This document shows, piece after piece, positions 1 through 64,000 of a stretch of DNA of 64,000 nucleotides; the stretch's first letter is position 1, and each line of letters begins with the position of its first letter. The position numbers and the translations under genes were made by a program. The stretch is taken from NCBI GenBank assembly GCA_016125275.1, contig WGMB01000018.1:1-64000 (forward strand), in the 5' to 3' direction. The notes under the pieces are model-generated. The model made no database searches and had not been told where the DNA came from. It was given only the letters and a program-made list of their open reading frames with translations. This DNA comes from Acidobacteriota bacterium. GTDB lineage: Bacteria > Acidobacteriota > Terriglobia > Bryobacterales > UBA6623.

Positions 1-1284
<1,284 letters not shown>

Positions 1285-1360
1285 TGCTGCCTTCCTCCTG
1301 GGGGTCCTTTGCTGGGTGAAACAGGGCGAGTTCAAGATGAGAACCGCCCGGAACGGAACT

Positions 1361-1393
1361 TGTACTAAGCCTATTTGACTAAGTTATTGTCAA
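1361..1393 (-). promoter_or_regulatory. Putative groESL promoter region
   Basis: On the minus strand a perfect TTGACA hexamer lies at 1388-1393, about 105 bp upstream of the groES start. The hexamer 17 bp downstream (GCTTAG, 1365-1370) is a poor -10; a shifted TTAGTA (1363-1368) is possible with 19-bp spacing. ACTAAG occurs twice in direct orientation (1364-1369 and 1378-1383) and could be an operator. No TTAGCACTC/GAGTGCTAA CIRCE element is present between 1285 and 1424. The promoter is an inference from one good hexamer. Confidence 0.35.
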
Positions 1394-1424
1394 CTTCCCA
1401 TCGTATCGAGACGGGTCTAAGGTG

Positions 1425-1976
1425 TCAACCGGAACAGGAGCCCTTCCATTGGTGGAGAGGCGCCTCGGCGGCGGGGGCCTGATCGGGCCCTGCGAGGGCG
1501 ATGCTGTCGAAGCCGAAGACGAACAGCAAGTCCCCGAAGGAACGGACGCCCAAGGGTTCCAATCGCTCCGCCAGATCGACGCCGGCCAGGGGCGCGGCTC
1601 CGCTGCGCAACGCGATCGGGCCGATGGCGGTATAGACGAGGCCCGCGGGCTTGCGGGCGATCTCGCAGAGCGTTGCGAGGGCGTTGGCGGGCGGCGGGTT
1701 CGAGCGAATCGTCAGATGCTTGGCGGCTGCGTCGGGGCAGTCCAGCAGCAGGTCCGGGCCGTGCACGAGGAGCCGGCGGATGGACTTCGCAGCAGCGAGT
1801 TCTCGGCACAGCGCACGCCGCCCCGCGGCGTCGGCGCCGAGGGAGACCTGTTCGACCGATGCGAAGTCCGGCCCCGACGAGCCGGTCGCCGATTGGCCCG
1901 GCAGGCACGCGGCGGCGCCCACGGCGAGCGCGAGGGCGGCCAGCGGCCGGCGGAACGGGTTGCGGGCGATGCTCAT
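1425..1976 (-). CDS. Hypothetical exported lipoprotein
   Basis: A 183-residue protein of unrecognised family. The N-terminus (MSIARNPFRRPLAALALAVG) is a basic stretch followed by a hydrophobic core ending in AAAC at residue 24, compatible with a signal peptide and possibly lipidation, although the lipobox lacks the usual Leu at -3. The mature part is Ala/Leu/Pro rich and has no catalytic motif I can name. A longer frame exists on the opposite strand, but only this frame begins with an export signal. It is divergent from the FkbH-like gene with 76 bp between starts. Function unknown. Confidence 0.6.
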   Translation of the reverse strand: MSIARNPFRRPLAALALAVGAAACLPGQSATGSSGPDFASVEQVSLGADAAGRRALCRELAAAKSIRRLLVHGPDLLLDCPDAAAKHLTIRSNPPPANALATLCEIARKPAGLVYTAIGPIALRSGAAPLAGVDLAERLEPLGVRSFGDLLFVFGFDSIALAGPDQAPAAEAPLHQWKGSCSG

Positions 1977-2052
1977 TCGCTCGCGCTCAGACTAGGACAA
2001 GCCGCCTCGAAGGGCAACGAAGATCGCCGAATCCCCGTGATATTCTGGGGCC

Positions 2053-3864
2053 ATGGGGGCGAGCGAGCTTCGCGCCGAGATCGATCGTCTCGCCGACGCA
2101 GGGCGCTTCACGGAAGCCGCCGTCGCCCTCAATGGCCTGTGGTTGCAGGAGCCAACGGCTGGGTCGGCGCGGTTCCTCATCCAGCGCTATGAATCCTGGC
2201 GGCAGAGCCTTGCGCTGCGGTCGTTTCGACTGGCGGTCCTCCGCTCCTACACGGTTGAGCCGCTGATTCCTCTGCTGCGGGCAGAGGCGTTTGTGGCCGG
2301 TCTCGATCTGACGGCGCACGTGGGGGAGTTCAATGTCTGGGCGCAGGACATCTACAACGCCTCCAGCCCGCTGTATTCCTTTGAGCCCGACGCGGTGATC
2401 CTGGCGCTCGAAGAGCCCGACCCCTCGGAGATCCTCGGCGCTCTGGACTTCTTTCGCAGGCACAGCGCCGCCGCCGTCATCGTCCACAACCGAGCCGTGC
2501 CGGCCCGGCCGCGGCGCGGGGTGTTCGACGCGCAGTCCGACGCGTCGGAGAGGGAGGCCGTGCAGGCCCTCAATCGGCGGTTGCGGGAAACCGTGCGCGA
2601 CGTGCGCGGGGTGTACGTGTTGGACTACGACGCCGTGGTGGCCGCAGCCGGCGCGGAGGCTTGGCGCGACGCTCGCAAGTGGGTGAGCGTGCGGCTGCCG
2701 ATGGCCTCGGCGCAGATGTCTCGGCTGGTGGGCGAGTGGATGCGGTTCGTGCAGCCGCTGGCGGGCAAGGTCGCCAAGTGCGCGGTGGTGGATCTGGACA
2801 ACACCTTGTGGGGCGGCGTGATCGGCGAGGACGGGCTCGACGGCGTGAAGCTCGACGACGGGCTGCCGGGGGCTTTCCATCGCGAGCTGCAGCAGGCGCT
2901 GCTGGACCTGACGGAGCGGGGGATTCTGCTCGCGGTCTGCAGCAAGAACAACCCCGAAGAGGCTCTGGAGGCGCTCGAGAAGCACCCCGGGATGCTGCTG
3001 CGGCCACGCCATTTTGCGGCGTTCCGCATCAACTGGCAGGAGAAGGCGCAGAACTTGGAAGAGATCGCCGCCGAGCTCAACATCGGCGTGGACGCGCTGG
3101 CCTTCATCGACGACAACCCTGCGGAGCGACAGAATGTCCGCCTGCGGCTGCCGGAAGCGACTGTGATCGAGCTGCCGACGGACCCGAGCGGCTATGCTGC
3201 TGTGGTTCGCGACGCGCCGGTCTTCCAGCGGCTGCAACTCTCCGAGGAAGATTCCCGACGTGGAGCGATGTACGGGGAGCAGCGCGAGCGCAAGCAGTTG
3301 GAGCAGACCTGCGCCAGCCCGGAGGACTTTCTGCGGTCCCTGGAACAAGAGATCGAGATCGCCCCGCTGAGCGGCATGACTCTGGCCCGCGTCGCGCAGT
3401 TGACGCAGAAGACCAACCAGTTCAACCTGACCACCCGGCGCTATTCGGAGGCGCAACTGGAAGCCCTGGCCGCCCAGCCGGGCGTGCGCGTCTGGTCGCT
3501 CTCAGTGCGGGACCGCTTTGGCGACAACGGGCTGACCGGCGTGGCGATCACCCGCCAAGAGGGCCACGTCTGCGAGATCGACACGCTGCTGCTGAGTTGC
3601 CGCGTGATCGGCCGGACGGTCGAGACCGCTCTGCTGGCTTGGCTGGCGCGGCAAGCGCGTGAAGACGGCGCCCGTAAGCTCCGGGGTCTGTTTGCGCCCA
3701 CCAAGAAGAACAAGCCGTGTGAGACTTTCTACCAGGACCACGGCTTCCGCGAAATCGAGCGCGGCGAGGCGGGCGTACTATGGGAGCTCGACCTGGTCGC
3801 CGATCCTGCTCTTGAAGCGCCGAGTTGGGTCCAGGTCGTCGCGCCGGCGCCTGTCGGCGACTGA
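2053..3864 (+). CDS. FkbH-like HAD-superfamily protein
   Basis: A 603-residue FkbH-family protein. The HAD nucleophile motif DLDNT is at residues 247-251, followed by WGGVIGEDG; CSKNNPEEA begins near 296 and FIDDNPAERQ near 351, all family hallmarks. The first ~200 residues look like the SGNH-like N-terminal domain found in long FkbH proteins, and the tail (about 450-590) resembles a GNAT acyltransferase fold (TNQFNLTTRRY, then DRFGDNGLTGV). Known FkbH proteins dephosphorylate 1,3-bisphosphoglycerate and load the glyceryl unit onto an acyl carrier protein. The next gene is an ACP, which fits that role. The acyl substrate and final product here are unknown. Start is the ATG at 2053. Confidence 0.88.
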   Translation: MGASELRAEIDRLADAGRFTEAAVALNGLWLQEPTAGSARFLIQRYESWRQSLALRSFRLAVLRSYTVEPLIPLLRAEAFVAGLDLTAHVGEFNVWAQDIYNASSPLYSFEPDAVILALEEPDPSEILGALDFFRRHSAAAVIVHNRAVPARPRRGVFDAQSDASEREAVQALNRRLRETVRDVRGVYVLDYDAVVAAAGAEAWRDARKWVSVRLPMASAQMSRLVGEWMRFVQPLAGKVAKCAVVDLDNTLWGGVIGEDGLDGVKLDDGLPGAFHRELQQALLDLTERGILLAVCSKNNPEEALEALEKHPGMLLRPRHFAAFRINWQEKAQNLEEIAAELNIGVDALAFIDDNPAERQNVRLRLPEATVIELPTDPSGYAAVVRDAPVFQRLQLSEEDSRRGAMYGEQRERKQLEQTCASPEDFLRSLEQEIEIAPLSGMTLARVAQLTQKTNQFNLTTRRYSEAQLEALAAQPGVRVWSLSVRDRFGDNGLTGVAITRQEGHVCEIDTLLLSCRVIGRTVETALLAWLARQAREDGARKLRGLFAPTKKNKPCETFYQDHGFREIERGEAGVLWELDLVADPALEAPSWVQVVAPAPVGD

Positions 3865-3893
3865 TTCGCAGAACGCTCAGGAAAGAAACGAAC

Positions 3894-4130
3894 GTGACCG
3901 TCATTGAAGAATTGCGGCGTCTGGCCGCCGACATTCTGGAGGTGGATCTGGAGGAGCTGCCTCCGGAGGCCTCCCCGGAAACCATCGATTCGTGGGATTC
4001 CGTGCAGCACCTGAATCTGGTCCTTGCCATCGAAGAGCAGTACGGCATCGAGCTGGACCCGGAGCAGATCGGCGGCGGAGTCACGCTGGAAGACCTGGCC
4101 GAGATCGTCGAGAGCGCCCAGGGCGAGTGA
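3894..4130 (+). CDS. Acyl carrier protein
   Basis: A 78-residue acidic carrier protein. Ser36 in the motif DSWDSVQHLNL is the predicted 4'-phosphopantetheine attachment site; Val follows it where Leu is commonest. Start is the GTG at 3894, with an AGGAAAG site about 8 bp upstream; the longer frame upstream overlaps the previous gene and would add an un-ACP-like N-terminus. It lies 29 bp after the FkbH-like gene and 10 bp before the GNAT-fold gene, so the three are probably one transcript. It is likely a dedicated carrier for the FkbH-bound acyl group rather than the fatty acid synthase ACP, since no fab genes are nearby. Confidence 0.88.
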   Translation: MTVIEELRRLAADILEVDLEELPPEASPETIDSWDSVQHLNLVLAIEEQYGIELDPEQIGGGVTLEDLAEIVESAQGE

Positions 4131-4140
4131 TCGCCGCCTG

Positions 4141-5253
4141 ATGCCGATCCGCTTCGAGACCTACCAACCGGAACACATCCCGGCCGCGCTCGCCTTCAAC
4201 GAGCGTTTGCAGGCGTCGAGTCCCCGCAAGGAGTTCGGCGTCGCGGAGGCGCCCGTGGCGGGGCGGTTCGCCCCTGGCAGCGGCCACAGCGTCTGGGAAG
4301 ACTACTACCTGGCGTTCGACGGTGAAGACGTACGCGGCGGCTACATCCTGCGGCGGCTGCCGTTTCTGGTGCGAGGTGAGGAGCGAGAGATCGGCTTCCT
4401 CTACGCCCCGGTCACCGAGGGCCTGTGGGACAAACGCTACGCCATGGCGGCCGTGCAACTGCTGCGCGACGCCGTGCGGCGCTCGCCGGAGCTGTTCTGC
4501 CTGGGCATGGGCGGCTGGAACAACCCCCTGCCGAAGATGCTCCAGGCGATGAAGTGGAGATTCCGGCTGGTGCCGTTTCGCTTTCGGGTGTGCCGCGCGG
4601 GGCGGTTTCTGCGGGAGATTCGACCGTTGCGGACGAGCCCGCTGCGGCGGCTCGCGGCGGACATCGGGGCCATGACGGGGACCGGGGCGCTGGCAATCGG
4701 CGCGATGCAGCGCTGGAAGAAGCGCTCGGCAGGGGCCTGCGAGGCGGTCGAAGTTCCGGAGTTTGGCGACTGGGCGGACGACGTTTGGCGGCAGGGCAGG
4801 GAAGGCTACGCTTTCACCCAAGTTCGCAGCCGCGACGTGTTGTCGCTGCTCTATCCGGTTGAAGACGCACGCTTCCTCCGCCTGCGCGTTCGTCGCGATG
4901 GCCGCGACCTGGGCTGGATGGTCTGCTTTGACACAGCCATGCGGGACGACCAGTATTTCGGCAATCTCCGCCTGGGGACGCTGATCGACGGCTTCGCGAA
5001 GCCCGAGGACGCCTCAGCGGTCATCCAAGCCGCTGCGGATTTCCTGCAAAACCGCGGCGTCGACCTGATCGTTTCCAACCAAGCCCATCAAGCCTGGGTC
5101 GCTGGTCTGGAGGCCGCCGGCTTCCTCGAAGGCCCCTCGAACTTCCTGTTCGGAGGCAGCCGGGCGCTGGCTTCCGCTCTGGAGCCGTTCGAAGCCTCGC
5201 TCGACCGCGCCCACCTGAACCGCGGCGACGGCGACGGGCCGATTCACCTATAG
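4141..5253 (+). CDS. GNAT-fold acyltransferase-like protein
   Basis: A 370-residue protein starting MPIRFETYQPEHIPAALAFNE, a typical first strand and helix of a GNAT fold, with a second similar half ending NRGVDLIVSNQAHQAWVAGL followed by EAAGFLEGPSNF. Two tandem GNAT-like halves recall FemAB-type transferases. The start is the ATG at 4141, 10 bp after the ACP stop; a longer frame opens inside the ACP gene and is rejected. It probably transfers an acyl group from the neighbouring ACP to an acceptor, but this rests on context. No catalytic residue can be assigned with confidence. Confidence 0.65.
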   Translation: MPIRFETYQPEHIPAALAFNERLQASSPRKEFGVAEAPVAGRFAPGSGHSVWEDYYLAFDGEDVRGGYILRRLPFLVRGEEREIGFLYAPVTEGLWDKRYAMAAVQLLRDAVRRSPELFCLGMGGWNNPLPKMLQAMKWRFRLVPFRFRVCRAGRFLREIRPLRTSPLRRLAADIGAMTGTGALAIGAMQRWKKRSAGACEAVEVPEFGDWADDVWRQGREGYAFTQVRSRDVLSLLYPVEDARFLRLRVRRDGRDLGWMVCFDTAMRDDQYFGNLRLGTLIDGFAKPEDASAVIQAAADFLQNRGVDLIVSNQAHQAWVAGLEAAGFLEGPSNFLFGGSRALASALEPFEASLDRAHLNRGDGDGPIHL

Positions 5254-5270
5254 GGCACGGTTTAGGACGC

Positions 5271-7826
5271 TTACCTTAATCTGATTATCTGCAGGTCGGA
5301 CTTGGCCTGTTTTAGCTGTTCGATCTCTCGGTCCGTGACTTCGGTACCCAACAGGCTTAGGGAAGTCAGCGAAGAGAGGCCCTGGAGCGGGGACAGGTCC
5401 GTGACTCCGGTACCCCACAGCTTGAGGGAAGTCAGCGAAGAGAGGCCCTGGAGCGGGGACAGGTCCGTGACTTCGGTACTCGACAGGCTTAGGGAAGTCA
5501 GCGAAGAGAGGCCCTGGAGCGGTGACAGGTCCGTGACTTCGGTAACCGACAGGTCGAGGGAGGCCAAGGAAGAGAGGCCCTGGAGGGGGGACAGGTCCGT
5601 GACTTCGGTACCCGACAGGTCGAGGTGGAGCTCTTGGGGGAGTTGGTGGAGGAGCAGCAGTGCCTTTTCTAGTTCGATCGCGTCGGTGCAATTGACTTCA
5701 TAACCTTTGTCCGGCTCAAGGCGCGCGGGACAATAGAGGTTGTTTAGTTCGGCAAGCGCACCGTTGGCCATAGCCCACTGCGCGACCGGACCCCAAACCA
5801 GAGCCGCCAGACCCACCGCCAAGGCCGCCGGCGCCAGAGCCGGCCGGGCCCTCCGCCAAAGCTTCTCCCGCCATCCAGCCAGAATCGGTCCCAGCATCCG
5901 CGCCAGGAAGTCGTGCGAGATTTCCCACGTCGTCCCGGCGCGATCCAGCCGCCGCACCAAGCCCTGCTCCTCCAGGCCGAGCAGGCATCCACGAGCCTGC
6001 GTTGCCGGAGCGCCCGATTCCAAGCTGAGCTCCTCCACCGTTCGCGGCCGCTTCGTTCCGGCGTCCGTCAGCATCGGCCGCAACAGCCCCGGCGCCGTCT
6101 CGCGCAGATCCCCCCGCCCGATCGCTTCTTCCAAGTACGAGCGCAGCAGCCTGCCCGGCGCCACGTCCTCCGGCAGCCGCCCGCCGTACCGTTGCAACAC
6201 CAGCCCGAACATGTTCAGCGTGATCGGCCGGATCAGCCCTTTCGTCTCCTCCACGGCGGTCGCTTCGTCGATCACGCGCTCCAGCAGGTCCGCGTCGATC
6301 TGCATCCCGGAGTCCTCCAGGAATCTCCGGGCCGCCGGCAGGTAGAACGCCGCGATCTCCTCCCAGTTGCCGTCCTGCGCCAGCGGCGGCAGCCCGGTCT
6401 GCATGTACGCGCCCTTGTAGTCGGAGCGAAAGACGCACAGCACGGTGAGGCCGGCAATCGGCTCGGCCGTGATGGACTCCAGCAGACGCGTCAGCCGCTC
6501 GCGTTCTGCGGACGACTCCTCATGCAGAATCAAAAACTCCTCAAACTGGTCCAGCACCACCAACAGGCGGCCCGAGCGTTTGGCCGCGCGCTCCAGCAAA
6601 GCCCGGGGATCGTCGGCGTCCCCCGGCGGTTTCTTCCAGATCCGATCCGGCTCCAGCAGCGCCGAAACGAGCTGCTCGGTGGGATCGCCGAAGCTGCGCG
6701 CCGCGACGACCGTCCAGCCCTCGGCCCGCAATCCCGGCAACACCGACGCATTCAGCAGCGAGCTCTTGCCCGCGCCGGACACGCCGGTCAGGAACAGAAG
6801 CGGCGCCTTCGCCCGCTGAATCCAGTGCAGCGTCTCCAGGTGCGCCCCGTCCGCCCGAGTCAGCGCTTCGCCGTCTTCGTACGGCCGCAAGCGAAAGTAT
6901 CCCGGCTGCGTCGTACCGCCCCGCGCCCCTCGCCGATGCAGCTCCTTCCTGCGCTCTCGCGCCTTCCAGCCCGGCCCGAGCTCCCCGAAAGCGATCGCGA
7001 GAGCCGGCAACAGGAGCATCCCAACCGGTAGCGCGGCATGCAGGCGCTCCAGATCGTCCCACTCATGCCAAGTCCCGAACGCCACGGCCGCGAAGATCGC
7101 CAGATAGACGGCGGCCCGGATCAGCCAAGCCCCGTTCCCGTTCGGCTCGGCTGCCGCGGGGGCCTCAGGTTTCCCGGCATCCGGCGTCGGCTCGGGCTTC
7201 GCAGCCCACTGCCGCTGCGGGTCCTCGAGCCAAAGACGCAGGTCGCGCCGTAACACCTCAGGGAACGCCGCGGCATTGGCGTACTCCCCGGCAAACACCC
7301 TTGGCTCGCCCTCATCCAGCCGCCGCCGAAACGCACGCACCCTCTCCCACTGCCCGAGCGCGGCTTGAATCTCGTCCGGGGAAGCGGGCGCCTCGAAGCG
7401 GTCGATCTTGCGGAAATACCACTTGATCTCCGGCCGCTGGTGCTGCCGCCAATGCGCCAGCGCCCATTCGAATTCCTCCTCCGTCCCCGATTCCGCCGCC
7501 CCGCTCGGCGTCCCAAAGCGCTGCCCCATCAGCCCGATCACCAGGGCCAGCGAGTCCTTGTAGGTTTTCAGCGTCTGCTCGGTGATCAGCTCCTGCGGAC
7601 GCCCCACGCCGACGGTCGCGTAGTTCTCCCAGTCGACGACAGTGAAGCGGACGCCCCAATGCCCAGCCGTCGTGATGTTGAATTCCTCGAAAAACGCACG
7701 AACGGCTTGGCGCTCGGCGTTTACGTCACCCGGCGAAGCCAAAAAGATGTGGTATTCGCGAATATCCCGTGCTTGGGCCGGCACGCTGCCAGTATATTCC
7801 CAGGTCGTGGGCGTTTCCAACGGCAA
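5271..7826 (-). CDS. DUF4062-STAND NTPase-LRR protein, NLR/Avs-like
   Basis: An 851-residue multidomain protein. Residues ~24-200 match the DUF4062 pattern ([19 protein letters not shown] ... [15 protein letters not shown]), a TIR/SEFIR-like domain. Two hydrophobic segments follow at ~232-251 and ~260-280. The NTPase core has a Walker [10 protein letters not shown] near 345-353 and a Walker B-like stretch VVLDQFEEF near 424-432, followed by a winged-helix-like region (EEQGLVRRL). A third hydrophobic segment lies at ~660-685, and LRRs of 22 residues ([15 protein letters not shown] core) fill ~728-832. Effector, STAND switch and repeat sensor in this order match NLR-type and Avs antiphage proteins; this role is inferred. 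The TTG start at 7826 has only a weak GGGG upstream; a GTG 14 codons downstream is an alternative. It is encoded alone and diverges from the DUF1501 gene. Confidence 0.85.
5331..5640 (-). repeat. 66-bp tandem repeats encoding LRRs
   Basis: The decamer GTCCGTGACT (plus strand) starts at 5331, 5397, 5463, 5529 and 5595, exactly 66 bp apart. Each period encodes one 22-residue leucine-rich repeat on the minus strand. Units differ mainly in the variable positions of the beta strand (LDLSV, LSLSS, LKLWG, LSLLG); one unit has TGVTD in place of TEVTD. The high DNA identity, not only protein similarity, indicates recent duplication. The period is in frame, so copy-number change would keep the protein intact. 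Confidence 0.95.
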
Positions 7827-7876
7827 TCCCCGCGCCCCATGCCCCTAAAGCTTTATACTGCTTACCGAGTACCGCC
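7827..7876. promoter_or_regulatory. Divergent promoter region, STAND and DUF1501 genes
   Basis: Only 50 bp separate the two divergent starts. TATACT (7854-7859) can act as a -10 for the rightward gene, and the overlapping minus-strand TATAAA (7852-7857) as a -10 for the leftward gene. No convincing -35 is seen for either, and they may lie in the coding sequence. The two genes could not easily be transcribed from this region at once. Confidence 0.4.
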
Positions 7877-9301
7877 ATGACGCCAGAAGAACAGAGCCTA
7901 CTGTGGACCCGCCGACGCTTTTTCGGGCGCTCCGCGACCGGGCTTGGCGTGGCGGCGTTGGCGCAACTGCTCGGGCGGGACTTGGGGGCTTCGCAGGGGA
8001 CCCTGGGCGCACCGCACTTCCCGGCCAAGGCGAAGCGGGTGATCTACCTGTTTCAGTCCGGCGCGCCGTCGCAGATCGACCTGTTCGACCACAAGCCGGG
8101 GCTGGCGAAGCTGCGGGCCACGGACCTGCCGGACTCGATCCGCAACGGTCAGCGGTTGACCGGGATGACGGCCACGCAGACCTCGTTTCCGGTCGCGCCG
8201 TCGATCTTCCAATTCGAGCAGAGGGGCCAGTCCGGCGCTTGGGTCAGCGACCTGCTCCCGTACACGGCGAAGGTGGCGGACAAGCTCACCTTCATCCGCT
8301 CGATGCACACCGAGCAGATCAACCACGACCCGGCGATCACGTTCTTCCAGACCGGATTTCAACTCGCTGGGCGCCCCAGCCTGGGCGCTTGGCTGAGCTA
8401 CGGCCTGGGCAGTGAGGCCGAGGATCTGCCGGCCTTCGTCGTCATGGTGTCGGGCAACAAGGGCCAGCCGCTCTATGACCGGTTGTGGGGTTCGGGCTTC
8501 CTGCCGAGCCGCTACCAGGGCGTGAAGTTCCGTTCCGGCGGCGACCCCGTGCTGTACCTGTCGAATCCCGAGGGCTTCGATCGCGACGACCGGCGACGCT
8601 TTCTGGATGATCTGGCGCAACTCAACGAGATGCAGCAGGAGGAGTTCGCCGACCCGGAGATCTCGACCCGCATCGCGCAGTACGAGATGGCGTACCGCAT
8701 GCAGGCGTCGGTGCCCGAACTGACCGACCTCTCCGACGAGCCGGAGCACACCTTCGAGCTCTATGGCGACGAGGCCCGCAAGCCCGGCAGCTTCGCCTAC
8801 AACTGCTTGCTGTCGCGACGTTTGGCCGAGCGCGGCGTACGCTGCGTGCAGCTCTTCCACCGCGGCTGGGACCAGCACACCAAGCTGCCGAAGGACATCA
8901 AGACGCAGTGCGAGGACACCGACCGGGGCTCGGCGGCGTTGGTGCAGGACCTCTCCGAGCGCGGCCTGCTCGACGAAACGCTGGTGGTGTGGGGCGGGGA
9001 GTTCGGGCGCACCGTCTACTGCCAGGGCGTGCTCACCGAGGACGATTACGGCCGGGATCACCACCCGCGCTGCTTCACGGTCTGGATGGCCGGCGGCGGC
9101 GTAAAGCCGGGTTTGACGGTGGGGACCACCGACGATTTCTCGTACAACGTCGTTGAGGATCCCGTCCACGTGCACGACCTGCACGCGACGATGCTGCGCT
9201 GCCTGGGCGTCGATCACAAGCGGCTGACGTTCAAGTTCCAGGGCCGCGACTTCCGCCTGACCGACGTACACGGCAACGTGGTCAACAAGGTCCTAGCCTG
9301 A
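7877..9301 (+). CDS. DUF1501 family exported protein
   Basis: A 474-residue DUF1501 protein, a family related to alkaline phosphatase/sulfatase folds and abundant in Planctomycetes and Acidobacteria. The N-terminus carries a Tat-like signal ([20 protein letters not shown]). Family landmarks are [44 protein letters not shown] and [17 protein letters not shown]. The start is the ATG at 7877. In relatives it is usually next to a DUF1549/DUF1553 cytochrome gene, but none is present here. Function of the family is not established; an envelope location is inferred from the signal. Confidence 0.88.
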
Positions 9302-9343
9302 CCGGCCGCGAAACGCTCCCGCCGCCCGCGCGATCCACAGGGC

Positions 9344-9766
9344 ATGGGAGCTCATGACGAACCTCGCATTCTGCTCGTGATGGCCGAGACGGAGAAGAAC
9401 CGCCTCCTGAGCAAGCTCGAGCATCCGCCCGCCCAGGACTGGGCGGAAACCGTGGACACCGCAAAGCAACGCCTAATGGCTCGCCCCTACGGCGCCGTGG
9501 TCGTGGACGAGCGGCTGGGCGGCCCCGGCTGGCGGGAGCTGACGCGCTTTGCGCGCGAAAAGGAGATCGCCTCGGCGTTCCTCATCTGTACCGATGAAGT
9601 GGGCGGCAAGGCGCTGTTTGCCGAGTCCAAGAAGCCGAACACCTTCATCTCCGACGTGCTCGTGCGCCCCTACTCCGGCCCTCTGGTGCAGGAGCGCATC
9701 GAGGCGGCCCTGCGGGCTCACCCGGAGCACGTCGGCGCGACCCTGCCGAGCCATCCGGCGGAATAG
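9344..9766 (+). CDS. Degenerate response-regulator receiver protein
   Basis: A 140-residue single domain with a receiver-like layout: strand ILLVMAETEKNRLLSKL, a candidate phosphoacceptor Asp in VVVDERLGGPG, a Thr in FLICTDEV, and Arg in VLVRPYSGPL where Lys is expected. The N-terminal acidic pair is missing as a canonical DD. It is therefore probably a pseudo-receiver used for protein-protein binding rather than a normal phosphoreceiver. No kinase is adjacent. It lies 42 bp after the DUF1501 gene and 37 bp before the epimerase gene on the same strand. Confidence 0.6.
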   Translation: MGAHDEPRILLVMAETEKNRLLSKLEHPPAQDWAETVDTAKQRLMARPYGAVVVDERLGGPGWRELTRFAREKEIASAFLICTDEVGGKALFAESKKPNTFISDVLVRPYSGPLVQERIEAALRAHPEHVGATLPSHPAE

Positions 9767-9803
9767 TCCGCCAAAACCGTGTCGGACGCTACACTGAGTC
9801 CGA

Positions 9804-10712
9804 ATGCGGATACTGCTCAGCGGGGCCACCGGCTTCGTCGGCCGCGCTCTGTGCGACTCGTTGATCGCCGGCGGCTCCGAGGTGTACATCCTCTCGCGCT
9901 CGCCGCAGAAGGCCAAGCTCTCGCTGCCGCGCGTCTCCGAGGCGTTCCACTGGACGGCGGGCGAAGCGCCGCCGCCGGAGGCCTTCGACGGCGTACACGC
10001 GGTGGTTCACCTGGCGGGCGAATCCGTGGTCGGCCGTTGGACGGACGCCAAGCGGCGGGCCATCACGGACAGTCGCGTCATGGGCACGCGCCACCTCGTC
10101 GACGGGCTGCGGCGGTGTTCGATTCGCCCCCGCATCTTGGTTTCGGCGAGCGCCATCGGCTACTACGGCGACCGCGGCGAAGAGGACTTGGTGGAAACGT
10201 CGGAACCGGGCGATGACTTCCTGGCCAAGACGGCGATCGCCTGGGAGCGTGAGGCCCGCCAAGCCGAAGACCTCGACATGCGGGTGGTCCGCTTGCGGAC
10301 CGGGATCGTGCTGGCGAAAGACGGCGGCGCGCTGGGCCAAATGCTGCTGCCGGCGAAGCTCGGCTTGTCAGGGCCGTTGGGCCCGGGCACGCAGTGGTGG
10401 AGTTGGATACACCGCGACGACCTGATGGGGATGATCCGATTCGCGATCGAGGAAGAGGACCTCTCCGGCCCCCTAAACTGCGTGGCGCCCAACCCCATGA
10501 GGCAGCGGGAGTTCTCTCAAACGCTCGGCAAAGTGCTGCACCGGCCGGCGTTTTTGCCGGCGCCCTCCATCGCCCTCGAGCTGCTGCTGGGAGGCTTCGC
10601 CACGGAGCTGCTTTCGAGCAAACGGGTCCTGCCGTCGGCCGCCATGACGCTGGGCTATCCCTTCGCGCATCCGAACCTCGAAGGCGCGCTGCGGGCCGCT
10701 CTGGACCGTTAG
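9804..10712 (+). CDS. TIGR01777 NAD-dependent epimerase-like protein
   Basis: A 302-residue extended SDR protein of the TIGR01777/YfcH group. The Rossmann motif is at the N-terminus (ILLSGATGFVGRAL), followed by VVHLAGESVVGRWT, the family signature SASAIGYYGDRGEE, FLAKTAIAWEREA and the C-terminal DUF1731-like region (RVLPSAAMTLGYPFAHPNL). Length matches the family. The substrate is unknown even in E. coli. Start is the ATG at 9804. It follows the pseudo-receiver gene on the same strand and precedes the NSS transporter by 49 bp; no functional link is evident. Confidence 0.92.
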   Translation: MRILLSGATGFVGRALCDSLIAGGSEVYILSRSPQKAKLSLPRVSEAFHWTAGEAPPPEAFDGVHAVVHLAGESVVGRWTDAKRRAITDSRVMGTRHLVDGLRRCSIRPRILVSASAIGYYGDRGEEDLVETSEPGDDFLAKTAIAWEREARQAEDLDMRVVRLRTGIVLAKDGGALGQMLLPAKLGLSGPLGPGTQWWSWIHRDDLMGMIRFAIEEEDLSGPLNCVAPNPMRQREFSQTLGKVLHRPAFLPAPSIALELLLGGFATELLSSKRVLPSAAMTLGYPFAHPNLEGALRAALDR

Positions 10713-10749
10713 GCCGCCGCCGGTCGCTGTGCTATCTTTGCCTTTTCCC

Positions 10750-10755
10750 GGAGGT
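10750..10755 (+). promoter_or_regulatory. Ribosome-binding site setting a TTG start
   Basis: GGAGGT followed by a 6-nt spacer to the TTG at 10762. This consensus site decides the start of the NSS transporter; the GTG 33 bp upstream has no such site. Confidence 0.8.
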
Positions 10756-10761
10756 AAAGCA

Positions 10762-12099
10762 TTGCAGGCGCCTAGAGCACAGTGGGGATCTCGAATCGGC
10801 TTCATTCTTGCGGCGGCGGGCTCGGCCGTCGGGTTGGGCAATCTGTGGAAGTTCCCCTACATCACGGGGCTGAATGGAGGCGGCGTCTTCATCCTGGCCT
10901 ACGTGTGCTGTGTGGTGCTGGTCGGTCTGCCGGTCATGTCGGCTGAGATCCTGATCGGCCGGGCGACGCAGAAGTCTCCGGTGGCTGCCTTCCGCGAGCT
11001 GACGCATCCGGGCTCGTTCTGGGTGTCGTTCGGCTGGTTGGGCGTGTTTGCCGCGGGCTCGTTGCTTTCGTACTACAGCGTCATCGCCGGCTGGGCGATG
11101 CACTACGCCTACATCTCGCTGAATGGAGAGCTGGTCGGGTCGGGCGTGGAAGGCGTTCAGTCGCTGTTCGGCCAAGTGGTGGCTTCGCCGGGGCTGAATC
11201 TGTTCTGGCACATCGCCTTCATGGCGTTGACGGTCGGCGTGGTGCTGGGCGGCGTCGCGAAGGGCATTGACCGCTGGTCGCGCATTCTGATGCCGGCGTT
11301 GCTGATCATGCTCACTGGGTTGGTGGTGCGGGCCGCCTTTCTGCCGGGCTTCGGCGAGGGGCTGGAGTTCGCGTTCGGCATCCGTCCGGAAGAGTTTCGG
11401 CCCGAATCGTTGCTGGCGGCGCTGGGACAGGCCTTCTTCAGCCTGTCGATCGGCATGGGCACGATGCTGACCTACGGCAGCTATCTGCACCGGGATGACG
11501 ACATCATGGATTCGTCGATCCAGATCTGCGCCCTGGACACGATCGTCGCCCTGGCGGCGTCGGCCGTGATCTTCCCCATCATCTTCAGCTTTGCGGGCCT
11601 CGAGCCGGGCCAAGGTCCGGGCCTTCTGTTCGCCAGCATTCCCACCGGTCTCATCCAGATGCCGTTTAGCGGCGTTCTGCTGGCGACGTTCTTCTTCCTG
11701 CTGGTGTTTGCGGCGCTCACCAGCGCGATCTCCCTGCTGGAGGTCCCGGTGTCGTTCCTGATCGACCAGTTCGGCTGGAGCCGGGGCAAGTCCGCCGCGC
11801 TGGCGGGAGCGGTGATCACGCTGTACGGTATCCCCTCGGCGCTGAGCTATGTGGAAGGCAGCGCCCTCCCGGAGTTCTTGGACAAGCTGGACTGGGTGGT
11901 CTCGAACCTGATGTTTCCCGTCGGCGGCATTGGGATGTCTCTGTTCGCCGGCTGGCGGATGGACGAGGCGTTGCGGCATGACCACTTCCTCTCCGGGAGC
12001 AAGTACCGCTTCGCCTACAACGCCTGGCTCACTTTGCTGCGCTTCATCGTGCCGGTGGGCATTGTGTGCGTGTTTCTGAACGCGATTGGGGTGATGTAG
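10762..12099 (+). CDS. Neurotransmitter:sodium symporter family transporter
   Basis: A 445-residue integral membrane protein of the NSS/SNF family, which moves amino acids or related amines inward with Na+. The first transmembrane helix carries the diagnostic WGSRIGFILAAAGSAVGLGN with the Na+/substrate-binding unwound segment, followed by LWKFPYITGLNGGGVFI. Roughly eleven hydrophobic segments can be counted, typical of bacterial members such as TnaT and MhsT. The start is TTG at 10762, chosen from the GGAGGT site. The substrate cannot be predicted. It stands between unrelated genes with no associated enzyme. Confidence 0.93.
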   Translation: MQAPRAQWGSRIGFILAAAGSAVGLGNLWKFPYITGLNGGGVFILAYVCCVVLVGLPVMSAEILIGRATQKSPVAAFRELTHPGSFWVSFGWLGVFAAGSLLSYYSVIAGWAMHYAYISLNGELVGSGVEGVQSLFGQVVASPGLNLFWHIAFMALTVGVVLGGVAKGIDRWSRILMPALLIMLTGLVVRAAFLPGFGEGLEFAFGIRPEEFRPESLLAALGQAFFSLSIGMGTMLTYGSYLHRDDDIMDSSIQICALDTIVALAASAVIFPIIFSFAGLEPGQGPGLLFASIPTGLIQMPFSGVLLATFFFLLVFAALTSAISLLEVPVSFLIDQFGWSRGKSAALAGAVITLYGIPSALSYVEGSALPEFLDKLDWVVSNLMFPVGGIGMSLFAGWRMDEALRHDHFLSGSKYRFAYNAWLTLLRFIVPVGIVCVFLNAIGVM

Positions 12100-12199
12100 A
12101 ATCGCCCCTTTCTCGATCGGATATGGGGTGATTTAAGTTCTTGAAAAGACGGGACTTGCCCGTTTGCCAGCGGCGTTCGAACGTGGCAGACTGGAGCCC

Positions 12200-13381
12200 A
12201 TGGCCACCGCAGAGCTCGAACGCCGCGTCATCGTCGCCCAGCCGGAAAACAGCGAAACCCCTTTGCGGGAATTGCGCAGTTGGGTGACGCCGAACCGCCT
12301 GTTCTTCGTCCGCAACCACTTCGAGACGCCGGAGATCGACCGCGCCGCCTGGCGGCTGCGGGTGACCGGTTTGGTGGAGCGTGAGCTCGAGCTGGACTGG
12401 GAGACCATCGCCACCCTGCCGACGCGGAGCGTCTTTGCCACGATGGAATGCGCCGGCAACGGCCGTTCGTTCCTCGAAAAGCCCGTTCACGGCGTGCAGT
12501 GGGGCGCCGGGGCGATCGGTCACGCGGAATGGGTGGGCGTGCCGCTCCGCCTGGTGCTGGAGCGCGCCGGGGTCCAGGCGCAGGCCCGCGAGGCGATCTT
12601 TGTGGGCGCTGACCGCGGAACCGAGCCGGACCACCCGGAGGTGATGGCCTTCGAGCGCAGCCTGCCGGTCGAGAAGGCCCTGGAAGACGACACCCTGCTG
12701 GCGATCGAGATGAACGGCGAGCCGCTGACCGCGGCGCATGGCTATCCCGTGCGGCTGATCGTGCCCGGCTGGTACGGCGTGGCCTCGGTCAAGTGGCTGG
12801 AGAGCATTCACCTGACCGACGAGATGTTCCACGGCTACTACCAGAGCGTGAAGTACACCGTGCGCCGGCGGACCGGCAGCGGCGTGTGCAGCGAGGTCGT
12901 GGGCGAGATGCAGCCGAAGTCCGAGATTCTGCGCCCGCACGAAGGAGAGCGCTGCGGCGTAGGGTTGAACCGCGTGGTCGGCGTGGCCTGGGCGGGCCCC
13001 GATCCCGTGGAGGCCGTGGAGATCAGCACCGACGGCGGCCGGAGCTGGGCGCGCGCGGAGCTGACGGGCATCACCGCGCCGTACTCCTGGACCCTGTGGC
13101 AATACTCCTGGCGGCCGGCGCAGCCCGGGCCTTGCCAGTTGATGTCACGAGCCATCTCCGCCGCGGGGCGCATGCAGCCGTTGCGGCACGATCCGCTCTA
13201 TGGCGGGTACCTGATCCACCACTCCCGCCCGATTCCCGTGGAGGTTGCTCCGACCTGGAGCGCTGACGGCGGCGACTACACCGACAGCGCAGCCAAGGCG
13301 GCCTTTGAAGAGGCGGCCGAGGAGCGCTCCCGGATGCAGCTCGACGTGGAAATGCGCGTCGGCGGCGGCCTGGGGATCTGA
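12200..13381 (+). CDS. Sulfite oxidase-like molybdopterin oxidoreductase
   Basis: A 393-residue protein with the sulfite oxidase fold: an N-terminal Moco-binding domain and a C-terminal Mo-co dimerisation domain (RVVGVAWAGPDPVEAVEIS, GRSWARAEL). The Moco ligand is predicted to be Cys84 in MECAGNGR. GYPVRLIVPGWYGVASVKWL is strongly conserved in the family. Most bacterial sulfite dehydrogenases and YedY/MsrP relatives have a Tat signal; none is visible here, so the protein looks cytoplasmic unless the start is wrong. The ATG at 12200 has GGAG just upstream; the upstream ATG at 12164 adds no signal. No haem partner is adjacent. The substrate is uncertain. Confidence 0.9.
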   Translation: MATAELERRVIVAQPENSETPLRELRSWVTPNRLFFVRNHFETPEIDRAAWRLRVTGLVERELELDWETIATLPTRSVFATMECAGNGRSFLEKPVHGVQWGAGAIGHAEWVGVPLRLVLERAGVQAQAREAIFVGADRGTEPDHPEVMAFERSLPVEKALEDDTLLAIEMNGEPLTAAHGYPVRLIVPGWYGVASVKWLESIHLTDEMFHGYYQSVKYTVRRRTGSGVCSEVVGEMQPKSEILRPHEGERCGVGLNRVVGVAWAGPDPVEAVEISTDGGRSWARAELTGITAPYSWTLWQYSWRPAQPGPCQLMSRAISAAGRMQPLRHDPLYGGYLIHHSRPIPVEVAPTWSADGGDYTDSAAKAAFEEAAEERSRMQLDVEMRVGGGLGI

Positions 13382-13392
13382 CGGAAGAGAAT

Positions 13393-13467
13393 TGGAGGCG
13401 CGGGCCGGAGTCGAACCGGCGAATAGAGGCTTTGCGAGCCTCGGCCTTCCCGTTTGGCTACCGCGCC
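13393..13467 (-). tRNA. tRNA-Cys (GCA) with C33
   Basis: A complete 75-nt cloverleaf on the minus strand. The acceptor stem GGCGCGG/CCGCGCC, D stem GCC/GGC, anticodon stem GAGGC/GCCTC and T stem GCCGG/CCGGC are all perfectly paired, the T loop is TTCGACT, U73 is present and CCA is encoded. The anticodon loop is TCGCAAA, giving GCA (Cys). Position 33 is C instead of the nearly universal U, with U at 32; the usual bacterial tRNA-Cys loop is CTGCAAA. U73, the key CysRS identity base, supports cysteine. Confidence 0.95.
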
Positions 13468-13485
13468 TGGGCGTCCGGCGACTTC

Positions 13486-14904
13486 TCAGCCGCGCAGATG
13501 CATCACCACCATTTTAGTCTCGGTCATCTCCTCGATGGCGTACTTGGGGCCTTCCTTGCCGAACCCGGAATCCTTGAGCCCGCCGTACGGCATCAGATCG
13601 GCGCGCCATTGGGCGCCCCAGTTGATGTGTATGTTGCCCGAATCGACGTCGCGGGCGAAGCGCATGGCGTTGTCGAGCGACTCGGTGAAGATGGCGGCGG
13701 AGAGGCCGTAATTGGTGTCGTTGGCGATGGCGATCGCCTCGTCGATGGTTTCCGCGGGAGTGACGCCGACGGCCGGCCCGAAGAGCTCCTCGCAGGTGAT
13801 GCGCATGGATTTGTCGACGTCAGCCAGTAGGGTGGCGGCGTAGGCGGCGCCGGAGCGCGAGCCGCCGGTGAGGACGCGGGCGCCGCGGGCGCGGGCCTGC
13901 TCGACCCACTCCTCCACGCGTTTGGCTTCGGACTCCTTGACCATCGGCCCCAGCTTCACGCCGTCCTGCAAGGGGTCGCCCGCAGTCAAGGCTTCCACCT
14001 TGGGCTTCAGGATGTCGAGCAGGTCGGCGTAGATCTTGCGGTCCGCGACCACGCGCTGGGTGGAGATGCAAACCTGGCCGGCGTTGGCGTATCCGGTGGC
14101 GGCGATGGCCGTGGCGGCCTTCTCGAGGTCCGCGTCGGGCATCACGATCACGGGAGAGTTCGAGCCCAGTTCCATCGTCACCTTCTTGAGGCCGGCCGTG
14201 CGGCAGATGCGCTCGCCGATGTCCTTGCTGCCGGTGAAGCTGATCTTCCGGACGCGGGGATCGGAGACCAGGATGTCGCCGATTTCGCCGCCCGTGCCGG
14301 TGATCACCTGGATGGCTTCCGGCGGGCAGCCGGCGTCGAGCAGCAGCTTGGCGAACTTGAGGGCCGTGAGCGGCGTGTCCGTGGCGGGCTTGACCACCAC
14401 GGCGTTGCCGGCGGCGATGGCCGGGCCCACCTTATGACAGACGAGGTTGAGGGGGAAGTTGAATGGGGTGACCGCCAGCACGACGCCGCAAGGCACGCGC
14501 AGCGTGAACCCGAAGCGGTTCTCCGTGCCGGGCGCGCCGTCCAGCGGCACGACCTCTGAACCGAGCCGCTTGGCCTCTTCGGCCGAGCCGATGATCGTCT
14601 CCTTGGCGCGGCTCACCTCGAAGCGCGCTTCGCCGATGGGCTTGCCTTCCTCCATGGTGATGGTGCGGGCCAGGTCTTCCAGCCGCTCCTCCATCAAGTC
14701 GGCGGCCTTCATCAGCCAGCCGTAGCGCTCGTAGCCCTGAACGCGGCGGAGCTTGCGGGCCCCTTCAGCGGCGAAGGCGAAGGCCCGGTCGGCGTCCTCG
14801 GCGGTGGAGCGCGGAACCGTGTCCACGACCGAGTTGTCGTAGGGGTTGGTCACATCCAGCGTCTTGGCGGCGCCGACCCACTGGCCGGCAATCAACATTT
14901 CCAT
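13486..14904 (-). CDS. NAD(P)-dependent aldehyde dehydrogenase
   Basis: A 472-residue aldehyde dehydrogenase. Landmarks in order are VTPFNFPLN, the cofactor lysine in [11 protein letters not shown], the Rossmann motif [11 protein letters not shown], the general-base Glu in MELGSNSP, the catalytic Cys in [10 protein letters not shown], and [10 protein letters not shown]. The closest recognisable subgroup is the lactaldehyde/sulfoacetaldehyde/GAPN-like cluster; the exact substrate cannot be read from sequence. Start is the ATG ending at 14904. Its 3' end lies 18 bp from the tRNA-Cys gene on the same strand. It is divergent from msrA. Confidence 0.93.
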
Positions 14905-15001
14905 GGTTCTGGGTCCTCTCGGTACTCCAGATGATCGGAGTTTCGGCGGCGGGCGGTCAAATGCGGTCCAGCGGAGGGGCGGCCCCGCGGATAATGAGGG
15001 G

Positions 15002-15463
15002 ATGGAAAAGGCGACCTTTGCGGCAGGGTGTTTCTGGGGAGTGGAGCACGCCTTCCGGCAGGTTCCGGGAGTGCAGGACGCGGCCTGCGGCTATATCGGC
15101 GGACACATAGATCATCCGACCTACGAGCAGGTCTGCACCGACCGGACCGGGCACGCTGAAGCCGTCGAGGTGACCTTCGATCCGACGCGCGTCTCCTACA
15201 CGGAGCTGCTCGACGCGTTTTGGCGGATGCACGATCCCACGACGCTGAACCGGCAAGGGCCGGACTTCGGGACGCAATACCGGTCGGGGATTTTCTACCA
15301 TTCCGAGGAACAAAGGCGGCTGGCGGAGGAGTCCAAGGCGGCGCTGCAAGCCGGCTTCGGCAAACCGATCGTCACGGAGATCAACGAAGCGGGGCCGTTC
15401 TGGCGCGCCGAAGAGTATCACCAGCAATACTTCGACAAGCGCGGGATGTATTCGTGCGGATGA
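15002..15463 (+). CDS. msrA: Peptide methionine sulfoxide reductase MsrA
   Basis: A 153-residue cytosolic enzyme that reduces methionine-S-sulfoxide in proteins. The catalytic Cys10 sits in the signature [10 protein letters not shown], and a candidate resolving Cys152 is next to the C-terminus. Other conserved parts are [19 protein letters not shown] and FYHSEEQ. The start is the ATG at 15002; an upstream frame adds 52 residues of non-family sequence and is rejected. It is transcribed divergently from the aldehyde dehydrogenase and ends in a perfect 11-bp hairpin. No MsrB gene is in the window. Confidence 0.95.
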
Positions 15464-15468
15464 CGCCC

Positions 15469-15494
15469 GTCCGGCCCGTGAAGACGGGCCGGAC
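15469..15494. terminator. Hairpin between convergent genes
   Basis: GTCCGGCCCGT and ACGGGCCGGAC form a perfect 11-bp stem with the tetraloop GAAG, six bases after the msrA stop and 15 bp before the opposing gene's stop. There is no T-run on either strand, so its terminator role is inferred from its position and its predicted stability. Confidence 0.6.
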
Positions 15495-15508
15495 TCGACC
15501 GACCGAGA

Positions 15509-16435
15509 CTAGTTATTCAGCGAGGAGCTGAGCCGACCGTTTTGCTCGCGTTCGGCCTTGCGCGTGGCGATCAGCCGAGCGTCTTCCGCCGTCTGGGTGG
15601 CCTCTCGCGCGAGCGTCACCACTGCGCGGCTCTTGGGTTCCGAGGAGTACATGCGCTCGGCTTCCGCCAGCTTGGCCTTGGCCCGCGACAGCGTATCCGC
15701 GGCGTGGGTCTCGGCGCCGTTCACCTCGGCCAACTGGACCGCGTGGCGAGCCTGGTAGAGCTCCACCAGCGACTCGTACTCCTTCTGGGAGACTTTGCGG
15801 CCTGAGTCGTTGCGGTGATTGCGGTTTTTGGCCGCATCGAGGTCGTACGTGTATTCGCCGCGCTTCAGCAGCTCGTACTTGGCGTCAACGGTCTCCACCT
15901 GGCCGATCGTGTCGGGCCGAACCTTGTTCTCCAGAACCACCACGTCGCTCGGCGCCGTGACGGCGTAGTAGGGCTCGGCCGTGACCACGAGGGCGAAGGT
16001 CTGCAACTCGGTGGCGGTGTCGATCTTGGAATCGTTGCCGCTGTTGGTGATGAGCTCGCCGAGGTTGGTGGCGCGCCCATCCGGGGTCACCGCCCACAGC
16101 ACGTAGGTCAGGTACTGAGGACCGTACTTCTGCGGGTCGTCGAGATCCTTGAACTTGGCGCGGACGTCCACCACGCCCTTCTCGGCCTCGATCTTCGCCT
16201 CGCCCTTGGCGTCAGGCTGTAGGATCGTGCCGCCGAAGTCGATCTTGGTGGGCTGGGCGCGGTGGCCGTAGTTGACCGCCTTGGTGGTCCGGGCGACCAC
16301 GTTCACCTTATAGAGCGGAGTCGAACCGTCGGCGGATTGCGCGGTCGGATCGGGCCGCTGGGTCGGATTGGGCTCTTGCGCCAGAGCCGTAGAAGCCGCC
16401 ACGGCGCAGAGGAGGAAGGTGGGAGTGATTCTCAT
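15509..16435 (-). CDS. Conserved exported protein, acidobacterial type
   Basis: A 308-residue protein with a clear signal peptide (MRITPTFLLCAVAASTALAQ). The mature part begins with TPLYKVNVVARTTKAVNYG and contains GPQYLTYVLWAVTPDGRATN, a region I associate with acidobacterial envelope proteins that usually end in an OmpA-like peptidoglycan-binding domain. Here the chain stops after an Ala/Glu-rich helical stretch (~220-300) and has no OmpA motif. It may be a naturally short paralogue or a shortened one. Function is unknown; a periplasmic or outer-membrane location is inferred. Its 3' end converges on msrA. Confidence 0.75.
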   Translation of the reverse strand: MRITPTFLLCAVAASTALAQEPNPTQRPDPTAQSADGSTPLYKVNVVARTTKAVNYGHRAQPTKIDFGGTILQPDAKGEAKIEAEKGVVDVRAKFKDLDDPQKYGPQYLTYVLWAVTPDGRATNLGELITNSGNDSKIDTATELQTFALVVTAEPYYAVTAPSDVVVLENKVRPDTIGQVETVDAKYELLKRGEYTYDLDAAKNRNHRNDSGRKVSQKEYESLVELYQARHAVQLAEVNGAETHAADTLSRAKAKLAEAERMYSSEPKSRAVVTLAREATQTAEDARLIATRKAEREQNGRLSSSLNN

Positions 16436-16663
16436 GGGTCGCTAACTCCTGTTCGCCTCGAATGGAAGCAAGGAGGGCGCCAATCTCCCGTGTCTGCCCG
16501 GCGGAAGCTGTGGAATCAGTAAGATAAGCGTCTCTCGTCCGGCCGTTCGTCCCCGAATCGCATCCGAGAAACCCGGAAAGATGCGCCCGTCTGGGAAGAT
16601 TCTGCCCAGCCGCGGCCGGTCCGGCGGTAACCGGGACCCTGGCGCCCACGTTCTAGACACCAG

Positions 16664-16679
16664 GCCCCAAGCGGGGCCG
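16664..16679 (+). promoter_or_regulatory. Hairpin beside the start of the MliC-META gene
   Basis: GGCCCC and GGGGCC pair across the loop AAGC and end 11 nt before the ATG at 16691. It abuts the GAGGA ribosome-binding site and could affect translation. The rest of 16436-16663 holds no gene that I can support; TAAGAT near 16520 is the only -10-like element seen. Confidence 0.3.
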
Positions 16680-16690
16680 ACGAGGACCCG

Positions 16691-17368
16691 ATGAACCAAT
16701 CCCAACTCGTGTTGCTGGCTCTGGCAGCGGTCGCATCTCCGCTATGGGGGCAGGAAGCGCGGTACGCCTGTCCCGCCGGCGAGGTGATCGACGTGACGTA
16801 CCTGCCGGAAAAGACCACGCCGCGGGGCGCGAAGACCGCGAGAGCCGTGGTGCGCATGGAAGGCAAGCCCAAACTGGTGCTGCCGCAAGTGATCTCCGGC
16901 TCGGGCGCGCGGTTCTCCGACGGCTACACCACTCTGTGGAACAAGGGCCGGGAGGTAATGCTCGAGGCGGGGTCGATCAACGTGAACGGCTGCACCCAGA
17001 CCGGATCGGAAGCCGTGTCCGAAGCGCCCCCGCCGTCGCTCGTGGGCCGCTGGACCCTGGTGGCGTTGGAGGGCAATCCGATCCCTGCGAGGGCCACAGC
17101 GCCGTTCCTGGAGTTTCCCGCCAAGGGAGACCGCATGGCCGGATACGCCGGGTGCAATCGCTTTGGAGGCTCCTATGTGGTCGGCCGCGACAGCATCGAG
17201 TTCCGGCAGATCTTCTCGACCAAGATGGCTTGCCTGGAAGAAGGCGGGCAGGTGGAATCGCAGTTTCTGGACCTACTGAGTAAGGTCAGCAACTATTCCG
17301 TAACGAACGGGGAGTTGCAACTGTTGGACTCGTCCGGAGCCCTGCTTTTGAAGCTCCGCGCGCATTAG
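16691..17368 (+). CDS. Exported MliC-like plus META domain protein
   Basis: A 225-residue secreted protein. The signal peptide (MNQSQLVLLALAAVASPLWG) is followed by an MliC-like domain (~24-105; ARYACPAGEVIDVTY, then FSDGYTTLWNKGREVML), the fold of C-type lysozyme inhibitors, and by a META/HslJ-like domain (~115-225; LVGRWTLVALEGNPI, AGYAGCNRFGGSYVV, STKMACLEEGG). Cysteines at CxxG and in GCN/MAC would form disulfides in the periplasm. Protection against host or predator lysozyme and heat-shock-related envelope stress are known roles of the two domains; their combination is inferred to act at the envelope. Confidence 0.85.
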   Translation: MNQSQLVLLALAAVASPLWGQEARYACPAGEVIDVTYLPEKTTPRGAKTARAVVRMEGKPKLVLPQVISGSGARFSDGYTTLWNKGREVMLEAGSINVNGCTQTGSEAVSEAPPPSLVGRWTLVALEGNPIPARATAPFLEFPAKGDRMAGYAGCNRFGGSYVVGRDSIEFRQIFSTKMACLEEGGQVESQFLDLLSKVSNYSVTNGELQLLDSSGALLLKLRAH

Positions 17369-17433
17369 TTTTGGCGAAATTCGACGGCGGCGGTCGCTGA
17401 CGATGTGTGCCAGCGCCTACAATAAGGGCGCTG

Positions 17434-18321
17434 ATGCAGGTTGCGCCCGTCCCCCCCGTCGCGCGTCCGCTGTTGGTTTTTACCGACCTCGACGGCACGC
17501 TGCTCGATCACGACACCTACAGTTGGAAACCCGCCGCCGCGGCTCTCGAGGAGCTTCGCCGGCGGGGCGTCCCGGTGGTCCTCAACTCCAGTAAGACCAA
17601 GGCAGAACAGCTCTGCCTACGCCGCGAAATGGAGAACTCCCACCCGTTCATCGTGGAGAACGGCGCGGCCGTCTACGTTCCGGAGGGCTACTTTCCGGGC
17701 TTGGGGGATCGGCTCGAGCCAGGCAAGCTCGAGCGGGAAGGGGACTTCCTGATTCGCCGCTTTGGAGCCCCGCGCAGCAAGGCGCTGGAGCTTCTGGCCG
17801 AGCTGCGCCAAGAGGGATATCAGTTCGAAGGCTTTCACGACTGGACGCCGGAACAGCTCAGCGAGGTCGCCTCGCTGCCGCGGGAGAGAGCCGCGCGGGC
17901 GCTCGAACGGTGTTGTTCGGAGCCCGTGTTGTGGCGTGGCGACTCCGCGTCGCTACACTATCTCCAGGAGCGAGCCGACGCCGCCGGGTTGCGGCTGGTG
18001 CAGGGTGGTCGGTTTCTGCACCTGATGGGTCGCTTCGACAAGGCGGAAGCCTTGGGTTGGTTGCGGGAGCTCTATGAGGCCGACGGCCGTCCACGCTGCA
18101 CGGTCGCCCTGGGAGACAGTCCCAACGACGCCGCCATGCTCGATGCAGCCGACGTCGCCGTGGTCATCCGGTCGCGTCGTTCCAACTCGATTCAGCCTGA
18201 CGGGCCGGAGAGGGTGATCCGCACCGCGCAACCCGGACCCAAAGGTTGGCAGGAAGCGATGGAGCAAGTGCTCGGCGGCTACGGCTGCCGGGAACCGGCC
18301 GGGAGAGGGGAGACAGAGTAG
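17434..18321 (+). CDS. HAD phosphatase, glucosyl/mannosyl-3-phosphoglycerate type
   Basis: A 295-residue HAD phosphatase of the mannosyl-3-phosphoglycerate phosphatase (MPGP/YedP) family. The nucleophile motif is FTDLDGTLLDHD, then NSSKTKAE (motif II), ENGAAVYVP, a lysine in FDKAEALG and GDSPNDAAML (motif IV). The start is the ATG at 17434. Its stop codon directly abuts the GTG of the glucosyl-3-phosphoglycerate synthase gene, so the two are translationally coupled. The likely reaction is removal of the phosphate from glucosyl-3-phosphoglycerate to give glucosylglycerate. The glucosyl rather than mannosyl assignment comes from the neighbours. Confidence 0.87.
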   Translation: MQVAPVPPVARPLLVFTDLDGTLLDHDTYSWKPAAAALEELRRRGVPVVLNSSKTKAEQLCLRREMENSHPFIVENGAAVYVPEGYFPGLGDRLEPGKLEREGDFLIRRFGAPRSKALELLAELRQEGYQFEGFHDWTPEQLSEVASLPRERAARALERCCSEPVLWRGDSASLHYLQERADAAGLRLVQGGRFLHLMGRFDKAEALGWLRELYEADGRPRCTVALGDSPNDAAMLDAADVAVVIRSRRSNSIQPDGPERVIRTAQPGPKGWQEAMEQVLGGYGCREPAGRGETE

Positions 18322-19551
18322 GTGGATTTTCACCAGAACGGGATCATTACTACGCTGCACAACCTGTCGCGCCGGCCGGTGGAGGCGCTCGAGCAGGATC
18401 TGCTGGAGTTCGCCAAGCAGCGCCCGATGGCCTTGGTGCTGCCGTCGCTGTATTCCGAGCTGCAAGCTCCGGCGCTGGCGAACATTCTCGACGAGTTGCA
18501 GAGCGCGCCGTACTTGGCGCAAATCGTGATCGGGCTGGACCGGGCGAATCTCGACCAGTACCGCCACGCCATCGAGTACTTCGGCCGCCTGCCGCAGAAT
18601 CACAGCATCCTGTGGAACGACGGCCCGCGCCTGCTCGAGATCGACGCAATGTTGCAGGAGCGCGGTCTGGCGCCGACGCAGCACGGCAAGGGCCGCAACG
18701 TCTGGTACTGCTTCGGCTACGTGCTGGCGACCCGCAAGGCGCGCGCCGTGGCGCTGCATGACTGCGACATTGTGACCTACACGCGGGAGCTCGCCGCGCG
18801 TCTGATTTATCCCGTCGCCAATCCGAACTCGTCGTACTATTTCTGCAAGGGCTATTACGCGCGCGTTTCAGGCGAGAAGATGCACGGCCGCGTCACGCGG
18901 CTGCTCGTCACACCGCTGATCCGGGCCTTTCGGCGCTGTTGCGGAGAGTCCTTGTATCTGGAATACATGGACAGCTTCCGCTATCCCCTGGCCGGAGAGT
19001 TTTCGATGCGGACCGAGGTGCTGGCGCACGTCCGCATTCCGAGCGACTGGGGGCTGGAGATCGGCGTCCTGTCAGAGATGCAGCGCGATTACTCGACCAA
19101 CCGCATCTGCCAGGTCGATATCGCGGACTCCTACGATCACAAGCACCAGCCGCTGTCGCCCGAAGACGCAACGCGCGGGCTCGCCAAGATGAGCCTCGAC
19201 ATCGCCAAGGCCTTCTACCGCAAGCTGGCCTCCAACGGCGAGACGTTCACCAACGAAAAGATCCGCACGATCAAGGCGTCGTATTACCGCACGGCCCTCG
19301 ACTTCATCGAAGCCTACGGCAACGACGCGGCGATGAACGGCTTGGCCTACGACCGGCACGCCGAGGAGCAGGCCGTGGAGCTGTTCGCCCAAAACATCAT
19401 GGCCGCCGGGCACCACTTCCTGGAGAACCCGATGGAAACGCCTTTCATCCCGAGCTGGAACCGCGTTGTGAGCGCCGTGCCGGATATTCTGGAGCGCATC
19501 GCGGAAGCCGTCGAGGCGGACTACCGCGACCATTCCCCCGTCGCAGCCTGA
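18322..19551 (+). CDS. Glucosyl-3-phosphoglycerate synthase-like glycosyltransferase
   Basis: A 409-residue glycosyltransferase resembling GpgS (GT81), which transfers glucose from an NDP-sugar to 3-phosphoglycerate. GKGRNVWYCFGY is followed by the DxD-like metal site HDCDIVTY, then YCKG-type substrate residues, a GEFSMRTEV segment and DWGLEIGVLSEM. It starts with GTG at 18322, immediately after the phosphatase stop, with GGAGAGGGG as ribosome-binding site. The phosphorylase gene begins 22 bp downstream. The order phosphatase-synthase-phosphorylase describes a complete glucosylglycerate synthesis and recycling unit. The assignment is strong by family and by context. Confidence 0.9.
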   Translation: MDFHQNGIITTLHNLSRRPVEALEQDLLEFAKQRPMALVLPSLYSELQAPALANILDELQSAPYLAQIVIGLDRANLDQYRHAIEYFGRLPQNHSILWNDGPRLLEIDAMLQERGLAPTQHGKGRNVWYCFGYVLATRKARAVALHDCDIVTYTRELAARLIYPVANPNSSYYFCKGYYARVSGEKMHGRVTRLLVTPLIRAFRRCCGESLYLEYMDSFRYPLAGEFSMRTEVLAHVRIPSDWGLEIGVLSEMQRDYSTNRICQVDIADSYDHKHQPLSPEDATRGLAKMSLDIAKAFYRKLASNGETFTNEKIRTIKASYYRTALDFIEAYGNDAAMNGLAYDRHAEEQAVELFAQNIMAAGHHFLENPMETPFIPSWNRVVSAVPDILERIAEAVEADYRDHSPVAA

Positions 19552-19573
19552 GCCCGAGGTTGTCGTAAAAGAA

Positions 19574-21328
19574 GTGTCGCTGCACGATCACGAAGCCATT
19601 CTTGCCGAGCTGAAACAGAAGGTGGTCGCCCACCTGCGCTGGCTCTACCCCGAGGCCGACCACGACGCCCTCGCCGACCGCCTGCTGACGGCGATGGGCC
19701 TGAAAGCGCGCTGCGTGAGGCCGCGCCCGCGGCAGAACAAGTGGAGCGAAGACGATGTGCTGGTCATCGCATACGGCAACTCCGTCATACACCCCACGGA
19801 AGCTCCGCTGGCGACGCTGCGGCGGTTCTTGGGCGAGCGGCTCACCGGAGTAGCCAGCGGCGTCCATATCCTGCCGTTCTGCCCGTTCAGCTCCGACGAC
19901 GGCTTCTCGGTGATCGACTACAACCAGGTCGATCCGGCGCTGGGCGACTGGTCGCACATCCGGGAGATCGCCTGGGAGTTCGACCTGATGGCGGACCTGG
20001 TGATGAACCACGTCTCCAGCGAGTCGGTGTGGTTCGAGAACTTCCGCAAGGGTCTCACGCCGGGCAAGGACTACTTCATGACGGCCGACCCGGACGACGA
20101 CCTCTCGCAGGTCGTGCGGCCGCGCAGCACCCCGCTGCTGAATCCCGTGGAGACGGTCGACGGCGTCAAGCACGTCTGGTGCACGTTCAGCTTCGACCAG
20201 GTCGACCTGAATTACAAGAACCCGGACGTGCTGCTGGAGATGGTGCGCATCATTCGGCACTACCTGCAGGAGGGCGTACGGCTGTTCCGGTTGGACGCCG
20301 TGGCGTTCCTGTGGAAGGAGCCGGGGACGCCCTCCATCCACCTCAAGCAGACCCACGAGATCATCCGGCTGCTGCGGACGCTGATCGAGTACCGCGAGCC
20401 GCAAGCGATCATCATCACCGAGACCAACGTTCCCAATCGCGAGAACCTGTCGTACTTCGGCGGGGCTGATGAAGCGCACGTCATCTACAACTTCTCGCTG
20501 GCGCCGCTGTTGCTGCACACCATGATCAGCGGCAATACGCGCCATCTGATGACTTGGCTCACGAGCATGCCGCCGGCTCAGCTCGGCACGGCGTTCCTGA
20601 ACTTCATCGCCTCTCACGACGGCATCGGGCTGCGGCCGGCCGAAGGCCTGCTGTCCGACGAGGAGCTCAGCAGCCTGATCGAGACGATGGAGCAGTTCGG
20701 CGGGCGCATCTCCACCCGGCGGCTCCCGGACGGAACCGACAAGCCCTACGAGCTGAACATAGCTCTGTGGGACGCCTTGCAGGGCACTGCTTCCGGCGGG
20801 CCGGACGAATACCAGACCGCCCGCTTCGTCTGCGCCCACGCCATCATGCTGGCGCTGGAAGGCATTCCGACCTTCTACTTCCACAGCCTGATGGCCGGCG
20901 GCAACGACTATGCCAAGCTCGACCGCACCGGCCACAATCGCTCCATCAACCGCCGCAACTGGGACTACGACCGGCTCTCGCAACTGCTCGATGATCGCGA
21001 TTCGCACCACGGGCAGGTCTTCGACACCCTCTGCCGGCTGATTCGCATTCGGCGGCAGCAGCCGGCCTTCCACCCCAATGCCACGCACTACACGCTGCAC
21101 CTGGGCCCATCAGTCTTTGCCATTTGGAGGCAGAGCATCGCCCGGGATCAGTCGATCTTCGCCCTCCACAACGTCAGCAACGAGGTGCAACGGATCTCGC
21201 TGGAAGACGTGAACTTGATCAGCACGGATTCCTGGATCGACCTGACGACGGGCCACTGGGTCGAGGATCTCGACGGCATGATCGAGCTGCAGCCCTATCA
21301 GTTCGTCTGGCTGACCAACAATTTCTAA
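19574..21328 (+). CDS. GH13_18 phosphorylase, probably glucosylglycerate phosphorylase
   Basis: A 584-residue GH13 protein of the sucrose phosphorylase subfamily. The nucleophile Asp241 is in RLFRLDAVAF, the acid/base Glu283 in IIITETNVPN and the third catalytic Asp349 in IASHDGIGL. LPFCPFSSDDGFSVIDY, the subfamily's opening motif, is present. Some members phosphorolyse glucosylglycerate to glucose-1-phosphate and glycerate. The two genes upstream make glucosylglycerate, so this specificity is favoured over sucrose; it is an inference. The start is the GTG at 19574. The last 4 bp overlap the stop of the convergent membrane protein gene. Confidence 0.88.
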   Translation: MSLHDHEAILAELKQKVVAHLRWLYPEADHDALADRLLTAMGLKARCVRPRPRQNKWSEDDVLVIAYGNSVIHPTEAPLATLRRFLGERLTGVASGVHILPFCPFSSDDGFSVIDYNQVDPALGDWSHIREIAWEFDLMADLVMNHVSSESVWFENFRKGLTPGKDYFMTADPDDDLSQVVRPRSTPLLNPVETVDGVKHVWCTFSFDQVDLNYKNPDVLLEMVRIIRHYLQEGVRLFRLDAVAFLWKEPGTPSIHLKQTHEIIRLLRTLIEYREPQAIIITETNVPNRENLSYFGGADEAHVIYNFSLAPLLLHTMISGNTRHLMTWLTSMPPAQLGTAFLNFIASHDGIGLRPAEGLLSDEELSSLIETMEQFGGRISTRRLPDGTDKPYELNIALWDALQGTASGGPDEYQTARFVCAHAIMLALEGIPTFYFHSLMAGGNDYAKLDRTGHNRSINRRNWDYDRLSQLLDDRDSHHGQVFDTLCRLIRIRRQQPAFHPNATHYTLHLGPSVFAIWRQSIARDQSIFALHNVSNEVQRISLEDVNLISTDSWIDLTTGHWVEDLDGMIELQPYQFVWLTNNF

Positions 21329-22566
21329 GCGCGCGCCTCGATCAGCCGGCGGTCGCACTCGCGGACGAAAGCGCCGCGGTACGCCTTGTAGTGGATGATG
21401 CAGATCAGCGGCAGCGACAGCGCGCCGAGGCCGGGAATCCACTGGAAGGCCAAGCAGACCACCGTGGTCAGGCGCAGGGCCCAGCGCAGCAGGATGGTGC
21501 GCGAGCCCGGAACGTAGCCTCGGATGGCCGACAGCAGGCTCATCCGGTAATACACGATGCCCGGCACGATGCCGACGAACGGGATGGCGCTGAGTCCGGT
21601 CGCGATCAGCATCGTCAGCGGCATGCGCAGGCCCACATCATCGAGATAGGCCTCGGCGGCTTCCTTCGAGCCGAAAATCGTACGGCGGCAGCCCTTGCAG
21701 CGTTGCTGGATGGCTTGATCGTGCAGCCGCGTGGCGCAGGCCGGACAGCGCTTCTTGGCCAGCAGTCGCAACTGGTGCTTGCGCAGGTCCGTGACGGCGG
21801 CCGCCTTCGGTTGTCCCCAGAAGCCGATCTTGCGCGGTTGGGCGAACTGCCGGCGGCACGACGGACACTCCAGCGCCGAGGCGTGCAACGGAGTTTGGCA
21901 ACCGGGGCAGGGCGTCTTGAGGGATTCCTCCCGGCGGCGGGCGTACCAATCGCCCACGAATAGGCCGACGACGGTCAGCCCCGCCAGCACCAGCGCAACG
22001 GCCGGCAGCACCACCAGGAAAAGGACGCCCGAGACGACCCAGCCCTCCTCGGCCCAACTCAGAATCCTCTGGACGCCCAGATCATCATCCGGGTCGAGCT
22101 CGCCCAAAAAGTTGAAGATCGCCGCCCGCAGCCGCGTGAAGGTCCAGACCAGAAAGGCCGGGACGGCGACCCAAAGCGTCTGCAGGCCGAAGGCGGCCAA
22201 GTAGGGGCCGTCGCCTTGGGCGAGCGCCAAGCCCGCCTGCACGGTTAGGCCGGAGTTCACCACCATCGAGCCGAACGTCTTGGCCGGCGCGTCGATGGTC
22301 TCGAACAGGCCGCGGATCTCGGAGTTCTTCTCCTTCAGGCACTCGAGCGTAGCCAAGATTCCCAGCGCCCAAAGCGTCACCGGGTGGGTCATCCAGCCGG
22401 GCAGTTGGAAGGCCAGATCCACGTCCAGCAGTCCGCCCTTGAGGAAGGCCAACCGTCCTTCCTGTTGCGCCCAGGCGAGCAGGGCCAGCAAGAACGTGGT
22501 TCCGAACAGGCGCGTGGCAAAGAACGGAGTCGAGCCGAGCGTCAGGGCGAATTGACCGAGGTTCAA
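21325..22566 (-). CDS. DUF4126-like membrane protein with zinc ribbons
   Basis: A 413-residue membrane protein. The N-terminal half (FGTTFLLALLAW, LECLKEKNSEIRGLFETID, hydrophobic helices to ~215) resembles DUF4126. It is followed by CPGC-CPSC and CPAC-CKGC zinc-ribbon pairs at about 230-310 and a second membrane region (LTMLIATGLSAIPFVGIVPG onward). The frame stays open to 22701, but TTG at 22566 is preferred, with GGAG 8 bp upstream; relatives also begin near LNLGQFAL. The gene is convergent with the glucosylglycerate operon, with a 4-bp stop overlap, so there is no room for a terminator between them. Function is unknown. Confidence 0.75.
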   Translation of the reverse strand: MNLGQFALTLGSTPFFATRLFGTTFLLALLAWAQQEGRLAFLKGGLLDVDLAFQLPGWMTHPVTLWALGILATLECLKEKNSEIRGLFETIDAPAKTFGSMVVNSGLTVQAGLALAQGDGPYLAAFGLQTLWVAVPAFLVWTFTRLRAAIFNFLGELDPDDDLGVQRILSWAEEGWVVSGVLFLVVLPAVALVLAGLTVVGLFVGDWYARRREESLKTPCPGCQTPLHASALECPSCRRQFAQPRKIGFWGQPKAAAVTDLRKHQLRLLAKKRCPACATRLHDQAIQQRCKGCRRTIFGSKEAAEAYLDDVGLRMPLTMLIATGLSAIPFVGIVPGIVYYRMSLLSAIRGYVPGSRTILLRWALRLTTVVCLAFQWIPGLGALSLPLICIIHYKAYRGAFVRECDRRLIEARA

Positions 22567-22749
22567 AGGGAAGGTCTCCGGAAGGTCACGCCGGAAATTG
22601 CGGGGCGCGCGGGAACACACGAGGGGGCGCTCGGCGACTCGGGTCGGGCGCTCCTCGCTGACGGCAAGTATATCCCGGCTTCCGGCGGCGGGACAACGCA
22701 CTGAGGCAGGTGGCGGGGGCCGCCGTCAGGGTGAGACAATCGCGGGTTC

Positions 22750-23538
22750 ATGGCATCCAAGGACTATCTGCACGCACTGTTTGGATTCGACGGTCAAGTC
22801 GCCGTCGTCATCGGGGGCACGGGCGTTCTGGGCGGAGCGCTGTGCGAAGGCCTGGCGCAGGCCGGAGCGCACGTCGTCGTGGCCGGCCGCTCCGCCGACC
22901 GCGGGCTGGAACGCGTCGCCGCCATCGAGAAGCTGGGCGGGCAGGCCAGCTTCCAGGAAGTCGACGTGACTTCCCGGGAGTCCCTCGCCGGCCTTCGGGA
23001 CGCTGTGCTGGCGAGCCACGGCCGCGTGGACGTGCTGGTGAACTGCGCCGGCGTCAACGACGCTACGCCCTACGAAGAGATCCCCGATGAGAAGTGGGAG
23101 CGGGTGCTGAACACGAATCTGACCGCGACCCACCTGGGCTGCCAGCTCTTCGCCCCGGTGATGGCCAAGCAGGCCGAAGGCGGCTCGATCCTGAACATCG
23201 GCAGCGTCACCTCGCACCTACCGCTGTCGAAGGTTTTCGCCTACTCGGCTTCCAAGGCGGCGGTGTTGAACTACACCAAGAACGTTGCGCGTGAGTACGC
23301 CACCCGCGGCGTTCGCGTGAACGCTCTCTGCCCGGGGTTCTTCCCGGCGGAGCAGAACCGCAAGATCCTGGCGCCGGACCGCGTGGAGAAGATCATGGCG
23401 CAGACCCCCATGGCGCGCTTCGGCGAGCCCGAGGAGCTGGTCGGAGCGACGCTGCTGCTGTGCGCCCGCAAGGCCGGTCAGTTCATCACCGGCGCGGAGA
23501 TCTACGTCGACGGCGGTTTCACCGGCATGCGGTTCTAG
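22750..23538 (+). CDS. SDR-family oxidoreductase
   Basis: A 262-residue classical short-chain dehydrogenase. The cofactor motif is GGTGVLGGAL, NCAGVNDATPYE follows, and the catalytic Ser and YSASK (Tyr-x-x-x-Lys) are in the usual places. The C-terminus ends in the family motif ITGAEIYVDGGFTGM. It looks most like the D-mannonate oxidoreductase / gluconate 5-dehydrogenase group, but the sugar substrate cannot be fixed from sequence. The start is the ATG at 22750. It lies 26 bp before the VIT-family gene on the same strand; no sugar-acid pathway genes accompany it. Confidence 0.9.
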   Translation: MASKDYLHALFGFDGQVAVVIGGTGVLGGALCEGLAQAGAHVVVAGRSADRGLERVAAIEKLGGQASFQEVDVTSRESLAGLRDAVLASHGRVDVLVNCAGVNDATPYEEIPDEKWERVLNTNLTATHLGCQLFAPVMAKQAEGGSILNIGSVTSHLPLSKVFAYSASKAAVLNYTKNVAREYATRGVRVNALCPGFFPAEQNRKILAPDRVEKIMAQTPMARFGEPEELVGATLLLCARKAGQFITGAEIYVDGGFTGMRF

Positions 23539-23564
23539 CCGCTGCATCGGGGGAGGGGCTTGCA

Positions 23565-24260
23565 TTGGCGCGAAAGCACGCCGAACGGCACTACGCGGAA
23601 CGCATCGGCTGGCTGCGGGCTGCCGTACTCGGCGCCAATGACGGCATTCTCTCGACGGCCAGCCTGGTGGTGGGCGTCGCTTCGGCTCATGCCGAACGCG
23701 GAGACGTGCTGATCGCCGGGGTGGCCGGTTTGGTGGCGGGAGCCATGTCAATGGCCGCCGGCGAGTACGTCTCGGTGAGCTCGCAGGCCGATACCGAGAA
23801 GGCGGATCTGGCCCGAGAGCGCGAGGAGCTCGAGACCGACAACGCGTTCGAGCACAAAGAGCTGGCCGGAATCTACGTCAAGCGAGGCTTGGACCCGGAG
23901 CTCGCGAAGCAAGTCGCCGAGCAATTGATGGCGAAGGACGCGCTGGGGGCTCATGCGCGCGACGAGCTGGGCCTCAACGAAATTCACGAAGCCCGCCCGA
24001 TTCAGGCGGCGATGGCTTCGGCGGTCACCTTCGCTGTAGGGGCGTCCTCGCCGCTGGTCTTGGCGATCTATGCGCCGCAGGAGTACCTGGCGGCATCCGT
24101 TTCCGTCGGAAGTCTCTTGCTTTTGGGAGTGTTGGGCGGATTGGCGGCTCGGGCCGGCGGCGCCGGAGTGGCCGTGGGCGCGGCGCGGGTGATGTTCTGG
24201 GGCGCGGTGGCGATGGCCGTCACTGCGGGCGTCGGAGCCCTTTTCGGCACAACAGTATGA
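23565..24260 (+). CDS. VIT1/CCC1 family Fe/Mn transporter
   Basis: A 231-residue membrane protein of the VIT1/CCC1 family, which exports or sequesters Fe2+/Mn2+. The N-terminal helix has the family motif AAVLGANDGILSTASLVVGVA, and helix 2 has MSMAAGEYVSVSSQADTE. A charged loop of about 70 residues (ELETDNAFEHKELAGIYVKR) carries the metal-binding Glu/His residues, followed by three C-terminal hydrophobic helices. Start is the TTG at 23565, after GGGAGGGG; no ATG fits. It converges on dps across a hairpin, so two iron-detoxification genes sit tail to tail. Confidence 0.9.
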   Translation: MARKHAERHYAERIGWLRAAVLGANDGILSTASLVVGVASAHAERGDVLIAGVAGLVAGAMSMAAGEYVSVSSQADTEKADLAREREELETDNAFEHKELAGIYVKRGLDPELAKQVAEQLMAKDALGAHARDELGLNEIHEARPIQAAMASAVTFAVGASSPLVLAIYAPQEYLAASVSVGSLLLLGVLGGLAARAGGAGVAVGAARVMFWGAVAMAVTAGVGALFGTTV

Positions 24261-24264
24261 TGCA

Positions 24265-24289
24265 GGGCGGCCCCGCCGGGGAGCCGCCC
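24265..24289. terminator. Hairpin between convergent VIT and dps genes
   Basis: GGGCGGC and GCCGCCC form a perfect 7-bp stem, extended by CCC/GGG inside. It lies 4 bp after the transporter stop and 14 bp from the dps stop. No T-run is present, so rho-independent function is inferred from position. Confidence 0.5.
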
Positions 24290-24303
24290 GAGACAGAGCC
24301 GCT

Positions 24304-24801
24304 TTACTGGTTGTGGGCTTCCACGAACCAGAGCATCTTGTCGACGCCGCGCGAGATGCCGGTGAACAGATCCGCCGTATCCTTGTCACCGGCGGCGTCA
24401 GCCTTGTCGATCGACTGGCGCACGCGCTTGCCGAAGGTTGATAGCGCGGCGGCGTAGGCGTCGACGTGCTCCTTGCCGGAGCGAATCTCCGTCGAGTACT
24501 TGGGCAAGGTCGTCGTCCGTGCCACGGTCTGCGCCGTGCCGTCCGCCACGCCGCCCAACTGGACCAGCCGCTCGGCCAGATCGTCGGAATAGGTCGCGGC
24601 TTCATCGGACGCCGTGTCGAACAGTTCGTGCAAAGCGATGAAGCTGGGACCCTTCACGTTCCAGTGAGCCTGCTTGGACTGCATGCGCAGGTCGAGCGCG
24701 TCAGCCAGGGCTCCCTGCAGCAACGTGATCATGTCGAGGCGGACATCTTCGGGGAGGTCGTTCTTGGTGAGGTTGAGTTGGAGTTTTTCAGTAGCCGTCA
24801 T
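24304..24801 (-). CDS. dps: Dps-family ferritin-like DNA-binding protein
   Basis: A 165-residue Dps protein, which oxidises Fe2+ with H2O2, stores iron in a 12-mer and protects DNA. The ferroxidase-site segment QAHWNVKGPSFIALHELFD and the following DEAATYSDDLAERL are diagnostic. The start is the ATG at 24801, with AGAGGA upstream; the six-codon extension upstream is probably not translated. Its 3' end faces the VIT transporter gene across a hairpin. A bacterioferritin gene lies about 14 kb away. Confidence 0.95.
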   Translation of the reverse strand: MTATEKLQLNLTKNDLPEDVRLDMITLLQGALADALDLRMQSKQAHWNVKGPSFIALHELFDTASDEAATYSDDLAERLVQLGGVADGTAQTVARTTTLPKYSTEIRSGKEHVDAYAAALSTFGKRVRQSIDKADAAGDKDTADLFTGISRGVDKMLWFVEAHNQ

Positions 24802-24872
24802 GGTGGATTCCTCTTTCACATTGTTGATGCAGTTCGGGCCGCGGTTGTTGCAGGAAGCTGCCCGACCCGGCC

Positions 24873-27263
24873 ATGCTGATCCACATGCTATTTTTGCGCG
24901 GTTTCTGCCTAGGGCTCAGTGTTTTTCTCTGTCTTGCGGCGGCGGGCCAGGAGCAGCCCTGCATCATCGACACCTTCGCCGGCGGCGATTCCTACTCGGT
25001 TGGCGACGGCTTGCCTGCCGCTGAAGCCGAGCTGCTCTTCCCCACGGAGGTGCGGCAGGGACCCGACGGTCTGCTCTACATCGCCGATACCGCCTACCAC
25101 CGGATTCGCCGCATTCGGGCCGATGGAACGATCGAGACGATTGCCGGGACCGGCGTGGGGACGTTCACGCCCGACGGCGCTCCGGCAGCGGGCTCGGCTC
25201 TGGTCTTGCCCCGGTCTATCGCCTTCGGGCCGGACGGCGGGCTCTACTTCGTAGAGGGGCTCCGGGTCCGGCGCATCAGCAGCGCAGGAATTCTCGAGAC
25301 GGTCGCCGGCAACGGCCGCGAGGAGCTCTCCGGCGACGGCGGCCCCGCCAAAGATGCCGGCCTGGCGCCGACGATGATTGTCTTCGATCCTGACGGCGGC
25401 CTCATCATCGCCAGCCAGACCCACAATCGAATCCGGCGCGTGGACCCGTCCGGGACGATCTCGACCATTGCGGGCATCGAGCTCGGAGGCTCGAAGTACG
25501 ACGACGGCGACGGCGGCCCGGCCACGGAGGCTCGCGTCTACAGCCCGCGGGACGTCGCGATCGGGCCGGACGGTCTTCTCTACATCGCCGGCGTGTACTC
25601 GGTTCGCAGGATTCTGTCAGACGGAACCATCGAGACGTACGTCTCCGGCTTGAGCGGATCGTCGTCGTCCACTCAGCGGCAGACGATACGACTGAGTGTC
25701 CGCGGAGTGGAGTCCGACGGGCAGTCCTTGATTCTCGACGCCACGGCGGGCGTCGTTCGCTTCGACGAGAACGACGAGCTGGTGGTCCTCTACCCTGCGG
25801 CGGACCTTCCTTCGGACGGGGTCCTCTCCGTGCAGCTGGACGGGCGGATGGTGCTGGCGGCCGACAACGAGGTAGTGTTGCTGGGGAATCCGCCGGTGCG
25901 GGTGGCCGGTCTGGGCGCGGCCTCGAAGCGCGGGGACGGCGGCCCGGCGACGGACGCCTTTCTGTCGGTCCCTGCTCGGCTGGAGGAAGGGCCGGACGGC
26001 TCCATCTATGTCGCCGACGTTGGCCTGCGTCAGATCCGGCGGATCGCCCCGGACGGAATGATCACGACTGCCTATTCCGGTCCGGTCACGGATTTTGCCG
26101 TCGACAAAGAGAACAACCTGTTCGTGAGCCGCGGCCTATCGATCGACAAGATCACGCCGGATGGGACGCGAAGCCCATTCGTCGGCTCCCTCGGCGCGAG
26201 TGGCTGCGCCCCGCCCGTTTGTGCCGAAGGGGTCTCGGCCGCTGGAATGCCGATTCTGCGGGTGCCATCGTTCGACGTGGATGGAGACGGAAACGTCTAC
26301 GCCATCGTCGAGAGGCCAAACTCGAGCTATCTCATCAAGGTTGACGCGCAAGGGCTGCTGGTTTGGCGAGGCCTACAGGTCGAGGCACAGATCTTGCGCG
26401 TGGATTTCGAGGGGCGCATCCACATCCCTTATCGAACCTGGAATATCGTGGAGCCGAATGGCCAACAAACGGTATACGAAGGCCTGGGCTCCTACGCGGG
26501 TTTGCCTGCCGCCTTTAGCGTCGCGCCGGACGGTGCGATCTACGCCGCCAACCCGTACGTGTCCCTTTCCGCGGTCAGTCGATACACGGAAGGGCTGATT
26601 TCCGACCCGATTGCCGGAGGACTAGACGTTGGTTTTGCCGGCGATGGCGGACCGGCTCCCGCCGCGCTTCTTGATTCTGTGCGAGGCCTCATGGTGGCGT
26701 CCGACGGCGCGCTGTACATCAGCGACAGCCGCAATCGGCGCGTGCGACGGGTGACAAGGGCCGGTGAATGCCCGAGCTTGGGGCCCCGGGCGCTGCCGGC
26801 GGTGAGCGGCCCGCGCAACGGCGCCAACTATTCCTTTGTGGCGCCTGGCTCCGTGTTCACACTGTTCGGATTGCGGCTCGGTCCGGCCGGCCTGCAGACG
26901 GCGACCCTCCAATCCGGAAATCGCTTGCCAACCCGGTTGGCCGGGACGCGGATCTTGTTCGATGGCGTCGCGGCCCCGCTCCTGTACGTGTCCGCCGGCC
27001 AAGTCGGCGGCGTCGTGCCGTTTTCTTCTCCGGTCAATGTAGACGTCGACGAGTACGGAGCCGGTCGCTGGAATGGCCCGGGTCCGCGTGTTGTGGTGGA
27101 AACGGACGTCGGCCGTTCCGACCCGAGGGGTCATGCAGGTCAACGCGCGCATTCCGAGGACCCAACAGTCTCTGGGCGAGAACGATATTTGGATCACGGT
27201 CGGACCGGGCGGTCCGAACTACGGTGTGAAGATCTTCACCGCGGAATAGCGGCCGAGGCTTGA
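24873..27263 (+). CDS. NHL-repeat protein with damaged TIGR03437 tail
   Basis: A 796-residue exported protein with a signal peptide (MLIHMLFLRGFCLGLSVFL) and a chain of NHL-type beta-propeller blades marked by recurrent GDGGPA (residues ~155, ~212, ~352, ~590) and GPDGLLYIAD-like strands. Residues ~655-740 begin a TIGR03437 domain (GANYSFVAPGSVFTLFG). After VVVETDVG the frame turns to sequence unlike the family, and the true end of the domain (GVMQVNARIP) appears in the +1 frame. The middle of the domain, about 80-100 residues, seems to be missing. The propeller half is probably expressed; the tail is damaged. Cell-surface or secreted location is inferred. Confidence 0.85.
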   Translation: MLIHMLFLRGFCLGLSVFLCLAAAGQEQPCIIDTFAGGDSYSVGDGLPAAEAELLFPTEVRQGPDGLLYIADTAYHRIRRIRADGTIETIAGTGVGTFTPDGAPAAGSALVLPRSIAFGPDGGLYFVEGLRVRRISSAGILETVAGNGREELSGDGGPAKDAGLAPTMIVFDPDGGLIIASQTHNRIRRVDPSGTISTIAGIELGGSKYDDGDGGPATEARVYSPRDVAIGPDGLLYIAGVYSVRRILSDGTIETYVSGLSGSSSSTQRQTIRLSVRGVESDGQSLILDATAGVVRFDENDELVVLYPAADLPSDGVLSVQLDGRMVLAADNEVVLLGNPPVRVAGLGAASKRGDGGPATDAFLSVPARLEEGPDGSIYVADVGLRQIRRIAPDGMITTAYSGPVTDFAVDKENNLFVSRGLSIDKITPDGTRSPFVGSLGASGCAPPVCAEGVSAAGMPILRVPSFDVDGDGNVYAIVERPNSSYLIKVDAQGLLVWRGLQVEAQILRVDFEGRIHIPYRTWNIVEPNGQQTVYEGLGSYAGLPAAFSVAPDGAIYAANPYVSLSAVSRYTEGLISDPIAGGLDVGFAGDGGPAPAALLDSVRGLMVASDGALYISDSRNRRVRRVTRAGECPSLGPRALPAVSGPRNGANYSFVAPGSVFTLFGLRLGPAGLQTATLQSGNRLPTRLAGTRILFDGVAAPLLYVSAGQVGGVVPFSSPVNVDVDEYGAGRWNGPGPRVVVETDVGRSDPRGHAGQRAHSEDPTVSGRERYLDHGRTGRSELRCEDLHRGIAAEA
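27112..27249 (+). pseudogene. Out-of-frame end of the TIGR03437 domain
   Basis: In the +1 frame relative to the upstream gene the sequence reads VPTRGVMQVNARIP, then ENDIWITVGPGGPNYG and a stop at 27247-27249. This is the usual C-terminal end of TIGR03437 domains; compare YQVNLLLPEDLAPGDVTA in the intact copy at 40608-41420. It cannot be translated with the rest of the protein as sequenced. Confidence 0.75.
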
Positions 27264-27299
27264 CCTACGAAGAGAATCGTACTACGATCCTCTTCGTAG
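27260..27299 (+). promoter_or_regulatory. blaI-type promoter with 35-bp palindromic operator
   Basis: TTGACC (27260-27265), a spacer of exactly 17 bp and TACGAT (27283-27288) form a good sigma-70 promoter. A 35-bp palindrome spans 27265-27299, centred on C27282: the arms are CTACGAAGAG then ATCGTA on the left and TACGAT then CTCTTCGTAG on the right, with a single mismatch. It covers the whole spacer and the -10, and ends one base before the ATG at 27300. It is the probable operator of the adjacent BlaI-type repressor. Transcription would start about 27295, leaving a leader of about 5 nt. Confidence 0.85.
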
Positions 27300-27710
27300 A
27301 TGACCGCAAGCAACCCGCCTCGCCCCACCGACGCTGAGCTCGAGATTCTCTCGGTGCTCTGGGGCCGCGGCCCCAGCACCGTGCGAGACGTCCACGACGT
27401 CATCGTCGAGCGGCGGCCGGCCCAATACACCACGACGCTGAAGCAGCTCCAGATCATGGCCGACAAAGGCCTGGTCCGGCGCAACGTCAAACAGCGCGCC
27501 CACATTTACGAAGCCGCCGTACCGCGGGAGCAGACCCAGCGGCAACTGGCCGGCGATCTCATCGACCGCGCCTTCGGCGGCTCCGCCAAGAGCCTGCTGC
27601 TGGGCGCTCTGTCGTCTCACCAAGCCACCGCCGACGAGCTCGCCGAGATCCGCAAGGTCCTCGATGAGCACGAAGCCAAGTTGAAAGAGTCCGGGAGGAA
27701 GAAGCTGTGA
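27300..27710 (+). CDS. BlaI/MecI/CopY family repressor
   Basis: A 136-residue winged-helix repressor. The N-terminal DNA-binding domain (PTDAELEILSVLWGRGPST, TTTLKQLQIMADKGLVRR) matches the BlaI/MecI family, whose members repress their own operon until cleaved by a partner membrane protease. The C-terminal helices would dimerise. The start is ATG at 27300, right at the edge of the palindromic operator; no Shine-Dalgarno is possible in the short predicted leader. Its stop overlaps the start of the M56 protease gene, so the two are coupled. Autorepression is inferred from the operator. Confidence 0.93.
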   Translation: MTASNPPRPTDAELEILSVLWGRGPSTVRDVHDVIVERRPAQYTTTLKQLQIMADKGLVRRNVKQRAHIYEAAVPREQTQRQLAGDLIDRAFGGSAKSLLLGALSSHQATADELAEIRKVLDEHEAKLKESGRKKL

Positions 27711-29224
27711 TGAGCCTCGAAGGTTGGGTGCAAACCCCGTTTGCGCAGGCGCTCGGCGCCGCCCTGTTGCATTCCCTGTGGCAGGGGGCGGCCGTCGCCG
27801 CCCTGCTGGCTGGGGCCCTGTGGCGTTGCAGGGAGTCCGCGCGGCTGCGTCACGATCTCGCTCTGGCCGCGCTGGTCGCGATGCCGGCGCTGTTCCTCGG
27901 GACGTTCGCCATCAGCCTAACGCCCGGCGGGGAGGCCGGAGGCGACGCCGGTTTCGTTCTGGCCGGCGGCGCGGCGGAGACGGCCGGCTCCGGCGTCGCT
28001 CCCTGGATGGAGCAAGCCTCCTGGGTCGCAACTCTCGAGAAGGCCGCGCCCCGGATCGTGCCTTGGTGGCTGGCCGGCGTGCTGGGCTTCAACCTCTGGC
28101 AGCTTGGGACCTGGCTGGCCGCGCGGCGGCTGCGGACCGTCGGCGCCCTGCCGGCGAGCCCGGACTGGCAGGAGCGGTTGCGCGGTTTGGGCGAAAAGCT
28201 CGGCCTCGATCGCGGGGTCGCCCTCCTGGAGTCGAGCCGTGTGGACTCTCCGGCCGTGCTGGGCTACTGGAAGCCGGTCGTGTTGGTTCCGCTGGGGCTG
28301 CTGGCGGCGTGCCCGGCCGAGCAGATCGAGCTGATCCTGCTGCACGAGCTGGCCCACCTGCGGCGCCGCGACGACTGGATCGACCTGCTGTGCCGCTTCA
28401 CGGAGGGGCTGTTCTTCTACCACCCCGCCGTCTGGTGGGCCTCGTCGGTGATCGCCGAGGAGCGGGAGAACTGCTGCGACGACTTGGCGGTGGCGGCCTC
28501 CGGGGAACCGTTGGCCTATGCCCGCGCCTTGGCCGGACTGGAGGGGCTGCGGGCGGCGCCCGCGCTCGCGCTGGGAGCGGCTGACGGCTCTCTGTTAAGG
28601 CGCATCCGCCGGATCGTCGGCGCGGCGGAGCCTGCGAGGTCAGCGACGCCGGTTTCGGCGATGGCTGGGGTGTTGCTGGCAGGCGGGCTGGCCTTGCTGG
28701 CGGCTTGGCCGACGCCGGCCACGGCGCAATCGGCGATGAGCGCGGCGCACGAGAAGTGGCTGAAGGAGGATGTTGTCTGGCTCCTCCCTTTGGAGGAGCG
28801 GCGAGCGTTCGAGGCGCTGCCGTCGGACGCCGAGCGCGACGAATTCATTGCGAAGTTCTGGGCCGATCGTGATCCGACGCCGGGGACGCCCGAGAATGAA
28901 TTCAAAACCGAACATTACCGCCGGATCGCTTACGTCAACGATCGCTACAAGGACGAGGAACCGCGCGGCGGTTGGCGCACCGAGCGGGGCCGGATCTACA
29001 TTCTGCTAGGCCCGCCCGACGAGATCGAGGCGCATCCTTCGGGGGGAGGGAATCCGCCGGTGAACCTTCCGCCGGCCGCGCCCTATGAGATGTGGCGCTA
29101 TCGCGCCCAGGGCGACCGGCCGGAGGGGTTCTTCGTGTTCGCCGATCGAGACAGCTCGGGGGTTTTTACGATGATTCGGGGAGAGTTCCCGCCGGCTGGT
29201 TCACCGGACGATCCGAACGACTGA
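27710..29224 (+). CDS. BlaR1-like M56 peptidase fused to a GWxTD domain
   Basis: A 504-residue protein. Residues ~1-320 are an M56 (BlaR1/MecR1-like) membrane metalloprotease with several hydrophobic helices; the zinc site is HELAH at 212-216, with RENCCDDLAVA downstream. A further helix near 320-345 leads to a C-terminal GWxTD-type domain (~345-500; DAERDEFIAKFWADRDPTPG, GRIYILLGPPDEIEAHPSG, YEMWRYR). A penicillin-binding sensor domain is absent, so the inducing signal is probably not a beta-lactam. The partner BlaI repressor overlaps by 1 bp. The ATG at 27710 is preferred to the GTG at 27707. The likely role is signal-induced repressor cleavage, with the GWxTD domain as an extracytoplasmic sensor. 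Confidence 0.88.
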   Translation: MSLEGWVQTPFAQALGAALLHSLWQGAAVAALLAGALWRCRESARLRHDLALAALVAMPALFLGTFAISLTPGGEAGGDAGFVLAGGAAETAGSGVAPWMEQASWVATLEKAAPRIVPWWLAGVLGFNLWQLGTWLAARRLRTVGALPASPDWQERLRGLGEKLGLDRGVALLESSRVDSPAVLGYWKPVVLVPLGLLAACPAEQIELILLHELAHLRRRDDWIDLLCRFTEGLFFYHPAVWWASSVIAEERENCCDDLAVAASGEPLAYARALAGLEGLRAAPALALGAADGSLLRRIRRIVGAAEPARSATPVSAMAGVLLAGGLALLAAWPTPATAQSAMSAAHEKWLKEDVVWLLPLEERRAFEALPSDAERDEFIAKFWADRDPTPGTPENEFKTEHYRRIAYVNDRYKDEEPRGGWRTERGRIYILLGPPDEIEAHPSGGGNPPVNLPPAAPYEMWRYRAQGDRPEGFFVFADRDSSGVFTMIRGEFPPAGSPDDPND

Positions 29225-29235
29225 TCGTAGGAGAA

Positions 29236-29257
29236 GGACGGACACGAATGTCCGTCC
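29236..29257. terminator. Hairpin between convergent genes
   Basis: GGACGGACA and TGTCCGTCC form a perfect 9-bp stem around the loop CGAA, placed between the M56 gene stop (29224) and the NTF2-like gene stop (29271). The absence of a T-run leaves termination as an inference. Confidence 0.55.
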
Positions 29258-29270
29258 CCGCCAAGACTTG

Positions 29271-29639
29271 CTAGTGAGGCCGGCGGACGGCTTGGCGCGC
29301 CACCATGCGCCAAGCCCCGTTGTCCTTCACGAACACGTGCAGCACATTGAGGTAGGCGATCGAGTCCACATCGTCCTTGCGGTTGGTGTAATCCACGTCG
29401 GCCTTCACAAAACCGGCGTTGCCGTAGTCGCGGACGACCACATTCGAAAACTCGATCTTTTGCGCGCCGCCCGGGCGGGAGGCCTTCGAGATCACGTCGT
29501 CCTTGTTCTCGTGCTTGGCGTCGGAGTGGCTGTAGGCCAAGTCCGGATGCAGCACGGCGTCGAGCGCCGCGGCGTCCTTGGAAATCATCGCGTTCTTCCA
29601 CGCGTCGAGCGCGGCGAGGAGCTCTTCGTGAGTGTTCAT
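29271..29639 (-). CDS. NTF2-like (SnoaL/DUF4440-type) protein
   Basis: A 122-residue protein of the NTF2-like fold. The first helix (EELLAALDAWKNAMISKDA), the LDAVLHPDLAYSHSDAKHENK segment and the final strand DNGAWRMVARQAVRR fit the DUF4440/SnoaL-like family, which includes both enzymes and ligand-binding proteins. No signal peptide, so cytosolic. It is followed upstream on the same strand by the alcohol dehydrogenase gene with 20 bp between, so the two may be cotranscribed. Substrate unknown. Confidence 0.82.
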   Translation of the reverse strand: MNTHEELLAALDAWKNAMISKDAAALDAVLHPDLAYSHSDAKHENKDDVISKASRPGGAQKIEFSNVVVRDYGNAGFVKADVDYTNRKDDVDSIAYLNVLHVFVKDNGAWRMVARQAVRRPH

Positions 29640-29659
29640 GGGTTCCGGTCCTTGCGGGC

Positions 29660-30694
29660 TTAGGGGTTGAGGATGACCTTGGTCAGGTTGGGCTCGTGGC
29701 TGTAGAGCCGGTCGAAGTAGCTCGGGCCCTCGTCGAGCGAGCCCTTGGCCGAGATCATTGGGTCCACCTGGATGGCGCCGCGCGCGAGCAATTCGAGGCA
29801 GGCCGGGTAGTCGTTGGCGGACGCGCAGGAGCCGAACACGCTGATTTCGCGGGTCACGACCGGCTGCAGGCCGAACTCGACCGTCGGCGTGATGTTGCCG
29901 ATCAGGGTGACGGCGCCGCCTTTGCGCACGCTGTCGATGCAGGTCTTGACGGTCGGGGTCGCGCCGACGGCTTCGAGCGCCACGTCCGCCCCGCGTCCGC
30001 CGGTCAACTCCTTGAGGGCCGCGGGCACGTTGTCGGTCTTCGGGTTGAGGGCGATGTCCGCGCCGAGCGTCTTCGCCAGGGCCAGGCGATCGTCCGCCAA
30101 GTCGGCGATCACAATCGTGCCGGCGCCGGCGGCGCGCAGGGCTTGCAGGGTCAGCAGGCCGATCATCCCGGCGCCTACCACCAGGGCCGTATCGCCCAGC
30201 CCGAGCGGCGTGATGTTGACCGCATGCACGGCCACGGAGACCGGCTCCACCATTGCGGCGTGGTCGAACGACAGGCCGTCAGGCATCTTGTAGACGATGT
30301 GCTCGGGCACGTTCACGTACTCCGCGAACGCGCCGTGGCGGCGGTACTCGTCGCAGGAGACGCCCAGCACCTGGCGGTCGTCGCACAGGTTCGGCTTGCC
30401 CTTGCGGCAGTAGAAGCACTTGCCGCAGGAGATCATCGAGTCGAAGGTCACGCGGTCGCCGGGCTTGAACGCCGTCACGGCCGAGCCGACCTCGGTGATC
30501 TCGCCGGAGGCCTCGTGGCCCATGATGATCGGCGGGATGCGACGACCGGACGAGCCGTCGAAGCCATGAACGTCGCTGCCGCAAATGCCGCAGGAGCGCA
30601 CGCGAACGAGGACTTCATGCGGGCCGATCTGGGGCTCGGGATAGTCGTTGGCGAGCGTGAATTGCTTGTACTGTTCGAGGACGAGAGCTCTCAT
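29660..30694 (-). CDS. Zinc-dependent alcohol/polyol dehydrogenase
   Basis: A 344-residue medium-chain dehydrogenase. Catalytic zinc ligands are Cys in SCGICGSDVHG and His-Glu in GHEASGE; the structural zinc motif is CGKCFYCRKGKPNLC. The Rossmann motif is VVGAGMIGLL. The pattern (SDVHGFDG, RVTFDSMISCG) resembles sorbitol, threonine and galactitol-1-phosphate dehydrogenases, all of which act on polyols or hydroxy acids; the substrate is not decidable here. It lies directly upstream of the NTF2-like gene on the minus strand. The region 30695-31080 to its right has only one doubtful small frame. Confidence 0.93.
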   Translation of the reverse strand: MRALVLEQYKQFTLANDYPEPQIGPHEVLVRVRSCGICGSDVHGFDGSSGRRIPPIIMGHEASGEITEVGSAVTAFKPGDRVTFDSMISCGKCFYCRKGKPNLCDDRQVLGVSCDEYRRHGAFAEYVNVPEHIVYKMPDGLSFDHAAMVEPVSVAVHAVNITPLGLGDTALVVGAGMIGLLTLQALRAAGAGTIVIADLADDRLALAKTLGADIALNPKTDNVPAALKELTGGRGADVALEAVGATPTVKTCIDSVRKGGAVTLIGNITPTVEFGLQPVVTREISVFGSCASANDYPACLELLARGAIQVDPMISAKGSLDEGPSYFDRLYSHEPNLTKVILNP

Positions 30695-30860
30695 TTCTGG
30701 GTTCCTGGCCGAATCTGTGACTATAGCGCGGCGCGGCGGGCGGCGTCGAAGGGGGTAGTCCGGAGGGGCTGGTCGGTGCTAGGGCGATTGCGAAACGGTT
30801 CCTGCCACGGTCCACCGATTGCAACACCTTGGCCCGACTGCGCATCCTGATACAAAAGCC

Positions 30861-31073
30861 ATGTCGCTCGTACTCGACTTCCTCATTCCTGAAGCGGATT
30901 TGGCCGAGGTCTATCCGGAAGCGCGGCGAGCGCGTGCGATTCCGACCCAGGCCGAACGCATCCAAAGCGGTCCGGGCAACGCCCAGCCGCCGGCCGTGCA
31001 GATCGGCCCGCCGCAAGGCGAAACCCCGCGCCTGACGCCCGAGCTCTGGACGGACTTCTTCCAGGTGCTGTAG
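30861..31073 (+). CDS. Possible small protein (70 aa)
   Basis: The only feature of the 386-bp stretch 30695-31080 that could be a gene. ATG at 30861 opens a 70-residue frame (MSLVLDFLIPEADLAEVYPE) with a C-terminal TPELWTDFFQVL and a Pro-rich middle. There is no ribosome-binding site of note, no signal peptide and no family I recognise. A frame of the same length overlaps on the opposite strand. It could be a real small protein with a terminal recognition motif or a chance frame in GC-rich DNA. The stretch also lies between two divergent genes, so promoters are expected here. Confidence 0.3.
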   Translation: MSLVLDFLIPEADLAEVYPEARRARAIPTQAERIQSGPGNAQPPAVQIGPPQGETPRLTPELWTDFFQVL

Positions 31074-31080
31074 CCGGCCG

Positions 31081-32217
31081 CTACGGGGCCTCTGTCCTTT
31101 CGATCACGCCGAGCGTTTCCCACTCCTGCAATTGCGCCCGGATGCGGTCCGCGGCCGTGGCGTTCGGGAACCGCTGCAGGAAGGTCCGAAAGCTGTCGGC
31201 TGCACCTGGAAAGTCCCCGCTATTGGCTTGCGCCGCCCCCAGCAACTGATACGCCTGCGGGAACTCGTCGGCCGCTCCCACGGCGATCATGCCCCGCGAG
31301 CACTCCACCGTCTGCTGGTTGCGTCCTGCGCGCAGATGGGCGCCGCAGACGAAGAAGCGCACCTCGTGCTGGTGCGGATTGAGCTGCAAGGCCTTTTCGC
31401 CCAACCGAACCGTGCCGTCCATGTCTCCGGCCTGAGCGGTCAGGCGCACCAGCGGCCCATAGGGGTCGATGAACTGTGGGTCGGCCTCCACCGCCTTGGC
31501 GAAAGCCGCCCGCGCCGCATCGTCCTGTTGCAGACCCAGTTGGAGGGTCCCTAGCAGCGTCCAGGCCGCCGCGAACCGCGGATATTCTCCGACGGCTTCC
31601 TGCAGCCACTCCGTTGCTTTGTCGAGCTTACCGTCGGGCCGCTGGCTCTCCTTCTTTGCCTTCTCGTAGAGCTTCGCGGCGGACTTGGGAGCCTCCAACG
31701 ACGTCTTGCTGATGACGTCGCCCGTCAGGCCCTCCAGAGGGGAGAGCAGCAGGTCGCCGACATCGGGGTTGTCAAACACGGAGATCATCCCCAGTGCGAT
31801 CTCCGAGGACTGGTAGCCCGGCAGGTCCGCCCGCACCACGCAGCCGGAAAGGTTCATCATGCCGAGCTGGTTGCGTCCCGGAAGATCGTTGGAGCGTCCC
31901 GAGGCCTGTGTGGCGTCCTGGACGCCTTCGAGGTTCCCGGTGAGGTCGATGTCGAACTCGCCCTTGGAGCTGACCCGGCTCGTGCCGCGCCCAAAGCTGC
32001 CGCAACGAAGCTCGACGATGGTTTCCTTCGGAACCTGCGAGCCGTCCTGCATCATCACGCCGCCGGAAACGTAGGCGGGAGTGTCTGTGGCCGGCTGAGA
32101 GAGCTCTTGGATGGTCTGCGCGGACGTGGGGTTCTTGGCCGAGCGGACGACGCCTTGGGCCGCCAGAGGCCCAGACGCCGAAGTCGCGAGCAGGGCGACG
32201 AGGGCGGCGCGAATCAT
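31081..32217 (-). CDS. Exported TPR protein
   Basis: A 378-residue protein with a signal peptide (MIRAALVALLATSASGPLAA) when started at the ATG ending at 32217; a 13-codon upstream extension is unlikely. Residues ~50-160 form a carboxypeptidase-like beta domain (SKGEFDIDLTGN, LSGCVVRADLPGYQSSEI) and ~195-375 are tetratricopeptide repeats (DAARAAFAKAVEADPQFID, RLGEKALQLNPHQHEV). It acts outside the cytoplasm, probably as a scaffold. It lies 57 bp downstream of the glycosyltransferase pair on the same strand and may belong to that operon. Function is unknown. Confidence 0.82.
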   Translation of the reverse strand: MIRAALVALLATSASGPLAAQGVVRSAKNPTSAQTIQELSQPATDTPAYVSGGVMMQDGSQVPKETIVELRCGSFGRGTSRVSSKGEFDIDLTGNLEGVQDATQASGRSNDLPGRNQLGMMNLSGCVVRADLPGYQSSEIALGMISVFDNPDVGDLLLSPLEGLTGDVISKTSLEAPKSAAKLYEKAKKESQRPDGKLDKATEWLQEAVGEYPRFAAAWTLLGTLQLGLQQDDAARAAFAKAVEADPQFIDPYGPLVRLTAQAGDMDGTVRLGEKALQLNPHQHEVRFFVCGAHLRAGRNQQTVECSRGMIAVGAADEFPQAYQLLGAAQANSGDFPGAADSFRTFLQRFPNATAADRIRAQLQEWETLGVIERTEAP

Positions 32218-32274
32218 AGCGCCTATGACGCTACCACTCGATCTTGCTGTTTCCAAAGGTTTTCTTTGACTAGT

Positions 32275-33333
32275 TCAGCGCAGCAGCTCCTGGTAGGCTT
32301 GCCAGGTGAGCCGCGCCGTGCGCTCCCACGTGAGCTCGCGCGCCCGTTCGAGTCCCTTGCGGATGAGTTGGTCGCGGAGAACGGGATCGTCGGCGACCCG
32401 CCGCAGCCCTGCGCGGATGTCTTCCACGTCCAAGGGATCGACCAGCAGGGCGGCGCCGCCGGCGACCTCCGGCAGGGCGGAGCGGTCGGAGGTCAGCGAC
32501 GGGAGCCCGGCCGCGAAGGCTTCCAGCAGCGGAATGCCGAAACCTTCGTCCAGAGACGGAAATGCCAGCGCCGTGGCGGAGGCGTACAGCAGGGCGCGGG
32601 TGGCGGCGTCTACGTAGCCCAGCCGGAGAATGCGGGCCCTGGCGCGGCTGCCGTCGATGCGGGCGTGGATCGCCTCGGCGCCGTAGCCGTCCCCACCTGC
32701 GAGCGCCAGCAGGGGATCTCCGGGCAAGGCCTCGAAGGCCTCGACCAGCCGGACGATGTTCTTGCGGGCCTGCAAGGCCCCCACGTGCAGGTAGACCGTA
32801 CAGTCGTCCCAGCCGCGTTCCCGGCGAAAACGCGCCGCCCCTTCCGCCGAGACCGGCTGCGGCGGAGTGACGCCATGGGGAACGACGCGAATGCGGTCCC
32901 GCGGAAAGTCGAGCAGCTCGGCTGTCTGGTCGGCCGTAAACTGCGACACGGCCAGGATCAAGTCCGACCGCCGGGCGGCGTGTTGCGCCAACTCCGTGAA
33001 CTTCCGCCGGAAATCGGCCGTGGAGTACTCGGCCGTCATCACGAAAAGGTCATGGAACGTGGCGACGGCGCGGCGAAAGCGACCCGGCGGCAGGCGCTGG
33101 TTCAAACCGTGGAACAGATCCGTCCAGCGGCCCAGCCACAGCGGCGCACGGGTGCAGTTGGCCGTGGGCGGAGGTTGGCGCAAGGCCTTGCGCCAAGTGT
33201 GGCTGCGATAGCAGAGCACGAACCGGTCGGCGGGCTGCTGCTCGGCGAGCCCTCGGATCAGTTTTTGGGAATACTCGGCGATGCCGGTCGGCTCGGCTCC
33301 GAGGGAATAGGTGGCGTCCAGGCCGATCCTCAC
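32275..33333 (-). CDS. Glycosyltransferase family 4 protein
   Basis: A 352-residue GT-B glycosyltransferase. The N-terminal domain opens MRIGLDATYSLGAEPTGIAE with the Gly-rich acceptor loop, and the C-terminal nucleotide-sugar domain contains YLHVGALQARKN and FPSLDEGFGIPLLEAFAAGLP, the GT4 EX7E signature. It transfers sugars from NDP-sugar, most likely to a cell-surface polysaccharide or lipid-linked glycan. It overlaps the preceding GT9 gene by 4 bp. No signal peptide; a cytoplasmic enzyme at the inner membrane is expected. Confidence 0.93.
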   Translation of the reverse strand: MRIGLDATYSLGAEPTGIAEYSQKLIRGLAEQQPADRFVLCYRSHTWRKALRQPPPTANCTRAPLWLGRWTDLFHGLNQRLPPGRFRRAVATFHDLFVMTAEYSTADFRRKFTELAQHAARRSDLILAVSQFTADQTAELLDFPRDRIRVVPHGVTPPQPVSAEGAARFRRERGWDDCTVYLHVGALQARKNIVRLVEAFEALPGDPLLALAGGDGYGAEAIHARIDGSRARARILRLGYVDAATRALLYASATALAFPSLDEGFGIPLLEAFAAGLPSLTSDRSALPEVAGGAALLVDPLDVEDIRAGLRRVADDPVLRDQLIRKGLERARELTWERTARLTWQAYQELLR

Positions 33334-34655
33334 GGCAGCGCCTTCCGCACCCTTTCCAGCACGGCGTCCGGCGAATCCCCTTCGGTGACGGGAAGAACCG
33401 TTGAGCGGCCGCGGCCGAACGGGCTCCAGCGCTGCAGCATGCGGGGAGAGACCGCGCCGGCGAACACCGTGACGCCCGGGACCCCCATGGCCGCCGCCAG
33501 GTGTCCGAAGGCGGAATCGTAGCCCACGAACAGGTCCGCGGCGGTCACGATCTCGCCGAACCCTCGGAACGAACCGTCATGAACGAGGCCGCCGCTCTGC
33601 CGAACCCGTTCCGCCAAAGCCTCGGTTCGCGTTTGCTCGGCGGGGCCGAAGCCCCTGTCGAGGGCGATTCGCCAACCGCGGTCGAGCAACAGGTCGAGGA
33701 CGCCGGCTTCGAAGGGATCGCCCACCCGCTTGGAGGCATTGCCGCCCACGCCGAAGCTGACGGCGACGAGCGGCTGCCCCGGCGTACGGCAGTCGCGGCG
33801 GGGCTGAAAGGTGGTCCAGGGCAGAGGACGGACGTCGGAGGGGCCGAAGACCTCGTCGAGCCAGTCGGCGCTGAGTTGGGCCAGGGGCCGGTCGGAGTCG
33901 CCGCCGAAAGCGCGGCTGTCGAAAGAGACGCCGTCCGCGCCGGAGGAACGTAGCGGCAGCAGGCCGAGTTGCGTCATGCGCGAGTCCGGGTCGACCAAGA
34001 GCAACTCGTCGTCGGCAACGCCCGCGAGCTCCGCGTCCAGCAGGCGCAGCAGCGCCGGCCAGACCGCCAAACGGTCTCGCAACGATCCGGTGCGGGGGTA
34101 CGGAGCCGCGAGTGCATCGACGGCCGAGGCGCCGGAGAAGAGGTCGAGATTCTTGGAACCGGCGGCGAAGAGCACGTGCGCCTGTGGGAAGCGCCATCGC
34201 AGCCCGGCGATCAAGACGCTGACCACTGCGATGTCCGCCCCGAGCGTCACGCGGGACGGCAACACGATGCAGCGAGGGCCACCGGAGGGCAGGGTAGGCC
34301 GCACAGCGACGGCCGCCTCGGAGCGCCGCAGCAAATCCTCCACGGTGCGAATGCCGACTGCGGTCAGGGCGTCGTCCAGCGGCTCGAACCCGGGAAGAGG
34401 GCGGCAGGCCAGCAGCAGCCAGCCAAAGAATTCGCGATAGACCGGGCTCAGCGACGGATCGAACGAGTCCGCCAGAGGTTCCACGACGCGGCCGAACAGC
34501 GCGCGCGAGGCCGGTTCGGCAATCGAATTTTCACCCGACGCGGCTCGTTGGAGCAGCGCTTCGGCCGGCTCCAGCCAACGTTCGCCCGTCCGCAGGGCTT
34601 CCAGGCAGCGGGCGGCCAGCGTCTGTTCCCGGGTGAGCGAGGCCGTCGCAGGCAT
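33330..34655 (-). CDS. Glycosyltransferase family 9-like protein
   Basis: A 441-residue protein whose C-terminal half matches the heptosyltransferase/ADP-heptose family (GT9): VAVSFGVGGNASKRVGDP, GDSFRG-like motif, LFVGYDSAFGHLAAAMGVP. The first ~120 residues are helical and lack a family match. The ATG ending at 34655 is preferred; the frame extends 13 codons further. It overlaps the GT4 gene by 4 bp and follows the sigma-54 activator gene by 43 bp. The two glycosyltransferases probably act on the same glycan; the donor is unknown. Confidence 0.83.
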   Translation of the reverse strand: MPATASLTREQTLAARCLEALRTGERWLEPAEALLQRAASGENSIAEPASRALFGRVVEPLADSFDPSLSPVYREFFGWLLLACRPLPGFEPLDDALTAVGIRTVEDLLRRSEAAVAVRPTLPSGGPRCIVLPSRVTLGADIAVVSVLIAGLRWRFPQAHVLFAAGSKNLDLFSGASAVDALAAPYPRTGSLRDRLAVWPALLRLLDAELAGVADDELLLVDPDSRMTQLGLLPLRSSGADGVSFDSRAFGGDSDRPLAQLSADWLDEVFGPSDVRPLPWTTFQPRRDCRTPGQPLVAVSFGVGGNASKRVGDPFEAGVLDLLLDRGWRIALDRGFGPAEQTRTEALAERVRQSGGLVHDGSFRGFGEIVTAADLFVGYDSAFGHLAAAMGVPGVTVFAGAVSPRMLQRWSPFGRGRSTVLPVTEGDSPDAVLERVRKALP

Positions 34656-34698
34656 CTTGACCCAGCATGCCGCACCACGGCGCCGGGTTGCCACCGCT

Positions 34699-35715
34699 CT
34701 ATTGAGTGCTGAGCATCGAGGCCTCGGGCGGCGTGTCCTGCTGGTCCGAATGGTTTGCGATGACGCCGCAACGGTAGTCCTTGAGACGCCGATACAGCGT
34801 GGTCCGACCCACGCCCAACATGTGCGCCGCCGACGTCACGTCGCCCTTGGTGAGCTCCATGACGCGCAGGATGTGGCGCCGCTCCAGCTCCGCCAACGGC
34901 AACACTGGCTCGACCGACCGGCTCCGTCCCTCTGCGGCTCGCAGCAGCGGCGTGGGCAGGTCGTCGAGGCTGACCAGGGGGTTCGACTTCAGGGCGACCA
35001 CGCGCCGCACCGTGTTCTCGAGCTCGCGGACGTTGCCGGGCCAGCCATAGTACTGGAACAGCTCCATCACGTCGTTCGACATCACCACCTGGTGGATGGC
35101 GTGCCGTGCGATGAAGTGCTGAACCAGCTCCGGAATGTCTTCCCGGCGCTCCCGCAAGGGCGGCACGTGGATGTGGATCACGTTGAGCCGGTAGTACAAA
35201 TCCTTGCGAAATGTGCGGGATTTGACCTCGGCTTCCAGGTCGCGATTGGTTGCGGCCAGAATCCTAACGTTCACGCGCACCGGCTGAACGCCTCCGATGG
35301 GTCGCATCTCGCCTTCCTGCAACAGCCGCAGCAGTTTGGCCTGGATGTCGGGCGGCAGCTCGCCGACCTCGTCCAGAAAGAGCGTGCCGCCGTCGGCGGC
35401 GCGGACCAGCCCGATCTTGTTGTCGGCGGCGCCGGTGAACGCCCCCTTTTGGTACCCAAACAGCTCGCTTTCCATGAGTCTGCCGACCAGCGAGGCTGAA
35501 TCAATGGGCAAGAACACGCGACTCGATAGCTCGCTTGTCTGGTGCAGTGCGCGGGCAACGAGCTCTTTCCCCACACCGCTTTCGCCGGTAATCAGGACCG
35601 GCGATTGATCACGAGAGAGTTTCCGAATGGTTTCGCGAACCTTCCGAATCCCCTCCGAAGCTCCAATTAAGCCATAGGCTTGGCGACGGTTTGTGTTTCC
35701 TGATGCTTCTCTCAT
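34699..35715 (-). CDS. Sigma-54-dependent activator without receiver domain
   Basis: A 338-residue bacterial enhancer-binding protein. The AAA+ domain starts almost at the N-terminus: Walker A GESGVGKE, GAFTGA loop intact (YQKGAFTGAADN), Walker B GGTLFLDEVGEL, and a Fis-type HTH near the C-terminus (VTSAAHMLGVGRTTLYRRL). It has no receiver or GAF sensor, so it resembles PspF-type activators controlled by a partner protein or by synthesis. RpoN is encoded at 59831-61306. The following glycosyltransferase genes are close enough to be in one transcript, which suggests but does not prove a link to polysaccharide synthesis. Confidence 0.92.
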   Translation of the reverse strand: MREASGNTNRRQAYGLIGASEGIRKVRETIRKLSRDQSPVLITGESGVGKELVARALHQTSELSSRVFLPIDSASLVGRLMESELFGYQKGAFTGAADNKIGLVRAADGGTLFLDEVGELPPDIQAKLLRLLQEGEMRPIGGVQPVRVNVRILAATNRDLEAEVKSRTFRKDLYYRLNVIHIHVPPLRERREDIPELVQHFIARHAIHQVVMSNDVMELFQYYGWPGNVRELENTVRRVVALKSNPLVSLDDLPTPLLRAAEGRSRSVEPVLPLAELERRHILRVMELTKGDVTSAAHMLGVGRTTLYRRLKDYRCGVIANHSDQQDTPPEASMLSTQ

Positions 35716-35735
35716 GGCGGGCGCCTAGGTCCGTA

Positions 35736-35741
35736 AGTATA
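35736..35741 (-). promoter_or_regulatory. Candidate -10 upstream of the activator gene
   Basis: The minus strand reads TATACT 21 bp upstream of the start ending at 35715, within an unusually AT-rich 100-bp stretch (35716-35818). No clear -35 is found at 17 bp. Only the -10 is supported. Confidence 0.4.
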
Positions 35742-35818
35742 GAGAGATTAGTCTGGGAATTGGACTTGGATAGCGTTTCGTTATGCGGATTTTAACTAAA
35801 GATTCTGTGAAGAAAGCG

Positions 35819-36601
35819 CTAGTACAGTTGGCAGAAAGGGCCATCGAGCTGCGTCACGAAACCGTCGGCGCCCTTGCGCGCCAAGTCCGATTGAAGGGCC
35901 TGCGCTTCGGTCAAACCCAGCTCCGCGCCCACCAAAACTCGGTACACCGGCCGGCCTGAAACGGCAGCCGATTGAATGGCGACGGGACTGGAGCCCGCCA
36001 CGCGCGCCGCGAGATCCTCGGCGTTCGACCGTTCACTGAAGGAGCCGACCTGGACGGAATGGCCGCGAACCAAGAAGCACTCAGGCACCCTTGCGCCGAC
36101 GTCGCCGGAACCCGAAACCGGGACGGGAGGGGCAGGGAGCTCATCGCGCGTCTCGGCGACGGTCACGGTCGCCGGCGGGCTCGGCTGCGCCCGGGTCATG
36201 GCGGGCGTGGCGATCACCGTCACTTCGACCAGCGTCGTGCCGGGGCCGATCATGTCGATGCGCCGGGCGGCCTCGCGGGATAAGTCGATCAGCCGTTGCC
36301 GCACGAACGGGCCGCGGTCGTTGATGCGCACGTCCACCGAACGGTCGTTACTGAGGTTACGGACGCGGACCACGGTGTCGAACGGCAGCGAAAGGTGCGC
36401 CGCCGTCAAGCCGTCCATGTCGTACACCTCGCCATTGCTGGTGCGGCGGCCGTGGTAGGGCAGGCCGTACCAGCTCGCCGATCCGCGCTCGACCGCGCCC
36501 AGACGAGCCGGAGTGGGCGCCGGCAGAACCACGCGAGGCTTGTGCCCGCAGCCTATCGCCGCGAATGCGGCTAGAAACACCACTAGCGAAGGATGTTTCA
36601 C
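35819..36601 (-). CDS. rlpA: RlpA-like septal ring lipoprotein
   Basis: A 260-residue lipoprotein. The lipobox AAIGC puts the lipidated residue at Cys18. The double-psi beta-barrel domain opens with the RlpA hallmark GSASWYGLPYHGRRTSNGE and contains RVRNLSNDRSVDVRINDRGP. The C-terminal ~80 residues (VQVGSFSERSNAEDLAARV) form a SPOR domain that binds denuded septal peptidoglycan. RlpA cleaves glycan strands lacking stem peptides during daughter-cell separation. It faces the BASS transporter gene across an 81-bp divergent region. Confidence 0.92.
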   Translation of the reverse strand: MKHPSLVVFLAAFAAIGCGHKPRVVLPAPTPARLGAVERGSASWYGLPYHGRRTSNGEVYDMDGLTAAHLSLPFDTVVRVRNLSNDRSVDVRINDRGPFVRQRLIDLSREAARRIDMIGPGTTLVEVTVIATPAMTRAQPSPPATVTVAETRDELPAPPVPVSGSGDVGARVPECFLVRGHSVQVGSFSERSNAEDLAARVAGSSPVAIQSAAVSGRPVYRVLVGAELGLTEAQALQSDLARKGADGFVTQLDGPFCQLY

Positions 36602-36682
36602 TCCTGCCAGTTTACCCGCTCAACCGGCGTTGTGCTACGATGCCGCGTTCGAGCCGCGTGGCTCTCAGGACACGATTCGACG

Positions 36683-37993
36683 ATGAAGCAATCCTCTCCC
36701 GCGTCCTCGGCCGGGAACCCGATCTTGCTCGGCCTGAGCGGCTTGGGCAGCGCCGTCTGGGTCCTTTGTTGGCTGTTGGGCGGGCCCGTTTCCGTGATCG
36801 GCCCGGCGATGGTCGCTTCGTTGGCGCTGTTCGCCATCTATTGCCAAACGAACACCCGCTGGCAGGTCTTCACCTTCACCTTCTGGGTGCTGGCGGGTGT
36901 GGCCGCCGCGATGTTCTACCCGGCGCTGTTCGACACCTGGGGAGGCTTCAAGCTCAGTCGCCTGAACGTGCCTCTGATCCAGATCATCATGTTCGGCATG
37001 GGCGCCAGCCTGAGCATCGGCGACTTTCTGGCCGCCCTCAAGATGCCCAAGGCTGTGCTGATCGGCATGTTCCTGCAGTTCACGGTCATGCCGCTGGTGG
37101 GCTGGACCGTGGCGACGGGCTTCGGCTTCGAGCCGGAGGTGGCGGCCGGCATCATCCTCATCGGCGCCTGTTCGGGCGGCGTGGCCTCCAACGTGATGGT
37201 CTATCTGGCGCGGGGCAACGTGGCCTTGTCGGTGACGATGACGGCCTGCTCGACGTTGATGGCCCCGATCATGACGCCGCTGGCGATGAAGCTACTAGCC
37301 GGCCGTATGATCGAGATCAGTTTTTGGGCCATGATGCTCTCCATCATCAACATGGTGATCATCCCGATCGCCGGCGGGCTCATCGCCAACAAGATCCTCG
37401 AGCGGCGGCGTCCGGTGGGCGAGTTTCTGCGGCTGATCGCGCCCCTGACGGTGGTGATCGCCGGCGGTGTGGCGGCGGTGACGGCAGGCGGCCGAGCCTT
37501 GGCCGGCCAACCGGTGGCCGACGGCCTCGCGAAGGAGGCCTTGATCCTGGCGGCCGTCACGCTGGTCGTGGGCTACCTGCTCAACGTTCTGCTGGCCGGC
37601 AACCGGGAGCTGTTCGACCGGATCTTGCCGATCGTGTCGATGGCGGCGATCTGCTTCATCATCGCGATCATCGCCTCGGGTTCGCGCAACGAGCTGCTGA
37701 GCATCGGCCTGCTGTTGCTGTTCGCGGCCTTGATCCACAACGTGGCAGGCTACGCGCTGGCGTACTTCCTCGGCGGCTTGGCGGGACTGCCGGAAACGGA
37801 CCGGCGGACGGTGGCCTTCGAGGTGGGCATGCAGAACGGCGGCATGGGCGTGGGACTGGCGTTGGACGTCCTCAAGAGCAGCGCGGCGGCCTTGGGCCCG
37901 GCGATTTTTGGCACGTGGATGAACATCACGGGTTCGACGTTGGCCTCTTGGTGGCGGGAACGGCCGCCGGCGCCGGCGCCGGCTCGGCGCTAG
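36683..37993 (+). CDS. Bile acid:sodium symporter (BASS) family transporter
   Basis: A 436-residue membrane protein of the BASS/ACR3-like superfamily. Diagnostic segments are FGMGASLSIGDFLAALKMP, the cation-site loop IGACSGGVASNVMVYLARGNVAL and EVGMQNGGMGVGLALDV. About ten to twelve hydrophobic helices can be counted. It is longer than many bacterial members by an N-terminal pair of helices. The start is ATG at 36683; the upstream frame is not supported by a ribosome-binding site either. Substrate could be an organic anion such as pantoate or bile-like acid; it cannot be fixed. The TadA gene starts 17 bp downstream. Confidence 0.9.
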   Translation: MKQSSPASSAGNPILLGLSGLGSAVWVLCWLLGGPVSVIGPAMVASLALFAIYCQTNTRWQVFTFTFWVLAGVAAAMFYPALFDTWGGFKLSRLNVPLIQIIMFGMGASLSIGDFLAALKMPKAVLIGMFLQFTVMPLVGWTVATGFGFEPEVAAGIILIGACSGGVASNVMVYLARGNVALSVTMTACSTLMAPIMTPLAMKLLAGRMIEISFWAMMLSIINMVIIPIAGGLIANKILERRRPVGEFLRLIAPLTVVIAGGVAAVTAGGRALAGQPVADGLAKEALILAAVTLVVGYLLNVLLAGNRELFDRILPIVSMAAICFIIAIIASGSRNELLSIGLLLLFAALIHNVAGYALAYFLGGLAGLPETDRRTVAFEVGMQNGGMGVGLALDVLKSSAAALGPAIFGTWMNITGSTLASWWRERPPAPAPARR

Positions 37994-38009
37994 GGCCCTC
38001 TCGCCGGCG

Positions 38010-38471
38010 GTGACGGCTTTGCTGGAACTCGACGAACGCATGATGCGGCGCGCGCTCGATTTGGCCGATCAAGCCGCCGCCGAAGAGGAGACGCCCGTAG
38101 GGGCCGTCGTGGCCCTGCGCGGAGAGATCATCGGGGAAGGCTACAACCGTCCCATCGCCGTCCACGACCCGACCGCTCACGCCGAGATCGTCGCGTTGCG
38201 CGCCGCCGCCGACCGACTGGGCCATTGGCGGCTGGACGAGTGCACGCTCTACGCCACCATGGAGCCCTGCGTAATGTGCGCCGGCGCGGCCGTGAATGCC
38301 CGCATCGCCCGCCTTGTGTTCGGCACACGGGACCTGCGTTTTGGGGCGGTCCGCAGCAAGTTTCGGCTGGCTGACTCCGATCTGTTACATCACCGCATCG
38401 AAGTCGTCGAGGGGGTCTTGGCCGCCGACTGCGTGGAGCGGCTGCGGGAGTTCTTTCGCCGGAGACGCTGA
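38010..38471 (+). CDS. tadA: tRNA-specific adenosine deaminase TadA
   Basis: A 153-residue zinc deaminase that converts A34 to inosine in tRNA-Arg(ACG). The zinc site is TAHAEIVALR (catalytic His-Ala-Glu) and EPCVMCAGAA (Pro-Cys-x-x-Cys). Length matches the family. The start is GTG at 38010, 17 bp after the BASS gene, which suggests coupled transcription; an ATG 10 codons further on is an alternative. No other tRNA-modification gene is nearby. Confidence 0.93.
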   Translation: MTALLELDERMMRRALDLADQAAAEEETPVGAVVALRGEIIGEGYNRPIAVHDPTAHAEIVALRAAADRLGHWRLDECTLYATMEPCVMCAGAAVNARIARLVFGTRDLRFGAVRSKFRLADSDLLHHRIEVVEGVLAADCVERLREFFRRRR

Positions 38472-38624
38472 GGCGACCGTTTGTCTCAGTGAGACGGCCG
38501 TGAGACGTTGCAGGCCTTCGGACGGCTGCGACACCCGGCCGTTGTCATCCCTTCTATCTGATAGATTCTCCGGAACTTGCGGTGTTCTCCGCTGGTTTGG
38601 CGCCCTGCCTGCTCCCAGCAGAGC

Positions 38625-39077
38625 ATGCCCCGTCCCACGGTTCTGGTGGTCAGCGACCATCCCCTGGTCTTTGACCGCATTCGCACGGCCCTGGAGCCTG
38701 TCTTTGCGACGCTCACGCTGGTCGCCCACCCGGAATCCGTGGTGGCCGCCGTCGGCGCCATCGACCCCACGATCCTGGTGGTCGACCTGCTGTCGCCCTC
38801 GGTCCGGGGCGAGGAAGTCCTGGCGCGAGTTCGCGAAGAGCTCCCGCTGCAACGCGTGGTGGCGCTGGTGGAAACCCGCGCGCACGCCATCCCCGACGGC
38901 GTGAAGACCGTGCGCCGCGGAGAGAGCCTGACGGATCTGCCGCTGAAGATTCGAGAGATTCTGGGGGGTGGGGAAGCCCGAGACGGCGGCGACGTGCCCC
39001 CCGAGGCGGCCGCTTGGCTGGAGCGCTACGGCCCCGGGGCTCAGTCGTCTCCGGCCGACAACTGCTGGGACAGATAG
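38625..39077 (+). CDS. Receiver-like domain protein
   Basis: A 150-residue protein with receiver-like order: TVLVVSDHPLVFDRIRTAL, candidate phosphoacceptor Asp in TILVVDLLSPSVRGEEV, then RVVALVETRA and a variable tail. The acidic pair at the N-terminus is SD, and the conserved lysine near residue 100 is not obvious, so signalling may be atypical. Start is the ATG at 38625; a frame open to 38577 has no family support. Its last 37 bp overlap the 3' end of the bacterioferritin gene on the opposite strand. The role is unknown. Confidence 0.55.
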   Translation: MPRPTVLVVSDHPLVFDRIRTALEPVFATLTLVAHPESVVAAVGAIDPTILVVDLLSPSVRGEEVLARVREELPLQRVVALVETRAHAIPDGVKTVRRGESLTDLPLKIREILGGGEARDGGDVPPEAAAWLERYGPGAQSSPADNCWDR

Positions 39078-39520
39078 AGTCCCAACCCGAGATCGTGCAC
39101 GGCCTGGAGCTGAGCCTCCAGCCAGTCCACGTGCTCTTCCTCATCCACCAAAATCTTGGCGAACAGCTCGCGCGAGCCGTTGTCGCCGATCGCCGTGGCG
39201 TCCGCGATGGCGGCGTTGAGCTGCTTCACGGCTTCGAGCTCCAGGTCCAGATCGCTCTCGAGCTGCGCCTTCACGTCCTGCCCGACGCGCATGGGGTTCA
39301 GCTCGCCCATGCTGGGCACGCCGTCGAGGAAAAGGATGCGTTCAATGACCCACTCGGCGTGGTGCATTTCCCCAATCGACTGCTTCTTTTCGTAAGAGCC
39401 GAGCTTGCCGTAGCCCCAGTTCTCCTGCATCTCCGCGTGGATGAAGTACTGATGGATAGCGGTGAACTCGGCGCGGAGGGTCTCGTTGAGACGGTCGATG
39501 ATTTTGGGATCGCCTTTCAT
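39041..39520 (-). CDS. bfr: Bacterioferritin
   Basis: A 159-residue haem-binding ferritin that forms a 24-mer and stores iron. Ferroxidase ligands are Glu18, Glu51, His54 and the DEEEHVDW segment (Glu127 region, His130 equivalents), and Met52 in GEMHHAE is the haem axial ligand at the interface of two subunits. The length is the family norm. Start is the ATG ending at 39520. The 3' end overlaps the opposite receiver-like gene by 37 bp, so transcripts of the two genes would be antisense at their ends. With Dps and the VIT transporter it makes three iron-storage or export genes. Confidence 0.95.
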   Translation of the reverse strand: MKGDPKIIDRLNETLRAEFTAIHQYFIHAEMQENWGYGKLGSYEKKQSIGEMHHAEWVIERILFLDGVPSMGELNPMRVGQDVKAQLESDLDLELEAVKQLNAAIADATAIGDNGSRELFAKILVDEEEHVDWLEAQLQAVHDLGLGLYLSQQLSAGDD

Positions 39521-39608
39521 GGATTCAATTCCTGGGACCCCATTGTAACGCCTGCGGAACAGGTTGCGGTCGCACCGAATTACGGAGGATTTGGAAGGCG
39601 CTGCGACA

Positions 39609-40592
39609 ATGGGGATGGGAAACGGCGGAATGCGGCGGATTGCGGCGATGGCTGGGTGCTGGGTCGCCCTGTTCGCCTGGGGTCCCTCCGCGAGCGGCCA
39701 AGTTCGGCCGTCCGCCGCCGTACTGGCTGAGCTGGAACAGTTCGAGGCCGAGCGCGGGCGCTTTCGTCGGCTGCTGCCCGGCGAAGAGGGCGTGACGGCG
39801 GAGAAGCTGGAGGCCTACCAGCAGGCCCTGGCGGAGGCCAGCGCCGCCTGGGTGGCCCGCTGGCCCCGGCAGGAGTTCGCCTGGAGAGCCCGGCTGGAGG
39901 CTCTGGCCGGGGTCGGGCGAGCTGATCCCACAGCGGTGCGCGAGGCCGTCGACCGGGCCGAGGCCATTGCGGCCGTCCCGAGCGGCCTGTACTTCCCGGA
40001 GAATCTATCGTTCCTGGAGGCGCGGGCGCTTCTGCGGCACGGTCTCGATCTGGACCGCGTGGGCCGTTTGGCCGAGGACGGGTTGCAGGCGGAGCTGCAG
40101 CGTCTGGATCGGGTGGAGCAAACCCGGGGAGGAGACCCGTCGGGCGAGCTGGGGGAGCGCCGCCGGCGGCTTCGCTGGAGAGCGGCCCTGCTGCAGGCCG
40201 ACGCGGCCGAGGCGAGCGGAGACGTTCCAAGCTGGCTCGCCGCCCTGCGGGAGCTGGAGGGCGCCGCGCCGCCGGCCGGCAGGCAGGACCGCGGGACCGC
40301 CGCCGCCTATGCCTCCGCTCAGTTGGAGTTGCATTCCCGCCGGGCTCGGGCGCTCCGAGCCCAAGGCGAAACCGACGCAGCTCTCGAGGAGTATCGGACG
40401 GCAGTGCGGCTGCGGCCGGCCTTTGGGGGCAAGCTCGAACCGCCCCGTAACCAAGCGCTGCTGGCGGAGGCGCGGTCCGCTTGGCTGTCCACCGGGCGCA
40501 GCGCGGAGGACTGGGAGGCATGGGTCGCCGTGCAGCGCGGCTATCCCATTCCCGCGATGACGTCCGTCCCGATGACTGCGGCGGCGCGCTAA
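39609..40592 (+). CDS. Exported TPR-like protein
   Basis: A 327-residue protein with a signal peptide (GGMRRIAAMAGCWVALFAWG) and an Ala/Arg/Glu-rich helical body consistent with degenerate tetratricopeptide repeats. The chain ends abruptly with VAVQRGYPIPAMTSVPMTAA and a stop. In related Solibacter-type proteins I would expect a TlpA-like thioredoxin domain after such a helical region, so this may be a shortened form; that comparison is from memory and weak. The ATG at 39609 is chosen because it leads straight into the signal peptide. Function unknown. Confidence 0.6.
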   Translation: MGMGNGGMRRIAAMAGCWVALFAWGPSASGQVRPSAAVLAELEQFEAERGRFRRLLPGEEGVTAEKLEAYQQALAEASAAWVARWPRQEFAWRARLEALAGVGRADPTAVREAVDRAEAIAAVPSGLYFPENLSFLEARALLRHGLDLDRVGRLAEDGLQAELQRLDRVEQTRGGDPSGELGERRRRLRWRAALLQADAAEASGDVPSWLAALRELEGAAPPAGRQDRGTAAAYASAQLELHSRRARALRAQGETDAALEEYRTAVRLRPAFGGKLEPPRNQALLAEARSAWLSTGRSAEDWEAWVAVQRGYPIPAMTSVPMTAAAR

Positions 40593-40607
40593 ACTAGTCG
40601 AATCTCG

Positions 40608-41420
40608 ATGCACCGGCTCGCCCTGAGGGCGACCGTCGTGTGGACGGCGGCGGCGACGCTGTTCGCGGCCGAAGCCGAGCGCAAAGCCGCTCCCCGGGTG
40701 GCGGACGGAGGCGTGGTAAACGCCGCCGGCTTCGACAACGGGCCCGGCGGCTTTGTAGCGCCCGGCTCCATCGTCGCCATCTTCGGCGAGGAGTTGGCGG
40801 GGCGCGCCCAAGCCGTCCGCGCGGACGACATTTCCGGGCTCCGGCTGCCCTTGTCGCTGGCGAACGTCTCGGTCATCATCGGCGAGCAACTCGCCCCGCT
40901 CTACTATGTCTCCCCCAACCAGGTGAATTGCCAGGTCCCCGGGAACCTGCGTCCTCGGGACGCCCCCTATCAACTGCTGGTGTTGCACAGCAACGAGGCC
41001 AGCGCTTCCGCCCCGTTGTTGATCCGGCCGGCCGCCCCGGGGCTGTTCCCCGTCGTCGCTCACCAGGATTTCTCGATCGTCGGTCGTGGGGAGGGGCTGA
41101 GGCCGGCGCATCCGGGAGAGTTGATCGTGCTGTTCGGCGCGGGCTTCGGCCCGACCAAGGTGTTGACCGACAACGGCCAGATCGCCCGCGCCCCCGAACC
41201 GATTGCCTTGCCCGCCAAGGTTCTGCTGAATGACGTCGAGGTCGCCCCGGAACGGGTGCTCTACGTCGGCGTCACGACGGGTTACGCGGGGCTGTACCAA
41301 GTGAATCTCCTCTTGCCGGAGGACTTGGCGCCAGGCGACGTGACGGCGATAGTCGAGGTGGACGGCGTCCGCAGCCCCGTCGGCGTCGAGGTCGCCGTGG
41401 AGCCGTCGCCCGATCCCTAA
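40608..41420 (+). CDS. Intact TIGR03437 domain protein
   Basis: A 270-residue secreted protein that is essentially one TIGR03437 (Ig-like, Solibacter-type) domain pair behind a signal peptide (RLALRATVVWTAAATLFAAE). Family hallmarks are VNAAGFDNGPGGFVAPGSIV, PLYYVSPNQVNCQVPGNL, GELIVLFGAGFGPT, RVLYVGVTTGYAGLYQVN. It starts 15 bp after the TPR-like gene stop on the same strand. Members usually cap large surface proteins; here the domain stands alone. It is a convenient reference for judging the damaged copy at 26.8-27.25 kb. Confidence 0.9.
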   Translation: MHRLALRATVVWTAAATLFAAEAERKAAPRVADGGVVNAAGFDNGPGGFVAPGSIVAIFGEELAGRAQAVRADDISGLRLPLSLANVSVIIGEQLAPLYYVSPNQVNCQVPGNLRPRDAPYQLLVLHSNEASASAPLLIRPAAPGLFPVVAHQDFSIVGRGEGLRPAHPGELIVLFGAGFGPTKVLTDNGQIARAPEPIALPAKVLLNDVEVAPERVLYVGVTTGYAGLYQVNLLLPEDLAPGDVTAIVEVDGVRSPVGVEVAVEPSPDP

Positions 41421-41480
41421 CGAAGCGGCGAAACCTTCGCGTGTTCGGATTCGTACTTAGGGCTAATGGGAGCCCGGATG

Positions 41481-41486
41481 TACAAT
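41481..41486 (+). promoter_or_regulatory. Candidate -10 element
   Basis: TACAAT, 60 bp upstream of the ATG at 41547, in the 126-bp gap 41421-41546. The gap also has a short CGAAG/CCTTCG hairpin just after the TIGR03437 gene stop. No -35 is convincing. Confidence 0.35.
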
Positions 41487-41546
41487 CAGGGCGAAGGCGC
41501 GGACGGACTGTCTTCAAAGATCGTTGGCCGTCTTCGGTGATATTGA

Positions 41547-42365
41547 ATGCGACTCTTTCTGACTTCGGCGGCGCTGCTGGCGGGATGCTTGTCCCTGCCG
41601 GCGCAGCAGGGTTTTCGAACAGTTGACGAGAAAACGCCCACCGAGGAGGCCTCCCCGGCGGAAGAGGAGATGGTCATCCCGCGCGGCACCCGCGTGCCGC
41701 TGATGCTGCTCAACAGCGTCAGCACCAAGCACGCCGCACCGGGAGATTTGGTCTACCTTGAATCGGTCTACCCGGTGGTGGTGGCCGGCCGCGTCGTGAT
41801 TCCCCCGGGGACGTACGTCTCCGGCAGCGTGACGCGCTCCAAGCGGCCCGGCAAGGTCAAGGGCAAGGGTGAGCTGTATTTGCGATTCGAACAGATGATT
41901 CTGCCCAACGGCGTCATCCGCGACCTGGTCGGCCGGGTGGGCGCGCTCGACGGGCGTTCGCCGGAGAGCTTTGACCGGGAAGAAGGCCGCATCCAGAGCG
42001 AAGGCTCGGCCGGCCGGGACGCCCGCACCGTGGGCGAATCGACGGCCGCCGGCGCCTCCATCGGCGTGATCGCAGGCGCGGCCAGCGGCAGCACCGGCAT
42101 GGGCCTGGGTATCGGCAGCGCGGCGGGAGCGGCGGCCGGCTTGGCGGGCGTGCTGCTCACGCGCGGTCCCGACGCCATTCTGGAGCGCGGCGCGCAACTC
42201 GACATGGTGCTCGACCGCGACCTCGGCTTCACTGAAGACGAGCTCACTTTTGAGAACGCCCTCCGCAGCCCCGGCGGCACGAGCAACATCGGCCCCGGCC
42301 CAGACCCGAACCGGAATCGTCGGAATCAGAGCAACGGGCGCTTCGGCCGCCGGTTTCCGCTCTGA
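41547..42365 (+). CDS. Exported TrbI/VirB10-like barrel protein
   Basis: A 272-residue protein with a signal peptide (MRLFLTSAALLAGCLSLPAQ). The region ~42-135 (VIPRGTRVPLMLLNSVSTKH, VYPVVVAGRVVIPPGTYVSG) resembles the TrbI/VirB10 C-terminal barrel used in envelope channels, followed by a Gly/Ala-rich hydrophobic stretch (~165-210) that might insert in a membrane and an RN-rich tail. No other type IV secretion genes are present, so this is a stand-alone acidobacterial relative. The function is unknown; a periplasmic or outer-membrane location is inferred. Confidence 0.75.
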   Translation: MRLFLTSAALLAGCLSLPAQQGFRTVDEKTPTEEASPAEEEMVIPRGTRVPLMLLNSVSTKHAAPGDLVYLESVYPVVVAGRVVIPPGTYVSGSVTRSKRPGKVKGKGELYLRFEQMILPNGVIRDLVGRVGALDGRSPESFDREEGRIQSEGSAGRDARTVGESTAAGASIGVIAGAASGSTGMGLGIGSAAGAAAGLAGVLLTRGPDAILERGAQLDMVLDRDLGFTEDELTFENALRSPGGTSNIGPGPDPNRNRRNQSNGRFGRRFPL

Positions 42366-42401
42366 TAAAATCAACTCCACCGATTCGCGGTCCGGTTTTC
42401 G

Positions 42402-44630
42402 TTGGAGCGCAAAAGTCAAAACTTTTCGTTGGCCGTTTCCGGGCTGCTGTTCGTAGTCCTGCTGGGCCTGTCTTTCTGGCAGACGTCCTTCGATTTCGGC
42501 GATTTCCGACCGCGTTCGCCCACGGTGACCTTTGTCCTGTGGGGCATCTCCACCCTGGTCATCCTGGGCGTCCTCACCCTGGGATTCCTGCTCTTCCGCA
42601 CGCTGCTCAAGCTCTACATCGAGCGGCGCAGGGGGCTGGCCGGCTCCAAGCTCAAGACGCGTCTGGTGGGCGGCGCTCTGGCGCTATCCCTCCTACCCGT
42701 GATCTGCATGGTGATCTTCTCGTTCAAGGTCCTCAATCGAACCCTGGACAAGTGGTTCAGCTACCCGACCAAGGAGATCATCGAGAGCTCCGAGGCCGTC
42801 TCCGAGCGGCTGAACGAAATCATGCGGCACAAGACCGAGACGGACGCCGCTTGGCTGGCTTCGCTGCCGATCGCCGCGCGAGCCCTGGGGGCGGACACGG
42901 CGGAGGACGACCGCCCGGAGCGGCTCGAAGAGACCGTACGGCGCGTTGGGGCCGAGTACGTCGCCTTGCTGCCGGTGGATTCCACCAAGCCGGTCTGGGA
43001 AGTGCGCAGCACGGCGCTCATCAAGGGCCCCGTGGCATGGAAGCTGCCCTCCAGCGAGCCGAGCGACGGAACCGTGTCCGGCATCGCCCAGGAGATGGTC
43101 TGGGCCGCGGCGCCGGTGTTCGACGGTAAACGCCAGATCGGCCGCGTGATCGTCGGCTGGCCCATCCCGCGCGATATCCTCGAACGCCAGCAGTACATGG
43201 CCAGCAACCTCGATCTGTGGGCTTTCTACGAGGGCGAGCGGCGCGACATTCGCTACTTTTACCTGGGCATGCTCGCGCTCATCACGGTCTTCGTGCTGTT
43301 CGTGGCGGTCTGGCTCTCGCTGTACGTCTCCAAGCAGATCAGCACGCCCATCGAGGCGCTGCTGGAGGCCACCTCGGCTATTTCCGAGGGTCGTTTGGAC
43401 TACCGCATCGGAGCCTCGGGCCTCGACGAGATCGGCGGCCTGATCGTGAGCTTCAACCAGATGACGCGCGATCTGGAAGAGCGCACGCGCGCCCTGCAGC
43501 AGAGCAACAGCGACCTCGGCCAGGCCAACGCCGAGATCGAGTCGCGCCGCCGCTTCATCAACGCCATCCTCGAGAACATCACGCCCGGCGTCGTGTCGGT
43601 CACCGAGCAGGGCGAGATCCTCAAGAGCAACTCCTCGGCCGCCAAGATCTTCCCGGACCTGGGCGCCGTGCAGTCGATGCTGGAGCTGTTTCAAGGCGAA
43701 GACCTGCAGGAGATGCGCTACCTGCTCAACCGGGCGCGCCGCATCGGGCTGGCCAGCCGGGACTTCGAGATCGAGCGCAACGGTCGCATCGTCCACCTGA
43801 CCGTGACGGTCTCCGCCCTCGAGCGCCAGACGCCGGACCGCTCCGGGCGCCCGTCGCGCTTCGTGGTCGTCCTCGAGGACACCACCGAGCTCTTGCGGGC
43901 CCAGAAGACGGCGGCCTGGAACGAAGTGGCCCGCCGGGTGGCGCATGAGATCAAGAACCCCCTCACGCCGATCGCGCTGTCGGCCGAGCGCATGGCCCGG
44001 TTGATGGAGCGCTTCGATGCGGCCTCTTCCGCGGAGGACCGGCGTGACCTGCAACAGCGCTTTCTGCGCTCGACGGACACGATTCGCCGCGAGGTCGAAT
44101 CGCTGCGGCGTCTCGTGGACGAGTTCGCCCGAATGGCCCAGTTCCCGCAAGCGCGCCCCGAGCGGGCGGATCTCAACCAGGTGGTTGCAGAGGCTTTGCA
44201 CGTCTTCGAGGGCCGTTTGGCCGACGTGAGCCTGCGCGCGCGGCTCGATCCCGACCTGCCGGCGGCGTGGATCGACCCCGAACAGTTCAAGCGCGTAGTG
44301 GTGAATCTGGTGGACAACGCCGCGGAAGCCCTGGAGGGCTGCTGGGTGCGCGAGATCGTGGTGGAGACGGCGCCGGGCTCTCACCCGGAGTCGGTCGAGC
44401 TGGTCGTTTCGGATTCCGGTCCGGGCGTGTCAGCCGAGGACAAAGAGAAATTGTTCCTGCCCTATTTTTCAACCAAGAGCCGCGGAACAGGCCTGGGACT
44501 GGCGATCGTCAGCCGCATCGTCGCTGAGCACGGCGGTTCCATCCGCGTGGAAGACAACCGGCCGTCGGGTTCCCGCTTCATCGTGGAGGCGCCCGTGGCG
44601 GACCCGGCGCCCGTCGGAGCCCTGGCGTGA
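42402..44630 (+). CDS. ntrY: NtrY-like sensor histidine kinase
   Basis: A 742-residue membrane kinase. Hydrophobic segments at ~8-28, ~44-68 and ~90-112 precede an extracytoplasmic sensor (~112-285); another helix (YFYLGMLALITVFVLFVAVW) leads to a HAMP domain (QISTPIEALLEATSAISEGR), a PAS domain (~375-480), HisKA with the phosphorylated His in VAHEIKNPLTPIALS, and HATPase_c (NLVDNAAEAL, DSGPGVS, GTGLGLAIV). The start is TTG at 42402. The stop overlaps the NtrX gene by 4 bp (GTGA). It likely senses nitrogen or redox state in the envelope; the ligand is not readable. Confidence 0.92.
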   Translation: MERKSQNFSLAVSGLLFVVLLGLSFWQTSFDFGDFRPRSPTVTFVLWGISTLVILGVLTLGFLLFRTLLKLYIERRRGLAGSKLKTRLVGGALALSLLPVICMVIFSFKVLNRTLDKWFSYPTKEIIESSEAVSERLNEIMRHKTETDAAWLASLPIAARALGADTAEDDRPERLEETVRRVGAEYVALLPVDSTKPVWEVRSTALIKGPVAWKLPSSEPSDGTVSGIAQEMVWAAAPVFDGKRQIGRVIVGWPIPRDILERQQYMASNLDLWAFYEGERRDIRYFYLGMLALITVFVLFVAVWLSLYVSKQISTPIEALLEATSAISEGRLDYRIGASGLDEIGGLIVSFNQMTRDLEERTRALQQSNSDLGQANAEIESRRRFINAILENITPGVVSVTEQGEILKSNSSAAKIFPDLGAVQSMLELFQGEDLQEMRYLLNRARRIGLASRDFEIERNGRIVHLTVTVSALERQTPDRSGRPSRFVVVLEDTTELLRAQKTAAWNEVARRVAHEIKNPLTPIALSAERMARLMERFDAASSAEDRRDLQQRFLRSTDTIRREVESLRRLVDEFARMAQFPQARPERADLNQVVAEALHVFEGRLADVSLRARLDPDLPAAWIDPEQFKRVVVNLVDNAAEALEGCWVREIVVETAPGSHPESVELVVSDSGPGVSAEDKEKLFLPYFSTKSRGTGLGLAIVSRIVAEHGGSIRVEDNRPSGSRFIVEAPVADPAPVGALA

Positions 44631-46003
44631 GCGCACCGCGCATCCTGGTCGTCGATGACGAGCCCGGCATCCGGCAGTCTCTCAAGGAGGTCTTGGAGGA
44701 CGAGGGGCTGCACGTCGAGACCGTCGGTACGGGGGAAGCCTGCCTGGAAGCCCTCGAGCAAGCGACGTACTCGCTTGTGCTGCTCGACATCTGGCTGCCC
44801 GGCATCGACGGGCTCGAAACGCTGGAGCGCATTCGGGACTTCGACCCTGCTCGGAGGCCGGTCGTGCTGGTCATCTCCGGCCACGGGAACATCGAGACGG
44901 CCGTTCGCGCCACCAAGCTCGGCGCGCTGGATTTTCTCGAGAAGCCGCTCTCGCTGGATAAGGTGAACTTGGCTGTCCGCAACGCCTTGGATCATCGCCG
45001 GCTGTTGCGCCAGAACGAGGATCTGCGCCGGCGCGTGGAACCTCTCTACCGCATCCTGGGCGACAGCGTCCCGATGAAGGCCGTGCGCCAGCAGCTCGAA
45101 CTGATGGCCCCCACCGACGGCCGCGTGCTCATTTACGGCGAGAGCGGCGTGGGCAAGGAGCTCATCGCGCACGCCATCCACGCCCGCAGCCTGCGGGCCG
45201 ACGAGCCGTTCGTGGAGGTGAACTGCGCGGCCATCCCGGAAGAGCTGATCGAGAGCGAGCTCTTCGGGCATGTGCGGGGCTCGTTCACCGGCGCTCGCGA
45301 GGACAAGGTCGGCAAATTCCAGCAGGCCGACGGCGGCACGCTCTTCCTCGACGAAGTGGGCGACATGAGCCTGAACACCCAGGCCAAGGTGTTGCGCGCC
45401 TTGCAGGAGCAGCGCTTCGAGCCGGTCGGGTCCGGCAAGGCCGTGCAGGTGGACGTGCGCGTGATCGCCGCGACGAACAAGGATTTGGAAGAGGAGATCG
45501 GGCGCGGCAATTTTCGCGAGGATCTCTTCTACCGGCTCAACGTGATCCCGTTCTTTGTGCCGCCGCTGCGGCAGCGGCTGGAGGACATCCCGGTCCTGGC
45601 AAAACACTTCCTCGAAGACTTCTGCCGCGGCTACGGGCGCCGGTCGAAGTCCCTGACGCCCGCCGCCCAGAGAGCTCTGCGGGAGTATCCCTGGCCCGGC
45701 AATGTCCGCGAGCTGCGCAACGTGATGGAGCGGATCGTGATCCTGCATCCGCAGGACGAGATCGACGAGCGTCGCCTGCCGCTGCCCACCGTCCGCCGGC
45801 AGGACCGCCGTAAGGGCGACTCCGACGGCTTCCCGACGCTCGAGGAAGCCCGTAAGGCCTACGAGCGCGACTACGTGCTGCGGACGCTCGACTCGCAGGC
45901 CGGCAACATGACGCGCACGGCCGAGGCGCTGGGGCTGGAGCGCAGCCACCTTTACCGCAAGATGAAGGCTCTGGGGATCGACCCGTCCGGCGTCAAGAAC
46001 TGA
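44627..46003 (+). CDS. ntrX: NtrX-like sigma-54 response regulator
   Basis: A 458-residue regulator: receiver domain (ILVVDDEPGIRQSL, phosphoacceptor Asp in LVLLDIWLPGIDG, Lys in FLEKPL), AAA+ domain with Walker A GESGVGKE and Walker B GGTLFLDEVGDM, and a C-terminal Fis HTH (NMTRTAEALGLERSHLYRKM). The sigma-54-contacting loop reads GSFTGA instead of GAFTGA. It is the cognate partner of NtrY, with coding sequences overlapping by 4 bp. NtrX proteins in alphaproteobacteria lack a functional loop and act as sigma-70 regulators; this copy keeps most of it. Confidence 0.93.
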   Translation: MSAPRILVVDDEPGIRQSLKEVLEDEGLHVETVGTGEACLEALEQATYSLVLLDIWLPGIDGLETLERIRDFDPARRPVVLVISGHGNIETAVRATKLGALDFLEKPLSLDKVNLAVRNALDHRRLLRQNEDLRRRVEPLYRILGDSVPMKAVRQQLELMAPTDGRVLIYGESGVGKELIAHAIHARSLRADEPFVEVNCAAIPEELIESELFGHVRGSFTGAREDKVGKFQQADGGTLFLDEVGDMSLNTQAKVLRALQEQRFEPVGSGKAVQVDVRVIAATNKDLEEEIGRGNFREDLFYRLNVIPFFVPPLRQRLEDIPVLAKHFLEDFCRGYGRRSKSLTPAAQRALREYPWPGNVRELRNVMERIVILHPQDEIDERRLPLPTVRRQDRRKGDSDGFPTLEEARKAYERDYVLRTLDSQAGNMTRTAEALGLERSHLYRKMKALGIDPSGVKN

Positions 46004-46065
46004 CCGGCCGACGGCCTGGCCGACTGTCCCAGCAAACGTTTACATGCTAGACTCTGGGCGGTCTC

Positions 46066-47715
46066 ATGAAGAAGCTGGCCCTGTTGACACTCTTCTGCGG
46101 CGTCTCGCTCGCGGCGGCCGAACGCCCCAACGTGATCGTCTTGCTGTTCGACGATCTGGGCTACTCGGATCTCGGCTGCTACGGCGGTGAGATCCAAACG
46201 CCGAACATCGACAAGCTCGCCCGCAACGGCGTGCGGTTCGAATCGTTCTACAACTCCGCGCGATGCTGCCCAAGCCGCGCCTCGCTGATGACGGGCCTCT
46301 ACCCGCCGCAAGCGGGCATCGCGAGCTTCACCACGCGGCAGCCCAGCCCCAAGGGTCCGGCCTACTTGGGCCGTTTGAACGACCGCTGCGCCACGCTGGG
46401 CGAGACCCTCGGCAGGGCCGGCTACTCCTGCTACTACGTCGGCAAGTGGCACCTGCACAACGAGACGGGGCCGATCGAGCGCGGCTTCGACGAATTCTTC
46501 GGCTTCACCTTCGATCACTCCCACGACCAGTGGGACGCGGCCTACTACGAACGCCTGCCCAAGGGCCGTAAGAAGGAGATCGACCGCCCGCAGGGAGAGT
46601 TCTACGCCACCGACGTGTTCAACGAGTACGCCCTCGAGTTCATCCGCCAGGGGCAGAAAAAGGACAAGCCGTGGTTCCTCTTCCTCGGTCACTCCGCGCC
46701 GCACTTCCCGGTGCAGGCCCCTCCCGAGGACGCCGACAAGTACTTTCAGACCTATCTGAGGGGTTGGGACGTCCTGCGCCAAGAGCGCTTCGAGCGCATG
46801 AAGCAGATCGGTCTGGTGGACGGCGAGCGCTGGACGCTGACCGATCGTTCGATCGTGCCGGTGGACCGCGACGACATTGCCAACGGCTTCTCAGGCCAAC
46901 AGAACCCCGCCTGGGAGACCGTGGACCAGGACCGCCGCATGGACTTGGCGCGGCGCATGGCGCTGTTCGCCGCGATGGTGGAGCATGTGGACCGCGGCGT
47001 CGGCAAGATCGTCGCGCACTTGGAGAAGACCGGCCAGCTCGACAATACGCTGTTTCTGCTGCTCAGTGACAACGGCGCCTGCTACGAGTGGGGGCCCTAC
47101 GGCTTTGACGGCGTGAGCCGCAAGGGCCTGACCACGCTGCACACCGGCCCGCAGTTGCGGCTGATGGGCGGCCCCGGCACACACCACTCCTACGGCAGCG
47201 CTTGGGCCAACCTGGGCAACACGCCGTTTCGCCTGTACAAGCACTTCACGCATGAGGGCGGCGTCGCCTCGCCGTTCATCGCCCACTGGCCCCGGGGAAT
47301 TTCCAAGACCGGCGGGTGGGTGCGGGAGAAGGGCCACATCATCGATGTGATGCCCACGCTGCGGGAGGCCGCAGGGGCGTCGTACCCGACCACGCTGCAC
47401 GGCAACGCGATCCAGCCGGAGGAGGGCGTCAGCCTGCTACCGGCCTTCCGGGGCCGGGAGCTCGCCCAGCGGCAGATCTTCTTCGAGCACCAGGAGGCTC
47501 GCGGGGTGATCGAAGGCGACTGGAAGCTGGTCTGGGGCAAGCGCATGCCCTGGGAGATCGCCTGGGAGCTCTACAATCTCGCCGAAGACCGCAGCGAGAC
47601 CCGGGATGTCTCCAAGGATCATCCCGAGCTCGTGGAGCGGCTGGCTGCGGCTTGGCGCCAATACGCCGACCGCAGCGGGCTGGTCGTCGAAGAGTCGGCG
47701 ACGCCGCGGCCCTAA
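46066..47715 (+). CDS. Exported sulfatase
   Basis: A 549-residue formylglycine-dependent sulfatase with a signal peptide (MKKLALLTLFCGVSLAAA). Cys67 in the CxPSR motif CCPSRASLMTG would be converted to formylglycine. Metal-site residues are visible in VLLFDDLGYSDLGCYGG and LFLLLSDNGACYEWGPYG; GYSCYYVGKWHL is the second sulfatase signature. The substrate is a sulfated carbohydrate or ester, not determined. No formylglycine-generating enzyme is in the window. It stands 62 bp after ntrX and may have its own promoter. Confidence 0.94.
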   Translation: MKKLALLTLFCGVSLAAAERPNVIVLLFDDLGYSDLGCYGGEIQTPNIDKLARNGVRFESFYNSARCCPSRASLMTGLYPPQAGIASFTTRQPSPKGPAYLGRLNDRCATLGETLGRAGYSCYYVGKWHLHNETGPIERGFDEFFGFTFDHSHDQWDAAYYERLPKGRKKEIDRPQGEFYATDVFNEYALEFIRQGQKKDKPWFLFLGHSAPHFPVQAPPEDADKYFQTYLRGWDVLRQERFERMKQIGLVDGERWTLTDRSIVPVDRDDIANGFSGQQNPAWETVDQDRRMDLARRMALFAAMVEHVDRGVGKIVAHLEKTGQLDNTLFLLLSDNGACYEWGPYGFDGVSRKGLTTLHTGPQLRLMGGPGTHHSYGSAWANLGNTPFRLYKHFTHEGGVASPFIAHWPRGISKTGGWVREKGHIIDVMPTLREAAGASYPTTLHGNAIQPEEGVSLLPAFRGRELAQRQIFFEHQEARGVIEGDWKLVWGKRMPWEIAWELYNLAEDRSETRDVSKDHPELVERLAAAWRQYADRSGLVVEESATPRP

Positions 47716-47719
47716 ACGA

Positions 47720-48979
47720 TCAGGACGCCGCCGTCGTCAACGGCGCGCCGTAGGGCAGGTTCGGCGGCACTTCCACCAGCTCGCCCACGGCTTGGAACAG
47801 CCGCTCGAAGTCCCGCGTCAGGTGGCCGATCAAGCAGTCGGTCACGTCGCCCTGCAACTCCGGGTGAACCATCAGCAGCTTGCCGAAGCTGAAGTTGTTG
47901 TCGTAGAAGGCGTACACCAGCCGTCGCATGGCTTCGATCTCGCCGCGAACTTGCCGGCCGTAGGCGTCGAAGCGCGCTCCGGAGACGTCCTGGACGGTCA
48001 GGGCCTCATCGACGGCGTCGGCGGCCAGCACGCCGCTGCGCAGGGCCAGGAAGAGGCCGGAGGAGAAGACCGGGTCGAGAAACCCGAAGGCGTCTCCGGC
48101 CAGCACCAAACCGTCCGCGGCGCAATGCTGCGAGCGGTAGGAGAACTCGCCGGTGATTCGCAGGGGCTCTGTGCGCCGCCCCGGCGCCAGGTGCTCTTCG
48201 ATCCACTGATTGTTGCCGATCTCCCGCGCGAAGATGTCTTCGAGGTCCCGGGTGTCTCGGAACAGATATTCCTTCTCCGCCACCACGCCCACGCTGACGG
48301 TGTTGTGGGGCAGGGGAATGTACCAGAACCAGCCGCGATCGGGCAGCGCGGCGACCGTCGTGGCGCCCTCGTCGAGGCCGGAGTCCCGCAAGGCCCCTTC
48401 GTAGTAGGTCCACAGAGCAATCTTGTTGAGCTGGGGGTCCCGCACGCGCCAGCCGTTGCGCAGCATCGCGAACGAGTCCCGCCCGGTGGCGTCGATGGTA
48501 ATGGGCGCCTGGAACTCCAGCGGCTCGCCGGACTTGGCCAGCGCCTTGACGCCGACCACGCGGCCCTGCTCGTCCTGCAGAAAGTCCACCACCTTGGTCT
48601 CTTCCAGGACCTCCGCGCCCTTCTCGCGGGCGTTGTCGAGCAACATCTGGTCGAACTCGCTGCGCCACACCTGCCAAGTGCAAGCGGCCTCATGCTTGAG
48701 GTGCTCGGAGAAGTAGAACGGCTGCGAAAGGTTGCCCGCCCGGCTTACGAACTGCACGCTGTACTTCTTCACGAAGTGCGAAGCCTTGAGCTTGGGGATC
48801 ATCCCCAGCCGCTCCAGGGAGAAGTAGCAGTAGGGAATCAGCGACTCGCCGATGTGGTAGCGCGGAAACTTCTCACGCTCCAGCACGAGAACGCGGCGGC
48901 CTTTCTCGGCTAGGATCGCGGCGGAGCTGGAGCCGGCGGGGCCGCCTCCGATCACGATGGCGTCGTATGCGTGGCTCAC
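47720..48979 (-). CDS. FAD-dependent oxidoreductase, halogenase-like
   Basis: A 419-residue flavoprotein. The FAD motif is YDAIVIGGGPAGSSSAAILA, and GDAFGFLDPVFSSGLFLALR is the second FAD site. The sequence GWFWYIPLP matches the WxWxIP signature of flavin-dependent halogenases, but related oxidoreductases also carry it. The catalytic lysine of halogenases cannot be assigned. The neighbouring gene on the same strand is a HemN-like radical SAM enzyme, with 13 bp between, so both may work on one product. Alternatively it is a geranylgeranyl-reductase-type enzyme. The start is the ATG ending at 48979. Confidence 0.85.
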   Translation of the reverse strand: MSHAYDAIVIGGGPAGSSSAAILAEKGRRVLVLEREKFPRYHIGESLIPYCYFSLERLGMIPKLKASHFVKKYSVQFVSRAGNLSQPFYFSEHLKHEAACTWQVWRSEFDQMLLDNAREKGAEVLEETKVVDFLQDEQGRVVGVKALAKSGEPLEFQAPITIDATGRDSFAMLRNGWRVRDPQLNKIALWTYYEGALRDSGLDEGATTVAALPDRGWFWYIPLPHNTVSVGVVAEKEYLFRDTRDLEDIFAREIGNNQWIEEHLAPGRRTEPLRITGEFSYRSQHCAADGLVLAGDAFGFLDPVFSSGLFLALRSGVLAADAVDEALTVQDVSGARFDAYGRQVRGEIEAMRRLVYAFYDNNFSFGKLLMVHPELQGDVTDCLIGHLTRDFERLFQAVGELVEVPPNLPYGAPLTTAAS

Positions 48980-48992
48980 GGTGTTTCTCAGT

Positions 48993-50309
48993 CTAGGCGG
49001 CGGCCGCCCGGTGTTCAGGCAGGAAGAAACGGTGCAACAGCTCGTCCACCCGCAGCAGCCCGTCGCGCGTCAGGGCGATCCGGTCCGCATCGGTGTGCAG
49101 CAAGCCTTCGCCTTCGAGCTGCGCCAGTTGGGGCTCGAAGCGCTGCTGGACGTCGGCGTCGTACTTGTTCACGAAGTGCCGCTTGTCCACGCGGCCCTTC
49201 TTCATCTGCAGGATGAACTCGCGCAGCATCCGCTCCTCGGCCGTCGTGCGCAAACCCCTGTAGAGCGGCAGCTCTCCCTCGGCGATGCGCTGCTGGTAGG
49301 TCTCGATGCGGGTCTCGTTCTGGTAGTGCACGCCCTGCATGTGCGAGAACGAAGCCACGCCGAGCCCCAGCATGTCCGCCCCGGACCACAGCAGATCGCG
49401 GTAGAGAAACTGCGCCTTATCGGCGTCGCGGACCGCCGTGTAGCCCGAGGTGATGGTGTAGCCGGCCGTTTCGAGATGCTCGAAGGCCTCGCGGTGCCAG
49501 CGCCGCTTGGTGGTCCAGTGAGCCACCGGGGCGGGTTTGCCGCCGATCCGCATCTCCTTGGAGATCACCGTATTGGGAGGGAGCTCCATCTGGTAGATGG
49601 TCACGCTCTCCGGCGCCATCGCAACGGTCTTCTCTAGGCAGTCCCGCCAGTTCTCGTCGGTCTCGCCGATCATGCCGGAGATGAGGTCGATGTTGATCTG
49701 CGGAAAACCGACCTCGCGCGCCAAGCCGTAAGCCCGGTCGATCTCGGCGGCGCCGTGCGCCCGGCCGTTGACCTCCAGAATCTCCTGGTTGAAGTTCTCG
49801 ACGCCCAGGCTCAGGCGTGTCACGCCGATGTCGCGCAGCACTTCGAGCTTGTGCCGGGTGATGGTGCCGGGCTCGCACTCGAAGGCGACCTCCTCGGCGC
49901 GGTCCCACGGCAGCAGCGCGCGCACTGAATCGGTGAGATGCCGCAACTGTGTGGTCGAAATGTACGACGGCGTGCCGCCCCCAAAATAGATGAACTTGGG
50001 ACGGCGGCCCTGGACGGCGGGCTTGGCGACCAGCAGCCGAAGCTCCTCGATCACCGAATCGAGATAGCCGCCGATCTCGTCCGCCTTCTTGTCCGTGTAG
50101 ACCTTGAAGTAGCAAAACCGACAGCGTTTGCGACAGAAAGGGATGTGGAGGTAGACGCCCAGCGGCGCCTCGTTGGCGGGCGGCCGATCCAGCGCCGCCT
50201 CGGCTTCGCGCACCTGCTCCGCGCTCCAGAAGCTGTAGGGAGGGTAGTTGGAGACGAAATAGCTGCCGATCGAGGTTTGGTCGTTGGATTTGGCGGTGGT
50301 TTCTGGCAT
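48993..50309 (-). CDS. HemN-like radical SAM protein
   Basis: A 438-residue radical SAM enzyme of the coproporphyrinogen-oxidase-like family. The [4Fe-4S] motif Cx3Cx2C is CRKRCRFC, preceded by GVYLHIPFC; the SAM-binding segment is KFIYFGGGTPSYIS and VTRLSLGVENF follows. The C-terminal HemN domain (FVNKYDADVQQRFEPQLAQL) is present. The fourth motif Cys position is followed by YF rather than the NF/SF seen in HemN, so it may belong to the HemW/HutW or class C methylase branch rather than haem synthesis. No haem genes are adjacent. Start is the ATG ending at 50309. Confidence 0.87.
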   Translation of the reverse strand: MPETTAKSNDQTSIGSYFVSNYPPYSFWSAEQVREAEAALDRPPANEAPLGVYLHIPFCRKRCRFCYFKVYTDKKADEIGGYLDSVIEELRLLVAKPAVQGRRPKFIYFGGGTPSYISTTQLRHLTDSVRALLPWDRAEEVAFECEPGTITRHKLEVLRDIGVTRLSLGVENFNQEILEVNGRAHGAAEIDRAYGLAREVGFPQINIDLISGMIGETDENWRDCLEKTVAMAPESVTIYQMELPPNTVISKEMRIGGKPAPVAHWTTKRRWHREAFEHLETAGYTITSGYTAVRDADKAQFLYRDLLWSGADMLGLGVASFSHMQGVHYQNETRIETYQQRIAEGELPLYRGLRTTAEERMLREFILQMKKGRVDKRHFVNKYDADVQQRFEPQLAQLEGEGLLHTDADRIALTRDGLLRVDELLHRFFLPEHRAAAA

Positions 50310-50428
50310 GCGGCTGCGATCTCCGTACTCGCTCCTATTGTAGTGATGACGGCGCGCCAGACCGGAAAGGGGTTACCCTTCGCGAACGGAGCCCCGGGAA
50401 ACGGTTCGCTATGCTGGAGTGCGGAGCG

Positions 50429-52822
50429 ATGAAAGCGCTGATCAGAGCGGGTCTGCTGCTGGCTACGGCGTCAGCGGGGCTGTGGGCCGCGGAGAGCTTC
50501 GAAACCAGTGTGCGGCCCGTGCTTCAGCAGCGCTGCGTGATGTGCCACGGCGAGGCGATCGCCAACGCCGGCGTGCGATTGGACACCCTATCGGGCGACC
50601 TGGCCGGCGACCGCCGGGCGGCCGAGACCTGGCACGACGTGCTGAACGCCCTGAACCGAGGCGAAATGCCTCCCCGCGGGGCTCCCGCGCTCTCCGACGA
50701 CGAGCGGCGCGCCGTGGTGGATTGGGTGACCGAGGAGCTGCGCCGGACTGCCGCCGCCCGCCGCGCCAACGGCGGCGAGGTCGCCCTCCGCCGCCTGAAC
50801 CGCGTGGAGTACCAAAACACCCTGCGCGACCTGCTGGGGCTGGACGTGGACTACGTCCGCAACCTGCCGCCGGATGAGCGCAGCCGCGAAGGGTTCGCCA
50901 ATAACGGCGCGGCCCTGCGGATGTCCGCCCTCCAGCTCGAGTACTACCTGCAGGCCGCCCGCAGCGGCCTGGCGCGGGCGATCGTGGAAGGGCCCGCTCC
51001 GCCGGTCTTCGCCCACCATTCCGAGGAGACCGTCCAGGACAAGGACGCCAACATCCTCTGGTCCAATCGCCTCGGGCGGAACGGCGCCTTCGTGGCGCGG
51101 GTCCCGGAATTCCCCGACGAGGGCGAGTTCGTGCTGCGCATCCGCGCCCGAGCGGAGCTACCGACGCCGGACTCCGCCTATCCCCGCATGGAAGTCACCC
51201 TGGGCTACCGCGCCGACACGCAGACGCCCTCCAAGCGCGTCGCCGTGGTGGACGTGGAGGGTGGAGCGGCCCAGACCTTCGAGTTCCGCGGCCGCATCGA
51301 GGAGTTCCCCCTGCAAAGCCGCACGCAGTCGAAGTACCCGGGGCTCCTCGTCTGGGCGCGCAACGTCTACAGCGACGGCAAGCCCGCGCCGGAAGGCCGC
51401 AAGGTGCAGGAGCAGGCGGACGGCAAGACCGTCACGCATTGGAAGTGGGACGAGGACCCGACGTTCCCGAGCATCGTCGTCGAGTCCTTCGATTTCAAGG
51501 CTCCCGTCTACGTCTCCTGGCCGCCGGAACATCATCGCCGGCTGGTTCCGGCGACGCCGGCCTCGCCGGCCGAGGAAGGCTCGGCGGCTCGAGCGGCCCT
51601 GCGCGGCTTTTTGCCGAGAGCCTACCGGCGCCCCCTGCGCGACGAGGACGTCGCCACGTCTATGCGCTACTTCGAGCTGCTGCGGCCTTCGGCGGGGAGC
51701 TTCGAGCGGACGCTGCGCGATGTCTTCGCGATGGCCTTGGTGTCGCCGGACTTCCTCTACCAGGTGGAGACCCGTCCGAATGACCATAAAGGGCTCAGCG
51801 ACCACGAGCTGGCCTCCCGGTTGTCGTACTTCCTGTGGAGCACGACGCCCGACGACGAGCTGCGGGCGCTGGCCGACGCCGGCCGCCTCCATCAGCCTGA
51901 AGTGCTGCGCGCCGAGACGGTGCGGCTGCTGCGGGACGACCGTTCCCGGGCCTTCGTGGAGCAGTTTTGCGATGGTTGGCTCGACCTGAACGGCGTGGAC
52001 CGCGTGGCGGTCAATCCCACCTACTTCCCGGACTTCGACCCCACACTGAAGGCTGACATGCGGCAGGAAACGCGGAGCCTCTTCGCCGAGGTTCTGCGGA
52101 ACGATCTGAGCGCGTTGACGCTGTTGCGGGCCGACTTCACGATGCTGAACGAGAGCCTGGCGCGGCACTACGGGCTGCGCGGGCCTCGCGGCGGGGCCTT
52201 CGAGCGCGTGGCGCTGGACGGCAAACGGCCCGGCGGCCTGCTCGGCCAGGGCAGCGTGCTGCTGGCCAACTCCACCGGCGAGGACTCTCATCCCATCGAG
52301 CGGGGCGTCTGGGTGCGCCGGGCCTTGCTGGACGATCCGCCGCCTCCTCCGCCGCCGGCCGTGCCGAACTTGGACGCCAGCGAGGATTCGGAGCTGTTGC
52401 CGCTGAAGGTGCAGCTCGAACGGCACCGGGACAGCGCCGCCTGCGCCCAATGCCATCGCTCGATCGACCCTTGGGGCGTGGCCCTGGAGGGGCTGGACGC
52501 CGTGGGTTTGGTGCGCGATACGATCCTGCGTCGGTCCGGAGAGCGCGAGGAACGCCATCCGGTGGACGCCGCCGCCGTGCTGCCCGACGGGACGCACGTG
52601 GACGGCGTGAATGACCTGATCGACTACCTGCACGATCAGCGTCCGAACGACTTTGCGCGGGCTCTGACGGCCAAGCTGCTCAGCTATGCGCTGGGCCGCT
52701 CGCTGGAGCTCGACGACGAACAGGAAGTCGATGCGCTTACTGAGCGGTTCGCGGAAGGCGGCTATCGGCTGCCGCATCTGATTACAATGATCGTGGCCGG
52801 CGACCCTTTCCAGGGGCGCTGA
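50429..52822 (+). CDS. DUF1592 planctomycete-type cytochrome protein
   Basis: A 797-residue exported protein with a signal peptide (MKALIRAGLLLATASAGLWA). It has a cytochrome c haem site CVMCH near residue 36 and a second CAQCH near 672, flanked by DUF1587 (RRLNRVEYQNTLRDLLGLD), DUF1595/DUF1592 (FLPRAYRRPLRDEDVATSMR, SPDFLYQVE, LASRLSYFLWSTTPDDEL), DUF1588 (RLLARADFTMLNE-like, HPIERGVWVRRALL) and DUF1585. Start is the ATG at 50429, preceded by GGAG. The DUF1552 gene begins 13 bp downstream, the standard pair in Planctomycetes and Acidobacteria. Its biochemical role is unknown. Confidence 0.92.
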   Translation: MKALIRAGLLLATASAGLWAAESFETSVRPVLQQRCVMCHGEAIANAGVRLDTLSGDLAGDRRAAETWHDVLNALNRGEMPPRGAPALSDDERRAVVDWVTEELRRTAAARRANGGEVALRRLNRVEYQNTLRDLLGLDVDYVRNLPPDERSREGFANNGAALRMSALQLEYYLQAARSGLARAIVEGPAPPVFAHHSEETVQDKDANILWSNRLGRNGAFVARVPEFPDEGEFVLRIRARAELPTPDSAYPRMEVTLGYRADTQTPSKRVAVVDVEGGAAQTFEFRGRIEEFPLQSRTQSKYPGLLVWARNVYSDGKPAPEGRKVQEQADGKTVTHWKWDEDPTFPSIVVESFDFKAPVYVSWPPEHHRRLVPATPASPAEEGSAARAALRGFLPRAYRRPLRDEDVATSMRYFELLRPSAGSFERTLRDVFAMALVSPDFLYQVETRPNDHKGLSDHELASRLSYFLWSTTPDDELRALADAGRLHQPEVLRAETVRLLRDDRSRAFVEQFCDGWLDLNGVDRVAVNPTYFPDFDPTLKADMRQETRSLFAEVLRNDLSALTLLRADFTMLNESLARHYGLRGPRGGAFERVALDGKRPGGLLGQGSVLLANSTGEDSHPIERGVWVRRALLDDPPPPPPPAVPNLDASEDSELLPLKVQLERHRDSAACAQCHRSIDPWGVALEGLDAVGLVRDTILRRSGEREERHPVDAAAVLPDGTHVDGVNDLIDYLHDQRPNDFARALTAKLLSYALGRSLELDDEQEVDALTERFAEGGYRLPHLITMIVAGDPFQGR

Positions 52823-52835
52823 GGGGAAGAGCGGA

Positions 52836-54164
52836 TTGGCGACCAAATCCTGGAGACTCAACCGACGGACGTTCCTGCGAGGCGCGGGCGTCTCGCTGGC
52901 GTTGCCCTGGATGGAGGCGATGGCCGCCGGCGCCGAGGCGGCGCCCAAGCGGTTCTGCGCCGTCTACTTTCCCTACGGCATCGTGCAGCGCAAGGAGGGG
53001 ACCGAGTTCGCGGAATGGAACTGGTTTCCGGAGGGCGAGGGCCTGGACTTCCGCTTCCGCCGCAGCCACGCCGCGCTGGAGCCCCTGCGCGACGAACTCA
53101 CCATGCTGGGCGGGCTGTCGCACCCCAAGGGCCGCAAGATGGGCGGCCACGACACGGCTGACAATTGGCTGACCGGCGCCGAGCTCAAGGAAGGCCATCT
53201 CGACAACACGATCTCGCTCGATCAGTTGCTCGCCGACCGCTTCGGCGAACAGACGCGCTTCAGCTCGCTGACGCTGTCCACCGACGGCGGCGTCGGCGAA
53301 CCGACGCGCGCGAGCACGCTGTCGTTCAGCAGGACCGGCCAGCCCATCCCGGCGGAGAACAAGCCGCGCTTGGTCTTCGATCGGCTGTTCGGCGTGAATT
53401 CGGACTCGCTGAGCCGCCAGCGGCAGCAGCTCCGGAACTCCGGCAGCATGTTGGACTTGGTCCTCGAGCACTCCCGCTCGCTGCGAGGTCAGCTCGGCCA
53501 AGTGGACCAGCGCAAGCTCGACGAGTACCTGACGGCCGTGCGGCAAATCGAGCTGCGGGTGGAGCGTTCGGAGCGTTGGTTGGACGTGCCGAAGCCGACG
53601 GTGGACGCCTCGGGCTTACACCTGGACGCCGATGATTCGACGCCGCGGGAGCTGATGCAGACGATGTACGATCTGCTGTTCCTGGCCTTCCAGACCGACT
53701 CGACGAGGTACGCGACGTACCAGCTCGGCAACATGAACGGGGCCACGTCCATCGCGGGCAAGTTCCCGCAGTTGCTGGGCATGGCCGACAGCATGCACAC
53801 GTTGGCGCACGACGCCCGCAAGGGCGACGCCGGCGCGGAGCCCCTGGGCCGCTGGACGGGCTTCTTGACCGAGCAACTGGCGTACTTTCTGCGGCGTTTG
53901 CGGGAGACGAACGAGGGCGACGGCTCGTTGCTCGACAACACGATCGTCCTGTTCGGCAGCAGCAACAGCCAAACGCACGTCAACGAAAATTACCCCTTGG
54001 TGCTGGCGGGCGGTCAGGCGGCCGGTTTGCGCCACGGCCGCTATCTGCGCTTTGGCGACGAGGTTCCCTTGGCGAATCTGTTCGTCACGTTGTTGCAGCG
54101 CTGCGGCGCGGAGAGCGAGGGGTTTGCCGACAGCTCCGGCGAGCTTTCCGCCATCTTGGCTTAG
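52836..54164 (+). CDS. DUF1552 Tat-exported protein
   Basis: A 442-residue DUF1552 protein. The N-terminus has a Tat motif, RRTFLRGAG, followed by a hydrophobic core. Family landmarks are YFPYGIVQ, LGGLSHPKGRKMGGHD, RRNG-type acidic stretches and VLFGSSNSQTHVNENYPLVLAGG. It is structurally related to the DUF1501/alkaline-phosphatase superfamily. The start is TTG at 52836, with GAGGGGA upstream. It is paired with the DUF1592 cytochrome gene (13-bp gap), and the two are almost certainly coexpressed. Folding before export is consistent with a cofactor, but none can be identified. Confidence 0.9.
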   Translation: MATKSWRLNRRTFLRGAGVSLALPWMEAMAAGAEAAPKRFCAVYFPYGIVQRKEGTEFAEWNWFPEGEGLDFRFRRSHAALEPLRDELTMLGGLSHPKGRKMGGHDTADNWLTGAELKEGHLDNTISLDQLLADRFGEQTRFSSLTLSTDGGVGEPTRASTLSFSRTGQPIPAENKPRLVFDRLFGVNSDSLSRQRQQLRNSGSMLDLVLEHSRSLRGQLGQVDQRKLDEYLTAVRQIELRVERSERWLDVPKPTVDASGLHLDADDSTPRELMQTMYDLLFLAFQTDSTRYATYQLGNMNGATSIAGKFPQLLGMADSMHTLAHDARKGDAGAEPLGRWTGFLTEQLAYFLRRLRETNEGDGSLLDNTIVLFGSSNSQTHVNENYPLVLAGGQAAGLRHGRYLRFGDEVPLANLFVTLLQRCGAESEGFADSSGELSAILA

Positions 54165-54226
54165 CCGGCGCCATTCATGTCCGTTTTCCGCCGCCGGAGA
54201 CGCCGCGGCGTTGCTACAAAGAGGGC

Positions 54227-55609
54227 GTGAAGCTCGACGCCACGATCTGCTGGGAGGCCCTCAAAGCGCGCGACGCCCGCTTCGACGGCCGCTTTTTCAC
54301 CGGCGTCGTCTCGACCGGAATCTTCTGTCGCCCGGTCTGCCCGGCGCGCACGCCTCTCCAGCGCAACTGCCGCTTCTACCCCAGCGCCGCCGCGGCCTTG
54401 AGCGAGGGTTTTCGCCCCTGCCTGCGCTGCCGTCCGGAGACCGCCCCCGGCAGCTCTCCCTGGAACGGTACGTCCGCGGCCGCTCGGCGGGCGTTGCGTC
54501 TGATCGAAGAGGGGGCCCTTGACGGCGGCAGCGTCGCCGGGTTGGCGGCCCGCGTGGGCCTGGGCGAGCGCCAACTCCGCCGCATCTTTCTCGACACCTT
54601 CGGCGCGACGCCCGTGGCGGTGGCGCAGACGCGGCGGGTCCTGCTGGCCCGCAAGCTCCTGCGGGAGACCGCCTTGCCGACGGCGGACGTCTCCGCGGCG
54701 GCCGGCTTTGGGAGCCTGCGGCGGTTTCGGGAGGCTTTGGGCCCGTTGGATCGCCGCAAGGCGGGCGAGGGCAAGGCCATCCGGCTGCGGCTGGCCTACC
54801 GGCCGCCGTATGACTGGCCGGCGATGCTGGACTTCTTCCGCGTGCGCGCTGTGGCCGGCGTGGAGGAAGTTAGCGAGGACTCCTACGCTCGGACGTTCCG
54901 CGTGGGCGGCGTGCAGGGCCGTCTGCGCCTGCGCCCGGTGGCCGGGGAACACTCCGTAGAGGTCGAGATGGCGCTGGAGTCTCTGACGGCCCTGCCGCGG
55001 GTGGTGGCCGGCGTGCGGAGGCTGTTCGACCTGGACGCCGACCCCCTCGCCATCGCCGACGGATTGCAGAGCCACCCGGCGCTGGCCGAACGCCTGGCCG
55101 CGCGGCCCGGGTTGCGACTGCCCGGCGCTTGGGACGCCTTCGAGATGTCCGTGCGTGCGACGCTCGAACAGCAGGTGACGCCCAAGGGGGCCGCGACCCT
55201 GACGAGCCGGCTGGTCGCCCTGGCGGGCCCGGCCACGCCGGACGGCGAACGGCTGTTTCCTACGGCCGAGGAACTGCTCGGCGTGGACCTCTCGGGCATG
55301 GGCCTGACCGGCGCCCGCCGCCGCGCCCTGGCCGGTTTGGCCGAGGCCTTCGAGGCGGAGCGAATCCCTTTGGACGGGCCGGTCGAGGCGATCCGGGAGG
55401 CGCTCGAGGGCGTCTCCGGGGTGGGGCCCTGGACCTCTCACTACATCGCCCTGCGCGCCTGCGGCGACCCGGACGCCTTTCCGCCCAAGGACCTGGGGCT
55501 GCGCCGGGTCTTCGGCGGCTCCGACGCCGAGCTGCTGCAAGCCGCCGAGGCTTGGAGGCCCTGGCGAGCCTACGCGGCCATGCATCTGTGGACCCCCTTA
55601 CCGCTATGA
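54227..55609 (+). CDS. Ada-AraC-AlkA fusion, DNA alkylation repair
   Basis: A 460-residue fusion. The N-terminal Ada zinc domain has Cys34, Cys38, Cys65 and Cys68 (GIFCRPVCPARTP, PCLRC); one would accept methyl groups from phosphotriesters. An AraC-type HTH follows (~85-165; GLGERQLRRIFLDTFG). The C-terminal half is a 3-methyladenine DNA glycosylase (AlkA): LEQQVTPKGAATL, helix-hairpin-helix GVSGVGPWTSHYIALRA, and a catalytic Asp in PPKDLGLR. Start is GTG at 54227. The stop overlaps the Ogt start (ATGA). It probably repairs methylated DNA and activates its own operon. Confidence 0.92.
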   Translation: MKLDATICWEALKARDARFDGRFFTGVVSTGIFCRPVCPARTPLQRNCRFYPSAAAALSEGFRPCLRCRPETAPGSSPWNGTSAAARRALRLIEEGALDGGSVAGLAARVGLGERQLRRIFLDTFGATPVAVAQTRRVLLARKLLRETALPTADVSAAAGFGSLRRFREALGPLDRRKAGEGKAIRLRLAYRPPYDWPAMLDFFRVRAVAGVEEVSEDSYARTFRVGGVQGRLRLRPVAGEHSVEVEMALESLTALPRVVAGVRRLFDLDADPLAIADGLQSHPALAERLAARPGLRLPGAWDAFEMSVRATLEQQVTPKGAATLTSRLVALAGPATPDGERLFPTAEELLGVDLSGMGLTGARRRALAGLAEAFEAERIPLDGPVEAIREALEGVSGVGPWTSHYIALRACGDPDAFPPKDLGLRRVFGGSDAELLQAAEAWRPWRAYAAMHLWTPLPL

Positions 55610-56073
55610 CCCTCTATACCGAAACCATCGAGACTCCCATCGGGCCGCTGCGGCTGGTGGGCCGAGAGGACGCCCTGCAAGAGCTGCTGTTCGACCCCAA
55701 CGCGCCGGTCGAGGCCCAAGAGCGTCCCGGGTTCGGCGGCTTCGCGGATCTGCTGCGGGCCTATTTCGGCGGCGACCTCGGCGCGATTGACCGCATCGCG
55801 GTCGACGCGGCGGGCACGGCCTTTCAGAAGCAGGTCTGGCGCCTGCTGCGCGAGATCCCGACTGGCCGCACCACGTCGTATGGCGAGCTGGCCGCCCGCT
55901 TGGGCAAGCCCGCGGCTTCCCGCGCCGTGGGTCTGGCGAACGCCCGCAATCCGGTGGCCGTGGTCGTGCCTTGCCACCGCGTGATCGGGGCCGGCGGCCA
56001 CCTGACCGGGTATGCCGGCGGACTGGAGCGCAAGCGCTGGCTGCTGCGGCATGAAGGCGCGCTCCTCCTGTAG
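55606..56073 (+). CDS. ogt: Methylated-DNA-protein cysteine methyltransferase
   Basis: A 155-residue O6-methylguanine-DNA methyltransferase, which takes the alkyl group onto Cys123 in VVPCHRVIGAGG. The HTH stretch (QVWRLLREIPTGRTTSYGEL) recognises the flipped-out base. Length and single-domain form are of the Ogt type; the Ada regulatory domain is provided by the gene upstream. It overlaps the Ada-AlkA gene by 4 bp, so the adaptive response is encoded as two proteins. Confidence 0.95.
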   Translation: MTLYTETIETPIGPLRLVGREDALQELLFDPNAPVEAQERPGFGGFADLLRAYFGGDLGAIDRIAVDAAGTAFQKQVWRLLREIPTGRTTSYGELAARLGKPAASRAVGLANARNPVAVVVPCHRVIGAGGHLTGYAGGLERKRWLLRHEGALLL

Positions 56074-56173
56074 CAAGCCGGGGTGCGCCCGGTAACAGTC
56101 CCCCGGGCCCGGGTCTCCACCGAATAGCGGGAGCGCCGCAGGCTGCGGTCGTTCTCGCCCGGAGGTGCATGAG

Positions 56174-56590
56174 ATGCTTGGCAGACACAAAAAGACTTTG
56201 GCTTGGACCGCCATCGCGGCCGGCCTGCTGATGGCCTGCGAAAGCAATCCGCCGGGATCGGCGGACAACGCCGGGCGGCAGTCGGAAGCGGCCGAGTCCA
56301 TCGAGTCGGCTCGACGACAGGCCAGGGACGAGATCAAGCAGCAGCTCGACGCCCTGGATCGCCAGATCGCCGAGCTGAAGCAGAAGGCTTCGGAGGCCGG
56401 CGGCGAGGCGAAGCAGGAGTGGAACCAGTCCGTGGACCAGCTCCAGGGTCAGACCCAGGAGTTGCAGAGGGAGTTGGACTCGATGGCGGACCAGGGGCAG
56501 GACGCCTGGGACCGCTTTGCGGCGCGGGCTCGCCAGACGATGGATCAGATCAAGTCCGGCGTCAAGGACGCCGCCGACGACCTGGGGTAG
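56174..56590 (+). CDS. Small lipoprotein with coiled coil
   Basis: A 138-residue protein. The signal peptide ends in the lipobox LLMAC (residues ~18-22), so it is probably a lipoprotein. The rest is charged and alpha-helical (EIKQQLDALDRQIAELKQK, VDQLQGQTQELQRELDSMA) and forms a long amphipathic coiled coil, with repeating heptads like those of apolipoprotein or tolerance-type envelope proteins. The ATG at 56174 has GGAGG nine bases upstream; the GTG at 56165 overlaps that site and is rejected. Function unknown; it may link envelope layers. Confidence 0.8.
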   Translation: MLGRHKKTLAWTAIAAGLLMACESNPPGSADNAGRQSEAAESIESARRQARDEIKQQLDALDRQIAELKQKASEAGGEAKQEWNQSVDQLQGQTQELQRELDSMADQGQDAWDRFAARARQTMDQIKSGVKDAADDLG

Positions 56591-56619
56591 GGAACCCTTC
56601 GTTTCTTCGATACGTCCAT

Positions 56620-56650
56620 AGCGCTCGGGGCCAAACGGTCCCCGGGCGCT
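56620..56650. terminator. Strong hairpin after lipoprotein gene
   Basis: AGCGCTCGGGG and CCCCGGGCGCT pair with one wobble, and an inner CC/GG helix extends the stem. It lies 30-60 bp after the lipoprotein stop. No T-run follows. Confidence 0.5.
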
Positions 56651-56662
56651 CCCGGGTTCGTC

Positions 56663-56671
56663 TGGTATGAT
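56663..56671 (+). promoter_or_regulatory. Extended -10 promoter for the Lpt operon
   Basis: TGGTATGAT gives an extended -10 (TGn plus TATGAT at 56666-56671), 36 bp before the ATG at 56708. No -35 is needed with an extended -10. The hairpin at 56620-56650 lies immediately upstream. Confidence 0.5.
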
Positions 56672-56707
56672 CCCGAAGGGTAGGGTCCTTCCAGCTTTTT
56701 CCAGGCC

Positions 56708-58933
56708 ATGCGAGCCTTGCGTTACCTCCTGCTGCTGGCCGCGGCAGGCATCGCTTTCTACGTCTACCGCGACTACAAGCAGGCCCGCGTGGTGCGGGAC
56801 GCCGCCGCGCGCGTGACGCCCGAGGCTCTCTCCGGCGCCCTCAATTCCCGCTCCAGCCGCTGGCACTACGAGCAGTCCACCGGGGAGTCGTCCCGGCTGC
56901 TGGTTTCGGCCGACGGCTTCAGTCAGGGCCGCGAGGACGGCGCCATCGAGCTACAGGGCGTGGAGCTCAACATCTACCACGGCGACTCCGAAGTCTTTGA
57001 CCGCATCCACACCGAAAAGGCGGTCTTCGACGTCGATGCGAACCAGCTTCGCAGCCAAACCGAGACGCACATCACGCTCGGGGTCCACAGCGACGACGAC
57101 CAGGGCGACGACGACCCGCGGCTGACGCGCATCATCGCCCAAGAGGCCCTGTTCGATACCAAGAGCGGCGCGGCGCAGACCGCTTCGGCGACCCGCTATT
57201 TCTTCGAGGGCGGCGAGGCGCGGTCGATCGGCTCGTTCTACGACTCCTCCCGCGGCTACTTCGAGATGAAGTCCGACGTGGAGGTGGAGCGTTTCGCGAG
57301 CTCGCCCGGGGGGGAGACCACGCACATCCGCGCCGGCCGGCTGGTCTACGAGGAAGACTCCGACCGCGTGGACCTGCGCGAGGGCGTCAGCCTGGTCCGG
57401 GGACTGCGGCGCATCGAGGCTGATTCCGCCGTGGTGGGCCTGGAAGAAGGCAAGCTGCGCAACATCCTGGCGACCAACGCCGTGGGCGGCGACCAGGGCG
57501 AGGCCCGCCAGACGACCTTCCGGACGCCGAATCTCGAGGCCTACTACGGCGCTGGACAGCAACTGGAGCGCGTGGTCGGGCAGGGCCATTCCGAGCTGAG
57601 CGCCGATTCCGCCAGCTCCACCATGCGCGCCGTGGGCGAGCGCGTGGAGCTGCTCTACGAGCCCGACCCGGCCGGCGGAGACAGCCTGCTGCACGAAGCC
57701 TATCTGCGCGGCAAGGCGGAGGTCGACGCCCGTCCCAAGCAGAGCGGCGAGGCCCGCCGCAAGGTGACCTCCGAGGTGATTCGGTTGGCCATGCGGCCGG
57801 ACGGCCGCGACATCGAGGCGCTGGAAACGATGGAGCCGGGCCGCGTGGATCTGACCGACGGCGCCGGCGGTTCCAGCAGGACCCTGGTGGCCGAACGCGT
57901 GAAGGCCCTCTATGGCCCCCGCAGCCGGCTCGAACGCCTGGAAGGCCATGGCAAGGTGCAGCTCGACAGCCGCCCGGCGCAGGGCGAGCCGCTCAAGAGC
58001 TGGAGCGACTCGCTGGAGGCGCGGCTCGAACCCGAATCCGGAGAGCTCGAGAAGCTGGTCCAGACCGGGCATTTTCGGTTTGAGCAGATCGAGCGCAAGG
58101 GCTCGGCGGAGTCCGCTGTCTGGGACCCCAGCAAGCAGGTGCTGACCATGGAAGGCCATTCCAAGGTCGCCGACGGCTCCGGCACGATCGAAGCGCATCG
58201 GGTCGTGTTGGTCGAGGGCGGCGACCGCTTGGAAGCCGAGGGCGGCGTGACGTCAGTCTTCGTGGGCGAAAGCAAACAGGGCGTGGCGGAGGTCGAGACG
58301 GGCCTGTTTCAAGACGATGAGCCTGTCTATGCAACGGCTTCCACCATGCGTTCCGACGGCCGAAACGGGCTGATCGTCTATGAGGGCGAGGCCCGGCTGT
58401 GGCAGGGACGAAACCGAATTGAAGCCGACCGCATCACCATCGACAGGCGTCGCAAGACTCTCGACGCGGAGGGGAAGGTGTTGAGTTTGCTCGAGGAGCG
58501 CGGCGAGCCGGGAACGGCGCCCGAGATGGTGGAGATCGCGGCCCTGCGGCTGCGCTACGACGAAGGCGAACGGCGGGCCGTGTACACCGGCGCCGTGCGC
58601 ATGAAGCGCCGACAACTGCACGTCGAGAGCGACGCTCTGACCGCCAAGCTCAGTCCCGCGGGAGCCGACGGCGCGGCCGAGCTCGAATCGGCCCGGGCTG
58701 AAGGCGCCGTTCGCATTCGAGAAATCGGAGGCGTCCGCAGCGCCGAGGCCGAGGCGGCCGAGATGGCGCCGGGCGGAGAGACCGTGGTCTTGTACGGAAA
58801 GCCGGCTCGCGCCTACAACGAGTCGGGCGAAGAGACGCGCGGCGAACAATTGACCTGGTTTTCGGGGGATAATAGCCTTCGCGTGGTGGGTGGGGACGAG
58901 CGCGCATACACCTTCCGACGCCGGGAGCGGTAG
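56708..58933 (+). CDS. LptC/LptA-like fused OstA protein
   Basis: A 741-residue protein. One N-terminal transmembrane helix ([20 protein letters not shown]) and an LptC-like part (~25-200) are followed by many OstA/LptA-type beta-jellyroll strands ([62 protein letters not shown]). The chain ends with a soluble tail. It would bridge the inner-membrane LptB2FG transporter and the outer membrane, carrying LPS on the jellyroll groove. LptB is encoded 19 bp downstream. The length, about four times LptA, suggests several LptA modules in one chain. The start is the ATG at 56708. Confidence 0.88.
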
Positions 58934-58952
58934 GGGAAAGATCCGGCTGTCC

Positions 58953-59777
<825 letters not shown>

Positions 59778-59830
59778 GCGCGTAGTGGTACGCTGATTGC
59801 AAGGTAAGTCGCCTCCGGACGTCCGAACTC

Positions 59831-61306
59831 ATGTTGATGCAGCAAAGGTTGGGCTTGAAACTGGCGCAGAAGCCGGTGCTCACCCAGAGTCTTCGGCAGC
59901 TCGTCAAGCTGCTGGCCCTCAACAAGCTCGAGCTCAAGGAAGAGATCAGTCAGGAGCTGAACGAGAATCCCGTGCTGGAGCTAGCCTCCGACGGCATGGG
60001 CGAAGCGTCGCTCGATGAGGCGATCGCGCAAACCGCCGAGCGCAACGGCGCCGACCCCTCCGAGCGCGACGGCTCACCGGACAAGCCCGAGGCGGCCGAT
60101 GCGCCCGACGGAGCGGACGCCTTCTCTGAAATCGACCTCGGGGCGTTCTTTGACGACTACCTCGACCCCGGCCCTCGCGGCCCCGCGCCGGAGGTCATCG
60201 ACAAGCCATCCTTCGAGACCTTCCTCTCGAAGCCGACCACGCTCACCGACCACCTGCTCTGGCAGCTCAGCGTGAGCGCAGCCCCCACCAAGATCTCCGC
60301 CGCCGCCGAGGCCGTCATCGGCAACCTCGACGAGGACGGCTATTTGACCACCGACCTCGACGAAATCGAGCTGGAGTCCGGCGCCACTCCCGAGGAGGTC
60401 GAAAAGGCGCTGCGACTGGTGCAGGAGATGGACCCGCTCGGCGTGGGCGCGCGCGATCTGCAGGACTGCCTGCTGATCCAGCTCCGCGCCGAGGACGCCG
60501 ACGAAGGTGTGGCCGGCGCCATCGTGCGCGAATGCTGGGACCGGATCGAAGCTGGGGCTGATCTCGACGAGATCGCCAAGACCCTCGGGCGCCCGCTGGA
60601 GCACATCGAGATCGCGATGGACGTGATCCGCGGGCTGGACCCTCGGCCGGGGCAGCGCTACGCTGTTTCAGAAACCCGTACCGTCGAGCCGGACGTCCAA
60701 TTTGTTCGCACGCCGGAAGGGTTCCGGGTGGTGCTGAACGAGGACGACATGCCCGACCTGCGGATCAATCGCAGCTACCGGAGCCTGCTCAAGCGCGGCA
60801 AGTCCACCACGGAAGTGCGCAGCTACATCCGGGACCGCTACAACTCCGCGATCCAACTATTGCGAAACATCGAGCAGCGCCGGCAGACCATCCACGGCGT
60901 CTGCGACGCTGTCGTGCGGCGGCAGCCCGGCTTCCTGGCCGAAGGCATCGACCACCTACGGCCGATGATGATCAAGGACGTGGCCGAGGAGATTGGCGTG
61001 CACCCCTCCACGGTCAGCCGAGCGGTGGCGAACAAGTATGCTCTCACGCCGCACGGCGTCTATGAGTTGAGATTCTTTTTCACCGAAGGCGTACAAGGCC
61101 CCAGCGGCGAGGCGATGCCGCTGATGTTGCTCAAGCGCAAGGTCAAGAAAATGATCGAGGAGGAAGATCCTCGAAAGCCTTTGACCGACGACAAGCTGAG
61201 CCAGATGCTGCGCGCCGAGGGCGTCCACGTGACGCGTCGCACCGTGGCCAAGTATCGCGAGGATTTGAACATCCCTTCGACGCACCGGCGTCGCAGGAAG
61301 AAGTAA
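59831..61306 (+). CDS. rpoN: RNA polymerase sigma-54 factor RpoN
   Basis: A 491-residue sigma-54. Region I (QQRLGLKLAQKPVLTQSLRQ) is Gln/Leu-rich; an acidic region II of ~70 residues follows (GDPS/DGADAF). The core-binding and DNA-binding domain includes the HTH (DVAEEIGVHPSTVSRAVANK) and the RpoN box VTRRTVAKYRE near the C-terminus, which contacts the -24 element. Start is the ATG at 59831. It sits between lptB and hpf, as in many proteobacteria. It serves the sigma-54 activators encoded at 34699 and 44627. Confidence 0.97.
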   Translation: MLMQQRLGLKLAQKPVLTQSLRQLVKLLALNKLELKEEISQELNENPVLELASDGMGEASLDEAIAQTAERNGADPSERDGSPDKPEAADAPDGADAFSEIDLGAFFDDYLDPGPRGPAPEVIDKPSFETFLSKPTTLTDHLLWQLSVSAAPTKISAAAEAVIGNLDEDGYLTTDLDEIELESGATPEEVEKALRLVQEMDPLGVGARDLQDCLLIQLRAEDADEGVAGAIVRECWDRIEAGADLDEIAKTLGRPLEHIEIAMDVIRGLDPRPGQRYAVSETRTVEPDVQFVRTPEGFRVVLNEDDMPDLRINRSYRSLLKRGKSTTEVRSYIRDRYNSAIQLLRNIEQRRQTIHGVCDAVVRRQPGFLAEGIDHLRPMMIKDVAEEIGVHPSTVSRAVANKYALTPHGVYELRFFFTEGVQGPSGEAMPLMLLKRKVKKMIEEEDPRKPLTDDKLSQMLRAEGVHVTRRTVAKYREDLNIPSTHRRRRKK

Positions 61307-61318
61307 AGGAGGACCACA

Positions 61319-61891
61319 ATGAGGGTTCACTACACCGGCCGCCATGCCGACATCACCGACGCGGAGAAGGCGAAAGCCATGCGCCGATTCGAGAAGGTTC
61401 AGCGTATTTTCGGCGCCTCCAAGGAACTGGAGGCCCACGTGATCCTCTCGAAGCAGCGTCACTTCATCGAAGCGGAAGTGACGTTGCGCGCGCTCCAACA
61501 CACGTTGGTGGTGACCGGACAGAACGCCAATGCCTTCGCCGCGCTGACTCTTGCCCTGGACAAGCTGGAAAAGCAGGCCGTCCGCAACAAGCACAAGCTC
61601 GTGGACGGGCGGCGCCCGGCGCGCCAGCGCGATGAGCCGAACGTGAGCGTACAGGCTTCGCTGGATTCGACCTCGGAAGTGGAACCCGCCCCCGCCGAGC
61701 CCGCCGCCGGGCCGCGCATCGTCCGTGGCAACGGCATGGCCGGCAAGCCGCTGACCCTGGAAGAGGCCGCCCTGGCCTTGGAGGATCAGGATCGCGATCA
61801 GGTCACCTTCCGTGACACCGACAGCGGCCGCTACTGCGTCCTGCTCCGGCGCCGCGACGGCGCCCTGGAGCTCGTTGAAACGCCTGCGTAG
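61319..61891 (+). CDS. hpf: Ribosome hibernation promoting factor (long form)
   Basis: A 190-residue long HPF. Residues ~1-95 are the ribosome-binding S30AE/HPF domain (MRVHYTGRHADITDAEKAKA; AEVTLRALQHTLVVTG), and residues ~130-190 are the C-terminal dimerisation domain (VRGNGMAGKPLTLEEAALAL, RYCVLLRRRDGALELVE) that joins two ribosomes in 100S particles. The start is ATG at 61319, with a GGAGG site 6 bp upstream. It follows rpoN by 12 bp and is followed by a strong hairpin. Confidence 0.96.
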   Translation: MRVHYTGRHADITDAEKAKAMRRFEKVQRIFGASKELEAHVILSKQRHFIEAEVTLRALQHTLVVTGQNANAFAALTLALDKLEKQAVRNKHKLVDGRRPARQRDEPNVSVQASLDSTSEVEPAPAEPAAGPRIVRGNGMAGKPLTLEEAALALEDQDRDQVTFRDTDSGRYCVLLRRRDGALELVETPA

Positions 61892-61903
61892 AGCAGACAA
61901 CCG

Positions 61904-61930
61904 AAGGGGCCGGCCGGCGGCCGGTCCCTT
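61904..61930. terminator. Hairpin terminator between convergent genes
   Basis: AAGGGGCCGGCC pairs with GGCCGGTCCCTT with one mismatch across a 3-nt loop (GGC), followed by CCTTTCCCCT. It is 12 bp after the hpf stop and 36 bp from the opposite stop, and can serve both directions. Confidence 0.75.
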
Positions 61931-61966
61931 CCTTTCCCCTCCGTTCGTTCCGTTCCCCGCCAGCGA

Positions 61967-64000
61967 CTATTCCGGCTCGTAGCGCACCCACAGCGGGCTC
62001 GCCCACGCCAGGGCTCCGTTGCGCTGCTGCACGCGAACGTAGTACATCTGCGTCTTGCCTTCCTGCGCCGCGCCGTCGGTCCACGAGAAGCTGACTTGGG
62101 CCGTCCCCGGCTCGAAGGCGGCGATGTAGGCCGGCGACTCGCCTTCGATCTGGCGCACGATGTCGATCCGCTCGACCGGCGTTGTGCCGTGCACCACGAC
62201 GTCCAGCCGCGGCAGGCTCTTGGTCGTCAGCTCATCGCCCATCAGGTGCTCGCCGGAGCGCACGTCCAGCAGGATGTTGTCGTTCGCCGCGTAGGAGTGG
62301 CGCTTCTTGAAGCCGGCGATCACGCCCTCGCGGGTGGCGTCTTCCACCAACACCATGCCGTAGCTGATGTGCGTGGAGACGTGGTCCGACGAGGACTGAA
62401 AGCCCAGCTTGCGGCCGCGCTTGAAGGCTTCCCACACGAAGCCCAGCGGCCGGAAGCCTTGGATGGCTTCGTCGGGGCCGCTGGGGGCCAAAGGAGCGTT
62501 GGGCTCTTCGGCGCTCAGACGGTGCCCCTGAAAGATCTCCACCACCGGTTCGAGCTCCGGGTCCGCATCGCGCCAGTCGGTGCCCATGTTGGTGGAGGAG
62601 GTGTGCGAGGAGCAGATGCCGCCGAAGGCTCGCAGGTAGGAGTACAAGTTGCGGATGTCATCCGAGCCGCCCTCGTAGGTCCCAAACTGCGCCTCGCGGC
62701 CGTCCAGGCGGGGCAAGGGCCGCACGCCTCGCACCGCGAACATCACGTTGCGGTGCCCGGAGGGGTAGACCTGACTGCGCTCGTAGGTGTGCATCGTGAG
62801 GAAGGCGCCGGGGTGGTAGTAGAGGTCTCCCTGCTTCTGGGTCAGCCACCAGAGGTAGTCGTTCTCTCGTCCGTAGTCGTGGTCGCCCGGCCCGATCCAG
62901 TCCATCTGCGCCACGTCCAGGCCATAGCGCCAGACCTCCTCCAGCGGGCCGTCCCAGTCGCGGTGGCTGGAGATCTCGCTGTGCCGGTGGAACTCTCCGC
63001 GCAGAATGCGGTAGGTCTTGCCGCCGACAGTGATCTCATGCGTGCGAAGGCGTTCCACGTCGCCGCTCTCGTCGGGGTGGATCGGCATCATCGGCCGGCT
63101 TTCGCCCAGCGGGTCGACCTCGCGAAGCACGGCCGGGGCCGCCGCGCCCTCCTTTCGCAGGAAGGCCGCGTGTAAATCGTTGTCCTTGGCGTCCTGCACG
63201 CTGACTTCGCGCTTGTCCGTGGAGTAGACCGCCATCAAGCCGCCTTGGGTCGCCGACAGGGCGGGGCGGTTGTCGATCAAGCCCGACGAGCCGGGAATCG
63301 GCACGGGCTCGGCCCAGCGGTCGGCTTCATACCAGGTCGCGTACGAAGCCCAGATCTCGCCCATGCCGTTGCGCAAGGGGTGCTGGCGGTAGAGCATCCA
63401 CAGCCGGCCGGCCGGGTCGAAGGCGATCCGGGGCATGGAGATGCGGTGCTCCAGCATGGTCGGCTTTTTGGGGTCGTCGCGAAAAGTCTCCTCGGGCTCG
63501 ATGTGGAACTGCGCCTTGGTCTCGAACGCCTTGCCGGCCTCGAGCGTGCGCACCCGGATGTAGCGGTCTTGGTAGAACGGGACGGCCTGGCGGCCGGGCC
63601 AGCGGTCGCCATAGTCCTTGCCCCAGTTCTCCCCGGCGTCCTCGAAAGCCACCCAGGGGCGCCCCTTGCTGTCGACGGCCACGCTGGCGCGGGCTTCGAA
63701 GCGGGCCGAGGCGGCGACGGGCAACGGCTCGTCGAGCTTGCCGGCGGCGGCCCGGCGGGCGTACACGTCATAGTCGCCCTTGTCATAGGTGTCCCAGGCG
63801 ACCCACACGGCGCCGTCCGGCCCGGCCGCGATCGAGGGATTCCAGTCGTTGGCGGCGGACGCGGAGACGCGCGCGGGCTGCGCTCCGTCGGCCAGCTCTT
63901 GGAGCCAAATGTCGAAGTTGCCGTTCCGCCAGCCCTGCCAGGCCAGCCACAGGCGGCCCCGGGAGTCGGCGGCGGCCACGGCGTTGATGTCTGCGCCGGG
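61967..64000 (-). CDS. Large PHP-like metal-hydrolase domain protein, partial
   Basis: At least 677 residues; the frame is open to the right edge, so its N-terminus is outside. The first ~270 visible residues have beta-propeller-like repeats (GRLWLAWQGWRNGNFDIWLQ, GAVWVAWDTYDKGDYDVYA). Residues ~300-600 hold a PHP-like metallohydrolase domain: GEFHRHSEISSH (metal His), MDWIGPGDHDYGREND and the later SSSDHVSTHI. This arrangement resembles DUF3604-type proteins. The C-terminal ~90 residues form an Ig-like strand region. It is likely exported. The reaction is unknown. Confidence 0.72.
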   Translation of the reverse strand, partial: PGADINAVAAADSRGRLWLAWQGWRNGNFDIWLQELADGAQPARVSASAANDWNPSIAAGPDGAVWVAWDTYDKGDYDVYARRAAAGKLDEPLPVAASARFEARASVAVDSKGRPWVAFEDAGENWGKDYGDRWPGRQAVPFYQDRYIRVRTLEAGKAFETKAQFHIEPEETFRDDPKKPTMLEHRISMPRIAFDPAGRLWMLYRQHPLRNGMGEIWASYATWYEADRWAEPVPIPGSSGLIDNRPALSATQGGLMAVYSTDKREVSVQDAKDNDLHAAFLRKEGAAAPAVLREVDPLGESRPMMPIHPDESGDVERLRTHEITVGGKTYRILRGEFHRHSEISSHRDWDGPLEEVWRYGLDVAQMDWIGPGDHDYGRENDYLWWLTQKQGDLYYHPGAFLTMHTYERSQVYPSGHRNVMFAVRGVRPLPRLDGREAQFGTYEGGSDDIRNLYSYLRAFGGICSSHTSSTNMGTDWRDADPELEPVVEIFQGHRLSAEEPNAPLAPSGPDEAIQGFRPLGFVWEAFKRGRKLGFQSSSDHVSTHISYGMVLVEDATREGVIAGFKKRHSYAANDNILLDVRSGEHLMGDELTTKSLPRLDVVVHGTTPVERIDIVRQIEGESPAYIAAFEPGTAQVSFSWTDGAAQEGKTQMYYVRVQQRNGALAWASPLWVRYEPE

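Follow-up and report, generated by a model that had tools for sequence, protein, structure and literature searches.

In the window, the stretch of 64,000 nucleotides of DNA from a soil bacterium of the Acidobacteriota that was analysed, positions 27300 to 29224 are occupied by two overlapping genes on the forward strand, the first encoding a repressor of the BlaI/MecI type and the second a membrane protease that carries a GWxTD domain at its C-terminus. A promoter and a putative operator lie directly ahead of the gene pair, and the features are as follows.

27260 to 27288, + strand: operon promoter, with the -35 box TTGACC (27260-27265), a 17-base spacer and the -10 box TACGAT (27283-27288)
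27265 to 27299, no strand assigned: putative BlaI operator, a 35-base near-perfect palindrome with two TACGA-N6-TCGTA dyads
27300 to 27710, + strand: BlaI/MecI-type repressor, 136 aa (PF03965, 88.1 bits, profile positions 2-115 of 115; matches solved BlaI and MecI)
27693 to 27698, + strand: GGGAGG 5' of the protease gene, read from the sequence as a possible ribosome-binding site
27710 to 29224, + strand: M56-GWxTD receptor protease, 504 aa, from the ATG at 27710 to the stop at 29224; the ATG shares one base with the stop codon of the BlaI gene (TGATG)
28052 to 28558, + strand: M56 protease domain, residues 115-283 (PF05569)
28343 to 28357, + strand: HELAH zinc motif, residues 212-216, forming the gluzincin signature with E253 and D257
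28652 to 28708, + strand: last membrane helix, residues 315-333 (hydropathy 1.96 over 19 residues; model helix 313-331)
28757 to 29104, + strand: GWxTD domain, residues 350-465, putative periplasmic sensor (TIGR04514; model of residues 339-504 with pLDDT 90.9)

The pair and its gene order are kept in relatives, and therefore neither reading frame is a chance reading. An earlier note on this DNA had described a BlaR1-type M56 protease with HELAH at residues 212-216, an overlapping BlaI partner and a C-terminus of the GWxTD type instead of a penicillin-binding one, and its coordinates, motif position and domain call proved to be right. The receptor matches Peptidase_M56 (PF05569) with 96.8 bits over residues 115-283 and GWxTD_dom (PF20094) with 35.5 bits, both above the curated Pfam cut-offs, and the NCBIfam model TIGR04514 reaches 102.5 bits (cut-off 28), with residues 350-465 covering the whole model (1-105 of 105). 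The repressor matches Penicillinase_R, with its winged helix and dimerisation domain, at full length, and it matches the solved structures 1sd4 and 1okr along almost all of their sequence.

A membrane protease built like BlaR1

An AlphaFold model of the receptor (pLDDT 86.9) superimposes on Staphylococcus aureus BlaR1 with a Z of 19.8 over 242 residues, model residues 15-297 falling on BlaR1 residues 1-293 only, and a profile of 37 M56-GWxTD fusions finds the same protein in the PDB (E 2.5e-15) as the sole M56-family receptor among the solved structures matched by that search. In BlaR1, the protease site of which faces the cytoplasm, cryo-EM has located the zinc site at H201ExxH and E242xxxD246, and Asp210, Tyr261 and Arg294 are important in addition (PMC9834060). 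In the register given by the profile match and the structure superposition, H201, E202 and H205 correspond to H212, E213 and H216 of the window receptor, D210 to D221, E242xxxD246 to E253xxxD257, Y261 to Y270, and R294 to R298. H212, E213, H216, D221, E253, D257 and R298 are invariant in all 37 fusions, and Y270 is kept in at least 90% of them. The HExxH and ExxxD gluzincin site and the membrane scaffold of peptidase family M56 are both present, and because the catalytic residues and the BlaR1 fold match, the protease is very probably active and of BlaR1 design. Two loops have no confident structure in the model, namely residues of about 71-97 between helices 2 and 3, at the position of the BlaR1 signalling loop EL1, and a segment near 281-290, at the position of the BlaR1 autocleavage loop; the outer loop between helices 2 and 3 is shorter than in staphylococcal BlaR1 and MecR1. 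The match to BlaR1, together with the last membrane helix, would place the C-terminus of the receptor outside the cytoplasm, with the zinc site cytoplasmic and the GWxTD domain periplasmic. A signal-peptidase-like site near residue 340, TPATA-QSA, which follows the last membrane helix, was rejected; it is not conserved in relatives.

The class D beta-lactamase-like penicillin-binding sensor with SxxK that characterises BlaR1 and MecR1 is absent from the receptor: no SxxK follows residue 338 in the translation, the C-terminal 166 aa match no PBP and no family besides GWxTD above chance, and the NCBI BlaR1 model (NF000326) gives 64 bits against a cut-off of 400, on model positions 106-249 of 585 only. 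Judged from its sequence, the receptor is a membrane protease built like BlaR1 with a different outer domain, and, because the defining penicillin-binding sensor is missing, it does not belong to the beta-lactam receptors, though by analogy it would work like BlaR1/BlaI. The outer domain probably monitors a different state of the cell envelope.

The isolated domain model (residues 339-504) consists of five helices followed by four strands. This modelling, a check that the earlier note had proposed, gave no convincing fold match; compared with solved structures, the best Foldseek hit had E 0.17 with TM 0.18 and the best VIA hit a Z of 4.6, neither being a safe match, but a missing match proves nothing and no fold is claimed. 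PBP2a stands in the Foldseek list at E about 1.2 and TM 0.16, which is no match. Residues 424-493 resemble OsmE with a Z of 4.1-4.3 over 53-54 residues, below any safe threshold, and BLIP-type proteins and YjgB stand lower in the lists; a helix, a G-x-P turn and strands in this region are possibly common to BamE/OsmE lipoproteins, BLIP-type inhibitors and the receptor. An hhalign comparison of GWxTD with BamE and OsmE, two sequences only, was not significant (E 0.13, probability 0.5%), a Pfam scan that covered 36 GWxTD domains and went as far as E 10 gave no BamE match, and a BamE-family match occurs in just two of 41 related genomes. A BamE-like fold of GWxTD is a lead from modelling and not a result. 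The receptor of one relative (L169) ends in only the second half of the domain, which suggests that this half (residues 424-493) is a unit of its own.

Promoter, putative operator and repressor

The TTGACC-17-TACGAT promoter is the sole promoter-like site within 27100-29400 (shuffles gave a mean of 0.1). Only 11 bases separate its -10 box from the ATG, and the operon mRNA is thus probably nearly leaderless. The palindrome, with arms of 17 nt that are 94% complementary, shares its first base with the end of the -35 box, spans the -10 box and extends right up to the ATG of the BlaI gene, so that a dyad operator over the own promoter, as is typical of BlaI and MecI, is present as a putative and conserved sequence feature. 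The layout TTGACA-TACGA-N6-TCGTAGTA...TCGTA, with the start codon immediately after it or a few bases further on, is found in most relatives, the receptors of which are 34-47% identical to that of the window.

Outside this palindrome TACGAN6TCGTA is absent from the 7.55 Mb genome, and the composite of promoter and dyad, with up to three mismatches allowed, has four other places in it. Three of these are at the three-mismatch limit and have no BlaI or M56 gene after them; the fourth stands ahead of another BlaI gene and has a different core, ACTAATTTATTAGT, which suggests that BlaI paralogues may have separate operator codes. At G000:C14:277740-277764 (L125), a ACTAATTTATTAGT dyad lies between TTGAC and the BlaI start of another BlaI-M56 operon of the same genome. 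In twelve relatives the composite was matched 14 times, in ten genomes, and 13 of the matches precede BlaI-M56 operons, the exception being a three-mismatch site (G045:C48) with no recognisable gene after it. A genome-wide search that allowed one mismatch gave 30 sites per strand for the reversed pattern and 59 for the operator itself; the latter are mostly GC-rich and were taken as largely due to chance. The operator search of the genome found no output gene, and it leaves room for weaker BlaI sites elsewhere. As clear matches precede only BlaI-M56 operons in the genomes searched, the circuit looks self-regulating.

The window operon resembles the BlaR1/BlaI and MecR1/MecI systems of Staphylococcus aureus in its adjacent repressor and M56 genes, its catalytic residues, its repressor family and a dyad operator over the promoter, whereas the GWxTD sensor, the absence of a resistance gene and the operator word TACGA-N6-TCGTA set it apart. 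A further difference concerns the bond that is cleaved. Staphylococcal BlaI and MecI have an Asn-Phe scissile bond, and the Phe following the cut in BlaI is near-invariant (PMC9834060), whereas the aligned residues of the window repressor are Gly102-Ala103. At this position most BlaIs linked to GWxTD receptors have Gly-Ala, and most of those linked to other M56 proteins have Gln-Ala. Since the Asn101-Phe102 bond that BlaR1 cuts in BlaI is replaced by Gly-Ala, either the specificity of the protease would differ from that of BlaR1 or BlaI would be cut elsewhere.

Relatives and a probable exchange of sensors

The M56-GWxTD architecture is not peculiar to the window genome but has dozens of relatives: 38 of the best 80 loci in a collection of species genomes are M56-GWxTD fusions, nearly all of them labelled Acidobacteriota and one Nevskia soli. 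The fusion and its BlaI recur in many Acidobacteriota, and BlaI is the only recurrent neighbour, with no conserved third gene. A phylum-wide search with a full-length profile (E 1e-100) found both domains in the window protein and M56 alone in the others, a count that was not used as evidence for the absence of fusions since only five candidates per genome were scored. That GWxTD domains are common in Acidobacteriota, as had been claimed earlier, agrees with matches in most of 61 genomes and in none of 14 control genomes. A literature search gave no relevant paper on GWxTD and no role for it, nothing on a BlaI/BlaR1 architecture in Acidobacteria and no paper on the M56-GWxTD variant, which is visible in databases by its domains.

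On a tree of the M56 domains the GWxTD label changes about six times, at least three of the changes being forced by well supported branches, and the GWxTD domains of the window receptor and of L036 are sisters, whereas the M56 domains of these two receptors are not; on these grounds the GWxTD domain seems to have been exchanged. In M56-GWxTD relatives the domain may be followed by TonB_C, POTRA or a biotin-lipoyl segment. Receptors at L032:4971-7487 and L033:1244-3676 end in a surface-antigen-type POTRA (PF07244), and that at L028:4992-7298 continues after GWxTD with a biotin-lipoyl/HlyD-like segment and a terminal TonB_C. Other M56 proteins have outer ends of DUF3738/TIGR03435, CarboxypepD_reg repeats, TIGR03436 VWA or helical repeats, and the examples with CarboxypepD_reg, DUF3738, helical repeats and half a GWxTD domain stand behind the same kind of operator, which precedes a BlaI gene. 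The M56 fusions of Acidobacteriota with DUF3738/TIGR03435, TIGR03436 VWA, CarboxypepD_reg, TonB_C or POTRA have the same protease half as the window receptor and differ in the outer domain, and several are longer, up to 1109 aa. Sequence comparison thus presents the M56 receptors of Acidobacteriota as a family with exchangeable sensors, of which the window receptor is one of several variants.

Most related genomes also encode GWxTD as a separate protein; this stand-alone form has 550-640 aa and a start resembling a signal peptide, and its domain is about 50% identical to that of the window receptor. These proteins (for example L161:6854-8515, 553 aa) share the domain with the receptor but have no protease, carry an extra C-terminal region and always adjoin a gene for a CarboxypepD_reg/barrel-like protein. 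In all 16 genomes examined, the next gene downstream, on the strand of the GWxTD gene, encodes a member of this one family. The distance is 3-94 bases in 15 of them; the sixteenth (L176) has slightly overlapping annotated reading frames and, upstream, a short second copy of GWxTD. The strictly conserved pair of GWxTD and CarboxypepD_reg barrel-like genes is found at L161:5003-8515 and at the same place in L170-L184. The neighbour has an N-terminal CarboxypepD_reg domain (in the one member that was scanned) and no NCBIfam match, and its last residue is Phe or Tyr in 16 of 16 genomes (RGGxSFIF and variants). A C-terminal Phe or Tyr is of the kind carried by outer-membrane barrel proteins as a BAM signal, and the term barrel-like refers to this C-terminus.

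The proposed circuit and its possible cue

The reading that is judged rather probable is that of a two-gene, self-regulating circuit of the BlaR1/BlaI type in which the sensor has been exchanged and the cue is tied to outer-membrane barrels. BlaI would bind the palindrome over its own promoter and keep the operon low, and the receptor would sit in the inner membrane in the orientation given above. By analogy with BlaR1, a cue reaching the GWxTD domain would cause the protease to cut within the dimerisation part of BlaI, which would switch the operon on. Given that the search turned up no further operator, what the circuit mainly adjusts may be the receptor itself. The earlier note had spoken of a complete sense-and-cleave circuit; a sense-and-cleave receptor is likely, but "complete" goes too far for an operator found only before its own operon.

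The weakest step is the nature of the cue, which would probably be outer-membrane barrel proteins or their transport and not beta-lactams. Because the stand-alone GWxTD gene adjoins a barrel-like gene and sister sensors contain TonB_C, POTRA and CarboxypepD_reg, the comparison suggests an outer-membrane-related cue, with the proviso that the barrel association concerns the stand-alone protein and not the receptor, the window operon having no barrel neighbour.

Rather unlikely is an alternative in which the receptor is itself the effector, its M56 protease acting on substrates other than BlaI, GWxTD placing it at the envelope and BlaI holding its amount constant. The position of the only operator found, ahead of the own operon, and the bulky binding modules of sister proteins (TonB_C, POTRA, VWA) would fit such a role, but the BlaR1-like membrane part would leave the membrane between the catalytic site and GWxTD (PMC9834060; model), and the only conserved companion is BlaI. 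It is improbable that the receptor still answers beta-lactams or peptidoglycan damage, with GWxTD sensing the same class of stress as the PBP domain: the protease and the repressor are of the BlaR1/BlaI kind and residues 424-493 have a weak likeness to a fold that includes beta-lactamase-inhibitor proteins, but the C-terminus has neither SxxK nor a PBP match, the operon contains no beta-lactamase or PBP gene, the genome search gave no second operator and the neighbours are not conserved. The idea that domain shuffling left the C-terminal domain behind as a relic that no longer senses anything would agree with the label changes on the M56 tree and with the half domain of L169, but has very little probability in view of ten invariant columns and a mean column identity of 47% in 36 fusion domains. 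Hardly credible, too, is a repressor switched by its own metal or small ligand as in CopY, with the M56-GWxTD protein as an accessory. In its favour, the CopY model gives 50 bits for the repressor, though the cut-off is 122; on the other side, the repressor has no cysteine and therefore lacks the CopY metal site, and it belongs to a conserved BlaI-M56 pairing.

The preferred self-regulating circuit can be extended to a wider reading, possible but well short of probable, in which BlaI and M56 of Acidobacteriota form the chassis of a plug-in receptor, controlled by a self-contained promoter-operator directly adjoining the start codon. The modules GWxTD, TonB_C, POTRA and CarboxypepD_reg would have been taken over from the machinery for outer-membrane barrels and transport, GWxTD would be a periplasmic barrel partner, possibly with a BamE-like fold, and the state of the outer membrane would be reported by direct cleavage of the repressor. 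If true, this would be a principle different from that of the sigma-E/DegS and Cpx systems. BlaR1 is mostly regarded as a device of antibiotic resistance; a widespread natural set of receptors that join the same chassis to other sensors would make it possible to study how the protease is switched by an outer domain. What the analysis adds is a receptor family with exchangeable sensors and an operator that can be recognised, together with a lead on what GWxTD does that can be put to the test; partner gene, operator and reporter would be a first functional handle on this domain.

Upstream of the operon, the window contains at 24873-27263 (+) a gene for an NHL-repeat protein with a broken C-terminal TIGR03437 domain, of which only model positions 3-77 of 225 match; a typical TIGR03437 end (MQVNARIP...VKIFTAE*) lies in another frame at about 27130-27249, and the break is due either to a frameshift or deletion or to an assembly error. 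Further upstream, the genes for a VIT1-family transporter (23460-24260, +) and Dps (24304-24819, -) are convergent and 43 bases apart, an apparent iron-handling pair.
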